Shown here in pieces: positions 1-64,000 of a DNA stretch of 64,000 bases. The position numbers and the translations under genes were made by a program. The first letter of the stretch is position 1. Each line of letters opens with the position of its first letter. The notes below the pieces were generated by a model that was not told the DNA's origin, did no database searches, and worked only from the letters and a program-made list of their open reading frames with translations. Source of the DNA: Aquimarina spongiae (GTDB lineage: Bacteria; Bacteroidota; Bacteroidia; Flavobacteriales; Flavobacteriaceae). The stretch is taken from positions 1 through 64,000 of the forward strand of contig NZ_FQYP01000003.1 in NCBI RefSeq assembly GCF_900141785.1, read 5' to 3'.

Positions 1-2219
1 GTAGGGTTAGGATAAACCACCACGGTATTCGTAAGAAAAGTATCATCTATTATCGTATTGTTTTGCTTAGACAAACTACTAATCGTTACATCTAGATTTC
101 CTGGTGCAGACCAGTTTCCTGTTGCATCTCTTACCAGACTTTTTACCTTACCATTTCTCCTCCTCATATCCTTGGTCACTGCACTTCCTGCTGTAATGAC
201 TTGGCTATTTCCAGCTCTGAATTTGTACACCTTAAGATCATCAAACTCTACAACCGTTTTATTGGTTCTTAACGAAATAGAACTACCATTCTTGATCGGA
301 GAAGTATCTGTCCATTTCAACAAAGACCTATTATTCTTAAAGATTTCTAATACTCCAAATGCTGGGCTATAGGTAATTTTGTAGTTCGCCCATTTGTTAT
401 CCTGTGGCGCATCACCAATAGCTCTGGTATTAAGGACATTATTCACCGTTTCATAAATACGCACCTTATTATCTTCGCCACTAAACCATATCAGGTAAGA
501 ATTACCCCGTTGAGATAAACTACCATCACTTGCCATGATATGTATCCCAAACTTACGAGAACCAGAGGTCGATTCTACTTTGGCGGCAAACTCATACAAA
601 TAGGGCAATCCTGAGTTCTGAGATAAAAACGAGCTAAGTTGAGTGTTATCAGAACCTGTGTTGGATTGCCGAAGATGCTTATTACTAATCGACCAGTTTC
701 CTGCTCCAATCGTATAGCCAGAATAGAGCACATTACAGTTATCATTAAAAAATCCATTACCCCGATTAGCATACCAGTTATCACCATATTTCTCTAAAGC
801 CTGATAAAACCTTCTCGTTACCCCAACATTATCATTATCCGTAAAGTTGGCCGTAAAATCACCAGCTTGCGTAGTCCCTCCACTAGCACTAATACTAGTG
901 GTTGGTGCAGTAGTATCTCCCGAAGGTGGCGGGGGTGGTGGAGTTCCCGTATTGTTGTTAGAGCGATAACGGTAATCTTGTCTTGGTTGTCCAATTCCTG
1001 TAAAACGACCTGTGGTAGAAGCATTACCTCCGGCGGCCCGCCATTCAAAATGAATATGATCTCCTGTTGATCCACCTGTGGTACCTTCTTTGGCCACTAC
1101 CTGACCTCTGCTAACGGTTTGACCTTGGCTAACTAAGTTAACCTTGTTATGTGCATAATAGGTTCTTGTACCATCACTATGACGGATAATCACTAACCTC
1201 CCATATCCACTAGTAAGGCTACCACTTATGCCAGAAAAAGATACGACACCACTTGCCGAAGCCCTAACATTTTGGTCACTAGACAAAGATGTTGCAAAAT
1301 CAATAGCAGGATACGAATGATGCCCTCCTGGTCCAAATATATTACATCGACCAACATTAGTATGAGATCCAACTGGTCCTGGAGTACCATGTCTGGAAAC
1401 ACATAAATCTACTCCCGCATCCCATGGCAAATAATAACTTAGGTTAGAAAATTTTGTTTGGTTTTGTTTACGATTCTTTTGAGTAAGCTGTTCTTTCCAA
1501 CCTATTAATTGTAAATATTGTCCTTTTGCTTCTAACAGTGTATTAGCTTGTGTAGATTTTATACCGTAAGAAATGATCTTATCAGCATGCCCATGCAATA
1601 CATCTATCTTCTTATCCATTGTACCCAAAAAATAAAACCGGGTTCTATCAGGAGACAATAATGGTGTTTTCATGTAGCCAAATGGTATGTCCAACTTTTC
1701 GAACTCTTTGGATAAAAGATCTAATATCCAAATACCATTATGCTCATCAGAGGAATCCAGAAAAATTCCCTCTACATAGATTTTATTGGGATCATTAGTC
1801 CAAGCAATCGGTTTGAAAGCCATTTCTTTTCGGTCAGGATTCTTTTTATGCAACAACACATTTTTTTGTTTCTGCTGGAGATTAGTTTTGATCACATTGA
1901 ATGCACCTCCAATCTGCTCACGTTCCATATATACCCATAAGTTTGGATCAAACGGACTTTGCAGACCTTGAAAAAAATCATAGGCTTTGGTGACCTCTAT
2001 ATTTGGAGTTATCTGAGTAACCGAATAAGCGATATTATCCAAAAACATAGGTTGAATATCTGGCGTTACTTCGTTTTTTGCTATGGTTGGGTTAATTTTT
2101 CCTGTCGTAGGATCCATAACCACTATTTCTTGTTGTTTTTGAAAGATCAATTCTTGAGAGTGTATCACTGAAGCATAGAGCAATAGCAACCACTTACATG
2201 TTTGAATAAGAGATTTCAT
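1..2219 (-). CDS. M23 (LytM-type) metallopeptidase with T9SS sorting tail, 3' end beyond window
   Basis: Open frame from an ATG at 2219 running off the left edge (about 739 codons seen, no stop). It starts with a short hydrophobic signal peptide ending near SVIHSQ. Residues about 40-290 have WD40/PD40-like features (for example SPDRTRFYFLG). The M23 peptidase domain follows: a GSHTN segment, then SYPAIDFAT supplying the Asp, and an HIHFEW (HxH) motif near residue 388, a zinc-ligand arrangement of peptidoglycan hydrolases. A proline-run linker leads to a lectin/laminin-G-like beta domain and an Ig-like stretch. The last visible residues, VVVYPNP, match the start of the T9SS type A sorting domain, so the protein is probably exported by type IX secretion and either released or anchored at the surface. 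Likely role: cleavage of peptide cross-links in cell walls. The catalytic family is clear; the substrate is not. Confidence 0.85.
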   Translation of the reverse strand, partial: MKSLIQTCKWLLLLYASVIHSQELIFQKQQEIVVMDPTTGKINPTIAKNEVTPDIQPMFLDNIAYSVTQITPNIEVTKAYDFFQGLQSPFDPNLWVYMEREQIGGAFNVIKTNLQQKQKNVLLHKKNPDRKEMAFKPIAWTNDPNKIYVEGIFLDSSDEHNGIWILDLLSKEFEKLDIPFGYMKTPLLSPDRTRFYFLGTMDKKIDVLHGHADKIISYGIKSTQANTLLEAKGQYLQLIGWKEQLTQKNRKQNQTKFSNLSYYLPWDAGVDLCVSRHGTPGPVGSHTNVGRCNIFGPGGHHSYPAIDFATSLSSDQNVRASASGVVSFSGISGSLTSGYGRLVIIRHSDGTRTYYAHNKVNLVSQGQTVSRGQVVAKEGTTGGSTGDHIHFEWRAAGGNASTTGRFTGIGQPRQDYRYRSNNNTGTPPPPPPSGDTTAPTTSISASGGTTQAGDFTANFTDNDNVGVTRRFYQALEKYGDNWYANRGNGFFNDNCNVLYSGYTIGAGNWSISNKHLRQSNTGSDNTQLSSFLSQNSGLPYLYEFAAKVESTSGSRKFGIHIMASDGSLSQRGNSYLIWFSGEDNKVRIYETVNNVLNTRAIGDAPQDNKWANYKITYSPAFGVLEIFKNNRSLLKWTDTSPIKNGSSISLRTNKTVVEFDDLKVYKFRAGNSQVITAGSAVTKDMRRRNGKVKSLVRDATGNWSAPGNLDVTISSLSKQNNTIIDDTFLTNTVVVYPNP

Positions 2220-2558
2220 TAGGGATGAGTTTGTAGTTAAGATCAGTTAATAGTATGCCTAGCCTACTTGAAACAAATAAGCTGCAATGACAATCTGTAA
2301 TTGTCTTTTTAGGGATTTTAAAGTCTAGTAATTGGTTTGTTTACGGATTAGTCAAATAAATACTAAAATGATAAGGAGTTTTTCATAGATTGGGTTTTAA
2401 GTTTGATGCATCGTTGTATTTAATAATGCTAAAGTACTTATACCCAAACCTAAAAAAAATAGGCACATGTTCTTATTTCTACAAAAGGTTAATAATCATG
2501 GATAAAAAGCAGACCATTTCGTTTCAAAATGTAGTAGCAATTCTCTATATGTATACTT
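2220..2558. other. intergenic region, 339 nt
   Basis: AT-rich spacer between the response regulator gene (ends 2559, minus) and the peptidase start (2219, minus). No convincing reading frame or RNA gene was seen. The only local structure is a six-base-pair hairpin at 2289-2305 (GACAAT/ATTGTC) followed on the plus strand by five T. It resembles a small terminator, but no plus-strand gene precedes it. The promoter of the peptidase gene must lie here; no clear match to the Bacteroidota -7 box TAnnTTTG was found. Confidence 0.5.
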
Positions 2559-3236
2559 CTACCAAATAGGAACACCAGGAGGTATGATATCTTTTTTTAT
2601 TTCTAATGCATATTTCAAAAGAGCATTGCTTCCCTGAAGATTTAGTTTATTACATATGTTTTGCCTATGGTTTTTTACCGTCTTTACACTCTTGAAAAAT
2701 TCTAAAGCAATTTCTTTATTGGTTTTCCCCTGAGCCACTTGTTGAAGAATTTTTATTTCTGTCTTTGATAATTTGTATAAAGGATTGTCCTTTTGCATTT
2801 CTTCGGTGTCCTCGGCATACCATTTTTCTCTAAACTTTTTACTTATATATGGTTTATCATGAATAGCTCTCCATGCGCATTTTTTCATGCTCTCTACCGT
2901 ATCTGCTTTGTACAATATCCAGGTGATCTCCAGTTTTTTTAATATCCTTTTCAAACGAATATCTAGATCAAAAGTCATGATCACTATTTTAGCTTTCTTT
3001 GTATTTGCTTTGGTAAACTGGGCAAGCTCTATACCTGAATTATTAGAATTTAAAGTAGCATCGATAACAATAAAATCAGGTTGTAAATCTACAATCAATG
3101 CTCTCATTTTATCCAGGTCACTTATATCATCGTGTAGTATAAATTTAAGTTCCTTTGGGGCCTCAAGCATTGCTCTTATTCCTAATCTCTTCAGGGGGTC
3201 TTCATAAGCTACTATTACGTCAAATTCTCTCATCAT
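2559..3236 (-). CDS. LuxR/NarL-type response regulator (orphan)
   Basis: 225 residues. The N-terminal receiver-like domain (about 5-125) keeps the expected phosphorylation residues: acidic pair E12/D13, phospho-acceptor candidate D59 in IVIDAT, T88 and K110. The C-terminal LuxR helix-turn-helix (about 155-215) contains LSKTEIKILQQVAQGKTNKE and a recognition helix around KSVKTVKNHRQNI. It should therefore be a phosphorylation-dependent DNA-binding regulator. No histidine kinase lies beside it, so the partner kinase is elsewhere or the receiver answers another signal. The start codon is 22 nt from a perfect inverted repeat (3259-3289) that may be its own operator. It is transcribed alone. Family assignment is strong; the target genes are unknown. 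Confidence 0.9.
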   Translation of the reverse strand: MMREFDVIVAYEDPLKRLGIRAMLEAPKELKFILHDDISDLDKMRALIVDLQPDFIVIDATLNSNNSGIELAQFTKANTKKAKIVIMTFDLDIRLKRILKKLEITWILYKADTVESMKKCAWRAIHDKPYISKKFREKWYAEDTEEMQKDNPLYKLSKTEIKILQQVAQGKTNKEIALEFFKSVKTVKNHRQNICNKLNLQGSNALLKYALEIKKDIIPPGVPIW

Positions 3237-3258
3237 TCAAATTGGTTAATTATTGCAA

Positions 3259-3289
3259 AACAAAACTATTTTTGAAAAATAGTTTTGTT
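3259..3289. promoter_or_regulatory. 31-bp perfect palindrome upstream of the response regulator
   Basis: Two 15-base arms, AACAAAACTATTTTT and its exact reverse complement, flank a single central G at 3274. Each arm contains TAGTTTTG, a perfect match to the Bacteroidota -7 promoter box TAnnTTTG (3261-3268 on the minus strand), placed to give a leader of roughly 15-20 nt before the ATG at 3236. The element could be an autoregulatory operator over the promoter, or a leader hairpin. The sequence is certain; the function is inferred. Confidence 0.6.
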
Positions 3290-3457
3290 AATATAATAAT
3301 ATTTACCATAAAAAATTGATGAATTTTTACTTTTTAGTCAATTCTATTGACATAATGTGGTAATTTTCGATATCTAGCACTGTTTTTAAAAAGTAAGGTT
3401 TTAGAAAAACCTGAAAACTGTTCTTTATCTTATGAATAATTAACAACCATTTAAAAA

Positions 3458-3485
3458 CCCGTATTTAGAACTCTCCAAATACGGG
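3458..3485 (-). terminator. intrinsic terminator of the TonB receptor gene
   Basis: On the minus strand, CCCGTATTT and AAATACGGG form a perfect nine-base-pair stem with a ten-base loop, followed directly by TTTTTAA. It lies about 57 nt after the receptor stop codon, as expected for a Rho-independent terminator. A related stem occurs at 30264-30292. Confidence 0.85.
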
Positions 3486-3542
3486 CTATTGATCAGAAAA
3501 ATAGTCTTTGATAAGTTTTATACTACCAATTCTATTATCTTA

Positions 3543-5897
3543 CTAGAAATCTACAACAACACCAATACTCGGTATAATCTGTCCTGAGTCGGTTTCAATT
3601 GGAGTAAGGCTTCTTGGGTTGACTATTGTTCCCGTATTATCTCTGCTAAGTCCGAATTGCGTAGGTTGAGGAATCTCCTGACCCAACACATTTTGGGCTT
3701 CTATAAATACATCAAGAGATAAATTTTTAAAATTCCATTTTTTATCGATTCGAAGATCTAATTGACTAAAAACATCTAATTTCTCCTCTCCCAGCCTCGA
3801 ATAATCCAAAATCACTTCAGGATAATTTGCCAACGTAGCCTCCTGATCTGTTGGCACAAAGGGAGTTTCTCCGGCAAAACGATAACGAGCACTTATTTCC
3901 CAATTTTTGGGAAGTTTATATCCTCCAGTAAACGACACCAAATGACGACTATCCCATACCGAAGGCAAATATTCATTTCTATCAAAGCCAGTAAACTCGC
4001 TATAAAACCAAGTATAGGCAAAGATTCCGTAAAAATTATTCGACAATTTTTGTTGAAATTGCAATTCGACGCCATAGCTTCTTCCCTGACCTACGGTAGC
4101 TACGTCTTCACTTCCTAACACTTCAAAATCAGCCCCTTTGTTAGCTAGTGAAACTCCATCCAGCACGGATACCGGATAATCATCATATCTTTTGTAAAAT
4201 CCCTCTAAAGAAATACTGGCAGATGGCCCAAAATAATGTTGCAATCCAATAACATAATGGTCGCTCACCGTATAATCTACATCTCTATTCACCAAAACAT
4301 CATTGTTATCTCTAAATCCTAAGATTGTATATGGTGGTAATTTGTAATACCTCCCTAACGATCCATTTACTCTCCAGTCTTCAGCAAATTCGTAGGATAA
4401 GGAAAGTCGTGGGGAAAAAGTAGAAAACAGAGTATTATCTTCTACAAAACTGTCATCGTCTGCTCTAAATCCAAAAGACACGTCTAATTTCTCATTAAAA
4501 AAAGAACGGGTCACGTTAGCAAACAGCCCATATTTAAAAAAATCAATCTCGGTACTAAAAAAGTTATTATCCGTTAGATTAGCAGTATTATTTTCGTAAT
4601 ACGAATACTGGGCATTGAACCCAGTAGTGAGTTTCCAATCCCCCAAAAACTTGGTGAGTTGATATCGGAACTTCGTTTCAGACTCTACAGCATCGTTACT
4701 AAAAATAACTCCTGTTTCATTCTCTGGATCCTCAAATCTTGTAAATTCATTGTTTAATGTATTATTGCTCAATGTAGTTTGCATAAAACCAGAACCATCT
4801 TTGAAACGGTTTCTCCATGATATCCCAATTGCGTTGGTGGTTTGTTCAATAAAAGGGGCCTGCTCTAATTGTGCTTGTTGTTCGGCATCAAAGTCATCTG
4901 GAGCTTCTACAGAAAAATCATCAATAGATCCCAGACCTGTAAGGCTAATTTCATTATAAGCATCAATTTTGTGATTGATTTTGTATTGATAATCCCAATA
5001 ATTAGGTCTAAAAGGAAGACCAATCACTTCGAATAAAAATTGCAGATAACTACGTCTTGCAGATACTAGAAAAGTAGTCTTTGCATCCTCTAGAACACCT
5101 TTAAACAAGGGGCCTTCTAGGGTTAAAGCCGCCTCGCTCGCACTAACTCTGAAGTTTCCACTTAACGATCGGCTATTTCCTGTGCGTTGACTAAATTGTA
5201 ACACTCCAGATAATGGATTATCATATTGCGCACCAAATGCAGAAGTGGACAAGGTGACATTATCTATAAATGAAACATTGATTAAACCTACCGGTCCTCC
5301 TGCACTACCCTGGGTACTAAAATGATTAATATTCGGCACCTCCATACCATCCAGATAATACACCGTTTCGTTGGGTGCACCTCCCCTGATGATTAAATCA
5401 TTTCTAAACCCTCCTATCGAAGGAGATACTCCTGGTAGCGTTTGTGCAACTTGTACTACATCATTGTTACTCCCAGGGTATGTTGCTATTTCTACAGCAG
5501 ATAATGACTGTGTAGATAAGGGCGTTTCTTTTGGTCTACTTATTTTATTGGCATTGGTAACAACTACTTCATCCAGGGATTCTGTGGATTCTAAAAGAAC
5601 AAAATTGTAAGCTGGAGTTCCTTTTGATCTTACAATAACATTAAATGTGGTTTGTGTTTCAAAACCTACATAGCTCACAATTAGGTTGTACGATCCGGGA
5701 GTAATGTTGGTGATGCGATAATTCCCATCAAAATCAGTTTGCGCACCTTTTTCGGTACCCTCTAGAAAGACTGAAGCACCCAAAATCGGTTGCCCGGTTT
5801 TGTCTGTGACATTTCCAGAAAGTTCTCCATACACTTGTGCATGTATGTTCGAAATTATCATCATGAAAAATACAATAAAAACATTTTTAGAATTCAT
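3543..5897 (-). CDS. TonB-dependent outer-membrane receptor
   Basis: 784 residues. A signal peptide (about 1-20, ending NIHA) is followed by a carboxypeptidase-D regulatory-like beta-sandwich (about 23-105, with GNVTDKTGQPILGASVFL and SYVGFET). The plug domain (about 115-235) includes VAQTLPGVSPSIGGFRNDLIIRG-type features and YYLDGMEVP. The rest is a 22-strand-type beta-barrel with alternating aromatic strands, ending in VVDF, a typical C-terminal aromatic. It should import a large or scarce ligand using TonB/ExbBD energy. No SusD partner or substrate enzymes are adjacent, so it is not a classical polysaccharide locus and the ligand is unknown. It is transcribed alone and has its own terminator. 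An upstream MarR gene is divergent, sharing the 143-nt region 5898-6040, and might regulate it. Confidence 0.92.
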   Translation of the reverse strand: MNSKNVFIVFFMMIISNIHAQVYGELSGNVTDKTGQPILGASVFLEGTEKGAQTDFDGNYRITNITPGSYNLIVSYVGFETQTTFNVIVRSKGTPAYNFVLLESTESLDEVVVTNANKISRPKETPLSTQSLSAVEIATYPGSNNDVVQVAQTLPGVSPSIGGFRNDLIIRGGAPNETVYYLDGMEVPNINHFSTQGSAGGPVGLINVSFIDNVTLSTSAFGAQYDNPLSGVLQFSQRTGNSRSLSGNFRVSASEAALTLEGPLFKGVLEDAKTTFLVSARRSYLQFLFEVIGLPFRPNYWDYQYKINHKIDAYNEISLTGLGSIDDFSVEAPDDFDAEQQAQLEQAPFIEQTTNAIGISWRNRFKDGSGFMQTTLSNNTLNNEFTRFEDPENETGVIFSNDAVESETKFRYQLTKFLGDWKLTTGFNAQYSYYENNTANLTDNNFFSTEIDFFKYGLFANVTRSFFNEKLDVSFGFRADDDSFVEDNTLFSTFSPRLSLSYEFAEDWRVNGSLGRYYKLPPYTILGFRDNNDVLVNRDVDYTVSDHYVIGLQHYFGPSASISLEGFYKRYDDYPVSVLDGVSLANKGADFEVLGSEDVATVGQGRSYGVELQFQQKLSNNFYGIFAYTWFYSEFTGFDRNEYLPSVWDSRHLVSFTGGYKLPKNWEISARYRFAGETPFVPTDQEATLANYPEVILDYSRLGEEKLDVFSQLDLRIDKKWNFKNLSLDVFIEAQNVLGQEIPQPTQFGLSRDNTGTIVNPRSLTPIETDSGQIIPSIGVVVDF

Positions 5898-6040
5898 AGT
5901 AGTAAGAGTTAATGTTTTAGTCCTATTTTAGTAAACACCTAAAAAGAGCTTTAAGTTTGTATAACATTTTTTTACAAATATTAAACAAAAAGGTATTTTA
6001 TCATAATATATAGTTTTAATTTAGTGTTAAATAATACATA

Positions 6041-6673
6041 ATGAAAGTTTTTGACTTTATAAAACAGGTGTTTGATCTGGTTGGAGTATTTATAAAGAAT
6101 AACAAGGAAGAGGATATTGATCTGAAATATTTTTCAAATTGGTTAGATCATCAATTGGACAATACAGCACAAAATGACGATTTTGGCATTACAGGACATA
6201 GTATTGATGCCGAAATAGCTGCATATATTGGAAGGATGAGTAGATATTCTAATTTCTACATCAAATCTGCCTTAGAAGAACTGCCCTTTACCACAGATAT
6301 GGATTTTGCCTTTACAGCAATCTTACACAGATCTCAACCTATCGGAAAAACGAATTTGATTAAAAAAATGGCGTATGATAAATCTTCAGGAATGGAAGTA
6401 ATTAAACGATTATTAAAAAATGGAATTATCGAGCAGTTTCCCAACCCAGAGGATAAGAGGGGTAAATTATTACGATTAACAAAAAAAGGCGAAGAAAATG
6501 TAATCCTCGCCTATGCCGAGGCCGGAAAGGCTGCAAAACTTGTAAGCGGTAATCTATCCAAAAAAGAACAACAGACGTTGCATCAACTCCTTAAAAAACT
6601 AGATAATTTTCATTATCCAATATATTTGAATGACGGAAAAGAGATTACCGAAATTCTAAACGAGTATTCTTGA
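6041..6673 (+). CDS. MarR family winged-helix regulator
   Basis: 210 residues, longer than the usual 140-160 because of an extra N-terminal segment of about 35 residues. The core holds a MarR winged helix: IGKTNLIKKMAYDKSSGMEVIKRLLKNG (roughly 105-132) as helix-turn-helix, then the wing with EQFPNPEDKRGKLLRLTKKG, whose D-x-R pattern is the MarR signature. C-terminal helices would form the dimer interface. It lies divergent to the TonB receptor gene and 126 nt before the surface-protein operon on the same strand, so either could be its target. MarR proteins usually respond to small ligands; none can be inferred here. Confidence 0.88.
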   Translation: MKVFDFIKQVFDLVGVFIKNNKEEDIDLKYFSNWLDHQLDNTAQNDDFGITGHSIDAEIAAYIGRMSRYSNFYIKSALEELPFTTDMDFAFTAILHRSQPIGKTNLIKKMAYDKSSGMEVIKRLLKNGIIEQFPNPEDKRGKLLRLTKKGEENVILAYAEAGKAAKLVSGNLSKKEQQTLHQLLKKLDNFHYPIYLNDGKEITEILNEYS

Positions 6674-6685
6674 AGATTTTGTTCT

Positions 6686-6693
6686 TAGATTTG
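6686..6693 (+). promoter_or_regulatory. possible -7 promoter box before the surface-protein operon
   Basis: TAGATTTG matches the Bacteroidota vegetative -7 consensus TAnnTTTG exactly. It lies about 107 nt before the ATG at 6800. A good -33 TTG element at the normal spacing is not evident, so this is tentative. Confidence 0.3.
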
Positions 6694-6799
6694 AAAATCG
6701 CAACAACTACATAAATTCAAAACTAAGATTCATCAATTCATACATTGAATCCATAAATTACTACATCCTATATATAAAGTGGTATAGTAATATTGATGA

Positions 6800-8455
6800 A
6801 TGGATTCGTCAAAATTAATAGTACTTCTATCACTATTTGGTCTATTGGCCACTACTAGTCGTGCTCAAGACTTATCAAAACTAGGAGACTCTACTGCCGT
6901 TCAGTTTTCGGGATCCGTGGGGGCTCGTACTATATTTTACAGTGCCAAAGGCGGTCCAGAAAGACGACAACCTTTCACCTATTTACTTACTGGCAACGCG
7001 GCTGTGAGCATTTATGATTTCAATATCCCTTTCAATTTCACTTTTGCCAATCAACAATTTCAATTCAGTCAACCTTTTAATCAAATAGGCGCCAGTCCAT
7101 CTTATAAATGGGTAAGGGCGCATTTGGGACACCGTAATATTGTGCTATCTCAATTCACCTTAGCCGGCCATCAAATGTTTGGAGCTGGGGTTGAAGTTAC
7201 CCCAGGAAAGTTTAGAGCAAGCATTATGTACGGGAGATTGCAACGGGCTGTACCTGAAGATACCACCTTGGTATCCCTTCGAAGACCTGCTTACGAACGC
7301 CGCGGAATGGGTGCAAAAATCGGATATGGTACTGGTACGGATTTTATTGATCTTATTGTATTCAAAGCAGAGGATGACGAAAACTCTTTGGATACAGAAG
7401 AATCCCCACAAACAATCACCCCGGGAGAAAATTTGGTCATTGGTTTGAATACCAGAAAAACGTTTTTCAAAAAAAAACTGTCTTTTTACTTTGATGGAGC
7501 GTTAAGTGCTTTTACGTTGGATAAAACATTAAGTGTAGCTATCCCAAAGGTTGATTTTTTAGACAACTTAGCTTCAGGTTTTATTACGACAAATGCCTCT
7601 ACTCAAATGTATACTGCCTTTAAAACAGGTATACGCTATCAGGGAAAAACATTTGGACTACTAACTCAAGCTCAGCGAATAGATGCAGATTATCGATCCA
7701 TGGGCCTTTATTTCATTAATAATGATGTATTAGCCTATAGTATCAATCCTTCATTTATCATTTGGAAAAGAAAAATACGAATTAATGGTGGGATTACTTT
7801 TCAACGAGATAATCTCAATAATAAAAAAATTGCCACCTCCAAACGAACTATACCTACCGTAAACATTGTCGTAGCACCTTCTCCTAGTTTAAATTTCACC
7901 GGGTCCTACACCAACCTGACCACATTAATGGAAGAAGGGGTTATCCCATTAGACAATGCATTTAAACAAGATCAAAAAAATCCAATCTACACAGTTACGG
8001 CCAATTATATCAAAAGCGATACTATACGTTCTCATTCTATCTCTTTATTTGGTAGCAGAAGCGAGCTTAAAGACGGGAATCCTCTTACGCAACAATTTTC
8101 AGAGTATGTAGGAAACTCGATCAATACAACCTACAATTTTACCCAAATGCAGCAGCATTATGGAGTTTATGTATCCTACAATTACAATGATCTACAAACA
8201 TTTACTGGCAAACTTCCAGGAAATGGCTTTTCCATAGGAGGGAACAAATCTTTCTTTGATCAAAAATGGAATATCTCATCAGCTTTTAGCTATGCTAAAC
8301 AGCAGGAAAATGAGAGTCAAAGTTTTGTTTTGTCATCCTCTTATCAATTAAAGAAACATCAAATCAGCTTAAGTGCTAATTACCTGAAAACAGAATTAAT
8401 TACGGGACCCTTTGATGAATTTACCGGGTTTATCAACTATGTATTACGATTTTAA
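6800..8455 (+). CDS. outer-membrane beta-barrel protein of the TANFOR operon
   Basis: 551 residues. Residues 1-22 are a signal peptide ending SRAQ. The rest alternates hydrophobic and polar residues in short strands (for example FNFTFANQQFQFSQPF and GFSIGGNKSFF) separated by polar turns, and the chain ends in VLRF, a C-terminal aromatic typical of outer-membrane barrels. No enzyme motif was found. It is the first gene of a unit with 13 nt before the giant protein gene, so it may act as that protein's outer-membrane port or anchor. I do not recognise a named family; the barrel call rests on strand pattern and signal peptide. An ATG at 6796 is out of frame, so 6800 is the start that gives the signal peptide. 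Confidence 0.75.
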   Translation: MDSSKLIVLLSLFGLLATTSRAQDLSKLGDSTAVQFSGSVGARTIFYSAKGGPERRQPFTYLLTGNAAVSIYDFNIPFNFTFANQQFQFSQPFNQIGASPSYKWVRAHLGHRNIVLSQFTLAGHQMFGAGVEVTPGKFRASIMYGRLQRAVPEDTTLVSLRRPAYERRGMGAKIGYGTGTDFIDLIVFKAEDDENSLDTEESPQTITPGENLVIGLNTRKTFFKKKLSFYFDGALSAFTLDKTLSVAIPKVDFLDNLASGFITTNASTQMYTAFKTGIRYQGKTFGLLTQAQRIDADYRSMGLYFINNDVLAYSINPSFIIWKRKIRINGGITFQRDNLNNKKIATSKRTIPTVNIVVAPSPSLNFTGSYTNLTTLMEEGVIPLDNAFKQDQKNPIYTVTANYIKSDTIRSHSISLFGSRSELKDGNPLTQQFSEYVGNSINTTYNFTQMQQHYGVYVSYNYNDLQTFTGKLPGNGFSIGGNKSFFDQKWNISSAFSYAKQQENESQSFVLSSSYQLKKHQISLSANYLKTELITGPFDEFTGFINYVLRF

Positions 8456-8468
8456 AAATAGGATAGTC

Positions 8469-11400
8469 ATGAAATTTTTTAAAAAACTTATAGCCTGTAG
8501 CACCACGTTCTTACTAATGGTTTTTAATCCCTCTTTACATGCCCAAAACGATGTGCAAGTGGTTACTCAAGTACTCCCTCCCTATTCTCCCTATTTTTCG
8601 GACTACATATCGTATGAAAACCGTTTGGTAATTCAACTTATCAATACTGTGGACGCCAGTGGAGGTGGAATAACAAGAGATGTACGACTAACCGCAACCA
8701 TAACTGGAGACAATGGTGTGTCACTAGTATTACCACCAACTTTTATTCCTCCAGTCCCCATTTCGCTACCGCCTATGGGAGTAACCAGACTTACCGGTAT
8801 TCAACTACAGGATTATTGGGATATTAACGCCTGGAATGTCTCAGGAATATCTGCTTCAGAAATTATCTTGGGTAATGGGCTTCCTGAAGGAAATTATGAG
8901 TTATGTATACGAGTACTTGATTACAGCTCCGGGACTCCACTTTCCCTTCCTGCACCGAGCGGATGTAGTTTTTTCAATATCAATTCTATCGAACCTCCCA
9001 TTCTATTACAGCCATCGTGTGGAGTAACTCTGGATAGCAATACACCTCAAAACATTCTCTTTTCCTGGGCAGTGCCTGCTGGCACTAATCCATCCCAAGT
9101 AGAATATGAATTGGCCATAATAGAGCTTTTTAATAATATGGATCCCAATCAGGCTTTTTTATCCTTCGGGAACACTCCTTTTTTTCAAAAGACCGTACCC
9201 ATTAATGTATATAATTATACCCTTAGCGATCCTCCGCTTGAACCTGGACGGACTTATGCGTATAGAGTGACCGCTGTAAACAAACTAGGAAACCCCAGAC
9301 CTCTTAATTTTAGGAATGGAGGAAGCAGCGAGGTGTGTACTTTTACCTACGGTAAGAGCCCAGAAATTAATATCACTTCGACTACTCCTCAAAATACCGA
9401 CGTAGCCATTACACAAATTAATATTGATGGAGATGATGTATTAGCAAATCCCCAAAATCAAAATACGCCCCCTGATCCTGACGACTCCCCAAATTGTATC
9501 TCAGACTGTATACAATCAGTTCCACAAAATACTACCCTTATTTCAAATCTATCTCCCGGGGAAGAAGTTGGTTTAGGTAAATTTTTGATGGAGATAATCC
9601 AGGCACAACATAACGGTAATGATTTCTCTGGTACTGGAAAAATATATATTAACTTTTTACAAATTCCTATTCTGGTTACTTTCAACAATCTAAAAGTAAA
9701 TACAGATAAGATAGTTTATGCAGGAGCTGCTTATGCTAAAGCTGAACCAGGTTTACCCAATAATCTGGAATTCTTAACTAAGCAACTACAAATGCCGCAG
9801 GTTTCCGAAGCTGTTTTTGAAAATGCAATAACCTATATCGAAAACGAAGGGAGAAAAGTACATCTGCTATCGGGACAAAATCAAGCCTTTGGAGTTCCTA
9901 TTTCCTGGGAAAATGGTGCTAACACCCTCACATTTTTTGGGATGATCTTTACTCCTGAAAAAGCGCATATAAATTTAGCTACTGGTTTTGAAGTTTACCC
10001 ATCAAATAATGAAAATAATCATGTACTCCTTACTGGAAGTAATTGTCTAAGACCTAATGGATTTGGATCAACTGGAGAATTGCAACTTCAAAACACAGTT
10101 TCGATTCCGATTTCGAATGCACTTACGCATACTTTCAAACCAGAAACTTCGGTAGGCTATGATTGTTCCGGAATTAGTAATATTCACTTGAAAGGCACAT
10201 TAACTTTTGGAAGAAATATAGCATTGCCCTTAAATGAACAAGGAAACGTTATCGAAGGAAATGTAACTGCAGACTACGAAACCGACATTACTAACTTTCA
10301 TGATTGGACACTGGAGATTCCAAAGTTAAGTCACCCGTTTACCATTCCTGGTTTGGTAGGATTTTCTCTTGACGCCAATGCTATTATTATTGATCAATCC
10401 CTATCCACAACTCCAAATCCTATTAACAAGGATGCCTTTTGGAAAGGCGTATATGCCGAAAATATTTCGGTGCAATTCCCGGAGTTCTTTCAAATTAATG
10501 ATACTCCTATAGAAAAAGAAGTTAGTCATTTTATCCTCGACAAAAACGGGGTTTCAGGAAAAATTGGTCCTTTCAACAACTTAATTTCTATCAACGAAGG
10601 AGCTGTTGGGGGTTGGCCCATTTCTGTCGATACATTTTCTATTATTTTGGAGGATAGCAACTTGGATGGGGCAGAGATTACTGGTAACGTCAAACTTCCA
10701 ATCGCGGATACTGAGTTAGGTTACGAAGTACTTTTCACTCTGGGTGAAAATCCTGAAGACGGCTTCGACATGAAATTTGATATTGTCACCCAGGAAGCCT
10801 ACGCTGTACCGATGTGGTTTGCACAATTACACCTCGAAAAAGGGTCAGAAGTGAACATCATTAAAGAAGGGAATACCTGGAAACCTTCTGCAAATTTGCA
10901 TGGTGGTATCGAGATAGACTGGGGGGTTAATAATACTCCCGATGATAGTTTGGTGTCTTCTTTCCAACTTCCCGAAGTAAACTTTACCAATTTGACCATT
11001 ACTCCAGGGCAAAACAATATTCCAGATATCAACTTTGGTGAGTTAGGCATAACCAATGCACAAGCCACTATCGCAGACTTTAGTTTTGATCTTAATGATA
11101 TCAAAGTCATAAACGAACCCAACGGTGATCTCGGACTAACACTGGACATTTTTGTACACCTTGATGAAGGTGATTTCTCAGTCGGAGGCAGCACAGCTTT
11201 TACGATTTGGGGAGCATATAAAAACAAAAAGTACATCTATAAAAAAACCAAACTCAATAGAATATCATTAACTGATGTTGATATCAATATCGCTACTATA
11301 AATGGAAACCTCTACCTTTTTGAGAAAGATGAGGTATACGGAAATGGTTTTAAAGGTGATTTTGATGTAAAACTTAATCAAATGGACATGAATTTTGCAG

Positions 11401-14400
11401 CCCTTATGCAATTTGGATCCATTAAAACCCAACAAGAAAATTATCGCTATTTCTATACAGATTCGTATCTAAAAATAGGTGGGAGCGGGATCCCGATTCC
11501 TCCTACTCCATTTGCGGTGTATGGTGGAAGTGGTGGTTTTTGGGTAAATATGAATTTGGCCAATGAACCTGATTCAAATGCTCCTCACAAAACTATTGAT
11601 CAGTTAAAGCTGGATAAAGAAATGAACGATGATCTGGCCATATCGCTACCTGCTGGAAATACTCGTTTTGAAGAGGATAAAAAGATCCCGGCCCAAGGAG
11701 GTATTGGTTTTTCTCAATCTATCATAGTTGGTGTCAATAGTGCAGAAACGCTATTTAATGCAGATTTAGGCTTTTTGATGGACTTCAATCTCAATGGCAG
11801 TCTAAAAGGAGAAATGAAAATGTTTGGTGATGGATATATCGTACAAGAATTAGATGGCAACCGGGGATCTGCATTTATTAAAGGTGATGTAGACCTAACC
11901 ATTGGTTATTTGGGTGAAGAAGAAAAGAATAACATCTTTTTTGACAATACTTCTACAGTCACTATTGACCTTTTAGACGGTTTGGTTACCGGGCAAGGTA
12001 CTTTACACCTATACGCAGATAAAGATACCTGGTTTCATAAATTAGGGTATTGGCAGAAACAATATCAAGATTTCCCGTGGCAAGATAAAAAGCGTGTTCA
12101 TTTGAGCCTTGGTGAGTTTGAAGGGCTAGACACACAAGTGAACAACAACAATTTGGATACAGGATTATATAGCTATTTTATGTTTGGACCCGATATCCCA
12201 GGACTACCAGAAATGCCATTAGATGTTCGAAATAACAACCCAAAAAACTGGGAAATGAATAATGAGCGTTATCAGGTTTTTACTGGTCCTAACTCCAGTT
12301 CTGGGGTAGCACTAGGTAGTGGTTTACACCTGGATACCGATTTGGATTTTCTTATTTTTTATTTAAAAGCAAAACATATCTCCGGATTTGATTTTACCCT
12401 TCGGGATGAAACAGGACTATGTGCTGGAGATTTTGGGTTAAACGGTTGGTATGCCAGAGGGCAAGCCTATGGGTATTTTAAAGGAGAAGCCGGAGTGAAA
12501 TTAGATCTGTGGGTTTGGAAAGGGGAAGCAAAGCTTATGGAGCTGGAAGCTGTTGCTGCTTTGCAAGCAGGATTGCCAAATCCAATATATTTAAATGGGA
12601 ATGTGAATGTGAATGGACAAGTTCTAGAGGGCTTATTGGACTTTAATGTAGATTTTGAAGTTGAGCTTGGAGAAGAATGTAAAAATCCAACCAGTGGTCC
12701 ATTTGATGAATACCCTATAATCGCTGAAGTGCTACCAGAAGATCAGGAAGAAGATGTTGACATTTTACGTCAAATGGAGGTCTCCTTTAATTTTCCAAAT
12801 GGACCTTTTGAATACACCGAATTAGACAAGAAAGGGAAAAAAGTGACACGTGAGTTTCAATACAATGTAGACTATTTTACCTTAGAATGGTTTGATGAAG
12901 AAAGTAATACAAATAAATCCAAAGATTTCTTCCCTGCCTATCGAGAAGACGGATATTCTGCTACGTTTACAGATCTAGACTTCTATTTCCCTCCAAAAAC
13001 CACATTTACCTATAGCATAGGTGTCACTGGCTACGAATTGGTAGATGGTGAAAAAGAAGAACGAGTTAAAGAAACTAAAATCGGAACTTTTACTACGGGA
13101 GCTTTTCCTACTAAAATTACCAAAGAAAGTATTTGGTTTAGCACGCCATTTATAGGAGAAAATTACTTTATCCCCACTAACTTCCCTAAAGGATATATCA
13201 CATTGCCCGTGGTACTACCGCATTGGACAGATCCTAATTTTTGGTATGTAGATGCTTTTAAATTAGGAAATACTTACCAAGGTCCTATGGCGAGTGGAAC
13301 TTTTGAATTTATAGCAAGATTCATTGATGTAAAAAGTAAAGATTATTACGATATCCCCTATCAGATCAATAATGCTGATGCACAAGGTGTATACGGTGGT
13401 AAATTGGTATTTGATTTCCCGCAGCGACTAGAAACAGGTAAGATCTACGAACTACAGCTTATGGTTATTTACACCCCCTCTATTAATAATTATGTTGCAA
13501 CATCTAACTCGGAAGACACCTATAAAAATGTACTCTTGGGCGGATCTGGACAGCAAAATGGAGGTAATAATAATGGACAAGGTTATCAAGTATTGCAAGC
13601 CAATCTTAATTTTAATAACAACAATATCCTTAATGCCAATTTTGTAACTCCAAAACCCAAACCCAATCTGGTTTTTCAAAATTCTTTGGCAAACGCCAAT
13701 AGCGGTAATCAAAACTTAGCTATCAAAAGAAAACATAGAGCTTTGCTAGGTGCTACAAAAACCTCAAATAAAGTAGAGTGGCCCATATTTGAAGGATTTA
13801 AATTTCATTTTAAAACCAGCAAATATAAAAGCCTATCACAAAAAATGGGTAACATCACTTACGAAACTACTAAAGTGGAACAATTCCCAAGCAATGTGGC
13901 AAATATTACAGATAATTCCCTAAAACCTTTAACTATTAATTTACCTATTATAGTACTTGAATGTGATGAAAATTTTGATGAAAAGACCTTATTCCCAGAA
14001 AAAGAAACTAAAATCGGATTTTTAAATAATAAGCTAACGGTACTAAGCTTTCAAAAACCACCACTTATTGAGCTAGCAAAACAAGCAACTTTTACAGGTA
14101 CCAGTATTCAATGGGGTGTTGGCAACCAGCAATATCCTGAATTAAGGAACAATTTCTGGAAAGCATATCCTGGATACAATGCCACAGCCTTAAAAACGAA
14201 CTACCATGTACCACAGAATCAAAGTGATTGGGCTCTGGTGTTGGAAACTAATGATTACACCTATCCATCAGAAGATTATTGGAGTCAACTATTACCCAGT
14301 CGTACGAACAACTCGATTTGGGGTGCAAACCGATATTTTGATAATGCTTTATACGAACCTTTTAATGATAGGCACTATCCCAATGTTGATGATGTCTTAT

Positions 14401-14897
14401 CCCTCAAAAAAGAAGAGCCTTTGTTGGCGTTGTACGCAGGGAACTACACCATAAAAAACATATATCATCAGGGGAAAAAAGTAGGTTTTACTACTACCCC
14501 TTTGAACTACAGCCCTCCAAATAACAATAATGGAGGTATGTGGATTCAAAATAATCAATGGCAAAACCAAAATCCACCATCTAAAAATGCATTTTTTGCA
14601 GTTGTAGATTACACAGAGTGGTTAGCCATACAGGATTGGCACAGATTTAAACGACACCTTTATAGAATAAACAATGAAGAAATCCAATTTAATGATGTTC
14701 AAGCAGATTATGATAGTAATATGCAGTTCTTGGAAGTAAGAGAAGGGGTTTCTGAATGGATATTAGAAAAAATGCCCTATTGGCAACATAGACGTACTAG
14801 CGGTTCACCTTCATTTAAAATTAAAAAATATGGTGGAGGTGCTACCATAGAACGAACATATACTGTGCCCGCAGATTTAAATAAAAACATCAATTAA
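8469..14897 (+). CDS. giant TANFOR-domain-like surface protein, 2142 residues
   Basis: The frame is open from 8412, but the start is placed at 8469 because MKFFKKLIACSTTFLLMVF begins a proper signal peptide (cleavage near HAQ) and removes overlap with the barrel gene. After it comes a segment of about 160 residues with PPYSPYFSDY, a following LxGIQLQDY stretch and LPEGNYELCIRVLDY. This resembles my memory of the TANFOR domain first noted in Tannerella forsythia. A fibronectin-III-like module (about 190-290) follows, then over 1000 residues of beta-rich, Gly/Asn-rich repeats-by-style without exact repeats. An Ig-like bacterial domain sits near residue 1417 (EVLPEDQEEDVD). No T9SS tail or LPXTG is present. 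It is probably a large exported envelope or surface scaffold. The domain name is from memory and unverified; exported giant protein is secure. Confidence 0.8.
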   Translation: MKFFKKLIACSTTFLLMVFNPSLHAQNDVQVVTQVLPPYSPYFSDYISYENRLVIQLINTVDASGGGITRDVRLTATITGDNGVSLVLPPTFIPPVPISLPPMGVTRLTGIQLQDYWDINAWNVSGISASEIILGNGLPEGNYELCIRVLDYSSGTPLSLPAPSGCSFFNINSIEPPILLQPSCGVTLDSNTPQNILFSWAVPAGTNPSQVEYELAIIELFNNMDPNQAFLSFGNTPFFQKTVPINVYNYTLSDPPLEPGRTYAYRVTAVNKLGNPRPLNFRNGGSSEVCTFTYGKSPEINITSTTPQNTDVAITQINIDGDDVLANPQNQNTPPDPDDSPNCISDCIQSVPQNTTLISNLSPGEEVGLGKFLMEIIQAQHNGNDFSGTGKIYINFLQIPILVTFNNLKVNTDKIVYAGAAYAKAEPGLPNNLEFLTKQLQMPQVSEAVFENAITYIENEGRKVHLLSGQNQAFGVPISWENGANTLTFFGMIFTPEKAHINLATGFEVYPSNNENNHVLLTGSNCLRPNGFGSTGELQLQNTVSIPISNALTHTFKPETSVGYDCSGISNIHLKGTLTFGRNIALPLNEQGNVIEGNVTADYETDITNFHDWTLEIPKLSHPFTIPGLVGFSLDANAIIIDQSLSTTPNPINKDAFWKGVYAENISVQFPEFFQINDTPIEKEVSHFILDKNGVSGKIGPFNNLISINEGAVGGWPISVDTFSIILEDSNLDGAEITGNVKLPIADTELGYEVLFTLGENPEDGFDMKFDIVTQEAYAVPMWFAQLHLEKGSEVNIIKEGNTWKPSANLHGGIEIDWGVNNTPDDSLVSSFQLPEVNFTNLTITPGQNNIPDINFGELGITNAQATIADFSFDLNDIKVINEPNGDLGLTLDIFVHLDEGDFSVGGSTAFTIWGAYKNKKYIYKKTKLNRISLTDVDINIATINGNLYLFEKDEVYGNGFKGDFDVKLNQMDMNFAALMQFGSIKTQQENYRYFYTDSYLKIGGSGIPIPPTPFAVYGGSGGFWVNMNLANEPDSNAPHKTIDQLKLDKEMNDDLAISLPAGNTRFEEDKKIPAQGGIGFSQSIIVGVNSAETLFNADLGFLMDFNLNGSLKGEMKMFGDGYIVQELDGNRGSAFIKGDVDLTIGYLGEEEKNNIFFDNTSTVTIDLLDGLVTGQGTLHLYADKDTWFHKLGYWQKQYQDFPWQDKKRVHLSLGEFEGLDTQVNNNNLDTGLYSYFMFGPDIPGLPEMPLDVRNNNPKNWEMNNERYQVFTGPNSSSGVALGSGLHLDTDLDFLIFYLKAKHISGFDFTLRDETGLCAGDFGLNGWYARGQAYGYFKGEAGVKLDLWVWKGEAKLMELEAVAALQAGLPNPIYLNGNVNVNGQVLEGLLDFNVDFEVELGEECKNPTSGPFDEYPIIAEVLPEDQEEDVDILRQMEVSFNFPNGPFEYTELDKKGKKVTREFQYNVDYFTLEWFDEESNTNKSKDFFPAYREDGYSATFTDLDFYFPPKTTFTYSIGVTGYELVDGEKEERVKETKIGTFTTGAFPTKITKESIWFSTPFIGENYFIPTNFPKGYITLPVVLPHWTDPNFWYVDAFKLGNTYQGPMASGTFEFIARFIDVKSKDYYDIPYQINNADAQGVYGGKLVFDFPQRLETGKIYELQLMVIYTPSINNYVATSNSEDTYKNVLLGGSGQQNGGNNNGQGYQVLQANLNFNNNNILNANFVTPKPKPNLVFQNSLANANSGNQNLAIKRKHRALLGATKTSNKVEWPIFEGFKFHFKTSKYKSLSQKMGNITYETTKVEQFPSNVANITDNSLKPLTINLPIIVLECDENFDEKTLFPEKETKIGFLNNKLTVLSFQKPPLIELAKQATFTGTSIQWGVGNQQYPELRNNFWKAYPGYNATALKTNYHVPQNQSDWALVLETNDYTYPSEDYWSQLLPSRTNNSIWGANRYFDNALYEPFNDRHYPNVDDVLSLKKEEPLLALYAGNYTIKNIYHQGKKVGFTTTPLNYSPPNNNNGGMWIQNNQWQNQNPPSKNAFFAVVDYTEWLAIQDWHRFKRHLYRINNEEIQFNDVQADYDSNMQFLEVREGVSEWILEKMPYWQHRRTSGSPSFKIKKYGGGATIERTYTVPADLNKNIN

Positions 14898-14908
14898 AGA
14901 ATAAGCTT

Positions 14909-16957
14909 ATGAAACGATTAACCCATATTATTATAGGTATTCTAATTTGCACTAGCTTACAACTTGCTTATTCGCAAAATAATAATGCTTCTCAAAAAAT
15001 GGTTCTAAAAACAAGAGCTTATCAAGACAGCATTGTACTGCGCTGGGTACCTAAAGATTTAAAAGCATGGCATGACATCAATGAGAACGGAATTACAGTT
15101 TTACGTACCAATATGGCTACTGATAAAAAGGAAATACTAACATTGCGACCATTGCTTCCCTACACCTTATCTACCTGGAAAACCAAAACAGATACTACCA
15201 ATATTTTTGTAGCCACAGCCGCACAGTGCCTTTTGGGCAAAACCAAAGTGACTTCAACAATTGCAGACAGTCATTTTAGTATGCGCTTATTGGCTTCAAA
15301 AGAGCAGAATAACACTCTGGCGTTTGCTGCTTACAGTGCCGATTTTTCAACACAAGCTGCAGATGGGCTTGCTTTCCGTTTTGTTGATACTTCAGTAAAA
15401 AGCAATAACAGTTATAATTACGAATTGCAAGTAGCAGGAAAGACCGTTTCTAACAAAGCATTTCAAAGATCAAAAGATATTTGGAAACCCAATAAAGTTA
15501 GTAATGTTCGAATAGAAACTAAAGAAGGAGCAATACATATTTATTGGTCAAAAGCCAGAAATAATTCACTATTCTCTGGATATTATATCGAGCGTGCGAC
15601 TGAAGGGAAGAATTTTAATCGAGTATCAAGCTCTATTATAAAGGCTACCTCTCAAGCAACCTATACACAACAACAATCTTACGCAGATATAGATGTAAAG
15701 GTTGGGGTTACCTATAGTTACCGAATTATTGGAGTAACTTCTTTTGGCGATTACGGGTTATATTCTGAAATTGTATCTGCAACACCTAAGCCCAAAATGA
15801 TGATTGCAACCATAGATAACTTGAAGGTTGCCGCTTCAAATGATACCACATTCCTCTTGAGTTGGAAGGAACCTGAGCTCCAAGAGCATACAAAAGGCTA
15901 TCACATTACAAGAAATGATACCAAGGAAGGACGTTACGAAAGAGTTTCTACTTCAATTTTACCTGTTGGTACTACTTCTTTTACGGATACACCTCCCAAT
16001 ACACAACGAGCTTATTTTTACAAAGTGATAAGTGAAGGAAAAGACGGAAAACTACTAGAATCTTCATCTTCTGCGGGAATGTTGACCGATGGCAAAGCTC
16101 CAGCAAGGCCAAAAGGATTAACGGGCACCATAGATTCTTTGGGTGTAGTCGCTATCTCATGGGAATTTGGTGAAGAAAAAGACCTAAAAGGGTATCGAGT
16201 TTACAGAACCGATGATCCCCAACAAGAATTTCGGCAGCTCACAAAAACCCCTGTTCCTGGCAATTATTACAGTGATACATTGGCATTGGCATCTCTAAAA
16301 GAGAATGTATACTACAAAATTGCTGCATTTGATTATAATTATAATCCTTCAGAACATTCAGAACTATTAGTGTTGAAACGACCAGATTTTGTAAAGCCAA
16401 TTGCTCCAAAAATAGTGAAGGTTAGTAAAGAAAACGGTGCAATTCAAATACGATGGAAAGAAAGCCCCAGTAAAGATGTAGTTACATATCGTTTGTATCG
16501 CAAAACATATGGACAAAAGGATGAGGAGGTCATAGCAGAGATCTCATCAAATACATCAAGTTATACTGATGACAATACAACCTCTAATACTACCTATCTC
16601 TATAAACTTAAGGCTATTGATCAAAACAAAAATGAGAGTATCTTTGGAAACGTTGTTTCATACAACAATACTTCTCAAACCTTAGAAACCCCTTTACTTG
16701 GAGGTAGATTCAACAAAAAAACTAAATGCTTTGATCTCAATTGGAGCTCTTCTGGGAATAGCGCTATCAAAACACTAATTTTCAGAAATGACGGTAATGG
16801 TTTTACCTTGTATCAAACCATAAATACCGGAAACACCAATTTTTCTGATACTTCTTTTTTTGAAACCAAAAAAGGCTATCAGTATCGGATTCAATGGGCG
16901 GATTCGTTTGGAAATGAATCCCCAATTAGTAATATTATAAGTATCACTTTTAAGTAA
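14909..16957 (+). CDS. fibronectin type III repeat protein
   Basis: 682 residues, starting 11 nt after the giant gene, so almost certainly cotranscribed. Signal peptide 1-22 (ending AYSQ). After a unique N-terminal region (about 25-185) there are about five FnIII-like modules (roughly 190-290, 300-395, 395-490, 495-590 and 600-682). They show the usual signatures: a W in the B strand (AISWEF, IQIRWKES), GYRVYR or TYRLYRK in the middle and YKIAAFD or YKLKAID near the end. It ends without a sorting signal. It is likely an envelope or surface adhesion/scaffold partner of the preceding protein. No catalytic motif was seen. Confidence 0.88.
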   Translation: MKRLTHIIIGILICTSLQLAYSQNNNASQKMVLKTRAYQDSIVLRWVPKDLKAWHDINENGITVLRTNMATDKKEILTLRPLLPYTLSTWKTKTDTTNIFVATAAQCLLGKTKVTSTIADSHFSMRLLASKEQNNTLAFAAYSADFSTQAADGLAFRFVDTSVKSNNSYNYELQVAGKTVSNKAFQRSKDIWKPNKVSNVRIETKEGAIHIYWSKARNNSLFSGYYIERATEGKNFNRVSSSIIKATSQATYTQQQSYADIDVKVGVTYSYRIIGVTSFGDYGLYSEIVSATPKPKMMIATIDNLKVAASNDTTFLLSWKEPELQEHTKGYHITRNDTKEGRYERVSTSILPVGTTSFTDTPPNTQRAYFYKVISEGKDGKLLESSSSAGMLTDGKAPARPKGLTGTIDSLGVVAISWEFGEEKDLKGYRVYRTDDPQQEFRQLTKTPVPGNYYSDTLALASLKENVYYKIAAFDYNYNPSEHSELLVLKRPDFVKPIAPKIVKVSKENGAIQIRWKESPSKDVVTYRLYRKTYGQKDEEVIAEISSNTSSYTDDNTTSNTTYLYKLKAIDQNKNESIFGNVVSYNNTSQTLETPLLGGRFNKKTKCFDLNWSSSGNSAIKTLIFRNDGNGFTLYQTINTGNTNFSDTSFFETKKGYQYRIQWADSFGNESPISNIISITFK

Positions 16958-16984
16958 ATCTTTGTTTCTTTATCTTTAGAGAGG

Positions 16985-18319
16985 ATGTTACTACTTGATT
17001 TGTATATACATGAAGAGTCGTCATTTCAGTTTCCTGTTCATTTATTTCTAGGAACCAGTTTCGCCTTTCTGATATGTTCTATTGCGATATATGCTGTAAA
17101 CAAAAAGTCAGAATTCCTATGGTACGCAGGTTATCTCCTCTGCGTAATAGTATATTTTTCTCATAAAAGTGATTTTATTCTGGCAATGATTTATGAGAAT
17201 CAGGATTCATTAGTTGCACATATAGTTAACGACACCTCGCAAATGAGTATCAACCTATGCTATCTTCTTTTTTCTATGGCATATTTGAATACAAAAAAGG
17301 ACTATACGAAGTTTCATAAGTTTCTTCAAGTAGTTGCAATCGCTATGATTATTTTCATGAGTATGCATACTATCTTACGATTAACAGGTAATTCGCATGC
17401 AAATCAGATACAATTGTTAAATATACAGCGATTAGTATTGTCCCTTTTTGTCATTTTTAACACCTTTTATCTTTTTCGTTATGGAAAAAACAAATTGGTT
17501 TATTTTGTCATTGCAGCATCTTTACTGTATGCCGGTGGAGCCATTGTAACCTGGCTTACCAGGGATTTTCATTTTATGGTTTATGGAGTTGGTCTTGAGA
17601 ATTTTGTTTTCTCTTTTGGTTTGGGATACAAAATTAAAAAACTCAGTTTTGAAAAATCTGAAGCAGAACGTTATGCATTACGAAATGAAATTCATTCGTT
17701 GAGAGCACAGATGAATCCACATTTTATCTTTAATTCATTAAATTCGATACAAGGTTTTATTTTAAAAGACAAAAAGAAGGAATCTATTAAATACCTGACC
17801 AGCTTCTCTACCCTTTTACGTAAAATTTTGGACACTTCGGAAAATGGAGTAATCTCACTAGAACAAGAGATCGAATTGCTAAAACGCTATCTAGAACTGG
17901 AAAGCCTTCGTTTTGATGGTAGTTTTAAGTACGATTTTGATGTTGATCCAGGTTTGGATATTTATAACATTGAAATTCCTATTTTATTGGTACAACCTTA
18001 TATCGAAAATGCCATTATTCATGGCCTAGCGCCCAAAAAAGAAGGAGACAAAACAATGAAAATTTCATTTATTGATGCAGATGAGTTTATTACTTGTTCT
18101 ATTAAGGATAGCGGTATTGGTCGTGAGGCCTCATATAAGTTGCAACAAACCAAGAGCATCTACCGAAAATCCAAAGGGATGTCACTTACACAAAAACGAC
18201 TAGAATTGATCAGCAAACATAAGGACAAAATGAATACTTATGTACATGTGGACGATCTTTATACCCAAGATGGGAAAGCGAATGGGACCAAAGTAACGAT
18301 CAAAATTTATAAGAACTGA
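16985..18319 (+). CDS. LytS-like sensor histidine kinase
   Basis: 444 residues. About seven hydrophobic segments lie between residues 15 and 215, forming a membrane sensor without a recognisable extracellular ligand domain. The His_kinase (PF06580-type) region begins near 235: EIHSLRAQMNPHFIFNSLNS, with phospho-acceptor H246. An N box follows in LLVQPYIENAIIHGL and a G box in DSGIGREA. It ends 2 nt before the LytTR regulator start, so the two form a translationally close pair. It starts 27 nt after the FnIII gene, linking sensing to the surface-protein genes. Expected reaction: ATP-dependent autophosphorylation and transfer to the partner regulator. Confidence 0.92.
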   Translation: MLLLDLYIHEESSFQFPVHLFLGTSFAFLICSIAIYAVNKKSEFLWYAGYLLCVIVYFSHKSDFILAMIYENQDSLVAHIVNDTSQMSINLCYLLFSMAYLNTKKDYTKFHKFLQVVAIAMIIFMSMHTILRLTGNSHANQIQLLNIQRLVLSLFVIFNTFYLFRYGKNKLVYFVIAASLLYAGGAIVTWLTRDFHFMVYGVGLENFVFSFGLGYKIKKLSFEKSEAERYALRNEIHSLRAQMNPHFIFNSLNSIQGFILKDKKKESIKYLTSFSTLLRKILDTSENGVISLEQEIELLKRYLELESLRFDGSFKYDFDVDPGLDIYNIEIPILLVQPYIENAIIHGLAPKKEGDKTMKISFIDADEFITCSIKDSGIGREASYKLQQTKSIYRKSKGMSLTQKRLELISKHKDKMNTYVHVDDLYTQDGKANGTKVTIKIYKN

Positions 18320-18321
18320 GT

Positions 18322-19077
18322 ATGGAGTTACATGTTGTTATCATAGAAGATGAAAAGAATAGTCTGGATACCCTATCTCATCTGTTATTAGATTTTTGCG
18401 AGAGTGTTACCATTTTGGGGAGTGCCAACAATGTTAATGAAGGGATCTCTCTCATCAAGGAAACCAATCCTGATCTGGTTTTTTTGGATATTGAGCTGCA
18501 TTCGGGAACTGGCTTTGACATTCTTCAAAAACTTGATCATATTGCTTTTGAAGTGATATTTACCACTGCTTTTGAACAATATGCGATAAAAGCCATAAAG
18601 TTCAGTTCTGTAGACTATTTACTCAAACCCATTGATCTGGATGAATTACAAAGTGCTTTGTCAAAGGTGCGTAGTAGAAAAGGAGATAAAGCGTACATCC
18701 AACAAGTGCAAAATTTGGTTAAAAATCTCGAAATACAAGATGTAACCAACAAAAAGATATGTTTATCCACTCACGAAGGAATCGAATTTGTAAAAGTATT
18801 AGATATTAGATATTGCAAAGCCAATGGGTCCTATACCTTGTTTTCTATAAAAGGACAATCGGATCAATTGGTGAGTAAAAACCTAAAAGAATTTGAAATG
18901 CTTTTGCAGGAGTACGACTTTATGAGGGTACACAACAGCTACCTCATCAATTTAAGAGAGGTAAAAAAATACATCAAATCCGAAGGTGGGTATATCATCA
19001 TGAATAACGGAGATCATATCAACCTTTCGCCTAGAAAAAAAGAGTTGTTCCTAGAGCGTATTGTAAATCTCCGTTAA
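18322..19077 (+). CDS. LytTR family response regulator
   Basis: 251 residues. The receiver domain (1-125) has acidic residues in IIEDEK, phospho-acceptor D56 in VFLDIEL, the TT pair in IFTTAFE and the conserved Lys in LLKPIDL. The LytTR DNA-binding domain (about 150-250) has typical features such as RYCKANGSYT and FMRVHNSYLINL. It is the partner of the kinase immediately upstream (2-nt gap) and last gene of the 6800-19077 unit. It probably regulates this operon or related surface genes by binding direct repeats, but I did not find a clear LytTR repeat pair upstream of 6800. Confidence 0.93.
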   Translation: MELHVVIIEDEKNSLDTLSHLLLDFCESVTILGSANNVNEGISLIKETNPDLVFLDIELHSGTGFDILQKLDHIAFEVIFTTAFEQYAIKAIKFSSVDYLLKPIDLDELQSALSKVRSRKGDKAYIQQVQNLVKNLEIQDVTNKKICLSTHEGIEFVKVLDIRYCKANGSYTLFSIKGQSDQLVSKNLKEFEMLLQEYDFMRVHNSYLINLREVKKYIKSEGGYIIMNNGDHINLSPRKKELFLERIVNLR

Positions 19078-19135
19078 TACCTCGACATTCACATTCTGCT
19101 GCCAAAAGAGTTCAGCACTGTACTACTTGCCGCAT

Positions 19136-20482
19136 TCATAGCCTCCTAATCTTTGGTACAGCAAGTGCTATAAGTAATATCGAGGCTACTAGAAGTGGCA
19201 ACATTCCTTGCATCGGAACCAAATCAGCTTTTGCTTTATGATATTCAGGTTTAAATTGTTTCCAGTCTACAGTATCCGCATGTTGCTGCTCAAAAATTTT
19301 GGGGTAAAAGAACAATCTCAAACTTTCATGAAACGCTTCTGTATCCTGCAGATAGTTCATATGTTGCCCCATACTAGTACCTGCTAGTTGATTAAAATAC
19401 AACTGCAAGTGCATATTAGGTACGACAGATGCAATCCACCTACTGGTTTGTTCACGAAGTTCAATCTTACTGCTTAATGCTTCTCGTTCTTTTTTAGAAT
19501 CATCATCTCCCATTTGTTGCATTGCATAATACCACAACCAATTAAACCCATCAGTTGGGTATCCATACTTTTCGAATTGTGGATAATGCGCATAAAACTT
19601 TTTGATCGTTGCAAGTTTATCAGTATCCCATTTTACATGATATCCATCACGTTGTGCAATGGCTGTACTCATTGCCTCGGGCACAGGATATTTTGAAGAC
19701 ACATATGCATTAATACCTGCGGGCAAAAGAATAATCAGCACCAACCAGATCGACAATAGCAATAATGCATTAAATCCCGTCGATTTTTTATAAATAATCA
19801 CAAAAAAGGATAGACTAAACCAAAAAACCAGATATAAGAATGACAGTCCGATCATCAATAAAAAATCCCTATTCAAGGGAATGTTCAGCATAAATTTTGC
19901 TACCAAAAAGAGGAAAATCAACACTACAAATAATAGAGCGAATCGAACCAAAAGTTTGCTAATGATAAACCCTAATTTTGATCGTGCCTGAATCGATACT
20001 AACCTCCATGTACCTGTTTCTGTCTCTTCTGAAATAAGGTTAAATGTCAAAACAATGACCAGCAACGGAAACAAATAGATAATCACAAAAGACAAGTCTA
20101 GATTACCCGATTGCAAATTCATAGGGTTTACCAAATCGGTATCAAACTTTTGCCCTTCGAAGGTTTTGATAGTAATACGTTGTACCGTAGGGTTTACATC
20201 CGCCTGACCGATAGATAATCCAGAAAGTGGATCCAAATCATTGATGTACGCAAACTTGGCATAATACAACAACAACCCTAAATCTTCATTATGAAGCGAT
20301 ACTTGTCTGTCAAAATGTTCTTCTTGATGAGCACGCACCTCGGCAATCGCATTTTGCTGCCGTTCTAAATGTTTGCTTCCAATAATGATTCCAACAATAC
20401 CTAGTATCGTAATCAATACCAAGCTAATCCAAACTTCTTTTGATCGAATACATTGCTGAAAAAATAATTTATACTTGATCAT
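19136..20482 (-). CDS. ABC-2 type permease subunit, DUF3526-like (second)
   Basis: 448 residues. An N-terminal membrane anchor (about 18-35) is followed by a large soluble loop, then transmembrane helices around 130-250 and a second periplasmic-style segment (about 260-410) before a final helix (about 425-442). This layout, with the loop around NGLWYY-like and TSRWIASVVPNMHLQL residues, resembles the DUF3526 group of ABC-2 permeases. Its start overlaps the previous permease stop by 4 nt (20479-20482), indicating coupled translation. It should form the membrane channel with the other permease and the ATPase at 24441-25136. Exporter direction is inferred from family; the cargo is unknown. Confidence 0.8.
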   Translation of the reverse strand: MIKYKLFFQQCIRSKEVWISLVLITILGIVGIIIGSKHLERQQNAIAEVRAHQEEHFDRQVSLHNEDLGLLLYYAKFAYINDLDPLSGLSIGQADVNPTVQRITIKTFEGQKFDTDLVNPMNLQSGNLDLSFVIIYLFPLLVIVLTFNLISEETETGTWRLVSIQARSKLGFIISKLLVRFALLFVVLIFLFLVAKFMLNIPLNRDFLLMIGLSFLYLVFWFSLSFFVIIYKKSTGFNALLLLSIWLVLIILLPAGINAYVSSKYPVPEAMSTAIAQRDGYHVKWDTDKLATIKKFYAHYPQFEKYGYPTDGFNWLWYYAMQQMGDDDSKKEREALSSKIELREQTSRWIASVVPNMHLQLYFNQLAGTSMGQHMNYLQDTEAFHESLRLFFYPKIFEQQHADTVDWKQFKPEYHKAKADLVPMQGMLPLLVASILLIALAVPKIRRL

Positions 20483-21930
20483 ATTGCTTTTGCTTTTTTA
20501 GAAGTATACACCAATAGTAAGAAGGCCAATCCGATCCATAGTAACATAGCCATTAATGCCGGCAATCCTGCCGATATAGAATTGCTAAATGACATGGGTT
20601 GATGGCTAAAATCTGAAAACTCCTCCCAGTGCTCATGATCCACTACATGGACTTTCCCTTCAGAACCACTCTTCTTTTTGGGACTGATATATTCCATCTG
20701 CAGTTCATTCATGGTTTGAGCTAATTTATAACGGTAGTCATCGGCCTGATTTTGAAAATCTATGTAGGAAGCAAAATCTGTTCCCGACATGATCATCGAT
20801 AACTGCTTGATCGCCGTAAACGGATTCACAAAAGCTGTAAATCGAGTAACATCATTTTGATTTTGATACACTTCAACCAAATTAGCATGATGTTTTCGAT
20901 ACAATGTAGAGGTAATTTTTTCACCTTCTCGCATCACAAAACCAGAATAGTTAAACGGTAAATCGGTTACTTTACTCACTTTATGAACTGTCAAAACAGA
21001 ATCACGTAAGTGATTATAATGAGGATCATCTGGGTTATGACTATCCCCTTTTTGTATCACTTCTTTCTCTATGGTGGATTGAAAAGCCAGCTTCGTAGGT
21101 GTTGGGAACCAATAATTCCCCATAGCCTGTGCAGACTTCGGTAAAAGTACGACCATCAACAACCATACTCCTAATAACTTCAATAATGCATTTTTGGGGC
21201 TATTGCTCTGGGTAGAAACTACAATCGTTATAGAAGAAACGATAAATAAAAACATAAGATATCCCAAAGAGATGAGTAGCATTCGCATCCAGAGAAAATC
21301 ATCTGCTATTTGACTTGTAAATACCAAAAGGGAAATCGCCACAATCAAAATAATAGGAATAAAGAAGATCATAGAAACCGCAAATAGCCCAATAGATTTT
21401 CCGAAAAGAATTTCTTTCCAGGTTGCCCCTTGGGACAGCAATATTTTTAAGGTTCCATTTTGCTTATCTAAGGCCACCCCAGAAAAACCAATAAAAAATA
21501 GAATTAATGGCAATACTAATTGCAGTAGTAGCGCCAAACTTAGCTCTCCAAAACGTAAGGTCCCTGTCGAGAAGGTTGCTTCAGAGAAATTGACACTATT
21601 TTGTCGGTGTGCTTCCAAAAACACAGTGTTCCCGGTAAAACTTTCAATTCCATAATCAAACATCGCCAAAGAAGGATTAATTCGAAAAGCAAATGTTCCA
21701 AAATGGGCCATCCTATGGGGATGCTTATCTGGATTAGCTTCCCAACTTTGTCTAGCTTTTTTCTGATGTTCTAACCGAATATCATTTTGGGTGATATGCT
21801 TTTGAATACTACCAACAGCCGCATAGGCTGTTAGTAGCATAAAAATTGCATATAAGAGAAAAAAAGTTTTAGGTTTTGTTGCATTGGACCAAAAATTCAA
21901 TGCAAATAGTCGCACATTAGCCCACTTCAT
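20479..21930 (-). CDS. ABC-2 type permease subunit, DUF3526-like (first)
   Basis: 483 residues with the same plan as its downstream neighbour. It has an N-terminal helix (about 20-40), a soluble stretch, five hydrophobic segments between about 130 and 270 (including SQGATWKEILFGKSIGLF, a coupling-type region), a long extracytoplasmic region (about 280-450), and a final helix near 455-478. The two are probably paralogous halves of one heteromeric transporter. It begins 3 nt after the TonB receptor stop and overlaps the next permease by 4 nt. Family identification from topology is fairly secure; the substrate is unknown. Confidence 0.8.
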   Translation of the reverse strand: MKWANVRLFALNFWSNATKPKTFFLLYAIFMLLTAYAAVGSIQKHITQNDIRLEHQKKARQSWEANPDKHPHRMAHFGTFAFRINPSLAMFDYGIESFTGNTVFLEAHRQNSVNFSEATFSTGTLRFGELSLALLLQLVLPLILFFIGFSGVALDKQNGTLKILLSQGATWKEILFGKSIGLFAVSMIFFIPIILIVAISLLVFTSQIADDFLWMRMLLISLGYLMFLFIVSSITIVVSTQSNSPKNALLKLLGVWLLMVVLLPKSAQAMGNYWFPTPTKLAFQSTIEKEVIQKGDSHNPDDPHYNHLRDSVLTVHKVSKVTDLPFNYSGFVMREGEKITSTLYRKHHANLVEVYQNQNDVTRFTAFVNPFTAIKQLSMIMSGTDFASYIDFQNQADDYRYKLAQTMNELQMEYISPKKKSGSEGKVHVVDHEHWEEFSDFSHQPMSFSNSISAGLPALMAMLLWIGLAFLLLVYTSKKAKAI

Positions 21931-21933
21931 TTT

Positions 21934-24417
21934 TTAAAATTTATAAGTTGTTGTCAGTAATACATTTCTCGGAGCTCCCGGGAAAAGTCGTGTCGCGTTT
22001 AAGGCCCCTGTCCAATAGGTTTCATCAAACAAATTGTTCAATTTTACTGCTATCTGCATGTCGATTCCTGTAGGACGGTAGTACACGGCCGCATCAAATA
22101 CGGTGTATGATGGTAATTCTAAACGATCCCCAAACCATGAAAAACGATCTCCTCTATACTCCATACCTAAACCTACACCAATGTTTTTTAGTGCTCCTCT
22201 CATAAAATCATATCGCCCCCAAAAGTTTGCGCTGTGTTCTGGTGCTCCTCCTATACGCTCTCCCACAAGTGCAGGATCATCATCCTCAACGATTTCGGCA
22301 TCAATAAATGCGTACGAAGCACTTACTTGGAAATTAGGTAAGATATATCCATTAAGATCCCACTCAAAACCTCGGCTACGTTGCTCTCCTCTTTCTACCA
22401 AGACAGATTCGTCATTAGGATCCTGTAACAATAAGTTCTTTTGTGTGATTTGATAGATAGAAGCATTCATGGTTAGTTTCCCATTAAAAAACTCTCCCTT
22501 AGCACCAAATTCTATATTGTTACTTTCCAGCGGGTCAAAACTTGCCGGTGTACCTGCGAAGAAAAAGTCACCTGTAAACGGCGATAGTGTAACTGTATTG
22601 GACTGTGGTTGAAAACCTTGAATATATGACCCATAAACGCTTACATTTTTGGTAGCTTCGTATGTAAGTCCAATCCTAGGAATAAAAGCTTCATTCTTAA
22701 ATGACTGCTCATCGTTTGATTCGTAATCAAAAATATCTTCATACCAGTCGTAACGCAAGTTTAGCAAAGCAGAGAATTTTCCCATTTTGAACTGATTCTG
22801 AATGTAGATCCCATCAGAAGTGGTAAGGTTTGCAGGAATTGCAAATTCTGAAATGATATAACCAGACGTTTCTCTAGCTGTATTATTTGGGTCAGCAAGA
22901 TTAAAGTGGTCTACATTAGGTCTTGGAGCAGTTACTCCATTAATTTCTATCGTTTCAAACTGATCGGCCTCTGCAGGATCAAAAGAAGTTGCTCTACCGT
23001 CTAACCTTCTATAACGTCGTGCTCCATTAGACGATCCTCCAATAGTACGTTCCCATCGGCTTCCATCATATCCCACCAATATCTTATTGGTAAACGTATC
23101 ATTTTCAAGATCAAAATTGATATAAGCTGTATAATTATCGGTAATCCAAAACTGCTTTCGCTCTGTGTAACGCAACTCAGCCAAGATTGGTATTGCATTT
23201 CCTGCAATATCTACTGCAGCAGAACCCGCCACACGATGCTCGGCCAGGTCTTCGTCCCAGGTTTGCTTCATATACGAAGCATTAAAACCAATGTTTTCTG
23301 TAATTTCTTTACTAAAATTACTGATCACCATAAATTCTTTTGAAGCATAGAAGTCATTGGCTGCACCAACATTAGTAGAAATATCAGTACTGTTTAAATC
23401 AAACTCTCCATTAATAGCTCCAAAAAGAGGTTGACCACGATCCAGGTTTCCTACTCCGCTACTATAGATCATTTCTACATTAAGCGCTGTAGTACTATTG
23501 GGTAAAAATGTGATCGAAGGTGTGATCAAGAATTGATTGTTCTGTACCAAATCACGAAAAGATCTTGCTTCTTGAACAGCCGCATTAAAACGGTATAATA
23601 AAGTTCCAGAATCGTTTAATGGCCCGGTAAAATCAACAGTTGCTCTTAGAGTACCAAAGCTTCCTGCGGTGGCACTTACTTCGTTTCTACTTTCTTTTAA
23701 TGGTTTTTTGGTCACCAGGTTTACAGATCCCCCTGGATCCACACTAGAAAACGTAACCGAAGAAGGCCCTTTGATCACCTCTGCTCTTTCAATATGAGAA
23801 GTAATGGGTTGTAAAAAGTAATATTGACGTGTTCTCAATCCGTTGATCAATTGGCCATCTTCTGCCTGTATTAATCCTCGAATATTAAAGTGATTATAAA
23901 ATCCGGTATGAGAAACACTACTCGCAGTCTTTACCGCATCTGCAATTTGAAAAGCTTGTCGGTCGTTGAACAACTCTTTGGTAATGGTAGAAACCGCCTG
24001 CGGAAGTTCTTTGTTCTTGATCGCCACTTTGGTTGACGAAAAGGAATAATCACTATTATAGTCGGTCCTAGGGCGACCAATAACCTCAACACTTTGTAAT
24101 TGTTCGGTACCTTCTTCTAGGGTAATAGTTCCTGCATCAAAAGAGGCTCCTTCTGCAACTTCAAAAGTATTTTTGTATGATTGAAACCCTAAATATCGAA
24201 CTTCGATTGTATAGTTTCCGGCAGGAGCACTAATTTCGAACTGCCCAGCTCCATCGGTGAGTTTACCGTAGGTATTGGCTGTACTTTTTAAAGAAATTGT
24301 AGCTCCGGTTATTGGGGTGTTTTGATTGTCGATCACAGTACCTGTGATTTGCACTTGTGCAAAAGTGACACCACTAAGTAAGAGTACTACTAGTGTGTGA
24401 ATTGATTTGAGATTCAT
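21934..24417 (-). CDS. TonB-dependent siderophore-type receptor
   Basis: 827 residues. Signal peptide 1-20, a carboxypeptidase-regulatory-like domain (about 22-105, ITGTVIDNQNTPITGATISL), a plug (about 125-240) with FNIRGL and SVDPGGSVNLVTKKP, which is the classical siderophore-receptor plug pattern, then a barrel that closes with TTYKF. It would import a chelated metal or similar ligand. Its position is unusual: it sits between an ABC ATPase gene (23-nt gap) and two ABC-2 permease genes (3-nt gap), so outer-membrane uptake and an inner-membrane ABC transporter are made from one transcript. Iron or copper complex is a reasonable guess, not shown. Confidence 0.9.
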   Translation of the reverse strand: MNLKSIHTLVVLLLSGVTFAQVQITGTVIDNQNTPITGATISLKSTANTYGKLTDGAGQFEISAPAGNYTIEVRYLGFQSYKNTFEVAEGASFDAGTITLEEGTEQLQSVEVIGRPRTDYNSDYSFSSTKVAIKNKELPQAVSTITKELFNDRQAFQIADAVKTASSVSHTGFYNHFNIRGLIQAEDGQLINGLRTRQYYFLQPITSHIERAEVIKGPSSVTFSSVDPGGSVNLVTKKPLKESRNEVSATAGSFGTLRATVDFTGPLNDSGTLLYRFNAAVQEARSFRDLVQNNQFLITPSITFLPNSTTALNVEMIYSSGVGNLDRGQPLFGAINGEFDLNSTDISTNVGAANDFYASKEFMVISNFSKEITENIGFNASYMKQTWDEDLAEHRVAGSAAVDIAGNAIPILAELRYTERKQFWITDNYTAYINFDLENDTFTNKILVGYDGSRWERTIGGSSNGARRYRRLDGRATSFDPAEADQFETIEINGVTAPRPNVDHFNLADPNNTARETSGYIISEFAIPANLTTSDGIYIQNQFKMGKFSALLNLRYDWYEDIFDYESNDEQSFKNEAFIPRIGLTYEATKNVSVYGSYIQGFQPQSNTVTLSPFTGDFFFAGTPASFDPLESNNIEFGAKGEFFNGKLTMNASIYQITQKNLLLQDPNDESVLVERGEQRSRGFEWDLNGYILPNFQVSASYAFIDAEIVEDDDPALVGERIGGAPEHSANFWGRYDFMRGALKNIGVGLGMEYRGDRFSWFGDRLELPSYTVFDAAVYYRPTGIDMQIAVKLNNLFDETYWTGALNATRLFPGAPRNVLLTTTYKF

Positions 24418-24440
24418 TGTGTGAATTATTTATTTGATGT

Positions 24441-25136
24441 TTAAATGGTTTTTAAATAAAGGTCTTGTAATTCTGTCGCGTTAATGCCTTTTGTATCTGA
24501 AGTATGTACCAACTCTCCCTCTTTCATAATGCCAATTTTGGTTCCAACATTTACAGCATTAAAAATGTCGTGAGTTGCCATAAATATGGCTTTCCCTTCT
24601 GCGCTTAACTCCCTACAGATTTTGGTAAACTCCAGCGTGGCTTTTGGATCTAAACCTGAAATAGGTTCATCCATAAAAATGTAATCGGCATTTTTGGCTA
24701 GAGCAATGGCAATACCCACTTTTTGACGCATTCCCTTAGAGTAAGAAGACAATTTGTTGTGAAAAGCATTTTCCTGAAGCCCTGCTTTTGACAAAAAATC
24801 GGTTAGCGTTGTATGATCATACTTATATCCAGCCAATCTGCTAAAGAAATTAAGATTTTCTACTCCAGAAAGATTACCGTACAATTGGACCACTTCGGGA
24901 ATATACGCGATCATTTGAGTAGTTTTATTATTGTTGGGTTGTACCGCAATGCCATCTACCAAAGCTTCACCGCTGGTCGCTTCAATAAGACCTAAAAAGA
25001 GATTAATTGTCGTGGTTTTACCCGCTCCATTTTGACCAAGTAAACAAAAAATTTCACCTTTATCAACTGATAAATTTAACTGACGAAGTGCTTCGTGCTT
25101 ACCATATGTTTTGGTAAGATTTACTGCTTTAAGCAT
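24441..25136 (-). CDS. ABC transporter ATP-binding subunit
   Basis: 231 residues. Walker A GQNGAGKTT (about 34-42), Q-loop region around AYIPEVVQLY, signature YSKGMRQ (about 133-139), Walker B IFMDEPISGLDP and an H-loop ATHD are all intact. The sequence is of the ABC-2 exporter type. It is the first gene of an operon with the TonB receptor and both DUF3526-like permeases and should energise those permeases. The leader contains an inverted repeat at 25180-25197. Confidence 0.9.
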   Translation of the reverse strand: MLKAVNLTKTYGKHEALRQLNLSVDKGEIFCLLGQNGAGKTTTINLFLGLIEATSGEALVDGIAVQPNNNKTTQMIAYIPEVVQLYGNLSGVENLNFFSRLAGYKYDHTTLTDFLSKAGLQENAFHNKLSSYSKGMRQKVGIAIALAKNADYIFMDEPISGLDPKATLEFTKICRELSAEGKAIFMATHDIFNAVNVGTKIGIMKEGELVHTSDTKGINATELQDLYLKTI

Positions 25137-25179
25137 AATGTGTTACGTAAAAATTAAAACTGACGATATGCGTTTTCTA

Positions 25180-25197
25180 TCTTGGCAGAAACCAAGA
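25180..25197. promoter_or_regulatory. inverted repeat upstream of the ABC/TonB operon
   Basis: TCTTGG and CCAAGA are separated by six bases (CAGAAA), about 44 nt before the ATPase start at 25136. It could be a repressor site or a leader hairpin. The only support is symmetry and position. Confidence 0.3.
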
Positions 25198-25371
25198 AAA
25201 ACAGGGATTTGAAGAAATATCTCAATAGTAATACACCTCTTAAAATAACATGATATGGTTGTCATTTATCCTTTCTAACCACAATGATCTATTGGATCAA
25301 ACAAATTAGAATAACAACATCAAATCGTAAGTGCGAATTGTTATCGTACAAAAGATTACAACTGATATTTC

Positions 25372-25689
25372 CTATAAAAGAGGTGGAGGCTTATTATAAA
25401 TGTAGTTAGGGGAAGCAATCTTTTCCTTTGGAGTATGATAGTGTTGTAATACTACAAGAGTACTTGGAACGCTGTGAAGTTCAACTTCTGAGTATGATGA
25501 ATTAGTATTGATCAAATCGAATTGATCAGACTGCATCACAAAATCACAAAGTTCGCAGGAAATTGGTGTGTCTTCATCCTCAGACAAATGACTCAACGCA
25601 TGCAGATTAGCTATTCTAGGTACAAGAAAAGCCACTGCAAACCATATCATAGCAATATGTGTAAGCCCGCGTCGAAACATAGCTTGCAA
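25372..25689 (-). CDS. small membrane protein with His and CxxC motif
   Basis: 105 residues. An N-terminal hydrophobic segment (about 11-25) could be a signal anchor or uncleaved signal. It is followed by H30 and H34 (LHALSHL), an acidic patch SEDED and a C45-x-x-C48 (CELC). The remaining 55 residues are polar with no known motif. Clustered His, acidic residues and CxxC suggest metal binding on the outer face of the inner membrane. It is upstream of and parallel to the ABC/TonB operon (235-nt gap), supporting a metal-handling theme. I do not recognise a named family. The frame is real-looking in length and codon use, and no competing gene covers it. Confidence 0.6.
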   Translation of the reverse strand: MQAMFRRGLTHIAMIWFAVAFLVPRIANLHALSHLSEDEDTPISCELCDFVMQSDQFDLINTNSSYSEVELHSVPSTLVVLQHYHTPKEKIASPNYIYNKPPPLL

Positions 25690-25831
25690 GATCAGAAATA
25701 ATGAAACACAATCTTCTTCTTTAACAAAATTTTAAAATATTAATATGTATTTTATAGGGAAGTTTTGTAATGATCTTCATTTTTACACGACTTAGCATTA
25801 CTTATATCATTAAATTATTGTTTCCTACTGC

Positions 25832-26521
25832 ATGCGTAATTCAAACACAGCATTACTTGTTTTTTCTCTTTCGCTTCAAGAAGAATTGAAAAACAAAGCA
25901 TTTTTTGGACAACATAATTTAGGGAAATCCCTAAGCGACAACACCAAAAAAATTGCAAATCAGAGTGGGTTACCTGTCCTCTATTTTGACGAGAAGCAAC
26001 AATCAGGTGTTAATTTTGGAGAAAGATTCTCTAATGCATTACAAGATGTCTTTGAAGCTGGATACGATAAAATCATCACTATTGGTAATGATTGCCCTCT
26101 ACTTGATGTAAGGCATATCCAACAGGCAAAAAAAGCGCTAGACAATAATGGTAATGCTATAGGTCCAACTACTGATGGTGGTTTTTATTTATTGGGTATT
26201 TCCAAAGATGACTTTGATTACCATTCTTTTTTGGATTTTAGCTGGAATACAGCATTGGTATATCAGGAAGCATTGGACAACATCATCTATAGCAATCCTT
26301 CTTGTACCGTACTTGAAGAGCTTCAGGATATTGATTTCCTATCGGACATCTATAACATATCCACTAGATATATTCTTAATGAGGCATTACGAAAAAGTAT
26401 ACATGCGATACAAAAGTTTGCCTCACCATTTTATAGTCCAAGTGATCTAACTACACTTCAATTTTTACAACAAACTCCTTTTAATAAGGGATCTCCATTG
26501 CCATTTTTAATTCAGTTATAA
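25832..26521 (+). CDS. DUF2064 / TIGR04282-type glycosyltransferase-like protein
   Basis: 229 residues. The fold markers of the DUF2064 nucleotide-diphospho-sugar transferase-like family are visible: an opening ALLVFSLS strand, a GERFSNALQDVF helix, TIGNDCPLL with the Asp expected at the nucleotide/metal site, and TTDGGFYLLGI. It is probably cytoplasmic. In other bacteria these proteins neighbour family 2 glycosyltransferases, but none is found here. It is divergent to the small CxxC protein gene (142-nt shared region) and precedes the Oar-like receptor gene on the same strand by 119 nt. The exact reaction is unknown. Confidence 0.8.
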   Translation: MRNSNTALLVFSLSLQEELKNKAFFGQHNLGKSLSDNTKKIANQSGLPVLYFDEKQQSGVNFGERFSNALQDVFEAGYDKIITIGNDCPLLDVRHIQQAKKALDNNGNAIGPTTDGGFYLLGISKDDFDYHSFLDFSWNTALVYQEALDNIIYSNPSCTVLEELQDIDFLSDIYNISTRYILNEALRKSIHAIQKFASPFYSPSDLTTLQFLQQTPFNKGSPLPFLIQL

Positions 26522-26640
26522 GAAGAGGTCATTTGTTCTAAATACTCCCTCTAGTTATTCCTATTTATTTTTTAATCATCTACTTTAAACTCTAGATACT
26601 TTTTTTCTAGTGTTTATAAGTATTAATTCAGCATAACCGC

Positions 26641-29600
26641 ATGAATCGCTTTTTCATTATCATTACAATACTATTTTTTAACCTGTTTACTTTTGCCCAA
26701 GAGACTACGGGTAGCCTCCAAGGAAGTTTAAAAGATCTCCAAAATAATCCCATACCCTTTGCCAATATTATATTAACAGATACTGAAACGAATTTTAACT
26801 ATGGTGCTATTTCTCAAGAAAACGGGTTTTATAGATTTAACAATATACCCCCTGGAAGTCAATATACTGTTACCATCTCTTTTTTAGGTTTTAAAACCGT
26901 TGAAGAGCGTAATCTCGTCATCAATTTGGGGAGCGCAACTATAAGAGACTTTATACTTCAAGAAGAAAGTACTGCACTACAGGAAGTGGTTGTTCTGGCA
27001 GAATCTACACCCAAAAAAAATGGTAATGAAACTTTACTCAATCGCAAAGCTATTAAAGCTACTCCTACCATCAATAGAAGCATCCAGGATCTTACTAAAA
27101 ACTTACCCGAGAACAATCTAAACTCTTTTGGGGGTGCCAGTAACCGATTTAATAATTTAAATATTGACGGGATTGCAAACAATGATATTATTGGATTTCA
27201 GGAACCTGCTAGCGGAGCATCAGGTTCGTCGGCTAATGGGACTCCGGGTAGTCTGTCCAGGAGTCAACCTATTGGACTTGGAGCAGTAAAGCAAGTAAGT
27301 GTAAAACTATCTCCGTTTGATGTAAGCATCGGAAATTTTAACGGAGCAAGTATCAACTTAGTTACAAAAAATGGTACAAACACCACAAAGGGAGAAGTAT
27401 ATGGTTATGGTAACAATCAAAATCTAATAGGTGAGTTTGCCCGTGGTATAGAACAAGATGTACAATCCTTTTACGATGTTCAGTTTGGCGGTGGAATTGG
27501 TGGTGCTATTATCAAAGACAAGTTGTTTTACTACGTAAATTTTGAGCAGGCGTTGTCCAAGGCCCCTGTATTAAATGCTCCAGGAAGCGAGTCTTCAAAC
27601 ATTTCGCTGGATGATGTTACTGCAATCCGAAACAGATTACTCAACGTATACAATTATGATCCTGGTGCATTCGAGAGTGCTGATTTACAAACCGCAAGCA
27701 CCAAACTATTTGCTCGTTTAGACTATAACCTTTCTGAAATACACAAGTTGACACTTCGTAATAATTATGTAAACAGTTTTGCAGATAATTTAGAGTGGAA
27801 TAGCACTTTCTTTAATTTTGGAAACCAGGGATACCGACATAATAGCGTTGCCAATAGTCTGGCGTTAGAACTTAAATCCAACTTTTCTAATGGCGCGACC
27901 AACAAGCTTTCTATTGGGTATAATATTGTAAAAGAAGATCGGGATTTTGACGGACGCGTGTTTCCGCATATTCAAATCGCAACTTCGTCTGCGGGTCGTA
28001 TATTTGCCGGGACTTATCGAGAAGCTTCGGTTTACAATACCGATTTCTCAACACTTCAGATTGCCGACACTTATACTTTTGATATCGATAAGCATCACTT
28101 TACTGCAGGGGTATTTGGACAGTTGCATGATGTAGATTATGGATTTCTTTCGGCATGGAATGGTCGCTGGGAATACCGTTCTGTAGATGATTTTTTGAAT
28201 GATCGCCCCGCTCGAATACGGGGAGTTTATAACATCAACAACAATGACTTCGGCTTTGTGAGTAGTCGCCCTTCTGCTACCATTGGAGTCTTTGAAGTTG
28301 CGACTTTCTTTCAGGATAATTTTCGGATTGGTGAACATCTAGAGGTAATCGCCGGAGTGCGACTTGACGGACAGTATCTGACTCAAAAACTACCCATCAG
28401 CGCAGCCGTACGCAACACTCCAGAGTTTTCTCGATTCGATAATACGATATCCAAAGCCCCACAACTTAATCCAAGAATTGGGTTCAACTACAAAATAGAT
28501 GCCAATGGCAAATACACAGTGAGAGGTGGAACCGGTTTATTCTCTGGACGTATCCCCTATCTGTGGTTTGCTTATGCAGAATATATTTCGGGTACAGAAT
28601 ATTTCAATATCGATCTAAGACCTGACAATACTGTTGCACTCACTGAAAACCTGGAAGATCTGCGAAGTGTACAGCCCAATTTGACCGAAATCAATCTATT
28701 GGATCCAGATTTTAGTCTACCTCGAGATTGGAAAACAAATATCGCTTTCAAAGCAAAATTACCTCATCGATGGACCGTGGATGTAGAAGGCACTTATACC
28801 GAAGTAGTTAATGGACTCCTTTTCCAGTCGATCAACAGAAGAGATAATGTCGGTAACTTTGATGGAGCAGACAACAGACCCTATTTTTTAGAAACGGGTG
28901 ATGCCATCAAAATTAATCCAAATTTCACCAACGTGTTTTTACTCACCAATACCGACAAAGGGTTTCGATATAACCTAACTTTCGGACTCAGCAAACAAGC
29001 AGGAAATTATAGTGGATATTTGGGCTATACCTATGGTCGTAGTCGAGATATTTCAAGTACAGTACGTAGTTCTCCTGCGGCTAATTTTGAGTGGAACCAA
29101 GCATTAGTGGCAAACGATCCTGGCTTGTCTTATTCCAATTTTGACCTCAGACATAAATTTGTAAGCAGTCATTCTTATAATTTTAACATAGGAAAATCCA
29201 GTACAGGCTTCATTTCGTTTTTATATAATGGAAGAGCTGGAACCCCTTTTTCTTATGTATACCAAGGGGATCTGAACCGTGATGGTTCCTCCAGAAATGA
29301 TGTGATCTATGTACCAAGAGATGCTTCAGAAATTAATTTGATTGATATCACCGATAGTGCTGGAAATGTTACGGTAAGTGCTGCAGAACAGTGGCAACGT
29401 CTTAATGCGTTTATAGAAGCAGACCCTTATCTAAGGGACAGAAGAGGGCAAATTGCAGAACGTAACGGAGCCCGTACTCCCTGGAATCATGAATTAGACA
29501 TGAAACTGGAATATGCAATGAAGCTGAAAAACGGGGATGGCATTTCTTTCTCTTTTGATATGCTTAATGTATTCAACTTTATCAATAGAGATTGGGGCCG

Positions 29601-29775
29601 TTTGGTGTTTGTACCTAATGTAGTGAACTCCAGTTTTAGTCTTTTAAATTTTAGAGGAATCGAAAATAACGAACCTTTATTTCAATTTAACATCCCTGAG
29701 GGTACAGAACCTTACGTAACTGATTTGTTTAACTCGAGATGGAGAGCACAGTTTGGGCTGAAGTATAATTTTTAA
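26641..29775 (+). CDS. Oar-like TonB-dependent receptor
   Basis: 1044 residues. Signal peptide 1-19, a carboxypeptidase-regulatory-like domain (about 23-110, with GSLKDLQNNPIPFANIIL and SFLGFKTVEE), then a plug region containing GGASNRFNNLNIDGIANND and SPFDVSIGNFNGASINLVTKNG, a pattern typical of the Oar-like group, followed by a long barrel ending in KYNF. It lacks a SusD partner. Such proteins are associated with uptake, and in some bacteria with outer-membrane export or adhesion; the ligand here is unknown. It is transcribed convergently toward the BLUF gene with only 48 nt between stops and no clear terminator. Confidence 0.9.
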   Translation: MNRFFIIITILFFNLFTFAQETTGSLQGSLKDLQNNPIPFANIILTDTETNFNYGAISQENGFYRFNNIPPGSQYTVTISFLGFKTVEERNLVINLGSATIRDFILQEESTALQEVVVLAESTPKKNGNETLLNRKAIKATPTINRSIQDLTKNLPENNLNSFGGASNRFNNLNIDGIANNDIIGFQEPASGASGSSANGTPGSLSRSQPIGLGAVKQVSVKLSPFDVSIGNFNGASINLVTKNGTNTTKGEVYGYGNNQNLIGEFARGIEQDVQSFYDVQFGGGIGGAIIKDKLFYYVNFEQALSKAPVLNAPGSESSNISLDDVTAIRNRLLNVYNYDPGAFESADLQTASTKLFARLDYNLSEIHKLTLRNNYVNSFADNLEWNSTFFNFGNQGYRHNSVANSLALELKSNFSNGATNKLSIGYNIVKEDRDFDGRVFPHIQIATSSAGRIFAGTYREASVYNTDFSTLQIADTYTFDIDKHHFTAGVFGQLHDVDYGFLSAWNGRWEYRSVDDFLNDRPARIRGVYNINNNDFGFVSSRPSATIGVFEVATFFQDNFRIGEHLEVIAGVRLDGQYLTQKLPISAAVRNTPEFSRFDNTISKAPQLNPRIGFNYKIDANGKYTVRGGTGLFSGRIPYLWFAYAEYISGTEYFNIDLRPDNTVALTENLEDLRSVQPNLTEINLLDPDFSLPRDWKTNIAFKAKLPHRWTVDVEGTYTEVVNGLLFQSINRRDNVGNFDGADNRPYFLETGDAIKINPNFTNVFLLTNTDKGFRYNLTFGLSKQAGNYSGYLGYTYGRSRDISSTVRSSPAANFEWNQALVANDPGLSYSNFDLRHKFVSSHSYNFNIGKSSTGFISFLYNGRAGTPFSYVYQGDLNRDGSSRNDVIYVPRDASEINLIDITDSAGNVTVSAAEQWQRLNAFIEADPYLRDRRGQIAERNGARTPWNHELDMKLEYAMKLKNGDGISFSFDMLNVFNFINRDWGRLVFVPNVVNSSFSLLNFRGIENNEPLFQFNIPEGTEPYVTDLFNSRWRAQFGLKYNF

Positions 29776-29823
29776 GTATTCGATAAATCTAGATAATAAT
29801 AGAAAATTACAGCCTAAAAAAGG

Positions 29824-30252
29824 TCAATAGATACTCATAAGTGATTTGGACTGGTATACAATAAAATTATGTAGTTTTTGACTAAATATATGTTGATTGT
29901 TTTCAATCACTTTTAGAAGTTCTTGATTGGCCTTTTTCTTGTTGTGCGTAATGAAATTTGTGTTGTACTTATGATATTCCTTTTTTTCTGATTTAATTTC
30001 TAAAATTTTCAAAATGTTATAATGCCTATAGTCTTGTTCTATTCTTTCAAATAATGATTTAATGATATTGTACTCACCTTCTATTACCTGGAAAAAGGTG
30101 AAATCGGAATAAATAAGAATTCCACTAATATTGTTTTGATTGTTAAATACCTTGGCATCTAGCAACAATGTTTCTATATCTTGATCAGTTAACTTTTCGG
30201 AGGCGTTACTGATATAACATATGGTTAAAAACATATTGAAAGGGTTTAGCAA
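29824..30252 (-). CDS. stand-alone BLUF blue-light photoreceptor
   Basis: 142 residues, a single BLUF domain (about 8-105) plus a short C-terminal extension and no effector domain. The flavin-switch residues are present with canonical spacing: Y13 (CYIS), N37, and Q55 (FFQVIEG), i.e. +24 and +18 as in AppA and PixD. GILIYS and RIEQDYRH also match the family. The semi-conserved Trp and Met near the C-terminal strand (Q+41 and Q+43) are Tyr96 and Thr98 here. It should bind FAD and signal through protein-protein contact, as short BLUF proteins do. An alternative start at Met7 (30234) is possible. No obvious partner is adjacent. Confidence 0.9.
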   Translation of the reverse strand: MLNPFNMFLTICYISNASEKLTDQDIETLLLDAKVFNNQNNISGILIYSDFTFFQVIEGEYNIIKSLFERIEQDYRHYNILKILEIKSEKKEYHKYNTNFITHNKKKANQELLKVIENNQHIFSQKLHNFIVYQSKSLMSIY

Positions 30253-30263
30253 TTAATAAAAAA

Positions 30264-30292
30264 CCCATATCCTTACTAGTTCCGGATACGGG
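30264..30292 (-). terminator. intrinsic terminator after the isomerase/membrane-protein pair
   Basis: On the minus strand CCCGTATCC pairs with GGATATGGG (eight Watson-Crick pairs and one G-U) with an 11-base loop, followed by TTTTTTATT. It lies about 155 nt past the stop at 30449 and just before the BLUF gene, insulating the two. The stem resembles that at 3458-3485. Confidence 0.8.
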
Positions 30293-30448
30293 GTATTTGA
30301 CGATTGCTTAACTCTAAGTTAATAAATTTCAACGAGTTACCACCCTATTTTCTCTATAGAATTTTTATGGTTTTTCCTTTACAACTTTGTTGCTTTTGTA
30401 ATTATTCTTTGAGGAAACGTATATCAAATTGGTGAGCAGTTATGTTTT

Positions 30449-30841
30449 CTAATTCCCTACAATCACCAAAATCCCAATCAATAACAACACTATCCATCCC
30501 GGATGTTTTGCTTTGGTAGCCACAAACACCAGTAGTGAAGAAACAAACATGGTTATTGCAGTAGCATAAACCGTAAAACTAACAACCTCTGCATTCCATT
30601 GCTCTTGTACCAATGCTATTTCTACCAGAAAGGCTCCAATACACCATCCAAAGAATGAAGCTAAATGCCAGGTCGCCCAAAGTATTCTTAAATGTCTTCC
30701 TTTCAAGTCGGTATTTCCTATTGTAGGAACAATCTGCCCTTTTCTTCTTTTGGATTTAAATATTAAATACTCTCCAAGAATAGAGTGTACAAATCCTAAA
30801 AGAAAACATAGGCTTCCAGCAATTAAAAAATACGTATTCAT
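30449..30841 (-). CDS. small four-helix membrane protein
   Basis: 130 residues with four hydrophobic segments (about 5-25, 52-76, 85-105 and 112-128) separated by short polar loops; one loop contains a basic KSKRRKG patch. No signal peptide, catalytic residue or known family was recognised. Its start lies 6 nt after the stop of the tautomerase-like gene, so the two are probably cotranscribed. Function is unknown. Confidence 0.7.
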   Translation of the reverse strand: MNTYFLIAGSLCFLLGFVHSILGEYLIFKSKRRKGQIVPTIGNTDLKGRHLRILWATWHLASFFGWCIGAFLVEIALVQEQWNAEVVSFTVYATAITMFVSSLLVFVATKAKHPGWIVLLLIGILVIVGN

Positions 30842-30847
30842 TCTTTC

Positions 30848-31192
30848 TTACACCATTGTTTTATTGCAGTAGGTAGCCTTTTCGAAGTCTCTGATATTGA
30901 TTGAAATAATCGGAACGTCTGGAAATAGCAATTTCAACTCGATGATGATACTATCCGATAATTTCTTTTTTTGAGCAACGGTTCGCCCTTCCATAATATT
31001 ACCAAAAATATGGATGAAATCATCTTGAGTATTGCCAACCATATAATATTCAAAAGGATTGATTCTAACTTTAATATCTCCGGGATCAAAAAGATCAGAT
31101 GCTACTGCAGTGTCATAGACTTTTTGAATAATTTCTTGTGGAGGCCTTAGTTGTATAATGTGATGTGAACAATCAATAACAAAGTGTGGCAT
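30848..31192 (-). CDS. 5-carboxymethyl-2-hydroxymuconate isomerase-like tautomerase
   Basis: 114 residues, beginning MPHFVIDCSHHI, which matches the CHMI (HpaF-type) members of the tautomerase superfamily. After Met removal the N-terminal proline is the catalytic base. The middle carries DDFIHIFGNIMEGRTVAQKK, corresponding to the family's FVHMTLKIGAGRS region. In homoprotocatechuate degradation the enzyme isomerises 5-carboxymethyl-2-hydroxymuconate, but no other genes of that pathway are nearby, so the real substrate may differ. It is first of a two-gene unit with the small membrane protein. Confidence 0.8.
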   Translation of the reverse strand: MPHFVIDCSHHIIQLRPPQEIIQKVYDTAVASDLFDPGDIKVRINPFEYYMVGNTQDDFIHIFGNIMEGRTVAQKKKLSDSIIIELKLLFPDVPIISINIRDFEKATYCNKTMV

Positions 31193-31311
31193 AAACTATT
31201 TGATTTTCGGCTGTTGATTTTGACTAATGTAAGGGTATTAAATCCTTTGAAGTTTTATCAATACTAAGGTAATGAAATTGAGACAAGTTATGCTTATTGT
31301 AAAGTAATGTT

Positions 31312-31785
31312 TTAGTTTTTCTCACTTCTTTTACGATAGATCTTTAATAAGTATTCTATCCTTGATGAATTTGTATCCAGATGATTCAGAAATATTTTAA
31401 ATTCTTTGGATCTGGCTGTAAATGTCAAATATTCATCAGCATTCCATGGAGAAGCGTAATTAGCTTCATTTATGATTTGGTCCTTAGAGATAGCTTCCCA
31501 ACTTATCGCCTTTCTCCCTTCCAATGCAATTCCTTTATCGGATAGTTCTATTTGTATACTATTCTCTTTTGCTAATTTTAAATACCCCGGAATGCCTCTC
31601 ATCGTTAATAGCATATATAAAATAACCACCACCCCAATTATCCAGTGGACAGCAAATAGGAAATAAACCCCAACAGTGATCCAAAATATCGCTAACGCGA
31701 TTTGCCAGTAATAATAAGATTTGGATATATATATATTGGTTTTTTGAGGCGCTTTTTTGTTTTCTACAAAAAGTTCTGAAATCAT
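31312..31785 (-). CDS. two-helix membrane protein with PH-like C-terminal domain
   Basis: 157 residues from the Met at 31785; a longer frame opens at 31845, but its extra 20 residues are not conserved-looking. Two adjacent transmembrane segments (about 28-65) are followed by a mostly beta domain (IQIELSDKGIALEGRKAISWEAI), which resembles the bacterial PH-like/YcxB-like plan: a membrane hairpin with a cytoplasmic beta domain. A protein with the same plan is encoded at 56760-57209. Function is unknown. Confidence 0.65.
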   Translation of the reverse strand: MISELFVENKKAPQKTNIYISKSYYYWQIALAIFWITVGVYFLFAVHWIIGVVVILYMLLTMRGIPGYLKLAKENSIQIELSDKGIALEGRKAISWEAISKDQIINEANYASPWNADEYLTFTARSKEFKIFLNHLDTNSSRIEYLLKIYRKRSEKN

Positions 31786-31875
31786 TTTTAATTTAATTCG
31801 AATTATAGTTGATAGAGTTTCCTGAAATACTATTGCAAAATTCATTTTGCATCACACTCCATTTTTGATTATAAA

Positions 31876-32970
31876 TTAATTTTCTTGTTCAAAATAATTC
31901 CATACTTCATCGGTAAGTTTTTCACCATATTCTGAATTGGTAAAGAGCACAAAGCCCCAGTCTTTTTCCACATCCATGAGATAACCACAAGTAAATCCTG
32001 CATTATTCCCGTTATGGAAGTAGGTTTGACTATAATCTTGATCTGCAGTCAAAAAACCCAAAGTGTAATACACATTGATTCCTGTTGAGGAAGTAGATAT
32101 TTTTGAATGATGTTTGAACAATTCTTTATAACTATTTTTGGATAAGATTTTCTTTTGCATCACCCCAATCATCCATTTCGAGAAATCTATGGGTTCAGTA
32201 TGAATAGAAGATGGGGCAATAAATTTTCCAAGTTCTTTTTTATACCAATAATCGTTTTTCAAATCGATCCATTCCCGTTGATTGGTGTACGGTTCTGCCT
32301 TGTTTTTATAAATAGTTGGTGTTGGAATAAATGTAGTGTTTCCCATTTCTAAAGGTTGTGCAATCTTTTCCTGAAAAAGTGCTTCTAGTCCTTTCCAATC
32401 GGTCTTATCAATATGTTTCAATACCATAGCAAGATATTGATATCCTTCTCCAGAATATTCATAACCAGTTCCCGGATTGAATTTTATTTTCAATTTTTTA
32501 TCTTCTTCATTCTCTCGCCAATTTGGAAAACCCGATCTATGACTTAAAACCATTCTTGCCGTTATTTTCTTATATCTATCGTCATAAGCGATATCATTGT
32601 ACGGCAAATATTCATATAAAGGTTTATCCAAATCCAATTTCCCCTCTTCTACAAATTTCATCACAAAAAATGCAAATACAGATTTTGATATCGATGCTCC
32701 TTCAAAAATGGTCTTATGAGTAACAGGAAGCTTCTTCTCTAGATTAGCATACCCAAATGTTTTATGATAAACTACTTTACCTTCATTAATCACAGCAATC
32801 GAAAGTCCAGGAATATTTAATGAATCCATCCGGGACTTCAAAAACTCATTTATAGAATCGATAGCAACCTCATAACCTGCAAGATTCGTTATGTTTTTTT
32901 GAGCATGAATACTTTTGGTAGAAAGGATCAAAAATAGTACAACCGAGAATTTCAATACTTGTTCTTTCAC
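31876..32970 (-). CDS. serine hydrolase, beta-lactamase class C / PBP4*-like
   Basis: 364 residues, GTG start at 32970. The signal peptide ends near IHAQ (24). The penicillin-binding active-site motifs are S93-x-x-K96 (SISK), the Tyr motif Y172-S-G, and an HNGNNAG motif near the C-terminus replacing KTG. This is the serine beta-lactamase-like family (peptidase S12), which includes D-aminopeptidases, esterases and true class C enzymes; activity cannot be assigned more closely. It is probably periplasmic. The gene is monocistronic and carries the bipartite GTAAC element at 33003-33030. Confidence 0.88.
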   Translation of the reverse strand: MKEQVLKFSVVLFLILSTKSIHAQKNITNLAGYEVAIDSINEFLKSRMDSLNIPGLSIAVINEGKVVYHKTFGYANLEKKLPVTHKTIFEGASISKSVFAFFVMKFVEEGKLDLDKPLYEYLPYNDIAYDDRYKKITARMVLSHRSGFPNWRENEEDKKLKIKFNPGTGYEYSGEGYQYLAMVLKHIDKTDWKGLEALFQEKIAQPLEMGNTTFIPTPTIYKNKAEPYTNQREWIDLKNDYWYKKELGKFIAPSSIHTEPIDFSKWMIGVMQKKILSKNSYKELFKHHSKISTSSTGINVYYTLGFLTADQDYSQTYFHNGNNAGFTCGYLMDVEKDWGFVLFTNSEYGEKLTDEVWNYFEQEN

Positions 32971-33002
32971 TTATTCCTTTATTAATGAGATTCAATATTA
33001 CA

Positions 33003-33030
33003 TATATGTCTTAGAAAAGTGAAGTGTTAC
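33003..33030 (-). promoter_or_regulatory. bipartite GTAAC-N11-CTAAGACATATA element
   Basis: On the minus strand GTAAC (33030-33026), 11 bases, then CTAAGACATATA (33014-33003), ending 33 nt before the GTG start of the serine hydrolase. It aligns without gaps to the copies at 35462-35489, 40488-40515 and 57235-57262. It is probably a promoter (ECF-like -35/-10) or an activator site. Confidence 0.6.
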
Positions 33031-33154
33031 CTCACTCTAGAGAAAACTACTCTTTGATTCCTCGTTTTTATCTTGAGCAAGCACCTCTACTCAATACATT
33101 TACCAATACATAGATGGAGATACAAACACCCCTTACTAAAGTCTTGAATACTAC

Positions 33155-34057
33155 TTATTTTTTTACAAAATAATCCCAAGCTACTTTGGTAATATCAGCG
33201 ATGATCTTCTCGTTGGTTTCAAAATTTTCTGACGATTCGGTGACAAAGACACTTATGGCAAAGTACTTTCCATTGGGAAGAAAAACGAGTCCAATATCGT
33301 TTACTGCAGCGGTTATCCCTGTTTCCTTATCCGCTCCCGACCAACCTGTTTTATGCGCCACTACAGTTTCCTTTGGCAATTGGCCTTTTAATCGGTTTTT
33401 ACCTGTTTTGGTTCCTTTCATAACATCCCATACAAATTGGTGACTTTCTTTGGTGAGCAGGCTATTGCTGTTTTCGTAAAATGCTTTAAGAATCCTATTT
33501 GCTTCTTGAGGCGTTGTCCAATTCAAAAACTGCTGATCCCAATTGTTTTGCATAGTTTCTTCGTTGATTTTAACCTCAAAATCTTTAAACCCAAGCTTAG
33601 AAAAATGATTTTCTATTGCTTCAGGACCTCCCATAAGTCTTAATAGCACATCACACCCTACGTTGTCACTTACAGCAACCGTATATTTCATAATTTCGGC
33701 CAGGGTTAGTGTAGCTCCTTCTGGATATTTTTCTCGTATTGGGCTCCATAAACCTGGCAACAATTCACTTTTCTTAATATTGATTTTTTGCTCCAGAGAA
33801 AAGTTTCCTTTATCGATTTCAGATAACACCCTCAACGCAATTGGGAATTTGAATACACTTTGCATCGGGAAGTGTTTGTGCCCATTGATACTCAATGTGT
33901 CTTTATCATCCATTCCATGAATTGCCACTCCAACAACAACGTTTTTGGACTGTATAATATCTCCTAATTTATGTCGTAATGTTTCTATTTTTTGAGAATA
34001 TCCTTGTGTAAAAATTAAGAAAAGGATGAAGAAGATAAGTGATCTTTTATTTGTCAT
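33155..34057 (-). CDS. class A beta-lactamase, subclass A2-like
   Basis: 300 residues. Signal peptide 1-21 (ending GYSQ). All class A motifs are present: S67-x-x-K70 in MQSVFKFP, S130-D131-N132 in VAVSDNVGCD, E166 in KINEETMQ, and K236-T237-G238 in AHKTGWSG. The MQSVFKFP context and the NEE-x-M omega-loop pattern are typical of the Bacteroidota subclass A2 (CepA/CfxA/PER-like). It should acylate and hydrolyse beta-lactams in the periplasm; spectrum cannot be read from sequence alone. No mobile element flanks it, and base composition matches its neighbours, so it looks like a resident chromosomal gene. Confidence 0.92.
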   Translation of the reverse strand: MTNKRSLIFFILFLIFTQGYSQKIETLRHKLGDIIQSKNVVVGVAIHGMDDKDTLSINGHKHFPMQSVFKFPIALRVLSEIDKGNFSLEQKINIKKSELLPGLWSPIREKYPEGATLTLAEIMKYTVAVSDNVGCDVLLRLMGGPEAIENHFSKLGFKDFEVKINEETMQNNWDQQFLNWTTPQEANRILKAFYENSNSLLTKESHQFVWDVMKGTKTGKNRLKGQLPKETVVAHKTGWSGADKETGITAAVNDIGLVFLPNGKYFAISVFVTESSENFETNEKIIADITKVAWDYFVKK

Positions 34058-34178
34058 ATTTTTTGTGTGAATGTAGAGATTTAGTTTATGATTGGTAGGA
34101 ATATATACTTATTAATTTTTGAGTGATAAATATATTTTATGTCTCATACTTCCTTTTTTAATTAGCTTATACATTGTA

Positions 34179-34880
34179 CTATTTAATTTTGTTAAACACG
34201 TCTATTAAAATTCCAATCAAGACGATAACGAATGAACCCATTGTTGTTCCAAAAACATATGCTAACAAGCCCTTGAAATAACTCATCGCTTTGTTTTTAT
34301 TAAAGAAATTTCCAATAGCCCAGGCAGAATATGCAAGTGCCACAAAATAAGTAAAGTTATAACTTTCAAAACCTGTTATACTTTCTACGATTCCAAAGAA
34401 TGTGAAAATTAGATTTCCGATTCCTACAGTAAAAAATATCAAAATGAATATCTCATAGATATTATACTTGGAGTTTAAAAAAAATAACCGAGTCCAAAGC
34501 CCAATAAAAAAACCCAATAGAATATTTACAACCCCAAAATTTTCTCCAACCCATTCAAATGCTTTTAGCACCCCAGGGCTTTGTATATTCTCTGGTGTTG
34601 TGCCTGTATTAAAACCTAATATTTGTTGAGTAATCACAAAAAACAACGAACTGAAAATCACAAAAATGATAGGCTTTACCAATCTTTTTCTATCATATAA
34701 AATAAATTCCAAGACGGCTTTTCCCGGTCTTAAAAACAACTCTTTGATGGTATATAACACTCCCTTTTCAAAGTTCAAAACACCACCAATTTCTTTTAGG
34801 ATATAGGCACCATCGATTCTCTCTAAAGGTTCTAAATTTTTATGTTCCTCACACTGTTGTTGATCAGGAATAGTATTCAT
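34179..34880 (-). CDS. DUF3667 family membrane protein
   Basis: 233 residues. The N-terminal region contains the DUF3667 pattern NFEKGVLYTIKELFLRPGK followed by YDRKRLVKPI, then five or so hydrophobic segments (about 68-90, 115-135, 140-165, 175-195 and 205-228). Many family members begin with a zinc ribbon (CxxC pairs); here only a single Cys (QQCEEH) remains, so the ribbon is missing. Function is unknown. A GTAAC sequence lies 48 nt upstream (34928-34932), but without the second half of the bipartite element. Confidence 0.75.
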   Translation of the reverse strand: MNTIPDQQQCEEHKNLEPLERIDGAYILKEIGGVLNFEKGVLYTIKELFLRPGKAVLEFILYDRKRLVKPIIFVIFSSLFFVITQQILGFNTGTTPENIQSPGVLKAFEWVGENFGVVNILLGFFIGLWTRLFFLNSKYNIYEIFILIFFTVGIGNLIFTFFGIVESITGFESYNFTYFVALAYSAWAIGNFFNKNKAMSYFKGLLAYVFGTTMGSFVIVLIGILIDVFNKIK

Positions 34881-34990
34881 TTTTTTGTTTTTTTATCAAT
34901 AGTAACTTTAACGCGTAGAATGATTAAGTTACTTCCCTTGAGCACTAAAATAACAAAATTGAGAGGAGCTTTGTCTCTTTTGAAGTAGTA

Positions 34991-35434
34991 TTATTTTTTT
35001 AACTTCATATGTAAAATAGGATAAGGCTTACCCGTAGAATCTAATTCTGAACGATTTATAACTTCAAACCCACAATGCTTGTAAAAACCAACAGCTTGTT
35101 CATTTTGTTCGTTCACATCTACCTTGGTTACGCCCAAATTGTTGATCGCATAATCCAATAATGTTTTTCCAATTCTTTTTCCTCGATACTTAGGGGCTAT
35201 AAATAACATTTCCAAATTCCCCTCGGCGACCCCCAAAAACCCGACTATGTTCTGATCTTCATCTTTGATACATCTTAATGTTACCGCATCCAGATAGGTA
35301 TTTAAGATTAATGGTTTAAAATAGGTTATATCTTCTTCTTTTAAAAAGTGATGTGTAGCTCTAACCGAAGCTTCCCAAACCTCTACTACTTCTTGGTATT
35401 GTTCTTTGCTAACTGTATCTATTTTTTGTTTCAT
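34991..35434 (-). CDS. GNAT family N-acetyltransferase
   Basis: 147 residues from the Met at 35434. The frame opens at 35476, but the inner start places the bipartite element at 35462-35489 upstream rather than inside the gene and gives a normal GNAT length. Motif A, FIAPKYRGKRIGKTLL, has the acetyl-CoA pyrophosphate loop R-G-K-x-I-G-K. VNEQNEQAVGFYKHCGF is the usual motif B. Expected reaction is acetyl transfer from acetyl-CoA to an amine; the acceptor is unknown. It is cytoplasmic. Confidence 0.88.
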   Translation of the reverse strand: MKQKIDTVSKEQYQEVVEVWEASVRATHHFLKEEDITYFKPLILNTYLDAVTLRCIKDEDQNIVGFLGVAEGNLEMLFIAPKYRGKRIGKTLLDYAINNLGVTKVDVNEQNEQAVGFYKHCGFEVINRSELDSTGKPYPILHMKLKK

Positions 35435-35461
35435 TTCCTTGAGTGTGGCTAACGTTTTCGG

Positions 35462-35489
35462 TAAATGTTCTACCAAAGCAAAGTGTTAC
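35462..35489 (-). promoter_or_regulatory. bipartite GTAAC-N11-GTAGAACATTTA element
   Basis: On the minus strand GTAAC (35489-35485), 11 bases, then GTAGAACATTTA (35473-35462), ending 28 nt before the GNAT start at 35434. It is the second of four matching copies. Its position also argues for the inner start codon. Confidence 0.55.
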
Positions 35490-35541
35490 CTCTATTTTTT
35501 GATTTTTCTACCTCGTCAACAGTCAAATCGAGATACAATTA

Positions 35542-36126
35542 TCATTTTTTAGTATTGTACAATTCGATTGCTTGTAAGTATTTCTTTCCTACATCCTTTG
35601 TTTGCGGATAAAGAAATCCATCCAGTTCAGGATGGTTTGCCTTGGTCCAATTTACCAGGATATCTCTGTTTTTAAGAAATTTTGCGACATTAAAAACCTC
35701 GTATTCCACCCTTTCAACCTTGACTATTTTTTGATCCTCAAATCGTACCATTTCACGCCATACTATTGGTTCTTCGGTAAGAAAAAGGATTCTTTTATCA
35801 ATTTTTGAAATTTTGGCTTTCACCACATCATTTTCTTGTTCAATTTCAAGGAGCTTGTAAGTGGGTTCGAATACCGAATCCCATTCTAACCATACAGTAT
35901 AGGCTTCTTGAGAAAAACGCTCTTCGTAGTTGTCTGCATTTTCTCGTATCACAATACTATCACCTAGTATCGCTACCATTCCGGGGACATCAGAACGATC
36001 AAGAGCCTTATAATACTGCTTTGCAATTTCGAGTTTGGTAATTTCTTTACCCTTTTTCTTTTCAGAAGTATTGCAGGATGTACATCCTATGATTATCAGT
36101 ATTAATACAACCAGGATTTTATTCAT
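35542..36126 (-). CDS. NTF2/SnoaL-like lipoprotein
   Basis: 194 residues. A hydrophobic N-terminus ending IIGCTSC gives a lipobox, so the mature protein is probably a lipoprotein. The body (about 30-190) has an ITKLEIAKQYYKALDRSDVPGM helix followed by IVAILGDSIVIRE and later strands, the plan of the NTF2-like/SnoaL-like cone fold. Members act as enzymes, binding proteins or accessory domains, so no function can be given. It is monocistronic, downstream of the carbonic anhydrase terminator. Confidence 0.65.
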   Translation of the reverse strand: MNKILVVLILIIIGCTSCNTSEKKKGKEITKLEIAKQYYKALDRSDVPGMVAILGDSIVIRENADNYEERFSQEAYTVWLEWDSVFEPTYKLLEIEQENDVVKAKISKIDKRILFLTEEPIVWREMVRFEDQKIVKVERVEYEVFNVAKFLKNRDILVNWTKANHPELDGFLYPQTKDVGKKYLQAIELYNTKK

Positions 36127-36154
36127 TCTCTTTTAATTTGATGTAATATAAATA

Positions 36155-36179
36155 ATAAAGGGCATTAAATGCCCTTTAT
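36155..36179 (-). terminator. terminator of the carbonic anhydrase-like gene
   Basis: An 11-base-pair perfect stem (ATAAAGGGCAT paired with its complement) with a three-base loop lies about 75 nt past the stop at 36254. On the minus strand it is followed by a T-rich tract (TATTTATATT). The symmetry would also let it work in the other direction. Confidence 0.7.
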
Positions 36180-36253
36180 ACAATGTGATCTTCAGCGTTT
36201 TTAATTCAAACTGATTCTTCAAGATGAAATTACGTCATCATGAATCATTCAAG

Positions 36254-36967
36254 TTATAGACCTTTCAAATCGATTACTTCAAAATTTCTTGCATCAAAAT
36301 AATCATCTAATCCATAATCGGTATTAATGATGACCCCTCCCAATAAGGTTACCTTGTCTACATGGAATTCATTTTTACAGGTTTTTATATACTCATGGAT
36401 CTTCTTATCAATAATCTTGTAAGTAGCTTCTGTAATGGCTTTTGCCTGATTATCACTACCCAGTATTTCGTCTCTGTATGGCAATAAACTCTCTTCCAAC
36501 TTCATTTGTTGGTAATCATCATCATTGATCACAGGAGTGTAGTCATTATCCTGTAAACGGCTTAAAGCAAGCATCAAAGCTCCACAAGAGTTTCCTGTTT
36601 CTTCCATTCTTGGTCGATACATCTTACCTAAATCTCCTTCTAAGGTAATTCCTATATGAGGGCCATAAAAAATAAAAGCACTTCCATTATCAGGTATATG
36701 ATGGGCAAATGCTGTCATTCCAGTTTGTCCAACAAAAGGGACTCCCCCAAGTCCTCCCATTACAAACGGTCCAAACAAGACATTAAAGAACGTAGTTGAT
36801 GGCACATTGATATCGTCAGAACATACAGAAGTTGCCATAAGTACCTTTGAAATATCAAGTTGATGCTCAATTTGCATTTTCCCTAAATAGTGAATAGAAG
36901 TATCTTTTGCATCCTTGGCATTAGGGAATTCCTTTTTTACTACTTCGTCAAATTTTCTTTGTAACAT
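36254..36967 (-). CDS. LCIB/LCIC-type carbonic anhydrase-like protein
   Basis: 237 residues. The signature of the LCIB (limiting-CO2-inducible B) family is clear: SVCSDDIN with C49 and D51/D52, the glycine-rich GGLGGVPFVGQTG, AHHIPDNG with H89/H90, YGPHIGI with H104, arginines R118/R120 and SCGA with C128. Cys-His-Cys zinc ligands and an Asp-Arg dyad define these beta-type (theta) carbonic anhydrases. They interconvert CO2 and bicarbonate, and were first known from algal CO2 concentration. No signal peptide is present, so it is cytoplasmic. It is monocistronic with its own terminator. Several homologues lack activity, so catalysis is inferred. Confidence 0.85.
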   Translation of the reverse strand: MLQRKFDEVVKKEFPNAKDAKDTSIHYLGKMQIEHQLDISKVLMATSVCSDDINVPSTTFFNVLFGPFVMGGLGGVPFVGQTGMTAFAHHIPDNGSAFIFYGPHIGITLEGDLGKMYRPRMEETGNSCGALMLALSRLQDNDYTPVINDDDYQQMKLEESLLPYRDEILGSDNQAKAITEATYKIIDKKIHEYIKTCKNEFHVDKVTLLGGVIINTDYGLDDYFDARNFEVIDLKGL

Positions 36968-37150
36968 GCTTCAGTGATTTTTTTACGATGTTTTAATTAT
37001 TAGATCTTATAAAGATAAACTAATTTCATTAAAAGCAACAAAGTTGCATTAAATATAAAGTATCAAATGGGAGACCTTGCCAGATATAATTTTCCGACAA
37101 TTATTTTTTACCTTTAGCTATCTCATTAGGTATGTGTAGTACCAAAATTC

Positions 37151-38668
37151 CTAATTCTTTAACTGCTGTAGTCTATGAATTGCATTTTGATTTTCGGGAT
37201 TCAATTCCAGGGATTTTTTGAAGTTCGCAATGGCATTTTTTGCATCCTTTTTGATCAAATAAGCCTCGGCTAAACTATCGTACAAATTTGCCGAATTTGG
37301 ATATATATGCAAGGCTAACAAAAACACATTGATCCCATCCTCTATTCTTTTTTGGCCAAAAGACAATCTCAACCCTAGTTTATTGAGCATCCATTCTTGT
37401 AGTTCAAGGTTTGGATGTTTTGTCAAAGTTTGTTGATACAAAGGAATCAAATCTTGATATCCTTGACCCAATGCCAAATCATTAAAATCCTTATAGTTGA
37501 ATTCTTTTGTGAGGGATTTCTTCATTTTTTTTGAAATCTCATTGCTTTCCGGGGTGTTTTCAATGAATTTCTTGGCGCTAACTTCATTTTTTAATGTAGC
37601 ATTGAGAAATTGCAAGGTATACATCGAAAGCAGGTTGTAAGAGGCCATTATTTTATCATCACTTTTGTCTTGCCTTTTATCTCTATTCCCAAACAAAACG
37701 CCATAGGAACTAAAATAAGAATGAGATAGATCATGGAATTTGTAACTATACGCATTGCTGTATTGTAAAGAATCATACAGTTGAAACTTATAGTTCAATT
37801 CTTCTGGAATCTTATCCTCCTTCAAAACGATTTCAGGAATTTCTTTTTGGGCAAAATGAACATAGGGAATATTCAATCTGTTTAAATTAAAGTAAGCAGA
37901 TTTTTCCAATACATCATATCGATATCTTTCAGTTCCATCAAGACTTACTAAGGCTTTGATGTTACGATTTTTCATCACCGTAATTGCGTTAGAGAGCCCG
38001 CCAAAACTAAATCCCATTAATGCTATTTTATCTGGATCTATGCTTTTATATTTATGAATCTCTTTTAACAGGAACTCCACATCACGAGATTGCGTTTCCA
38101 TATCTTTGGTTGTTCCACCTTCTAACTGTCTGGTATCTGTACCTCTGGATGGGCTTGATATTACTACAAATCCATTACTCACCAAATACTCAAAAAGTGC
38201 AAAATTTTCTATCGATGATGCCTGATAACTAGGGGCGTACACTACTACAGGAAATGTATCGTCCAAAAAATGGACTTCAGGAAAAGCTCTCGCGTTTTCG
38301 GATAGATGCGCTTTGTTTTGAGGTGTATTCCACAAGTAAGGAAACCAATCTAGCAGAAACTCATTGGGTAAGTTTTCCCATTCTTCCTCTTCTTTCAACA
38401 CTTCCAAATAATCTAAAACAGTAAGTGGCTTGATATTTTCTTTTTTGAGATCTGCAGGATACCAAATACTAACAGGAATGGGCCTGTATATGAATTGATT
38501 ATTAAACTCATTTTTGATTTGATAGGTCCTTGTACTATCAACAGTGGTATAGTGTTTAAATCCTATAGCATACTTACCTGGATTTAAATTGATTTTTTCT
38601 AATGAAGTTTGTCCAAACAATACGCCCAATTGAAAAAGCACCAAGGCCCATAACGTTACAATTCTCAT
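37151..38668 (-). CDS. alpha/beta hydrolase with C-terminal TPR repeats
   Basis: 505 residues from the Met at 38668; the frame opens at 38776, but the inner start begins a signal peptide (MRIVTLWALVLFQLGVLFGQ). Residues about 135-340 form an alpha/beta hydrolase, with a nucleophile elbow G-F-S-F-G-G (MGFSFGG), an SLDG strand and a late SHSYF that could supply the His. The platelet-activating-factor-acetylhydrolase-like arrangement PVVVYAPSY is seen at the oxyanion region. Residues about 410-505 contain two to three TPR-like helical pairs (SANLYDSLAEAYLIKKDAKN). It is probably a periplasmic esterase or peptidase. A GTAAC sequence lies at 38717-38721. Confidence 0.82.
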   Translation of the reverse strand: MRIVTLWALVLFQLGVLFGQTSLEKINLNPGKYAIGFKHYTTVDSTRTYQIKNEFNNQFIYRPIPVSIWYPADLKKENIKPLTVLDYLEVLKEEEEWENLPNEFLLDWFPYLWNTPQNKAHLSENARAFPEVHFLDDTFPVVVYAPSYQASSIENFALFEYLVSNGFVVISSPSRGTDTRQLEGGTTKDMETQSRDVEFLLKEIHKYKSIDPDKIALMGFSFGGLSNAITVMKNRNIKALVSLDGTERYRYDVLEKSAYFNLNRLNIPYVHFAQKEIPEIVLKEDKIPEELNYKFQLYDSLQYSNAYSYKFHDLSHSYFSSYGVLFGNRDKRQDKSDDKIMASYNLLSMYTLQFLNATLKNEVSAKKFIENTPESNEISKKMKKSLTKEFNYKDFNDLALGQGYQDLIPLYQQTLTKHPNLELQEWMLNKLGLRLSFGQKRIEDGINVFLLALHIYPNSANLYDSLAEAYLIKKDAKNAIANFKKSLELNPENQNAIHRLQQLKN

Positions 38669-38783
38669 TTTTTGATGATTAGTGTTCAAACGTATAGATC
38701 CATTATTTAGATAATTGTTACAGTTCGTGGTCTCAGGGTAAGTGTATGCAATAGGAGTAACTTCTAAGTAAGCCAATCCTAGC

Positions 38784-40451
38784 TTAATTTGTGGTTTGCA
38801 ACCTGGATGCCATCAAAAAGGCGTTATAAGCATTTATTATCCTACCTGATTTGCTCAATTCTGTAAAAGAAACCTCTTTTTGGGTATTATCATCATCATT
38901 TATTTTCACTGGAATTTCAAAATAAGTTCCAGACTCCATAATAATCTTTTTTAATTCGGCTGCAGATAAGTTAGGGAAATAAGATAATAGAAGCCCTGCC
39001 AATCCTGAAACCATAGGTGCCGCCAAAGAAGTCCCCCTAGAAAACCCAAAATTATTATTTTCTTTAGTCGTATAAATTTTTACTCCAGGAGCGAAAACAT
39101 CTACAGTGTTTTTACCATAATTAGAAAAACTGGCCACAAGATTTTCATTGACTTCATAACCGCTAGCCCCAACAACGATAAAATTATTTACTAATTCTGG
39201 ACCGTCCATATAATCATTTGGAAAATATAAGTGTTTATCTGTATTAACTGCATCATTTCCTGCTCCATGTACAACGAGTACATTGTTACTTTCGGCATAT
39301 TTAATAGCATCTATGACCCAATTTTGATGTAAAGAGAATTGCTTGCCCCAACTCATGTTAATTACTTTTGCCCCATTATTTACTGCATATCGAATTGCCA
39401 TTGCGATATCCTTATCATGTTCATCCCCAGACGCAACCATGACAATAGGCATAATTTTAATGTTTTCTGAAAAGCCCATAGCTCCCAAACTATTATTTCT
39501 ATCAGAACCAATAACACCAGAAACAACTATTGAATGATTAAAAGGTACTTCCCCAGAAACAATATGATTTCCATAAATTGAATCCGTTATCTTATTGAGA
39601 TTATCACCAACGATTTCTCGTTCCTTGTAATCCAGATGGTAAGTTGTTTCAAGCATATCGCTATACCACTGGATGTAATGTTTAAACATTTTTTCTGTTC
39701 GATCATTTTGTTTTGCAGATTTAAGAAATTTTGCATGGTCATTAGTAATAGAGTCATTAGTTGAACTCAATACTTTATCCAAATCTGCAACGCTAATCTC
39801 CTCTTTTTTTGTTAGTTGCTTAATACTCGCTGAAGCTGATTCATGCCTTTTCAACCATTCCTTAAAATAATTTATTGAAGACTTTAATTTATTAATGTCA
39901 TTTGGAAGCTGTTTTTTGGCTTTTACATAAAGTTTATAGTTTGATAACTCTTCTTTGTCAATATCAGTTGAATCCTTTCCTTCAAATACTTGTTCATATT
40001 TTTTAATGACTCTTACGACCTCGGCACTTTGAAACTTAACATATTTCCCATTTGAATTTCCCAAAAAGTCCCAACCCACTTTGTCATCTATAAAACCATT
40101 GTTATCATCATCTATTCCATTATTAGCAATCTCATCTTTATTTTCCCAAATATGTTCTTTTAAATCAATATGATCTATCTCGACCTTGGTATCAATTACA
40201 GCTACTATAACTTCATCTCCTTTTGGATACTTATCCAACAAACCTGATTCGTATAACCTATCTAAACCAACTCCCGGTATTGTGTCATTTTCATAATCCT
40301 TATGATGCCAATTTTGTAGTTCTTCGTTGGATAATTTTTTTTCTTTTGAGATTAGATGATTATTTGATGATTTCTTAGGTGTTTCCTGGCAGGAAGAATG
40401 ACTAATTACCAAAAGGTAGAAAACAGTTATAACAACACTTTTTAGATTCAT
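38784..40451 (-). CDS. subtilisin-like (S8) serine peptidase lipoprotein
   Basis: 555 residues. The lipobox is HSSCQE. The catalytic triad is D87 (AVIDTKVEIDH), H306 (FNHSIVVSG) and S475 (RGTSLAAPM), and the oxyanion Asn is in HGAGND. Two features are odd. The His motif is degenerate (HSIVVSG instead of HGTHVAG, keeping the catalytic His). About 200 residues separate Asp and His, including a Lys-rich helical insert. The insert also holds a DDDNNGFIDD acidic, Ca-binding-like motif. It is likely an anchored protease facing the periplasm. The bipartite element at 40488-40515 lies upstream, and its start is 77 nt after the RDD gene stop. Confidence 0.85.
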   Translation of the reverse strand: MNLKSVVITVFYLLVISHSSCQETPKKSSNNHLISKEKKLSNEELQNWHHKDYENDTIPGVGLDRLYESGLLDKYPKGDEVIVAVIDTKVEIDHIDLKEHIWENKDEIANNGIDDDNNGFIDDKVGWDFLGNSNGKYVKFQSAEVVRVIKKYEQVFEGKDSTDIDKEELSNYKLYVKAKKQLPNDINKLKSSINYFKEWLKRHESASASIKQLTKKEEISVADLDKVLSSTNDSITNDHAKFLKSAKQNDRTEKMFKHYIQWYSDMLETTYHLDYKEREIVGDNLNKITDSIYGNHIVSGEVPFNHSIVVSGVIGSDRNNSLGAMGFSENIKIMPIVMVASGDEHDKDIAMAIRYAVNNGAKVINMSWGKQFSLHQNWVIDAIKYAESNNVLVVHGAGNDAVNTDKHLYFPNDYMDGPELVNNFIVVGASGYEVNENLVASFSNYGKNTVDVFAPGVKIYTTKENNNFGFSRGTSLAAPMVSGLAGLLLSYFPNLSAAELKKIIMESGTYFEIPVKINDDDNTQKEVSFTELSKSGRIINAYNAFLMASRLQTTN

Positions 40452-40487
40452 TTTTTAATTCAGTTTTATTGGCTTTGATGTTTAATA

Positions 40488-40515
40488 TATGTGTTGTAAC
40501 GAGTTAAAATGTTAC
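40488..40515 (-). promoter_or_regulatory. bipartite GTAAC-N11-TTACAACACATA element
   Basis: On the minus strand GTAAC (40515-40511), 11 bases, then TTACAACACATA (40499-40488), ending 37 nt before the subtilase start at 40451. It is the third matching copy; past the 12-base box it continues with TATTAAA, close to the ATTAAAG following the copy at 57235. Confidence 0.6.
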
Positions 40516-40528
40516 GTTGTTCTTTTGA

Positions 40529-41044
40529 CTATTCTATGGGCTGATTCATTTCAATTTTTGTATTTGATACTTTATCGTATAAACTACTTTTCCCTCCCGA
40601 AATAACAATACTGATTAGATAAATCACAATAATAACCTGGGGTAATATGAGAGTAATCCAAACCCAAACCGGAGGGTTTTGATCAGATTTTGAATAGAAA
40701 ACAATCCAATGTACCCCAGTATGCGCAATTTCCCAAGGCAACAGCTTTAAGATATTTCTTGTAAGAACATGTGGTTTACTATTTTGAGAATCAGAGCGAA
40801 CTGAAATATTTAAGATTCTTTTTCCAACTGTAGCTCTAGTTTTGCTTTGTTCTGACAAGAAAAAATAAAAGAACACTGGCAATGTTAATGAAATGAACCC
40901 CACCAGCTGAGCACTAATAGGTGTTAAAGGGATTTTTTTAAAATTGAAGATAGTCGCGATACCAAATAAAAGAATGGCATAGATGGCGATGATGATATAA
41001 TCAATCATGTACGCTACTAATCTTCTTATAACTATTTTTTTCAT
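40529..41044 (-). CDS. RDD family membrane protein
   Basis: 171 residues. It begins with R8 and D15 spaced as in RDD proteins (RRLVAYMIDYIII), then hydrophobic segments at about 14-32, 46-62 and 128-150. Between them are TVGKRILNISVR, the conserved G-K-x-I-x-x-x-x-V-R motif, and RNILKLLPWEI. RDD proteins have been linked to transport of Na+/H+ or other small solutes in a few cases; the function here is unknown. Its start is 8 nt downstream of the CIA30 gene stop, so the two are probably cotranscribed. Confidence 0.85.
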   Translation of the reverse strand: MKKIVIRRLVAYMIDYIIIAIYAILLFGIATIFNFKKIPLTPISAQLVGFISLTLPVFFYFFLSEQSKTRATVGKRILNISVRSDSQNSKPHVLTRNILKLLPWEIAHTGVHWIVFYSKSDQNPPVWVWITLILPQVIIVIYLISIVISGGKSSLYDKVSNTKIEMNQPIE

Positions 41045-41052
41045 AAGTTGAA

Positions 41053-41583
41053 TTATCTCAATGCTACGGTATCTATGAACAACTGAAATTCTTCTTCATT
41101 TTTGTTCCCGATTAAAAAAGCAATTTCCTCAATATACTCTCCCGAAAAATTTGGTTGCTCAAGTTTTCTCCCTCTAAATGTTGGATACATAACTTCTAAA
41201 GGGATTTGAATTTCCTGCCAATCACCATTTGTAGAGAAGTAAGAGATATAAGAATAATAATCTCTCGAATTGGCTTTTAGTCTAAATTGATATTTTTTAC
41301 CATCTCCTTTTATTTTAAGAACAATCTTAGTGTAACCCTTCACCGATATTCTTTCGAATCTATGTCTTACAGAAGAGAACCCTCCATTATTTTCTAGGGA
41401 TACATTTCCTTTGAAAACTCCATGACCTTCAGGACTTAACTCTAAAGAGCCTGATGATCTTCCTCCCATCACCACATCATCGACTACTAGCCAGTCTTTT
41501 AAATCCGTATTTGGATTAAAATCAAAAATGATTTGTGATGATAGCGAAGCAAACATGATAATCATAGTTATTAAATACTTCAT
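41053..41583 (-). CDS. CIA30 family protein (complex I intermediate-associated 30-like)
   Basis: 176 residues with an N-terminal signal-like hydrophobic stretch (about 3-20). The CIA30 pattern follows: DWLVVDDVVMGGRSSGSL, GVFKGNVSLENNGGFSSVR and late GEYIEEIAFLIGNK. The fold is a galactose-binding-like jelly roll (CBM11-like). In bacteria the role is not known, and the name derives from a mitochondrial assembly factor. It is probably secreted into the periplasm. It precedes the RDD gene with an 8-nt gap. Confidence 0.85.
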   Translation of the reverse strand: MKYLITMIIMFASLSSQIIFDFNPNTDLKDWLVVDDVVMGGRSSGSLELSPEGHGVFKGNVSLENNGGFSSVRHRFERISVKGYTKIVLKIKGDGKKYQFRLKANSRDYYSYISYFSTNGDWQEIQIPLEVMYPTFRGRKLEQPNFSGEYIEEIAFLIGNKNEEEFQLFIDTVALR

Positions 41584-41684
41584 GATTTAGCAATTGTCAA
41601 CTTTTAGAACGTTTCCTAATAAATATAAAACATACTAAAAACTGATGTTTTTTGATAACAAGATACTAAATATTAGATATAACA

Positions 41685-41710
41685 ACGGTTCGAGTTTACA
41701 CCCGAACCGT
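41685..41710 (-). terminator. hairpin downstream of the VOC lipoprotein gene
   Basis: ACGGTTCG and CGAACCGT form a perfect eight-base-pair stem with a ten-base loop, 30 nt after the stop at 41740. The following minus-strand sequence (TTGTTATATC) is only moderately T-rich, so termination is probable rather than certain. Confidence 0.55.
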
Positions 41711-41739
41711 CATTGTGGTTATAAATTTTATACGATCTT

Positions 41740-42234
41740 TTAATGAGGAGAATGTAGCCCTAGTTTATTTCCTTCCGTGTCCAAAAACAAGGCAAAAAAT
41801 CCACTTTCATCTGCATGAGCAGTTTTGGGGACAATGATGCTGCCACCATTTTTCTCAACCTTATCGAGTATGGTTTGAAGATTATTACCGCCATTTAGAT
41901 ATATAGTTACTCCATCCGCAGAGGGTTTGAAATCTTCTCCTTTCATGATGACTCCCATCACCGTTTGGTTTTGATACGGGAATATACCCATTTCCATTCC
42001 TGGCATTTCCATTTTTTCGATATCCAACTCCAAAATTGTGTGATAAAAACGAATTGCTCGCGAAATATCTGTAGCCGGAATCTCAAAAAGGGAAACAAAA
42101 CTATTCATATCATTTACATTTTTTTCTGCTGTTGTCGGCTGGATTTCGGTTTCTGGGTTAGACTTGCTTTGATCTTTACAGCTAATAACGCTTAAGATCA
42201 AAAAAACTGAAACCCCTAGTATTTTTCTTTTCAT
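41740..42234 (-). CDS. VOC (glyoxalase-fold) lipoprotein
   Basis: 164 residues. The N-terminal signal ends in SVISCKDQ, a lipobox. Residues about 45-164 form one glyoxalase/bleomycin-resistance (VOC) domain with FEIPATDISRAIRFYHTIL at the start and a final DTEGNKLGLHSP strand. The metal-site residues of true glyoxalases are not clearly conserved; the late Glu and His are compatible with binding. It is probably a lipid-anchored small-molecule binding or stress protein. An AraC gene lies upstream in the same direction with a 75-nt gap. Confidence 0.82.
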   Translation of the reverse strand: MKRKILGVSVFLILSVISCKDQSKSNPETEIQPTTAEKNVNDMNSFVSLFEIPATDISRAIRFYHTILELDIEKMEMPGMEMGIFPYQNQTVMGVIMKGEDFKPSADGVTIYLNGGNNLQTILDKVEKNGGSIIVPKTAHADESGFFALFLDTEGNKLGLHSPH

Positions 42235-42309
42235 TCTTTTAAATAAGTTTATATCATAAAATTAATGGTAATCAACAATTTGAAATTGTAAAAATGCGAC
42301 ACCTACCTC

Positions 42310-43122
42310 CTATTTGTAGAAAAGGGTTGAAAGCTCCATGTTTTTGTTTCCTAAAAATTCCTTTGGCGTAGTCCCAACGAATTCTTTAAAGTCCTTATTA
42401 AAATGGGCTTGATCAAAATATTCACTTTCATAGGCAATTGTGGTCAAGCTTTCTTTATCATCGAGCAACATTTGTAAAGCCGATTGTAAACGCAATACCC
42501 TACCCAACTGTTTTGGACTAATACCTATTTGTTTTTTGAAATTTCTTTCGAGCTGTCTTCTTTTTGATAGATCTTCTTTCAATATTTGATGTATAGAACT
42601 ACTTCCATTGGTAATAAGAAGGGCATCTACGGTAGTTTTCACTAAGTTTTCAATAGTTGAATGCTGATTCAATTTGTCAAAAAGAAAGGTTTCAATAATC
42701 TCTATACGTTCTTCGGTATCGGACGCATTATCTATCTTCTGCTCCAATACTTGCCCATCCATCTTTCCAAACAAATCTTTGATCGGGGTCTCTTTATCAA
42801 CAAGCTTTTCGAGAGGAGTATTCACAAAATTTGCAAACCCATGTGGATAAAAGCAAATTGCAAATGACTTGACATCACCCAAGGGTTCTATAAAGTAGGA
42901 TTTTGTTCTTTGTCCCATTATCATGGCGTCAGGATGCACTACAAATTCATCTTCAGAGATATATTTTTTGATTTTGTCCTTCAGGTTAAAGGTCATCTCG
43001 ATACATCCATCTGGAATGATTTTTTGCTTTTCATTATTTGGATCAAAAGGGACTTCCAAAGTCCAATAAAATTTGACCAAAGCACTTAGATCGGGATGTG
43101 GCTTAAATGTCTGATAATCCAT
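42310..43122 (-). CDS. AraC family transcriptional regulator
   Basis: 270 residues from MDYQTFKP at 43122 (or one Met earlier at 43125). The longer frame back to 43197 overlaps rraA and is rejected. The N-terminal region (about 1-150) has the DUF6597-like sensor feel (LVKFYWTLEVPF, KIIPDGCIEMTFN). The C-terminal AraC helix-turn-helix (about 165-260) contains KRRQLERNFKKQIGISPKQL and AHFNKDFKEFVGTTPKEF. The start follows the rraA stop by 4 nt, so the two are probably one transcript. Targets are unknown. Confidence 0.88.
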   Translation of the reverse strand: MDYQTFKPHPDLSALVKFYWTLEVPFDPNNEKQKIIPDGCIEMTFNLKDKIKKYISEDEFVVHPDAMIMGQRTKSYFIEPLGDVKSFAICFYPHGFANFVNTPLEKLVDKETPIKDLFGKMDGQVLEQKIDNASDTEERIEIIETFLFDKLNQHSTIENLVKTTVDALLITNGSSSIHQILKEDLSKRRQLERNFKKQIGISPKQLGRVLRLQSALQMLLDDKESLTTIAYESEYFDQAHFNKDFKEFVGTTPKEFLGNKNMELSTLFYK

Positions 43123-43126
43123 CATA

Positions 43127-43615
43127 TTATATATTGTTAACCAACTTTTCAGATGATAATAACACCCCATCCAAATCGGCATAAACGTAGTGTGCATTCT
43201 TAATTCTAGTGCCTTCGATTATCAATTCTTCACCCAATACACCTACATTTCTTTTGACACTTTTTACTGGACATGTTCCTATTGCTTTAATGCCAACATC
43301 CATAGTATTAATTTCCTTAGAGTCTCTAATGCAACCATACACCAATATTCCTTCCCAATGATTATCTATAGCCAGCTTTGCTATATTATCTCCTACCAGG
43401 GCGCAACGCCGAGATCCTCCTCCATCAATCACCAAGACCTTACCACTTCCATCGTTTTCAAGCATTTTTCTAACATAGGTATTATCCTCATAGACTTTTA
43501 AGGTGACCACCTCTCCTGCAAAACTTTCTTTTTTACCAAAATGTTTAAAATCTACATTGAGTAGGGTAAGTCGTTCTGCATGTTGATCCCAAAGATCGGC
43601 TGTAATAATTTCCAT
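43127..43615 (-). CDS. rraA: RraA family protein (RNase E inhibitor / HMG aldolase fold)
   Basis: 162 residues, the full RraA length. Diagnostic segments are VLVIDGGGSRRCALVGDN, GILVYGCIRDSKEI and VNNI at the end; the G-G-G-S-x-R and G-C-I-R-D motifs line the trimer active site. Two activities are known in the family: inhibition of RNase E and 4-hydroxy-4-methyl-2-oxoglutarate aldolase with a divalent metal. Bacteroidota usually have RNase E/G homologues, but the sequence alone does not decide between the two. It is followed after 4 nt by an AraC regulator. Confidence 0.88.
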   Translation of the reverse strand: MEIITADLWDQHAERLTLLNVDFKHFGKKESFAGEVVTLKVYEDNTYVRKMLENDGSGKVLVIDGGGSRRCALVGDNIAKLAIDNHWEGILVYGCIRDSKEINTMDVGIKAIGTCPVKSVKRNVGVLGEELIIEGTRIKNAHYVYADLDGVLLSSEKLVNNI

Positions 43616-43649
43616 GGTTATTGCTTTCTGTTTTTATGATGATAATGTT

Positions 43650-44303
43650 TTAATATTTAATCGTCAAATTCAACTCCAAAAATTCCCTTGATTTTCCTTG
43701 ACGTATATTGTCAAATTCGAGAGTTAGGTGCATTCTATTTCCTGTTGTAAATTCGATGAGATCTACATCTTGAAAATAGTTGACAAATTTGGTTCCATAA
43801 TTAAGAGTGGGCATTTCAAATTCCACTCGAGTGAGTAACTCAATTTGGTTTGCATGTCCCGTAGGTTCTGTATGAGGTTTCTTTTCGCCACGATAAGGAA
43901 GTCTAAAAGTCCAAGGTAATTTTGGATATTCTTGGTTGGGGATAATGTCTATTGACATTCCTTTGGGAAAATAATTCGGTTGGTAAATTTTGCTGGACTC
44001 AAAAAGTTGATCCGTGGATGCATCGTTTACCAAGCACAAGCCAAACGGTGAATGTTCATTGTTCTCGAATTGAGAGCGTTCCCATAGTTTTGTTGGAGCA
44101 GTCAATTCACTTTGAATTTCCTTTTCGTTAACCACCCATAAAATCTCGAGGAAGAAATTTTCAAAATAGAATTTTCGATTCGTTGTTCCTTGTCCAGGAT
44201 GCAATCGACTACTACCTTCGGTCAAACCAAAATCAATCAAGCTATCTGCTTCTTTATCTCCGGTATTGGAAAATATAAATATGTGATCAACCTCCATATT
44301 CAA
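43650..44303 (-). CDS. VOC family protein
   Basis: 217 residues. The opening VDHIFIFSNTGD and the following GLTEGSSRLHPGQGTTNRKFYF, ending in FFLEILWV, match a glyoxalase-like VOC subgroup of about 210-220 residues in Bacteroidota. Histidine and glutamate of the first half (H8, E54-like) would be a metal pair. No signal peptide; cytoplasmic. No known substrate. The gene lies upstream of rraA in the same direction with a 34-nt gap. Confidence 0.75.
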   Translation of the reverse strand: MNMEVDHIFIFSNTGDKEADSLIDFGLTEGSSRLHPGQGTTNRKFYFENFFLEILWVVNEKEIQSELTAPTKLWERSQFENNEHSPFGLCLVNDASTDQLFESSKIYQPNYFPKGMSIDIIPNQEYPKLPWTFRLPYRGEKKPHTEPTGHANQIELLTRVEFEMPTLNYGTKFVNYFQDVDLIEFTTGNRMHLTLEFDNIRQGKSREFLELNLTIKY

Positions 44304-44498
44304 TAAATAGCATCCAAAGTTTTATAACGGACTAGCATATGAAAAACAGTGGGGTTTCCCTTCACTAACTTTTCAATGTTATAGGATTATAAATTTATTA
44401 AATTCATTTCCGTTTAAATGCTTAATAGATACTTTTTTATTCAGATAGCAGTTTTTTGTAACATATATGCATTTTGGGTTTTTGATATCGCTCAGTAT

Positions 44499-45221
44499 TC
44501 ATTCCTTTAGCGTATAATTCTGCATTAAAAAATCAATTGTAAATCCCATGTTCAAATACATGTTTTTTGCCATCTCTGATGCTTGTAACGTAGCTATATT
44601 ACAGTTAAGGTCAATTGCCCTATTCAAAACATATTGCATGATATTCCATGCATAACCTTTTTTTCTTTGAGCAGGAATAATGCCCAAACTATGGATTCCG
44701 GCTACGTTGTTAGTGATTACCAGCATTACAGTTCCTACAATATTCCCATGATCATATATCAGAAAATAGCGCACATCATCACAAGTTTTTACTACAACAT
44801 TTGCTGCGATTTGATATCCAAAAGCTTCAGAAAAAGCAGTACTCCATAACAAAGCTTTGGCTTCATCATCTACTAGTATACATTCTAGCTCTCTTTTGAT
44901 TTCATTTTTTCCGTTAAGAGGCAAACTCATACCGTATTGTAGCGATTTAAGTGCAAAAAGCTGCTGAGTCTCTAAGGAATTATCTTCCTGAATTTCATTA
45001 AAACAGGAGAAGGTCAACTCAGGGTATTCTTTCATTTTTACACTTATTTCTTTTAATGACTCTTCAGATAGTGTTGAAGTCGACCAAATTCTATTAGGCC
45101 ATTCCGTATTATTTATTTTAGCAATGGTATACGTTAACTTTTCTTCAAATCCCTGAAAAGCTTTCCCTGCTAATCCCCATAAACGGGTCAAATTATTGAT
45201 ATTTCGTTTTACGTTTTTCAT
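44499..45221 (-). CDS. GNAT family N-acetyltransferase (coupled to DMT transporter)
   Basis: 240 residues from MKNVKRNI at 45221. The longer frame overlaps the transporter gene heavily, whereas this ATG overlaps its stop as ATGA (45218-45221), a classic translational coupling. The GNAT domain is C-terminal (about 110-235) with GIHSLGIIPAQRKKGYAWNI as the acetyl-CoA loop region and LQASEMAKNMYLNMGF afterwards. The N-terminal 100 residues are helical and unrecognised, possibly an ancient second GNAT half. Acceptor is unknown; the gene pair suggests modification of something handled by the transporter. Confidence 0.8.
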   Translation of the reverse strand: MKNVKRNINNLTRLWGLAGKAFQGFEEKLTYTIAKINNTEWPNRIWSTSTLSEESLKEISVKMKEYPELTFSCFNEIQEDNSLETQQLFALKSLQYGMSLPLNGKNEIKRELECILVDDEAKALLWSTAFSEAFGYQIAANVVVKTCDDVRYFLIYDHGNIVGTVMLVITNNVAGIHSLGIIPAQRKKGYAWNIMQYVLNRAIDLNCNIATLQASEMAKNMYLNMGFTIDFLMQNYTLKE

Positions 45222-45667
45222 TTTGAATTGATTAAGATGATTCCTACAATCATTGCAAATGCACCTACCAGACGTTTTGCAGTTAAGGGTTCTACAGGCA
45301 GGTTTAACCAACCAAATTTCCCTGCTATTAACGAAAAAATAAGTTGTCCGCACAGACCGAGTGCAATCATTTTTGAAATTCCAAGTTTTGGGATGGTATA
45401 GAAATAAAGTGTTATACCAATCATACTAAATAATCCGCCGATAAACCATAAAAACCAAGGTACTTGGCCAAAGATTTGAAGCTGAATATTTCCTTTACTG
45501 ATAACTAACAAAATAAGTAAACCAAAAACAACACTCGTTATAGAAGTTGATATTACTGCAATAATAGGTTGCTTAAGAATTGAACCCAACTGTGTGTTGA
45601 ATCCAGCTTGAACGGCAAGAAAAACCCCGCCCGTAAATGCAAGTGTGTATATTAATATTGATTTCAT
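45218..45667 (-). CDS. DMT-superfamily transporter, YdcZ/DUF606-like
   Basis: 149 residues with five hydrophobic segments. It opens with MKSILIYTLAFTGGVFLAVQAGFNTQLG, the N-A-Q/QAGFNTQLG feature of the YdcZ (DUF606) group, and closes with RLVGAFAMIVGIILI. It is half the size of EamA proteins and probably functions as a dimer. Substrate unknown. It is coupled to the GNAT gene by a 4-nt overlap and lies downstream of the Crp/Fnr regulator (49-nt gap), which may control it. Confidence 0.85.
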   Translation of the reverse strand: MKSILIYTLAFTGGVFLAVQAGFNTQLGSILKQPIIAVISTSITSVVFGLLILLVISKGNIQLQIFGQVPWFLWFIGGLFSMIGITLYFYTIPKLGISKMIALGLCGQLIFSLIAGKFGWLNLPVEPLTAKRLVGAFAMIVGIILINSK

Positions 45668-45716
45668 ATTGCAAAGTTCAAGAAGAACAAGTTCTTTTTC
45701 CTTTACATATGTTGAT

Positions 45717-46319
45717 TCAGGTGTGTTTTTTTATTTTTTTTCGAATTCTACTTAATTGCGTGGGGGTAATCCCCAGATTAGAAGCTATGTAATGTAAAGG
45801 AATACGCTCTTCAATCTTAGGGTGGGCATTGATAAAATCAAGATATCGTTCTTCGGCATCTTTTAAAACAATATTGATCTCTCGTTTTTCTTTATCGAGC
45901 ACCCATTTTTTTTCGAGATAGGCTATATAAAAGTCCTTGAGTTCAGTATGTTCCTCAATAAGTTGGCGATATTGTTTGTAATCAAAACTAATGAGTATAC
46001 AAGGTTCAATTGCCTCGAGCGCAAAATTTGAAGGTTCATTTATTAAAGCAGAAACCATAGAACCCACAAAATTCTCTTTTAGGAAGATATTTTTATGGTA
46101 CAAACTTCCTTCATCACTGATATAATACGAGACAATGACTCCTTTGTACAAAATGTGTTTTTGTTTTGAAGTCTTCCCGATCTCAAGTAACATTTCTCCT
46201 TTCTTTAAATGCTTTATTTCAGAAATTGACGCAATCAATGAGACATTCGTATCGCTTACCGCACTGTATGTATTCAGAACTTTTTTGATAAATGGTATGT
46301 AGTCTTCTATATCGTTCAT
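45717..46319 (-). CDS. Crp/Fnr family transcriptional regulator
   Basis: 200 residues. The cyclic-nucleotide-binding-like beta-roll (about 25-130) includes KHLKKGEMLLEIGKTSKQKHILYKG and ENFVGSMVSAL. The C-terminal region contains a short winged helix-turn-helix, PLHYIASNLGITPTQLSRIRKK. No iron-sulfur Cys cluster is present, so it is not FNR-type. Such short Bacteroidota regulators often control a neighbouring gene; the DMT/GNAT pair is the natural candidate. No ligand can be inferred. Confidence 0.9.
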   Translation of the reverse strand: MNDIEDYIPFIKKVLNTYSAVSDTNVSLIASISEIKHLKKGEMLLEIGKTSKQKHILYKGVIVSYYISDEGSLYHKNIFLKENFVGSMVSALINEPSNFALEAIEPCILISFDYKQYRQLIEEHTELKDFYIAYLEKKWVLDKEKREINIVLKDAEERYLDFINAHPKIEERIPLHYIASNLGITPTQLSRIRKKIKKHT

Positions 46320-46356
46320 TACCTACTGATTGATAACTGTTGTCATAAAATCAATA

Positions 46357-47523
46357 TTACAAAGTGTTCACTTTTGTTTTCATTAAATGTTTTTCTATTA
46401 ATGGTTTTAACTCATAAATAAGGTCTCTCCCCTTATTACCATTGGTCATTATAATGAACCCCACTTTCTGCTTCCAAAATAAATAAAAAAGAGATCTATA
46501 GGAATCATTTGCTCCTCCATGTTCGACGATATGTTTCCCATTTTCTGTATTGATTCTAGGGCCAAGTCCATGATGTGAATTTTCTTCTGCTGTGATCATA
46601 TCTTCAACTAATCCCTTTGACAAAAATTTGGAACCAGTGTCTTGTTGAGATGTCATCGTTGCTTTCAAAATCACATACAAATCCGTAGGAGTTATCCACA
46701 ACCCAGAAGCGGCTGCTTCTGGCATGGCTTGATAACCTCGTGGCAAAGCTTCTGGCTTTCCTTTTTCGTCATGGGCTTTGGCAATATTTCCAAATGCCTC
46801 TGGAAGCGGATTTAAAAAACTTGACCTTTTAAGTCCTAATGGTTCAAATATTTCTTTTGCGGCAGCCTTATGAAAAGGTAAACCGGTAACATCTTCAATG
46901 ATCTTCTGTAAGACCGTTGTTCCCCCACCAGAATATTGATATTTTTCTCCTACTGAAAAGATTAATTTTACTTCGTTATTTTTTGCTGGCTTTTTACCTT
47001 GCAGAATAGCTATCGTTGATGTTGGCAGTGCTTCTCCCGGATAATAATCAGCAAAACCATGGACCGAAAATCCTGCTGTATGAGACAAGATATGTCTTAT
47101 AGTTACTGGTTGATCTTTATTAAATTGATTTTTCTCGACTTTCCAATCTTTTAAATAGGTATTGATATCAGTATCTAACGCTAATTTCCCAGAATCTACC
47201 AACCTTAGTGCTAAAATTGCGGTAACTACTTTACTGACAGAGCCCGCCGAAAATACCGTCTCTTGGTCGATCGGTGTTTCTTTTCCTTTTTGTTGTACTC
47301 CAAATGTTAAGGTTTGTATAGTATCCAAACTCTTCATCAATAACATGCTCATCCCAGGGATTTTATGTTTTTTCATAAGCCGTTGTGCCGATATCTTTAG
47401 GCTATCTTTGCTCACAGCTAATGCGGTAGCGTTATACCTATCTTTCGAACTTTTAGTCTGCGCGCAAGAAAAGGTGATGCCGTACGATAAACAGATCGCA
47501 AGTATTAATTTTTTACTATTCAT
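46357..47523 (-). CDS. serine hydrolase lipoprotein, beta-lactamase class C-like
   Basis: 388 residues from the Met at 47523, which begins a lipoprotein signal (ICLSYGITFSCAQ, C20). The longer frame to 47595 lacks this. Motifs are S95-V-S-K98 in SAGSVSKVV, the Tyr motif YSG in YQYSGGG, and HGG (VEHGGAND) in place of KTG. This is the peptidase S12 family; activity could be carboxypeptidase, esterase or aminopeptidase. It is the second such enzyme in the window and is not obviously a drug-hydrolysing class C enzyme. An AraC-GyrI regulator gene lies upstream (78-nt gap). Confidence 0.87.
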   Translation of the reverse strand: MNSKKLILAICLSYGITFSCAQTKSSKDRYNATALAVSKDSLKISAQRLMKKHKIPGMSMLLMKSLDTIQTLTFGVQQKGKETPIDQETVFSAGSVSKVVTAILALRLVDSGKLALDTDINTYLKDWKVEKNQFNKDQPVTIRHILSHTAGFSVHGFADYYPGEALPTSTIAILQGKKPAKNNEVKLIFSVGEKYQYSGGGTTVLQKIIEDVTGLPFHKAAAKEIFEPLGLKRSSFLNPLPEAFGNIAKAHDEKGKPEALPRGYQAMPEAAASGLWITPTDLYVILKATMTSQQDTGSKFLSKGLVEDMITAEENSHHGLGPRINTENGKHIVEHGGANDSYRSLFYLFWKQKVGFIIMTNGNKGRDLIYELKPLIEKHLMKTKVNTL

Positions 47524-47601
47524 TTTGGAAAGTATTTTTAACATTTGTGCTGAGAAATTTTGGATAAAAACATTGACATCATGATAGATGATCATATTGT
47601 A

Positions 47602-49005
47602 TTAATCAAGTATATCGTTGAGTTCCCGAATAAACTTCATCGATTCCTTTTCGATCTTTTCGGTTAAATTTCTTCTATTGCTGAAATTTGGTTCTTTAAC
47701 AATAATATGGTCTATGATCGATAAACTTTTATCAATCGATTCAACCAAATGATAAGTATTCCAATCACTGTCTTTAAAAATTTTCCAATACTTCTTCCGG
47801 ATACTTTTGTTTTGACCTGACAAGCAAATCGAAAAACATAAGGTTTTATGGTCCAAGACCATAACAAATTTAAGTTTTTGTTTTTTTAACTGCTCTGTTG
47901 TTAACGAAAAATAGGAATACGCTGGGTTTCCTTTATAAATACTTCCGAGTTTAAATAAGGCCTCATATTCTTTATCAAAAAAAGCTCTTAATTCTTTCAT
48001 ATACGCTATTAACTCATGATAATCTAAACCTTCTGCGTATTGGTGATCATTATTGACGTTACCGTTCGAAAAATGTATAGTTTTAGTTTCCTCGAGTTTA
48101 ACATTCTCGGTTTTTTCCAATGGAATACAAATATCAATGATAAATTTCCGTTCAGGATGTGTGTTATGGTCGTTATGATAGATTTCAAAATAATCCCCAT
48201 CTCTAAATTTATAATCATGCTCAAGGACCCAAACATTCATACTTTTCCAGGCTTTGGAAATCTCTTCGGCCTTAATTTCGAAATGTCCAACGACATAAAT
48301 CCCTTTATTCAATGTTAGCTGTCTGATTTCTCCATCGGTTTTGATACCCTCCTTAATAGTAACACCTGTACTGAATCTTATTTTTGATCCTTCTGTAACA
48401 TTAGGGTTATCGTGATAGACCGTAACTGCTTTGAAATTTGAAATATCTAATACTCCTTTTTGATGTCCCCACTCCATCAATTTTTGAAACATATCACCTG
48501 CTTTATCAAATTCTCCTATACGGGATATACTGGCAAGTTGTAATTCGGGAAGCTCTTGTATACTAATTTTTCCATTCATTTTAATCCATTGTTTACTATT
48601 ATCAATGGAACAAATGTATTTTTCAGAAGAAAAAGGAACTATACCAATCTTGCTAAGTATTTTTTTACCTTCTGATTTAAATCTAGTTGGAGTAACCCTA
48701 TAGTATTTTTTAAAAGCTCTTGAAAACGAGCTGTCACTATTGAAACCATATTTGTAAATCAATTCTTTTAAAGGAAGATCCGGTTCGGTAAGTAGAATGG
48801 AAGCAATACGTTCTATTCGTTTTCTATTAATAAATGCATTGAGTCTTTCGTTCACCACAGTTAGAAAAACTCTATGAAAGTGATATGGCGAATAATTAGC
48901 TTTCTTAGCCAAATACTCTAACGAGAGCTCTGTATCGAGGTTTTTTTCAATAACATCTAATACTCCATTTATTCTTTTAAGGTACTCTCGGTTTGTTTCG
49001 TTCAT
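47602..49005 (-). CDS. AraC regulator with GyrI-like effector domain and C-terminal extension
   Basis: 467 residues in three parts. First, an N-terminal AraC helix-turn-helix (about 8-115) with LEYLAKKANYSPYHFHRVF and KELIYKYGFNSDSSFSRAFKK. Second, a GyrI/BmrR-like effector-binding domain (about 143-305) starting ISIQELPELQLASISRIG and including YVVGHFEIK. Third, a C-terminal extension of about 150 residues (YHELIAYMKELRAFFDKEYEAL then FVMVLDHKTLCFSICLSGQ), which I recognise only as an independent-looking domain. AraC-GyrI proteins (Rob, SoxS-like relatives) sense amphipathic toxic compounds. The adjacent serine hydrolase may be a target. Confidence 0.85.
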   Translation of the reverse strand: MNETNREYLKRINGVLDVIEKNLDTELSLEYLAKKANYSPYHFHRVFLTVVNERLNAFINRKRIERIASILLTEPDLPLKELIYKYGFNSDSSFSRAFKKYYRVTPTRFKSEGKKILSKIGIVPFSSEKYICSIDNSKQWIKMNGKISIQELPELQLASISRIGEFDKAGDMFQKLMEWGHQKGVLDISNFKAVTVYHDNPNVTEGSKIRFSTGVTIKEGIKTDGEIRQLTLNKGIYVVGHFEIKAEEISKAWKSMNVWVLEHDYKFRDGDYFEIYHNDHNTHPERKFIIDICIPLEKTENVKLEETKTIHFSNGNVNNDHQYAEGLDYHELIAYMKELRAFFDKEYEALFKLGSIYKGNPAYSYFSLTTEQLKKQKLKFVMVLDHKTLCFSICLSGQNKSIRKKYWKIFKDSDWNTYHLVESIDKSLSIIDHIIVKEPNFSNRRNLTEKIEKESMKFIRELNDILD

Positions 49006-49089
49006 TTCATTCCTGTCTACTATTACACTCTTTAAACAAAAACCGCTTTGATTACTTTTGAAGTAGCATTGCCAGTTTCTCTAAAAGCC

Positions 49090-49446
49090 TTATCTACCTT
49101 TACTAATTGCAACGACTTGTTTTCCGAAAACGGCGGCGATACCAGCTGCTAATCCTCCTATCACTCCTGTAATCAAAATAAGTAGATATGGATTACCTCC
49201 TATCTGTAACAATTGTGATATTTTTTTGGCCAGTGTAAAGTCATTAGCACTACTTAACATAAAACAATACACAGCCCAAAAAAATAATATCGCCAAAAAG
49301 GGAACAAAAAATACAGCTGCTTTTTTAAGCGGTATAAATAAAGATGTAGCTAAAGCCGCTGTCATTACCGACCACCACGGTAGAAATAATGATAATACTA
49401 CTCCCAATATAATAGTGGCTATAAAATTGATGATATTCTTAGTCAT
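49090..49446 (-). CDS. four-helix membrane protein downstream of penicillin acylase
   Basis: 118 residues with hydrophobic segments at about 8-25, 30-48, 48-68 and 92-112. The first ends with LPWWSVMTAALATSLF. No catalytic or known family motif was found. Its start overlaps the acylase stop by 8 nt (49439-49446), so translation is coupled. Function is unknown. Confidence 0.7.
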   Translation of the reverse strand: MTKNIINFIATIILGVVLSLFLPWWSVMTAALATSLFIPLKKAAVFFVPFLAILFFWAVYCFMLSSANDFTLAKKISQLLQIGGNPYLLILITGVIGGLAAGIAAVFGKQVVAISKGR

Positions 49447-51862
49447 TGCTGGCTGGTATTAAAGTTTGTGTCCCAATAATCGCACTAGTGGCTTCATTAG
49501 ATTGTAAAAAATTCAGGCTGTGGTACTTCCCAGCGGCCCAGTCGTCGATAAAGTTATCATAGTACTTACTCCCGGGATTACCTGACTGCCCTCCTGGATA
49601 TATCCCCAAAGCTGTTGGGGGCGAGGTCATCTCTACGATCATCCTCCACGAAGGTCCGTGATCTTCAGAAGTGGCATTGACAATATTACGGTCTCCCCCA
49701 ATAGGTATATCAAATCTTGAAAAGGCCGGCAGGGCTTGTAATAAGTGACCTGCATAAGTTCCTTTGTAATTGGACCAGGTGTAGTCTCCTTCTTCTTCCT
49801 TTATTTCTTGCAAACGTTTCGCCGCTTCTTTAAAAGCCAATAGGAATAAATCTTTTGCTGTTTCAGTGGTATTCTTAGTGGCTACAATATCCATAAACTC
49901 GTGGTGACCATGGTTTTTTAACAGATAAATCGTCTGGTAGGTATACGGCGAAGTCAAAGCCATATCTTCTACATCAAATTCGTCCCAAAGCATTTTGTAC
50001 AATTTGCCATACCACTGTCTCCATATACTTGGCCCAACCTCATCTATATCATTATTAAAATTCCAGGCTCTAATTTCTTCGTAGATCTCTATTTCATCTT
50101 CTGACAAGGAAGTGATATCCATATGTATAAACATATATGGAAGGAGTTCCTTAGCCTTAAGATTAAGATTATTATTGTGTAAATCTTTAAAATCCTGTAC
50201 ACTAAACTTATCCTTAGCATTAAAAAAGGTGTTAATTACACGATTTCTATACGTTTCATACCCATCATTAAAAACGAAATAGGGATAGTTTTCATCTACA
50301 GGATGCTGATTAGCAGAGCTCACAAAACCACGTTCGGGATTTTTGGTATGTGCATTGAATTTTTGTGGAATATAGGATTGCCAATCGTTTTCTGGATTAC
50401 TACCATCCATCAAAAATTTCCCTTGCCCTTCCCATTTATTTGGAAATTTCCCTTGTATCCATAACGCTATATCTCCTTCGGTTGATGCAAATACGAAGTT
50501 TTGAGCGGGTGCATTCCAATATTGTAAAGCACTAACGTAGTCCTCATAATTTTTTGCTTTATTGAGTTCTAAAAATGTTTTCTGGTTATTCCCCCCATCA
50601 TGACCTATCCACCTCATCGCATATCCTGAGCGCTCATTATCTGATTTAAAGTTTTTATCATACACTACAGGACCATGATGGGTATAAAGCACAGAATCCT
50701 TATAACTTTCTTGACCTTTGATCTTAATATCTTCTATCCTAACCGAAACATCTTTCCATTGACCGTCATATTTATATTTCGTACGATCCTCGTTGAATTC
50801 TATTTTATACCAATCGATAACATCTCTTGTAGCATTGGTTTCTCCCCAGGCAATATATTGGTTAAAGCCAGAAATTACTCCTAATGCACCAGGAATCGTA
50901 GCCCCAAACGCATTGTGATCTGGTGTGCTTAATTGCATCACAAACCAGATAGCAGGTAATTTAAGCCCTAAGTGCGGATCATTCGCTAGTATCGGGTTAC
51001 CAGTTTCAGACTTCGCTCCAGAAACCGCCCAGTTATTACTTCCATTATCGGGATGAGGCTTTTCTATAGTTTCGGCAATGGTATCCAAAACTGCTTGGCT
51101 GGCAGGCAACTCTGTCTGAGGCACATCAATAAAACTCCAATCGGTCTCCTTGGGAATTACCGGATCAGTAACATCAAAAAAGTCAGGAAAGAGCAAATTA
51201 AAATTCTCTTCTCCAACAATACGTAGCATATTGGTGTATTCAAGATCATCATCATAACCTGCCAGCATTTTGGTCATATACATTAACAACAGGGCTGTTT
51301 TTTTTGCTGTCCAGGCTTCTGGTTGATAATCCAAAAGTTTGTATTCTACAGGATAATCTTTAGGATCAAGTTGATCAATATATGCATTTACCCCATCTGC
51401 ATAACTCTGCACAAAACTTAAGGTTTTGGGATCATGGTCCTCCATATACTTCATCACCTGATCCGCACCAAAGCCCATACCACGTCTGCGTTCTGTTCTG
51501 TCATAATTTAAAGCTCTTTCACCAAAAATCTCGGATAAGCGTCCAGCAGCAGCATGGGTTTGGAACTCCAATTGCCACAAACGGTGCTTTGCGGTGAGGT
51601 AGCCCTGGGCTTTATACAGGTCCTGCTCGTTTTGAGCAAAAACATGCGGAATTATTAATTCATCATAATGCACTGTTACCTTATCTGTTAGGCCATGGAC
51701 ATTTATTTCTCCTGTTAAGGATTCATCGGTTTCATTTTGCCAAATGCCCGAATTTGGATTCAAAAATTTACCTAAGGGAGGAATGGCGCCGAGTTTGGTA
51801 TTTAAAACGTAAAAAATTCCAATGGTGAGTGCAAAGGAAATGAGAAGTTTAAAGTATTTCAT
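49439..51862 (-). CDS. penicillin acylase (Ntn-hydrolase) family protein
   Basis: 807 residues. An N-terminal signal anchor (about 5-22) is followed by the alpha-chain region, a spacer and the autocleavage site before S275 in DNGSNNWAVSG; Ser275 is the expected N-terminal nucleophile of the mature beta chain. The beta chain begins with SNNWAVSGAKSETGNPILANDPHLGL, which is the family hallmark, and ends with a GQSGNPGSKYYDNF segment. Members cleave amide bonds in penicillins, acyl-homoserine lactones or other N-acyl compounds; substrate is unknown. It is likely periplasmic. It overlaps the following small membrane protein gene. Confidence 0.92.
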   Translation of the reverse strand: MKYFKLLISFALTIGIFYVLNTKLGAIPPLGKFLNPNSGIWQNETDESLTGEINVHGLTDKVTVHYDELIIPHVFAQNEQDLYKAQGYLTAKHRLWQLEFQTHAAAGRLSEIFGERALNYDRTERRRGMGFGADQVMKYMEDHDPKTLSFVQSYADGVNAYIDQLDPKDYPVEYKLLDYQPEAWTAKKTALLLMYMTKMLAGYDDDLEYTNMLRIVGEENFNLLFPDFFDVTDPVIPKETDWSFIDVPQTELPASQAVLDTIAETIEKPHPDNGSNNWAVSGAKSETGNPILANDPHLGLKLPAIWFVMQLSTPDHNAFGATIPGALGVISGFNQYIAWGETNATRDVIDWYKIEFNEDRTKYKYDGQWKDVSVRIEDIKIKGQESYKDSVLYTHHGPVVYDKNFKSDNERSGYAMRWIGHDGGNNQKTFLELNKAKNYEDYVSALQYWNAPAQNFVFASTEGDIALWIQGKFPNKWEGQGKFLMDGSNPENDWQSYIPQKFNAHTKNPERGFVSSANQHPVDENYPYFVFNDGYETYRNRVINTFFNAKDKFSVQDFKDLHNNNLNLKAKELLPYMFIHMDITSLSEDEIEIYEEIRAWNFNNDIDEVGPSIWRQWYGKLYKMLWDEFDVEDMALTSPYTYQTIYLLKNHGHHEFMDIVATKNTTETAKDLFLLAFKEAAKRLQEIKEEEGDYTWSNYKGTYAGHLLQALPAFSRFDIPIGGDRNIVNATSEDHGPSWRMIVEMTSPPTALGIYPGGQSGNPGSKYYDNFIDDWAAGKYHSLNFLQSNEATSAIIGTQTLIPASND

Positions 51863-52016
51863 TAAGTGTGTCTATTATAACCTCTCTAAAAATACCAAAT
51901 ATTATTTTAACATTATGGGGTCAATATACAGTTTGATTTTTTCCTTTTTCCCATTACTTAAACATAAGTACCCAAAGAGTTTGGCATCTACTTTTATCTT
52001 TTTATCTGATTATTTT

Positions 52017-53468
52017 TTAGGTTCCGCAAAACGTTTGATAACCAGCATCGAAGTCTTCTGGTATTTGCTGAAATTGGAGATCCTCCGGGTGATCATCATA
52101 GGGTTTGGAGAGTACTTCTAATAATTCATTAAAGGGTTCCATCTCACCTCTAGCTGCTGTATTCAGTACATGTTCTACCCAATGGTTGCGCGGGATCACT
52201 TTGGGGTTCGATCGATTCATAAGTTCTAGGCTAGGCCCTACAAGACCTTCACGTAAGTAGGTAGCTTCCCATTTTTGTCTCCAATCTTTAAAATCCTCGG
52301 ACTTAAAAAGAGCGTTTTCTATTAGTGTATCTTGTTGTAGCGTTAAAAACACTTGTGTATAATCCGCTTTATGAGTTTCCATTAGGGCGAGTAGGTTATC
52401 CACCAATTCTTTATCCTTTTCTTCAGGATGTGAAATACCCAACTTATCAAACATCATTTTGTACCATCTTTCAGTAAACTTATATTGAAATCCATCTATA
52501 ACCTCTTGAGCAAGCTGTACAGCCTTTTTCTGATCTTCTGAAATTATAGGCAACAATGCATTGGCAAATGCAGTTAAGTTCCACTGTGCGATATGAGCTT
52601 GGTTACCGAAAGCATATCGCCCTTGTGTATCGATTGAACTAAATACCGTATTCGGGTTATAAGAATTCATTAAAGCGCAGGGACCATAATCAATGGTTTC
52701 GCCGGCAATGCTCATATTATCGGTATTCATCACCCCATGAATAAATCCTACCCGCATCCAATCCACAACCAGGTCTATCTGTTTGTGCATTACGGTCTTT
52801 AACAACTCAAGCCCTGGATTGTCTGTATCTTTTTTATCTGGGTAATGTCTTTCTATGGTATACATAGCTAGCCCACGCAAGTCTTCTGTACTACCAAAAT
52901 GACGTGCATATTCAAAAGTACCCACTCGTATATGGCTTTCTGCTGTGCGTGTTAGCACAGCTCCGTTATGCATCTGCCCACGAAAAACCTTTTCTCCAGT
53001 AGTAACAACCGCCAAACTACGGGTTGTCGGTATCCCCAAATGAAACATAGATTCACTAATCAGGTATTCTCGTAACATAGAATATAAAGTTGCTCTACCA
53101 TCACCACGTCTTGAATAAGGGGTTTGTCCAGATCCTTTTAGCTGTATGTCAAACCTTTTGCCTGTTGTGTCAATTTGTTCGCCTAATACAATAGCCCTAC
53201 CATCTCCCAACATATTAAAGTGGCCGAACTGATGACCAGCGTAAGCTTGGGCCAAAGGCTTTGCTCCATCAGGGATTACGTTTCCTGAAAAATAATCTGC
53301 GATGTTTTCGTTCTCCTGATCTAAAAACCCAAGACCAAATTGATCAGCCAGTACTTCATTAAAACACACCAGTTCTGGCTTGGTTACGGGTACAGGCTGA
53401 TGAAGGCTATAAAAAATCTCCGGTAATTCGGTATAAGTGTTCTCTAACTGCCAATTGTCTTTCTTCAT
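52017..53468 (-). CDS. selO: SelO (YdiU) protein adenylyltransferase
   Basis: 483 residues. Signature segments are AQAYAGHQFGHF, MLGDGRAIVLGEQ, DIQLKGSGQTPYSRRGDGRA, GIPTTRSLAVVTTGE and GFIHGVMNTDNMSI. The family is a pseudokinase that uses an inverted ATP to transfer AMP to protein Ser/Thr/Tyr, with redox-related targets. The chain ends FCGT, placing Cys481 three residues from the end, where animal SelO has selenocysteine. It is cytoplasmic. A GTAAC sequence lies at 53494-53498, 26 nt upstream, without the second box. It is monocistronic. Confidence 0.93.
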   Translation of the reverse strand: MKKDNWQLENTYTELPEIFYSLHQPVPVTKPELVCFNEVLADQFGLGFLDQENENIADYFSGNVIPDGAKPLAQAYAGHQFGHFNMLGDGRAIVLGEQIDTTGKRFDIQLKGSGQTPYSRRGDGRATLYSMLREYLISESMFHLGIPTTRSLAVVTTGEKVFRGQMHNGAVLTRTAESHIRVGTFEYARHFGSTEDLRGLAMYTIERHYPDKKDTDNPGLELLKTVMHKQIDLVVDWMRVGFIHGVMNTDNMSIAGETIDYGPCALMNSYNPNTVFSSIDTQGRYAFGNQAHIAQWNLTAFANALLPIISEDQKKAVQLAQEVIDGFQYKFTERWYKMMFDKLGISHPEEKDKELVDNLLALMETHKADYTQVFLTLQQDTLIENALFKSEDFKDWRQKWEATYLREGLVGPSLELMNRSNPKVIPRNHWVEHVLNTAARGEMEPFNELLEVLSKPYDDHPEDLQFQQIPEDFDAGYQTFCGT

Positions 53469-53594
53469 GTTTGCTGATGTATGTAATCCTGTTGTTACCT
53501 TTATTCGAATTATTCTTAAAGTATATCATAAGAAGTGTTTGCTCTCTAAAAGAAGCTTATGCAAGATACGATTTGTTAGGCAAAATTTCTTTTC

Positions 53595-54260
53595 CTATTT
53601 GGAGTTTAAATATTCATATTTGACCAAATCATCTTTACACCTTACTTCAATTTTTTGAGCATCTTTGATGACAAAATTTCGATCACTTACTTGTAAAACA
53701 TCGTTGTAATAATGATCGGTTAAAACTATTCCTTTTGTTTCTTTAAGTTCGTACAAAAGGTTTTTGATGATATCCTTATAGAGAGGTTCGATCATTGAAA
53801 AAGGTTCATCCAGCATCATAAATGGATGATTGAGATTTCCAATAAGTAATAACTCAAAATATCGTAGTTGTCCCATAGATAATTTTCCTGCTTTTATTTT
53901 TTCTAAACTTGCGATTTTTGGAGCATAAAAAATCTTATCCTGATCGTCTCCATTTGGAAAAAACATGGGTATAATTTCTCGTACTGTTTTCTCTTTGGGC
54001 AAAAATGTATCTTGAGGTAAATAGGCTATTTGTTTGGACGGAATAATTTCTTTGGGAGTGATTATTTCCGAATTAATTTTGATCTGAACTGAATCAGCTT
54101 TTACCGTACCAAAAATCACTTGTAACAAGGTAGATTTTCCAGTTCCATTTCGTCCAAAAACCCCTATTATTTCTCCTGTTTTACATTGAAGAGAAATGTC
54201 TTTTAAGATTACTTTTTTACCATAGGATTTATTAAGACCAGTGACTTCTAACACATTCAT
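53595..54260 (-). CDS. ABC ATPase of a minimal ABC pair
   Basis: 221 residues. Walker A GRNGTGKST (about 35-43), a Q-loop in YLPQDTFLP, signature LSMGQLRYFE in place of LSGGQ, Walker B MMLDEPFS and an H-loop TDHYYND are all present. It starts at the nucleotide after the stop of the 95-residue membrane protein, so the two are coupled. The unusual signature and Walker B followed by MIEPLY rather than the typical D-loop glutamate/aspartate suggest a divergent exporter or regulatory ATPase. Substrate unknown. Confidence 0.85.
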   Translation of the reverse strand: MNVLEVTGLNKSYGKKVILKDISLQCKTGEIIGVFGRNGTGKSTLLQVIFGTVKADSVQIKINSEIITPKEIIPSKQIAYLPQDTFLPKEKTVREIIPMFFPNGDDQDKIFYAPKIASLEKIKAGKLSMGQLRYFELLLIGNLNHPFMMLDEPFSMIEPLYKDIIKNLLYELKETKGIVLTDHYYNDVLQVSDRNFVIKDAQKIEVRCKDDLVKYEYLNSK

Positions 54261-54548
54261 TTATCTGAATATCATAAAAATTAATAGCCCTAAAAAAGAT
54301 ATAGAAGCATTTATCAACCATACTTTTTTTATCAAGTTGAATTTAGTAAAACCTAAATTGTAATATCCAAAATACTCATTCTTTTTAAACGCATGAAATC
54401 CGATATATCCCATTAAAATACCGAAGGAAGAAAACATAATTAAGCTCCAGAAAATACCGGACGTAAATCCAAAAAACAGAGAAAAAGGTATATTAAACAT
54501 ATTAATGTCTACATAGTATTTCCAAATTGCTCTAATGTTCATTTCCAA
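54261..54548 (-). CDS. small membrane partner of the ABC ATPase
   Basis: 95 residues with three hydrophobic segments (about 22-45, 45-60 and 74-94). It is too short to be a full ABC-2 permease and may form an oligomer or associate with another subunit. Its stop abuts the ATPase start with no gap. A GTAAC sequence lies at 54604-54608, 56 nt upstream. No family recognised. Confidence 0.7.
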   Translation of the reverse strand: MEMNIRAIWKYYVDINMFNIPFSLFFGFTSGIFWSLIMFSSFGILMGYIGFHAFKKNEYFGYYNLGFTKFNLIKKVWLINASISFLGLLIFMIFR

Positions 54549-54663
54549 ATATTGAGTATCATTTATCTTAATATCGAATTTTGTTAAACCATACCATCTA
54601 ATGGTTACATTAGGTTTCAGGACATTTTTTCTATTTCCTGATACATTAGTTCTATATCATTTT

Positions 54664-56703
54664 TTATTTTTCTGGTAATTCAATTTCTTCATCCCAGATA
54701 TACTTACCAAACCATTGCCAGTTGTGCCACATAGCAGCAAGCCTTTCTTTTGGTTTATTGATACCATGTCCAAATCCTTTATAAATGATAAGCTCTGTTG
54801 GTACTCCTACATCCTGAAGCCCTTGAAATAACTCGTAGGCATTTGCCGTAGGAACTCTTCTATCAAACTCTCCATGCTGAATTAGTGTTGGTGTTGCAGC
54901 GCTACGTATGTTTGTCATTGGTGAGGTTTTCTCGTATATCTTTTTATCTGACCAGGGTGTTGCTTTAAGATACTGTCTTGTAAACGGATGAATGTCGGTA
55001 TTTACATAATAGGTCATCCAGTTAGAAATGCCGGCACCGACAGAAATAGCTTTAAACTTATTAGAGTTTGTCGTTAGAAAAGCCGATATGTATCCCCCTT
55101 GACTCCATCCCATGGCGCCTACCTTATTCCCATCAATGATACCTTTATTTTCTAAGTAATCCACTCCAGAAATTATATCCCATGCATCTCCAACTCCTAA
55201 ATTTTTGACATTCAATGACCTGAACTTTTCACCGTAACCTGCAGAACCTCTATAATTGGGTCTTAATATCAGTGCACCTTTATTAAGCCATTGAATCATA
55301 GGATAAACATAAGCAGGTGTAGCACTTGGCGTTGAAATTCCTGTAGGTCCTCCATGAATAATCACCAAAAGTGGATATTTCTTGTTTGGATCATAATCCA
55401 TAGGTTTGTGTAGCACACCTTCTATTATAGCTCCGTCTTTACTTTTCCACGAGACAACTTCACTCTTTGCTGCTAACCAATTCTGGATTTGCTGTGTGGA
55501 TTGAGTTAATCGCTTTGGGTTTTTTATAGGATATTCGCTCTGATAGATCTCTGATAGATCTTCGTCGTTTACTCCAGAATATGCTATTCTTTTTCCGTCT
55601 TTAGAGAATGAATAACTCCATATTCTTTTGGGGCTATTGGTTAGTATTGTCGTAGTTCCATTTTTGGGATCTATTCTTACCATCTGCCTAACTGTCTTTT
55701 GCCAGGCTAATCCAAATATTCCATTCTTATTCCAAACAATTCTACTGATATTTTCATCAAAATCTTTAGCTAATTGTTTGGTATTGGATCCATCCAAATC
55801 GATTCTAAACAGCTTGCCGTTTTTGTAATAATTAGAAGTACTATCGTTTAGACTTGATTCATACAGTATTGACTTACTATCCGGAGACCACCCCTCCAAT
55901 CCATCATAGCTTAGATTATTTACCAAAACCTTATGGCTTTTGGAGGCAATATCATAAATGGAGATATCCGCTTTAAAAAAGCCATTTATAGTAGGGTTAG
56001 GTTGATGTCCAAAAGCAATTTTCTGCCCATCTGGCGACCATTTAAAACTATTTATAGAAAACGCAACACTATCGATTAGTAACTTGGCTTTTAACTTTTC
56101 AGAATACACGGTGTCCTTAATCTGCTCTGGCAGCGGCATTTGAGTTAACAACGCAGGATTAAAATCTGCAACCCAAATTTGCCGTAAGCTATATTCGGCA
56201 TCTTCTACGGCAAAGCCACCATATTTGTCTTCTCGTTTTTCTTCTTCTTTGGATTTATCCTCGGATTGAAGAAAAGCAATTTTTTGTCCATCTGGTGACC
56301 ATTCGAAATTAGAAATGTTTTTTTTGGTATGGGTTACCTGAAAAGATTCTCCTCCTGCCGATCTAATCACCTGTATTTGCGTGTTTTTTCCTTTCTTAGA
56401 CAAAAAAGCAATCCATTTGCCATCAGGCGACCACTTAGGGTTATTACTTCTGCTTTCAGCATTGTTTGTCAATTGAAAAGGGGTATCTCCATTTTTGGAT
56501 ATCCACAATTCCCTATCATATTTATTCTCTTTCCAATCCACAGATTGTGATTCGAACACTATATGTTGACCATCAGGTGATATGACAGGATTGGATACTG
56601 ATCTCAAAGAAATCACTTCTTCAAATGAAGGATTTTTTGTGGTTTGCGCACTTATAGCGCACGCAAAAAAAGTAACGATTGTGATGAAGAATGCTCTTTT
56701 CAT
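54664..56703 (-). CDS. S9 family prolyl oligopeptidase (acylaminoacyl-peptidase-like)
   Basis: 679 residues. Signal peptide 1-19. The N-terminal half is a beta-propeller of PD40-type repeats (SPDGQHIVFES, SPDGKWIAFLS, SPDGQKIAF several times). The C-terminal alpha/beta hydrolase has S534 in GWSQGGY, D in GEFDRRVP and H in GFGHGI, plus HGGPTG for the oxyanion hole. It should cleave short peptides from their N-termini or after proline in the periplasm. It is monocistronic. Family assignment is firm; exact specificity is not. Confidence 0.93.
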   Translation of the reverse strand: MKRAFFITIVTFFACAISAQTTKNPSFEEVISLRSVSNPVISPDGQHIVFESQSVDWKENKYDRELWISKNGDTPFQLTNNAESRSNNPKWSPDGKWIAFLSKKGKNTQIQVIRSAGGESFQVTHTKKNISNFEWSPDGQKIAFLQSEDKSKEEEKREDKYGGFAVEDAEYSLRQIWVADFNPALLTQMPLPEQIKDTVYSEKLKAKLLIDSVAFSINSFKWSPDGQKIAFGHQPNPTINGFFKADISIYDIASKSHKVLVNNLSYDGLEGWSPDSKSILYESSLNDSTSNYYKNGKLFRIDLDGSNTKQLAKDFDENISRIVWNKNGIFGLAWQKTVRQMVRIDPKNGTTTILTNSPKRIWSYSFSKDGKRIAYSGVNDEDLSEIYQSEYPIKNPKRLTQSTQQIQNWLAAKSEVVSWKSKDGAIIEGVLHKPMDYDPNKKYPLLVIIHGGPTGISTPSATPAYVYPMIQWLNKGALILRPNYRGSAGYGEKFRSLNVKNLGVGDAWDIISGVDYLENKGIIDGNKVGAMGWSQGGYISAFLTTNSNKFKAISVGAGISNWMTYYVNTDIHPFTRQYLKATPWSDKKIYEKTSPMTNIRSAATPTLIQHGEFDRRVPTANAYELFQGLQDVGVPTELIIYKGFGHGINKPKERLAAMWHNWQWFGKYIWDEEIELPEK

Positions 56704-56759
56704 AATTTGCTTTGGTATAATTAGCTATTACGTTTTGTGTAAACCCTATTGTAATACGT

Positions 56760-57209
56760 TTATATGTTATTAGTATTAGATCTTTTAATTTCCTTTTTTA
56801 GTTGTTCAATTAGTTCATTTTCACTGATAAAATCTTGAAAAAATTTACTTTTCGGAAGAAAGTATAATGTTTTTAATTGTCCAGATGCTTCATACTTTAT
56901 TCTATAAGGAAAGTCGTCAAAAAGAAAAGTCCGTTCAACAATTTTTATATCAGTTAATGGAACTAAATGTTTAGATTTCACATGTCCAATGATTAAAGAT
57001 TGGTCATTCCAATAGACGCTTTTGAGTTTGGTAATCCCCATTTGACGTAAGACGAAGATACCAATCAACCAACAAGCAAACAATATCAAGTTTATTTTTA
57101 AGTCAAAAATGAATAGCAGGATAAAAACTACAATTGATAAAATGATAAATTTCACCATTAATGCTATCTGAAAGATTCTCGTTATATCAGAAGATATTTT
57201 TCTATTCAT
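56760..57209 (-). CDS. two-helix membrane protein with PH-like C-terminal domain (second copy)
   Basis: 149 residues from the Met at 57209. The longer frame back to 57284 contains the bipartite element at 57235-57262, which argues for the inner start. Two membrane segments (about 15-55) precede a beta-rich domain (VYWNDQSLIIGHVKSKHLVPL, FPYRIKYEA). The plan matches the protein at 31312-31785. Function is unknown; a membrane-hairpin anchor for a PH-like domain is the only inference. Confidence 0.65.
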   Translation of the reverse strand: MNRKISSDITRIFQIALMVKFIILSIVVFILLFIFDLKINLILFACWLIGIFVLRQMGITKLKSVYWNDQSLIIGHVKSKHLVPLTDIKIVERTFLFDDFPYRIKYEASGQLKTLYFLPKSKFFQDFISENELIEQLKKEIKRSNTNNI

Positions 57210-57234
57210 TTTTAGTTTAGTGTTAACTTTAATG

Positions 57235-57262
57235 TATATGTTGTAGTAGAGGAAAAAGTTAC
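57235..57262 (-). promoter_or_regulatory. bipartite GTAAC-N11-CTACAACATATA element
   Basis: On the minus strand GTAAC (57262-57258), 11 bases, then CTACAACATATA (57246-57235), ending 26 nt before the ATG at 57209. It is the best match to the copy at 40488-40515, including the ATTAAA that follows. Confidence 0.6.
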
Positions 57263-57368
57263 CTTTTTTCGATTTTTTTAGCATTGGTTATTAACTTTTA
57301 CATTCTGCAAACATTGCACCTTTGTAAGTTCATAAAACAAATCGATTCATAAATTTGCCAGCAAATAG

Positions 57369-58298
57369 TTAATTATTCATTGTATTGAAAAGCAAGTCCG
57401 CATTTACCCAATACACTTCTCCTTTTTCAACACCTGCCCATCCTTTTTTTTCAGGGTTATTATATTTTCTGGAATAGATAAAATATTTTCCATCAGAAGA
57501 CATATACGGGCAATAATAGCGCCAGTTGCTTTCGTATTTTAATGGTATTTCTTTCGGTTTTGTCCATTCCCCGTTATCATTAAACGTTATTTGAAATTTA
57601 CCTTGTCCATTAGTAATGGCATACCGCTCATCTGGTGAAACATAGGTTATCAGTTCTTTTTTCTCTGTCTTAGTAGTTACGATAACAGGTGTTTCAAATT
57701 TTTCATTCCCTAAATATTGTGCACGATATGTCTGCATTCCTCCTTTACTACTTGGTCTATTCGAGCGAAAATATAAGCTACCATCTGCTGTAACAACAGG
57801 ATAGGTTTCTAAATATTCGGTGGAAACCAAAAAATCTACTTTAGAAGCTAATTGCCATTTACCATTCACTTTTTTACTCATATAAATGTCAGGTGGTATC
57901 GTATAAAGTTCTTCTCGGGTAACATCATTATTGTAAAGCTTAGGGTCAACACCAAGAAAATACATTGTTTTTCCGTCTTTAGTAATTGTAGGGTCACAAG
58001 CAACTGAAACGATAACATTGTCGTTATACATCTTAATGGGTTTAATTTCTGACCATTTTCCATTGATCAGTTCAGAATGGTGAATAACAAAACTGTTGTT
58101 CATAATTCTTGAAAAGAACATTTCTGTATGCTCATAATTAAAAACCACATTAAGTTCAATACTGTCAGTATTAACAATTGATGGGGAAAATAATTTAGGG
58201 CTTGCTGAAGGAAGTTCTTCATCGAAATACGAAATAGTATTCTTTTTACAACTAAAAAGTGTTGAGATGATTACGAAAATTAATAAAAGTTTATTCAT
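57369..58298 (-). CDS. PD40/TolB-like beta-propeller lipoprotein
   Basis: 309 residues from the Met at 58298, where MNKLLLIFVIISTLFSC gives a lipobox. The extra 19 residues of the longer frame overlap the neighbouring gene. PD40-type blades are seen, such as TKDGKTMYFLG, TADGSLYFRSN, SPDERYAITN and SSDGKYFIYS. The protein is probably a periplasmic, lipid-anchored propeller. No enzymatic domain is attached. It lies 56 nt after the desuccinylase-like gene and may be cotranscribed. Confidence 0.8.
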   Translation of the reverse strand: MNKLLLIFVIISTLFSCKKNTISYFDEELPSASPKLFSPSIVNTDSIELNVVFNYEHTEMFFSRIMNNSFVIHHSELINGKWSEIKPIKMYNDNVIVSVACDPTITKDGKTMYFLGVDPKLYNNDVTREELYTIPPDIYMSKKVNGKWQLASKVDFLVSTEYLETYPVVTADGSLYFRSNRPSSKGGMQTYRAQYLGNEKFETPVIVTTKTEKKELITYVSPDERYAITNGQGKFQITFNDNGEWTKPKEIPLKYESNWRYYCPYMSSDGKYFIYSRKYNNPEKKGWAGVEKGEVYWVNADLLFNTMNN

Positions 58299-58354
58299 TA
58301 CTGAAGAAATACTTGCTAACGATTGTTGTAGTGTACTAAAGGCAACTATACACA

Positions 58355-59404
58355 CTATTCTTTTTCTTGTGAACTAATACACATCACTGTATCATTAATG
58401 TTGATAGGTGGTGTAGCCAGGTTATAGAGAATCACTCCATCCTTGGGAGATTTGTACTCTTCTAAAACAGTCCCGAATTCGTCTGTAGCATGCCCTACTA
58501 TGTCTCCTTTTTTCACCATATCTCCTGCTTTGTGTTGGCTATAAAAAATGCCTTGTACATTGGACTTGATATAGCTTTGGCTATTGCAATACACGATATC
58601 AGGATGAGCTCCAGTGGTATTGCTAGAATACATATTCATGGTTGCCAACATATTGTATACGCCCTTTTTAATTAGATTCACATTATCTTCCTGAACATTA
58701 CCCAATTTACCGCACTCGATACTCAATGCTGTTTTTCCATCTTGTACCGCTTGTTTAAAAGTATACTTGGCAGGTTCGGTATCTGAAATGGTATAGGGAT
58801 AAGATACCACGTATTCAAATCCACTATTTACCGATAGCTTTTTGGCCAAAGCCGTTTGTTCCGGCTTTTTGGTACTGTTGTAATAACACACAAACGGAAT
58901 CAAATCTTCGGGAGCATCTCCCCCGTGGATATCCAGAAAAACATCACTAACCGGAATAATATTCGTCGTAATAAAGTGTGCTTTTTGATAGGTTACACTG
59001 CCTTCAGCTTTTCCAGGAAATGCATTGTTTAGATTCTTTTGATCCTCGGGACTAATAAAGGGCGTACGTGCAAAAAATGCGCCCATACTGGCGATGGGGA
59101 TAATAACCAGAGTTCCACTAAGTTGTTCCGGATTAATTTCTTTCATCAAGGCTTGTGTAGCAACAATTGGAGGATATTCAAAACCGTGTACTCCTGCCAC
59201 GATAGTAAAGGTAGGTCCCTCATTTTTACCTTTTATAATAGTTATTGGTAGATGGGTAGCATTTCCCGCAGTATCCGAAAAATTAATTCGAATGTTCTCT
59301 ATTCCTGGTCTTGTGCTTGAACTAAAGGCCTTTTGAAATTCATTTTGAGAAGTAACGAGCTGTGTTACAAAGAATAGGGTAAGATATAAAGTTATGGTCC
59401 GCAT
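58355..59404 (-). CDS. succinylglutamate desuccinylase/aspartoacylase-like metallohydrolase
   Basis: 349 residues. Signal peptide about 1-19 (ending VTSQ). Zinc-site motif H73-x-x-E76 is in VAGVHGFEY and the later His in DIHGGD; the R/N residues for carboxylate binding are expected between them. Family members cleave N-acyl groups from amino acids (M14-type fold). It differs from the cytoplasmic AstE enzymes by being exported, so it may act on periplasmic acyl peptides or amino acids. It precedes the PD40 lipoprotein gene on the same strand. Confidence 0.9.
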   Translation of the reverse strand: MRTITLYLTLFFVTQLVTSQNEFQKAFSSSTRPGIENIRINFSDTAGNATHLPITIIKGKNEGPTFTIVAGVHGFEYPPIVATQALMKEINPEQLSGTLVIIPIASMGAFFARTPFISPEDQKNLNNAFPGKAEGSVTYQKAHFITTNIIPVSDVFLDIHGGDAPEDLIPFVCYYNSTKKPEQTALAKKLSVNSGFEYVVSYPYTISDTEPAKYTFKQAVQDGKTALSIECGKLGNVQEDNVNLIKKGVYNMLATMNMYSSNTTGAHPDIVYCNSQSYIKSNVQGIFYSQHKAGDMVKKGDIVGHATDEFGTVLEEYKSPKDGVILYNLATPPININDTVMCISSQEKE

Positions 59405-59594
59405 TCTAGTAGCCCTTTAGATTAAGATTTATGGAAAAAACTGTAATAGTTGTTCGGATATAAAAGTAATAATATACAACCAAAAAACGAGGTCATACGA
59501 CCTGGCTATGCTAAGTTTTATATCATTTTTAACTGTTAGAGGGTAAAGTAAAAGGTCCCTAGTAAACTTTTACCCCATGCGGCAACTGGTAGTT

Positions 59595-60368
59595 TCATTC
59601 TTTTTTCGTCCCCAATAAATATAGAATAACACCTGGACCCGATTTTACTTTATTGATTTCCCAATCGTAATTTTCTGTTCCTTTTAAATCCTCTACAAGT
59701 GCATTCATTTCCTTAATAGAATATGTTCGCAATGAAGAAACAATTCCATCCCAAAGCACAAATAATGGAACAATTGGAATGAGGTAAGTAAAAATAATTC
59801 GTCCCAGTTTAAATGGTCTTATAAAAGGTGTAGTTAATAAGACGCTAATTGGTGAAAAAATCATGGCTATAATGCTAGGTACACTTCGCTCCTGAGCTTC
59901 AAAAATTGCAATAGAACTATTCGTATCGATTGCATTTTGAAGAATCTGTTTTGCATCCTTTGGTTGAAAATGATGTAGTGACAAAAATTGCGTTCTCAAT
60001 CCATTTAATTCAGAAGGTGCATTTCGTGCATCTACTGGAGTTTCTGTAAACTCAAAATTATCTGCCTGCTTTTTTGTAAACCTGAACGCCGAAACATTTG
60101 GGTACAAATCGGTGAGCACTATTTTCAAATCCGGGATTTCCTTTTTCAGTTCTGTATTTAACCAAATAAGTCCACCGCCACCTCCCGAACCTAGATCGAT
60201 GATTTGATTCGTTTTATTTTTTTGCAGCCCTTTTTTAAGGATTGGGATAACAGGTTGATACATTTTTGTTTTGTTGGACAAAAATTGTAAAAAATCAGTT
60301 CCATAATTTCTTAGGAAACTTGGGAACCATTTCTGGTCTTCGAATTCAAACAAATGTATTCTTCCCAT
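59595..60368 (-). CDS. class I SAM-dependent methyltransferase
   Basis: 257 residues. Motif I is IIDLGSGGGGGLIWL (about 56-70), with a following LTDLYPNVSAF that supplies the acidic residue of motif II and a YSIKEMNAL stretch near the end. Two hydrophobic segments (about 170-215) are unusual for a soluble methyltransferase and suggest membrane association or a lipid or quinone substrate. The substrate is unknown. It is transcribed alone. Confidence 0.82.
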   Translation of the reverse strand: MGRIHLFEFEDQKWFPSFLRNYGTDFLQFLSNKTKMYQPVIPILKKGLQKNKTNQIIDLGSGGGGGLIWLNTELKKEIPDLKIVLTDLYPNVSAFRFTKKQADNFEFTETPVDARNAPSELNGLRTQFLSLHHFQPKDAKQILQNAIDTNSSIAIFEAQERSVPSIIAMIFSPISVLLTTPFIRPFKLGRIIFTYLIPIVPLFVLWDGIVSSLRTYSIKEMNALVEDLKGTENYDWEINKVKSGPGVILYLLGTKKE

Positions 60369-60569
60369 ATCGTTGGTTTATATGTGGTACAATGGTTTGC
60401 GTATGATAGGTTGTAATAGCTACTAAGTTAGTAAAAAGGTTAGAAACCAAGGTATTGTCGATACAGTAATTAACAAAAAGAACTGATAATTTCTGCACCT
60501 TATGAGAGTGGGTAAAAACTACAGAACTTGAACATAAGAATCTCTAGAAAATACAAGTTTTAACAAGTT

Positions 60570-61028
60570 TCAATTGCGTTCAAAAACAATGATAATCTCA
60601 CCATCGTTGTAATACATTAAAAGTTCTGAATTTCGAATTTCAAAACTTTGAACAGCGATTATATTATACAATTGAGTCCATTCTGGCTCATTGATCAATG
60701 TTGAGTATACCGATCCTATTGTTATCTTCCCGATACCATCAATAGTATATTCGCCTTGATAACTATTAGTAACCGTTATTCCCGAAATAGTTCCTTTGCC
60801 TTCAATATCGGGTTTAGAAAAACTTGCAGTGATATCTCCATTATTGGAGTCTGGCCATGTATTTTTATCCGCTTTAGTAATTTTTCTCCCGTTCTCTATA
60901 TAGTAAGCCACTTTCCAATCTCCACTCAGATCATAAGATGTTTCTCCATCGTCCTTTGAACAACTTCCAATAATGAATACTAAAGTTACTATGAGAACAA
61001 AAACTTTGACAGGAGCATAACTTTTCAT
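60570..61028 (-). CDS. small lipoprotein, lipocalin-like
   Basis: 152 residues. The N-terminal signal (about 1-23) ends in FIIGSCSKDD, a lipobox. The mature part begins YDLSGDWKVAYYIENG, the typical start of lipocalin-like Bacteroidota lipoproteins, followed by strands such as KGTISGITVTN and IIIVFERN. It is probably anchored to the outer membrane; function is unknown. It is transcribed alone, 89 nt upstream of the propeller gene stop. Confidence 0.7.
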   Translation of the reverse strand: MKSYAPVKVFVLIVTLVFIIGSCSKDDGETSYDLSGDWKVAYYIENGRKITKADKNTWPDSNNGDITASFSKPDIEGKGTISGITVTNSYQGEYTIDGIGKITIGSVYSTLINEPEWTQLYNIIAVQSFEIRNSELLMYYNDGEIIIVFERN

Positions 61029-61117
61029 AACGCTAGGTTTATTAAAAGATCAAAAAATCTAGTATCGGTTGCGTCAATTTATGGCTTTAATTCCTCTATA
61101 TCTTATTCATTACTAAT

Positions 61118-64000
61118 CTAATTCTTTTCGATTATTAAGGCCGGAATATTTAATGATTTATACAAATTGTTATAAGCATTCATCTCAGTATTGATGATAG
61201 CATCTCTTTCGGTTTTATATACCTGCCAGTCTTTCATAAGGTCGTCAAACCGTTCTTTGGCTCCTTTGGTTACTTTTGGATCTGCCTGGTCTATATAGTT
61301 TAGGAGTTGTATGAGTTGTGAATTGAGTTTGTTATTAAAATTAATGACATCCTGAAATGTTTTTTGTTTCTCTTGTACCAGGTGCTCTTCCCAACTATTG
61401 ATCCGTTTTTGCAGTTCTTCTCCTTTTTCAATGAGTTCCTTTGCTTTCTCCTCCTCTTTTAAAAGTTTGGCGTAATGAGTTAATTGCGATTTCGCAGAGC
61501 GCATTTGAATAACAGATTCATGCATATCCCTCAAGGTGTTTTCTATATTCACCAAGATATTTTGTTGCTCTACAAAAGCTTCAGGAGTGGATTGAATTGC
61601 TGGATTGGAAAGAATCGTTGCCTTCGTTTCTACAATTTCGTCCTCTAGAGATAATCTCAAAGTATACGTACCAGGAGCAACACTTGATCCAGAATGGCCT
61701 CCAAAAACAAAAAGTTTTTTGATAGCAGGAATGGCCTCTCGATCAAAATCCCAGGTAAATCTATGGTATCCTTGTTTTGAAGGTAAGATTTGAGGTTTGG
61801 AAGGACCTCCTGGCCAAGTTTTAAAGTCTTTTGGTTTCTTATTAGTATAGGATCTTATGACCTCTGTTCCTTGTAAAATATCCAACTTAAGATCTAATGA
61901 ATCCGTATCTTTACCCAAGTAGTAATCAAATGTTACTCCACTTTTAGGATTTTGACCTTGACCTACAGCCTTGGAAACACCTCCAAAAATGCGATAACTG
62001 GCTTTTGGTTGAAATAATTGAACAGCTTTTTGTGCTGTAGTCATATTCTGAAGAACACCCAAATCGTCTAGGATCCAAAACCCACGACCAGATGTCGCAG
62101 CCACCAAATCATTATCCTGAATGATGAGGTCATTAATAGCAACTACTGGTAAATTTAATGTAAGGCGTTGCCAATGTGCTCCATCATCGTTGGAAACATA
62201 CAAACCAGTCTCTGTACCAGCATACAACAGCCCTTTTCGCTTTTTGTCTGCTCTGACCACTCTGGCAAATCCATTAGGATCTTCCAACCCATTTACAATT
62301 TTTACCCAGGTTTTTCCATAATCACTTGTTTTAAAAATATAAGAATTAAGGTCTAATGATTTGTATCGCATCACTACTATATACGCTACCGCAGGATCAT
62401 GTTCAGAAATGTCTATACTATTTATAATACCATCAGAAATACCTGCAGGTGTTATATTTTCCCAACTCTCACCTCCATTTTTGGTGATGTGCAATAAACC
62501 ATCATCACTACCGGCATAGAGCACACCTTTTTGATGCTGAGACTCTACCAATGCAGTAAGGGTATTGTAGTTTTCTCCACCAGCTGCTTCATTAGTATAA
62601 GGTCCTCCACCGGGACCATGTTTCTCTTTTTCGTTTTTTGTCAAATCAGGACTGATTGTGGTCCAACTTAGACCTCCATCTGTTGTTTTAAAAACCACAT
62701 TTCCTGCATGATAAATGGTTTTTCTATTATGAGGTGATGAAATGATTGGCGCATTCCAGTTATAACGATATTTCGAATCTTCTGGGGCTATGCTCAATCC
62801 CAATTCTGGATACTCCTTGATCGCTTTCTGTTCTCTCGACGATTTGGTCCACTTGCTGATATTACCTTGATACGTTCCTCCATACACCGTCTCTGGATTA
62901 TCTGGATCAAATGCAATAAAAGCGCTTTCTCCCCCAGCTACAGAATACCAATCCTTCCAATCAATTCCTTGGTCATTGGTACGACTTGTAATGGCAATTG
63001 CCGAATTATCTTGTTGCCCTCCGTAGACATTATAAGGCACCAAATTATCAGTGATCACTCGATAGAATTGAGATGTAGCCTGATTTTGTTGAGTGCTCCA
63101 ACTCTTCCCCCCATTAAAAGAAATATTGGCTCCTCCATCATTAGAATTGATTAGGTTGTTGTTATCGTATGGATTGATCCATAGGTGATGATTATCCCCA
63201 TGAGGAACCGGGATATTAGAAAAGCTTTTACCTCCATCTATTGATTTCATCACTGGAGCATTTAAAACATAGACTACATTTTCATTTTGCGGATCGGCAA
63301 AAATCTCCATGTAATACCAGGAGCGGGCTATGTTTACACGGTTTTTGTTTACTTGTTTCCATTTTTTACCAGCATCATCAGAGCGATACACTCCTCCTTT
63401 TTCACCTTCGGCTTCTATCACCGCAAAAACCCGTTCTGGATTTGCTCGTGAAACAGAAATCCCAGATTTACCAAATTCTGTTGGCAATCCCTCTTTCGTT
63501 TTGGTCCAGGTATCACCTCCATCAGTAGATTTATACAAGCCAGAATGTTCCCCTCCAGATTCTATAAGCCAAGGATAACGACGATGTTGCCACATGGATG
63601 CGTACAAAATACGTGGATTTGTCATATCCATAGATAATGAAGATGCTCCAGTATTTGTATTTATGAATAGTATTTGTTCCCAGCTTTTACCTCCGTCTAC
63701 GCTTCTGTAAATTCCTCTTTCCTTGGTAGGTGCATATTGTGCTCCTTGTGCCGCTACATAAATGACATCTGGATTCGTGGGATGAATAATCACATCTGAG
63801 ATATGGCGGGTTTTCTCTAGTCCTGTATGAGTCCATGTTTTTCCTGCATCCATCGATTTGTATACCCCATCTCCCATTGAAGTCATCACACCTCGGGCTG
63901 CATGTTCTCCCATTCCTACGACTACAATATTGGTATCACTTTCTGATACAGTGATTGCTCCAACAGATCCTGTTTTAAAAAATTTATCTGAAACATTTTT
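61118..64000 (-). CDS. BNR/sortilin-like beta-propeller protein, 5' end beyond window
   Basis: At least 960 residues. The frame is open to the right edge upstream of the ATG at 63913 (29 more codons, including [14 protein letters not shown]), so the true start lies outside. Many BNR/Asp-box blades are visible: [67 protein letters not shown] and [11 protein letters not shown]. This repeat type forms the sortilin/VPS10-like propellers annotated as glycosyl-hydrolase-like in Bacteroidota. The C-terminal 250 residues hold a short beta domain ([14 protein letters not shown]) and a coiled-coil-like helix ([18 protein letters not shown]). No glycosidase catalytic residues could be identified. Confidence 0.88.

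What the first reader, a model, noticed from the sequence alone, without database searches (positions are those of the whole stretch)
6800..19077. Self-contained surface-assembly operon with its own LytS/LytTR system
Five plus-strand genes run with gaps of 13, 11, 27 and 2 nt: outer-membrane barrel, a 2142-residue TANFOR-like protein, a five-module FnIII protein, a LytS-like kinase and a LytTR regulator. The large proteins have signal peptides but no T9SS tail. Bundling export port, giant scaffold and dedicated two-component control suggests an undescribed surface structure or exported complex that senses its own state. What the barrel and the giant protein do together is unknown.
Basis: partly seen in the sequence, partly recalled or inferred. 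Interest (0 to 1): 0.7.

Follow-up and report, generated by a model that had tools for sequence, protein, structure and literature searches.

The report
Conserved TANFOR–barrel surface operon
The genes form a real unit: a barrel protein, a giant beta-rich protein and a helper are found together in many Bacteroidota and related bacteria, are kin to the surroundings of a known class of bacterial toxins, and probably build a cell-surface device whose job is still unknown.

Summary
In detail: five plus-strand genes, gaps 13, 11, 27 and 2 nt. Three, barrel (BAR), giant and FnIII protein (FN), are a conserved module. Among named relatives BAR lies directly upstream of the fused giant in 29 of 36 loci with room, FN within two genes downstream in 34 of 35. 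A close BAR homologue is in 54 of 56 sampled genomes with a giant/TANFOR match and in 7 of 339 others.

The giant is a TANFOR N-domain (E=1.5e-54) fused to a strongly amphipathic beta core. TANFOR is the N-domain of published Bacteroidetes polymorphic toxins (PMC7073777). Elsewhere, also in the window's own genome, core and TANFOR protein are separate genes near BAR and FN. No toxin was recognised in the giant; its last ~300 residues have diverged and stay open.

Two-component genes lie beside 17 of 52 fused and 0 of 45 split loci, but with varied sensors, so self-sensing is unsupported. I read it as a regulated, probably toxin-less version of the TANFOR surface apparatus.

The parts
6800..8455 (+). 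BAR: signal-peptide-bearing, probable outer-membrane beta-barrel, 551 aa; partner of the module
   Evidence: family alignment A3 of 49 rows with near-invariant Q23 (after the signal peptide), Y547, F551; no Pfam match in the window protein and only weak scattered ones in 49 members; co-occurrence 54 of 56 vs 7 of 339 genomes
8469..14897 (+). Giant: signal peptide, TANFOR N-domain, linker, amphipathic beta core, conserved region and diverged tail, 2142 aa
8505..9371 (+). TANFOR region of the giant (residues 13-301), with an FnIII-like second half
   Evidence: HMM of 18 separate TANFOR proteins, E=1.5e-54; profile-profile probability 100, E=1.4e-59, 272 columns; TIGR02542 24.8 bits, below cut-off; weak fn3 at 182-275
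9906..12698 (+). Core of the giant (residues 480-1410): exceptionally continuous amphipathic-beta pattern; homologous region in split-type core proteins
   Evidence: beta-minus-alpha moment 0.414 vs maximum 0.234 in 216 background proteins; alignment A2 of 67 rows with 25 invariant columns
12699..14003 (+). Conserved region after the core (residues 1411-1845)
   Evidence: S1784, K1792, E1834 in 99% of 98 rows; residues 1591-1845 of the window found by a profile of the others at E=3.3e-15
14004..14894 (+). Diverged tail (residues 1846-2142): family tail in 79 of 89 members, not recognised by the family profile in the window; linked to the tail of L097
   Evidence: profile E=23 and 2.1 for the window tail; window tail vs L097 tail E=6.5e-6, 26 residues 58% identical near 2036-2061
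14909..16957 (+). FN: secreted FnIII-repeat protein, 682 aa, third gene of the conserved module
   Evidence: FN within two genes downstream of 34 of 35 fused giants with room
16985..18319 (+). LytS-like sensor kinase with 7TMR-DISM membrane domain (residues 20-216) and His_kinase domain (235-313)
18322..19077 (+). LytTR response regulator (REC residues 5-113, LytTR 153-245); one of 41 LytTR-domain places in this genome
6674..6799 (+). Intergenic region before the first gene, presumed promoter; holds several short inverted repeats of unknown meaning
   Evidence: inference from position; repeats; promoter-like sites over 6400-19400 no more than in shuffles

Best explanation
The first three genes are the compact, fused form of a conserved surface apparatus of Bacteroidota and kin that belongs to the TANFOR world. 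BAR is an outer-membrane barrel that anchors or passes the giant; the giant carries a TANFOR docking domain joined to a ~1000-residue amphipathic beta core that forms an elongated groove, shell or stalk; FN extends or stabilises the assembly. In split loci a separate TANFOR protein (the published polymorphic-toxin class) docks on the same BAR/core/FN set; in the fused form TANFOR is built into the core, no recognised toxin or immunity gene is present in the window, and the unit works as a surface structure (contact, adhesion or envelope function) whose expression is tuned by whichever two-component system lies beside it, here a 7TM LytS/LytTR pair. Shown: gene order, homology, co-occurrence, fused and split architectures, absence of a T9SS tail, association of fused loci with two-component genes in this set. 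Inferred: barrel location, docking, surface exposure, absence of toxicity, regulation of the operon by the LytTR protein, biological role.
For: Gene order: BAR directly upstream 29 of 36, FN within two genes 34 of 35, both 25 of 32 fused loci with room. Co-occurrence of a close BAR homologue with giant/TANFOR matches: 54 of 56 vs 7 of 339 genomes, Fisher 4e-56. Distance matrices of BAR, giant/core and FN agree over 60 loci, window included: Mantel r 0.68, 0.67, 0.73, 0 of 2000 permutations each (shared descent not removed). TANFOR homology. TANFOR and core occur fused and split, with a fused pair (L140, L166) inside the main split group: a Rosetta-stone sign of partnership. Separate TANFOR gene in 0 of 52 fused vs 17 of 45 split loci. 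T9SS tail on 0 of 48 giants/cores tested. No toxin model in the window giant. Same-strand two-component genes within two genes of 17 of 52 fused vs 0 of 45 split loci; a Pfam scan of the 110 near genes of the split loci (last 420 residues of each) shows no two-component family with two or more members.
Against: The giant's last ~300 residues are not recognised by a profile of the family's tails (E=23 and 2.1) and neither are those of its nearest relative L117, whose BLASTP alignment stops at residue 1793; a different function there is possible. The window BAR by itself is not remarkable in beta pattern. The fused-versus-split contrast for two-component genes is not corrected for descent: only 4 independent pairs exist, sign test p at least 0.25. 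Fused and split status is read from contigs some of which are cut (L097 starts at a contig end). In the window's genus 18 of 32 other genomes have matches, and I saw no fused full-length giant among the listed rows, so its role here may differ. 35 of 52 fused loci have no same-strand two-component gene nearby. The amphipathic pattern does not tell groove from shell from beta-helix.
Confidence: 0.52

Rival explanations
1. The giant is itself a TANFOR polymorphic toxin whose C-terminal ~300 residues are an unrecognised effector, and the operon arms the cell.
For: TANFOR N-domain; the published class carries toxins at the C-terminus (PMC7073777); the window tail (1846-2142) is not recognised by the family's tail profile, nor is L117's, nor 8 others of 89; some fused relatives have an extra gene directly after the giant (L076, L082, L100, L101, L105, L108, L121, L142).
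Against: 79 of 89 tails are one recognisable family shared by fused giants and split cores, unlike a polymorphic tail; the window tail matches L097's tail at E=6.5e-6, and L097's is recognised, so it looks like a diverged family tail; no toxin model from Pfam or NCBIfam in the window protein and no NCBIfam match in 48 tails of 120 residues; the next gene in the window is FN, not an immunity gene.
Confidence: 0.13
2. A T9SS-dependent surface complex: the giant and FN ride out with a T9SS-secreted partner or by an unrecognised T9SS signal.
For: SprA is in 39 of 39 genomes searched (the window's and 38 reached through 39 of the 40 named fused loci) and in 56 of 56 giant-positive class genomes (compared by eye); a same-strand T9SS-CTD protein lies within four genes of 25 of 52 fused and 14 of 45 split loci (home-made profile); the 2020 paper reports T9SS-substrate enrichment near TANFOR genes.
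Against: SprA is in 385 of 395 class genomes anyway, so it does not discriminate; no CTD on any of 48 giant/core tails tested; no CTD protein in the window operon; the barrel that travels with the module offers another route.
Confidence: 0.27
3. A TAM-like conduit: the core is a TamB-like hydrophobic beta groove carrying lipids or unfolded protein to the BAR barrel.
For: Core amphipathicity (0.300 family mean; 0.414 in the window) resembles and exceeds that of TamB from 15 genomes (0.236), and exceeds BAR 0.156, SprA 0.067, FN -0.034; barrel gene adjacent.
Against: No detectable homology: hhalign probability core vs TamB 0.7%, core vs SprA 0.1%, BAR vs TamB 23%; the giant has, by eye, a cleavable signal rather than an inner-membrane anchor; the genome has its own TamB.
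Confidence: 0.15
4. The kinase and regulator are chance neighbours that control other genes.
For: 41 LytTR places in this genome; the eight closest regulator relatives inspected lie away from such loci; 35 of 52 fused loci have no same-strand two-component gene nearby.
Against: 27 and 2 nt gaps, same strand; within fused loci two-component genes are enriched next to the module, 32 of 166 near vs 17 of 219 far genes, p=0.0007, and the trait changes 11 times on a 68-row tree, i.e. it was gained or lost repeatedly.
Confidence: 0.3

Closest known systems
TANFOR-containing polymorphic toxins of Bacteroidetes (TIGR02542; Jana, Salomon, Bosis 2020, PMC7073777)
   Same: Homologous N-terminal region of ~290 residues, Sec-type signal (by eye), large size, FnIII-like parts, FnIII genes in the neighbourhood
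   Different: No recognised toxin or immunity gene in the window; the TANFOR region is fused to a core; 'barrel' and 'operon' do not occur in that paper's main text
Type IX secretion system and its cargo (SprA, TIGR04183 tails)
   Same: Shared genomes and, in many relatives, T9SS-CTD proteins next door
   Different: Barrel, giant and FN of the window bear no sorting domain; BAR matches no NCBIfam model
TamB/AsmA-like proteins with a partner barrel (TAM)
   Same: Long, strongly amphipathic beta protein beside a barrel gene
   Different: No sequence homology detected, no membrane anchor by eye, no Pfam match to an Omp85-type barrel in the window BAR
LytS/LytTR systems such as BtsS/BtsR (PMC10653868, abstract and outline seen)
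   Same: 7TM LytS-type kinase next to a LytTR regulator
   Different: Ligand and targets unknown; adjacent to a surface module rather than a transporter

Membership tests
TANFOR polymorphic toxins | N-terminal TANFOR region | tested here: met
   E=1.5e-54 against a profile of 18 separate TANFOR proteins, E=1.4e-59 profile-profile; but TIGR02542 only 24.8 bits, cut-off 67, so the curated threshold is not met
TANFOR polymorphic toxins | Variable C-terminal toxin domain, or toxin in the next gene | tested here: inconclusive
   No toxin model matched and the next gene is FN; the family's tail is shared by 79 of 89 members, but the window's own tail is not recognised by that profile and is tied to it only through L097
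TANFOR polymorphic toxins | Immunity gene downstream for antibacterial toxins | tested here: not met
   The genes after the giant are FN, kinase and regulator, with gaps of 11, 27 and 2 nt
T9SS cargo | C-terminal sorting domain type A or B | tested here: not met
   (0 of 48 tails, window included)
T9SS cargo | T9SS-dependent secretion | not testable with these tools
   Needs a T9SS mutant
TAM (TamA/TamB) | TamB domain PF04357 or detectable homology of the core to TamB | tested here: not met
   No Pfam match to TamB in the window giant; hhalign probability 0.7%
TAM (TamA/TamB) | Long continuous amphipathic beta structure | tested here: inconclusive
   Sequence periodicity fits; no structure could be predicted
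LytS/LytTR two-component system | His_kinase (PF06580) kinase with membrane sensor plus REC-LytTR regulator | tested here: met
Outer-membrane beta-barrel | Transmembrane barrel with C-terminal aromatic signal | tested here: inconclusive
   Near-invariant C-terminal F551 and Y547; beta pattern at family level but 62nd percentile in the window protein, and the known barrel SprA scores only 0.067, so the measure is a poor barrel test; no PDB match, weak OMP_b-brl Pfam matches in 2 and OMP_b-brl_3 in 1 of 49 members

The most novel reading that the evidence does not exclude
BAR, core and FN are the missing delivery machine of TANFOR proteins: an outer-membrane nanostructure, distinct from T9SS, in which a TamB-like or shell-like beta core exports or displays whatever carries a TANFOR domain. 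The window holds a form in which the TANFOR plug is built into the core, turning a weapon launcher into a regulated surface organ without separate cargo.
Probability: 0.25. Interest if true: 0.88.

Novelty: new variant of a known kind. Interest (0 to 1): 0.66.

Why it matters
How TANFOR polymorphic toxins leave the cell was left open by the paper that describes them as a toxin class. The present evidence hands that question two concrete suspects, a barrel and a giant beta core that travel with TANFOR proteins, plus a fused form, with no recognised toxin, in which the apparatus can be studied alone. If BAR and core prove to be the delivery or display machine, a large group of bacteria gains a new surface system. 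If they do not, the fused operon is still an uncharacterised, widely inherited envelope structure; the window's barrel and core matched no Pfam family over its cut-off.

Tried and rejected
A T9SS tail: none found. SprA as a discriminator: useless, 385 of 395 genomes have it. A module-specific LytTR lineage: in a set of 24 regulators (16 of the 41 own-genome LytTR places, the window's and seven from module loci) the window regulator grouped with the one at L104 (45% identity, support 94/88), but the larger search found closer ones (54-51%) at places without the module, so I dropped the idea. Homology of core or BAR to SprA, TamB or solved structures: none found. Promoter and terminator scans: no better than shuffles. 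Tandem repeats: nothing useful. A correction of the two-component association for descent lacked power. A tree of 98 rows did not finish; 30 rows (near-copies or short ones, chosen by me) were dropped for the 68-row FastTree tree.

The test bears this out up to residue 1845 (E=3.3e-15) but not for the window's last ~300 residues; the toxin rival was raised from 0.08 to 0.13 and the best explanation lowered from 0.55 to 0.52.

Limits of the counts. The 80 named loci are the best-scoring of 524 confirmed through a single peptide pattern, so they lean to close relatives. Genes were labelled with profiles I made, the first versions of which included window sequences; loci were sorted into fused and split by these labels. 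The 97-locus set (52 fused, 45 split, window not counted) joins them with the 20 fetched after dropping three contigs seen twice (L073, L077, L083); near-copies such as L110/L111, L158/L162, L129/L149 were left in, so p-values are optimistic. 'Split' includes cut contigs (L097). Two-component genes were found with home-made profiles seeded partly from fused loci; the Pfam check lists only the first 25 of 107 families, so a family with one member could be hidden. Alignments used parts of what was available: A2 66 of 77 cores plus window, A3 48 of 49 barrels plus window, A4 29 of 67 FN proteins plus window, A7 35 of 39 giants plus window, A8 all 11 listed; A5 held 48 giant/core tails (window plus 47 of 75) and 68 of 116 neighbour tails, and 21 of its 116 rows matched TIGR04183. 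The T9SS-CTD count uses a home-made profile.
Full report
WHAT IS THERE. The five genes are as described. Downstream lie convergent minus-strand genes that look unrelated (two ABC-2 permeases, a TonB receptor, an ABC ATPase); upstream lie a MarR-type regulator gene (6041-6673, same strand, 126 nt before) and a TonB receptor on the other strand.

PARALOGUES IN THE SAME GENOME. The giant has relatives at two other places in the genome, but split: a ~1600-residue protein matches within residues 559-1630 of the giant, and another gene matches only residues 14-296. Both places also have a ~800-residue barrel homologous to BAR, a ~700-residue homologue of FN and a protein with a T9SS-like tail; a PKD protein was verified at one of them. 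So the window operon is the fused counterpart of a split arrangement. In the window's genus 18 of 32 other genomes have matches, and the rows listed are of the split or TANFOR-only kind; the nearest fused relative found is G038, another family, 35% identity over residues 15-1798, the same contig as L117 by its length and protein.

CONSERVATION. Of 395 genomes of the class, 56 match the giant at E<=1e-20. Twenty neighbourhoods and 80 named loci (the best of 524 confirmed; Bacteroidota, Ignavibacteria, Chlorobiota, Kapaibacteria, Kryptonium, a Rhodothermus bin by title) were annotated with profiles of TANFOR, core, BAR and FN. Of the 80, 40 have a fused giant and 40 a core alone. With enough flank, BAR is the immediate same-strand upstream gene of 29 of 36 fused giants, FN is within two genes downstream in 34 of 35 (immediate in 23), and all three are contiguous in 25 of 32. 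Among cores, FN is within two genes downstream in 30 of 36 and BAR immediately upstream in 11 of 31. Other orders exist: giant-barrel-FN (L071, L106, L113, L116) and giant-FN-barrel (L104, L107, L117). Genome by genome, a strong BAR match (E<1e-85, a threshold I chose) is in 54 of 56 giant/TANFOR-positive genomes and in 7 of 339 others; the two positives without one are G417 and G435. Patristic distances of the three proteins agree (Mantel r 0.67-0.73 over 60 loci), which shows joint inheritance, not contact.

WHAT THE GIANT IS. (a) TANFOR. TIGR02542 scores below its cut-off in the window protein; it matches 22 of 36 fused N-termini and 4 of 11 separate TANFOR N-termini at E<=0.001, so the model is insensitive on both sides. 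A profile built only from 18 separate TANFOR proteins finds residues 13-301 of the window giant at E=1.5e-54, and 56 of 57 giants overall (those giants had been labelled with a profile that mixed both kinds, and a few are counted twice). (b) Core. Residues 480-1410 have a mean beta-minus-alpha hydrophobic moment of 0.414, above all 216 unlabelled background proteins of 400 aa or more from the related loci (maximum 0.234); family mean 0.300 (67 rows), TamB 0.236 (15), BAR 0.156 (49), SprA 0.067 (16), FN -0.034 (30). This fits a very long run of amphipathic strands. It is a measure I made here and does not give a fold; profile comparison finds no homology to TamB or SprA, and no solved structure was found by sequence. 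(c) C-terminal part. Residues 1591-1845 belong to the family (E=3.3e-15 against a profile of the others; S1784, K1792 and E1834 kept in 99% of 98 rows). The last ~300 residues form one recognisable tail family in 79 of 89 members in an eightfold test (145 of 176 in half-splits, 0 reversed controls), but the window's tail is not recognised (E=23, 2.1), nor is that of L117. The window tail does match the tail of L097 (E=6.5e-6), whose tail is recognised, so I take it as a fast-changing version of the same end rather than a toxin; this is inference. None of 48 giant/core tails (last 120 residues) matched any NCBIfam model at E<=0.01.

FUSED VERSUS SPLIT. In the 97-locus set no fused locus has a separate TANFOR gene within the DNA held (0 of 52), while 17 of 45 split loci do. 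On a 68-row tree the fused/split label needs 4 changes; two rest on L097 and L159, where a missing or undetected N-terminus is possible, but the fused pair L140/L166 sits inside the main split group on starred branches (FastTree, local support), and its TANFOR region, with that of L118, scores highest of all giants against the separate TANFOR proteins (240, 236 and 243 bits). TANFOR and core have therefore probably been joined or parted more than once, the classical sign of proteins that work together.

THE TWO-COMPONENT PAIR. Same-strand two-component genes lie within two genes of the module in 17 of 52 fused and 0 of 45 split loci (p=6e-6); within fused loci they are 32 of 166 near genes against 17 of 219 farther genes (p=0.0007), within split loci 0 of 110 and 2 of 183. 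A Pfam scan of those 110 near genes shows SprB repeats in 18 and no two-component family with two or more members. Against this: the contrast is not corrected for descent, and the corrected test has only 4 pairs. The systems differ: LytTR-type with 7TMR-DISM (window), with Reg_prop propellers (L072, L098), with Y_Y_Y (L152), with an SBP_bac_3 domain (L104), or LuxR-type regulators with TPR kinases (L155, L110). The window genome has 41 LytTR places, and the closest regulator relatives elsewhere are pairs without the module. I conclude that control by a two-component system is a recurrent habit of the fused module, that the particular pair is borrowed, and that nothing shows it senses the module itself. 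A 7TM LytS kinase that binds a small metabolite is known (BtsS, pyruvate; PMC10653868, abstract and outline seen), so a soluble ligand is as likely.

LITERATURE. 'TANFOR domain' occurs in one paper of the library; 'TANFOR' as a whole word in three, one of them about smartphones (listing only for the other two); TIGR02542 and T_forsyth_147 in that one paper only. I read parts 1-3 of 6 of PMC7073777 and searched its main text: barrel, operon, two-component, histidine kinase, LytTR and scaffold each occur 0 times; its supplements were not read. It reports FnIII (COG3401) and T9SS substrates enriched near TANFOR genes and leaves the export route open. Searches gave no paper; one gave eight, of which I saw the listing only, and none but PMC7073777 concerned TANFOR by title or abstract start. 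The library lacks most subscription papers and holds no bioRxiv preprints, so 'undescribed' means undescribed there.

VERDICT. A real, conserved module, not a chance cluster. Best reading: the fused, probably toxin-less form of the TANFOR surface apparatus, with the two-component pair as a local regulator. It works like a surface display or export assembly. It is not filed as T9SS cargo or TAM, since a defining feature of each was tested and not met; membership in the toxin class itself stays open at the tail.

Noticed in passing
own genome G000:C18:231798-253510 and G000:C10:150012-169844 (L038-L041): Two split-type TANFOR loci in the window's own genome: core ~1600 aa, FN, a T9SS-tailed protein, a separate TANFOR protein followed by genes of unknown function, and a BAR of ~800 aa whose extra C-terminal stretch matched no Pfam model in the one scanned (L039).
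   Followed up: partly
L101:9962-16345: Chryseolinea serpens giant with the TANFOR profile matching three times in a row (residues 10-178, 184-305, 336-609).
   Followed up: no
L077/L155, L081, L091, L099 (next to FN); L098, L110, L111 (one gene away): Small proteins (156-280 aa) with a T9SS-like tail beside or near the module in several fused loci; perhaps a T9SS-secreted extra part absent from the window.
   Followed up: no
L085, L086, L087: A short-core variant (~950-980 aa) with FN and BAR; in L085 and L087 also a ~1100 aa protein with a T9SS-like tail.
   Followed up: no
window 14004-14894, L117: The giant's last ~300 residues change much faster than the rest and are unrecognised by the family profile in the window, L117, L071, L074, L078, L088, L090, L104, L111 and L152.
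   Followed up: partly
G427:C51:5498-8032: A short-core gene relative read with one internal TAA stop; left as it is.
   Followed up: no
L090:5456-14620: A 3054-residue fused giant with a long stretch between TANFOR and core (core starts at residue 1464).
   Followed up: no
class genomes (e.g. G279, G370, G146): Distant BAR relatives inside longer proteins (about 780-970 aa) in genomes without a giant match, E about 1e-36 to 1e-39; a wider barrel family may exist.
   Followed up: no
window 30000-64000: Of the ORFs of 100 aa or more that start beyond 30000, all but two lie on the minus strand; not examined.
   Followed up: no
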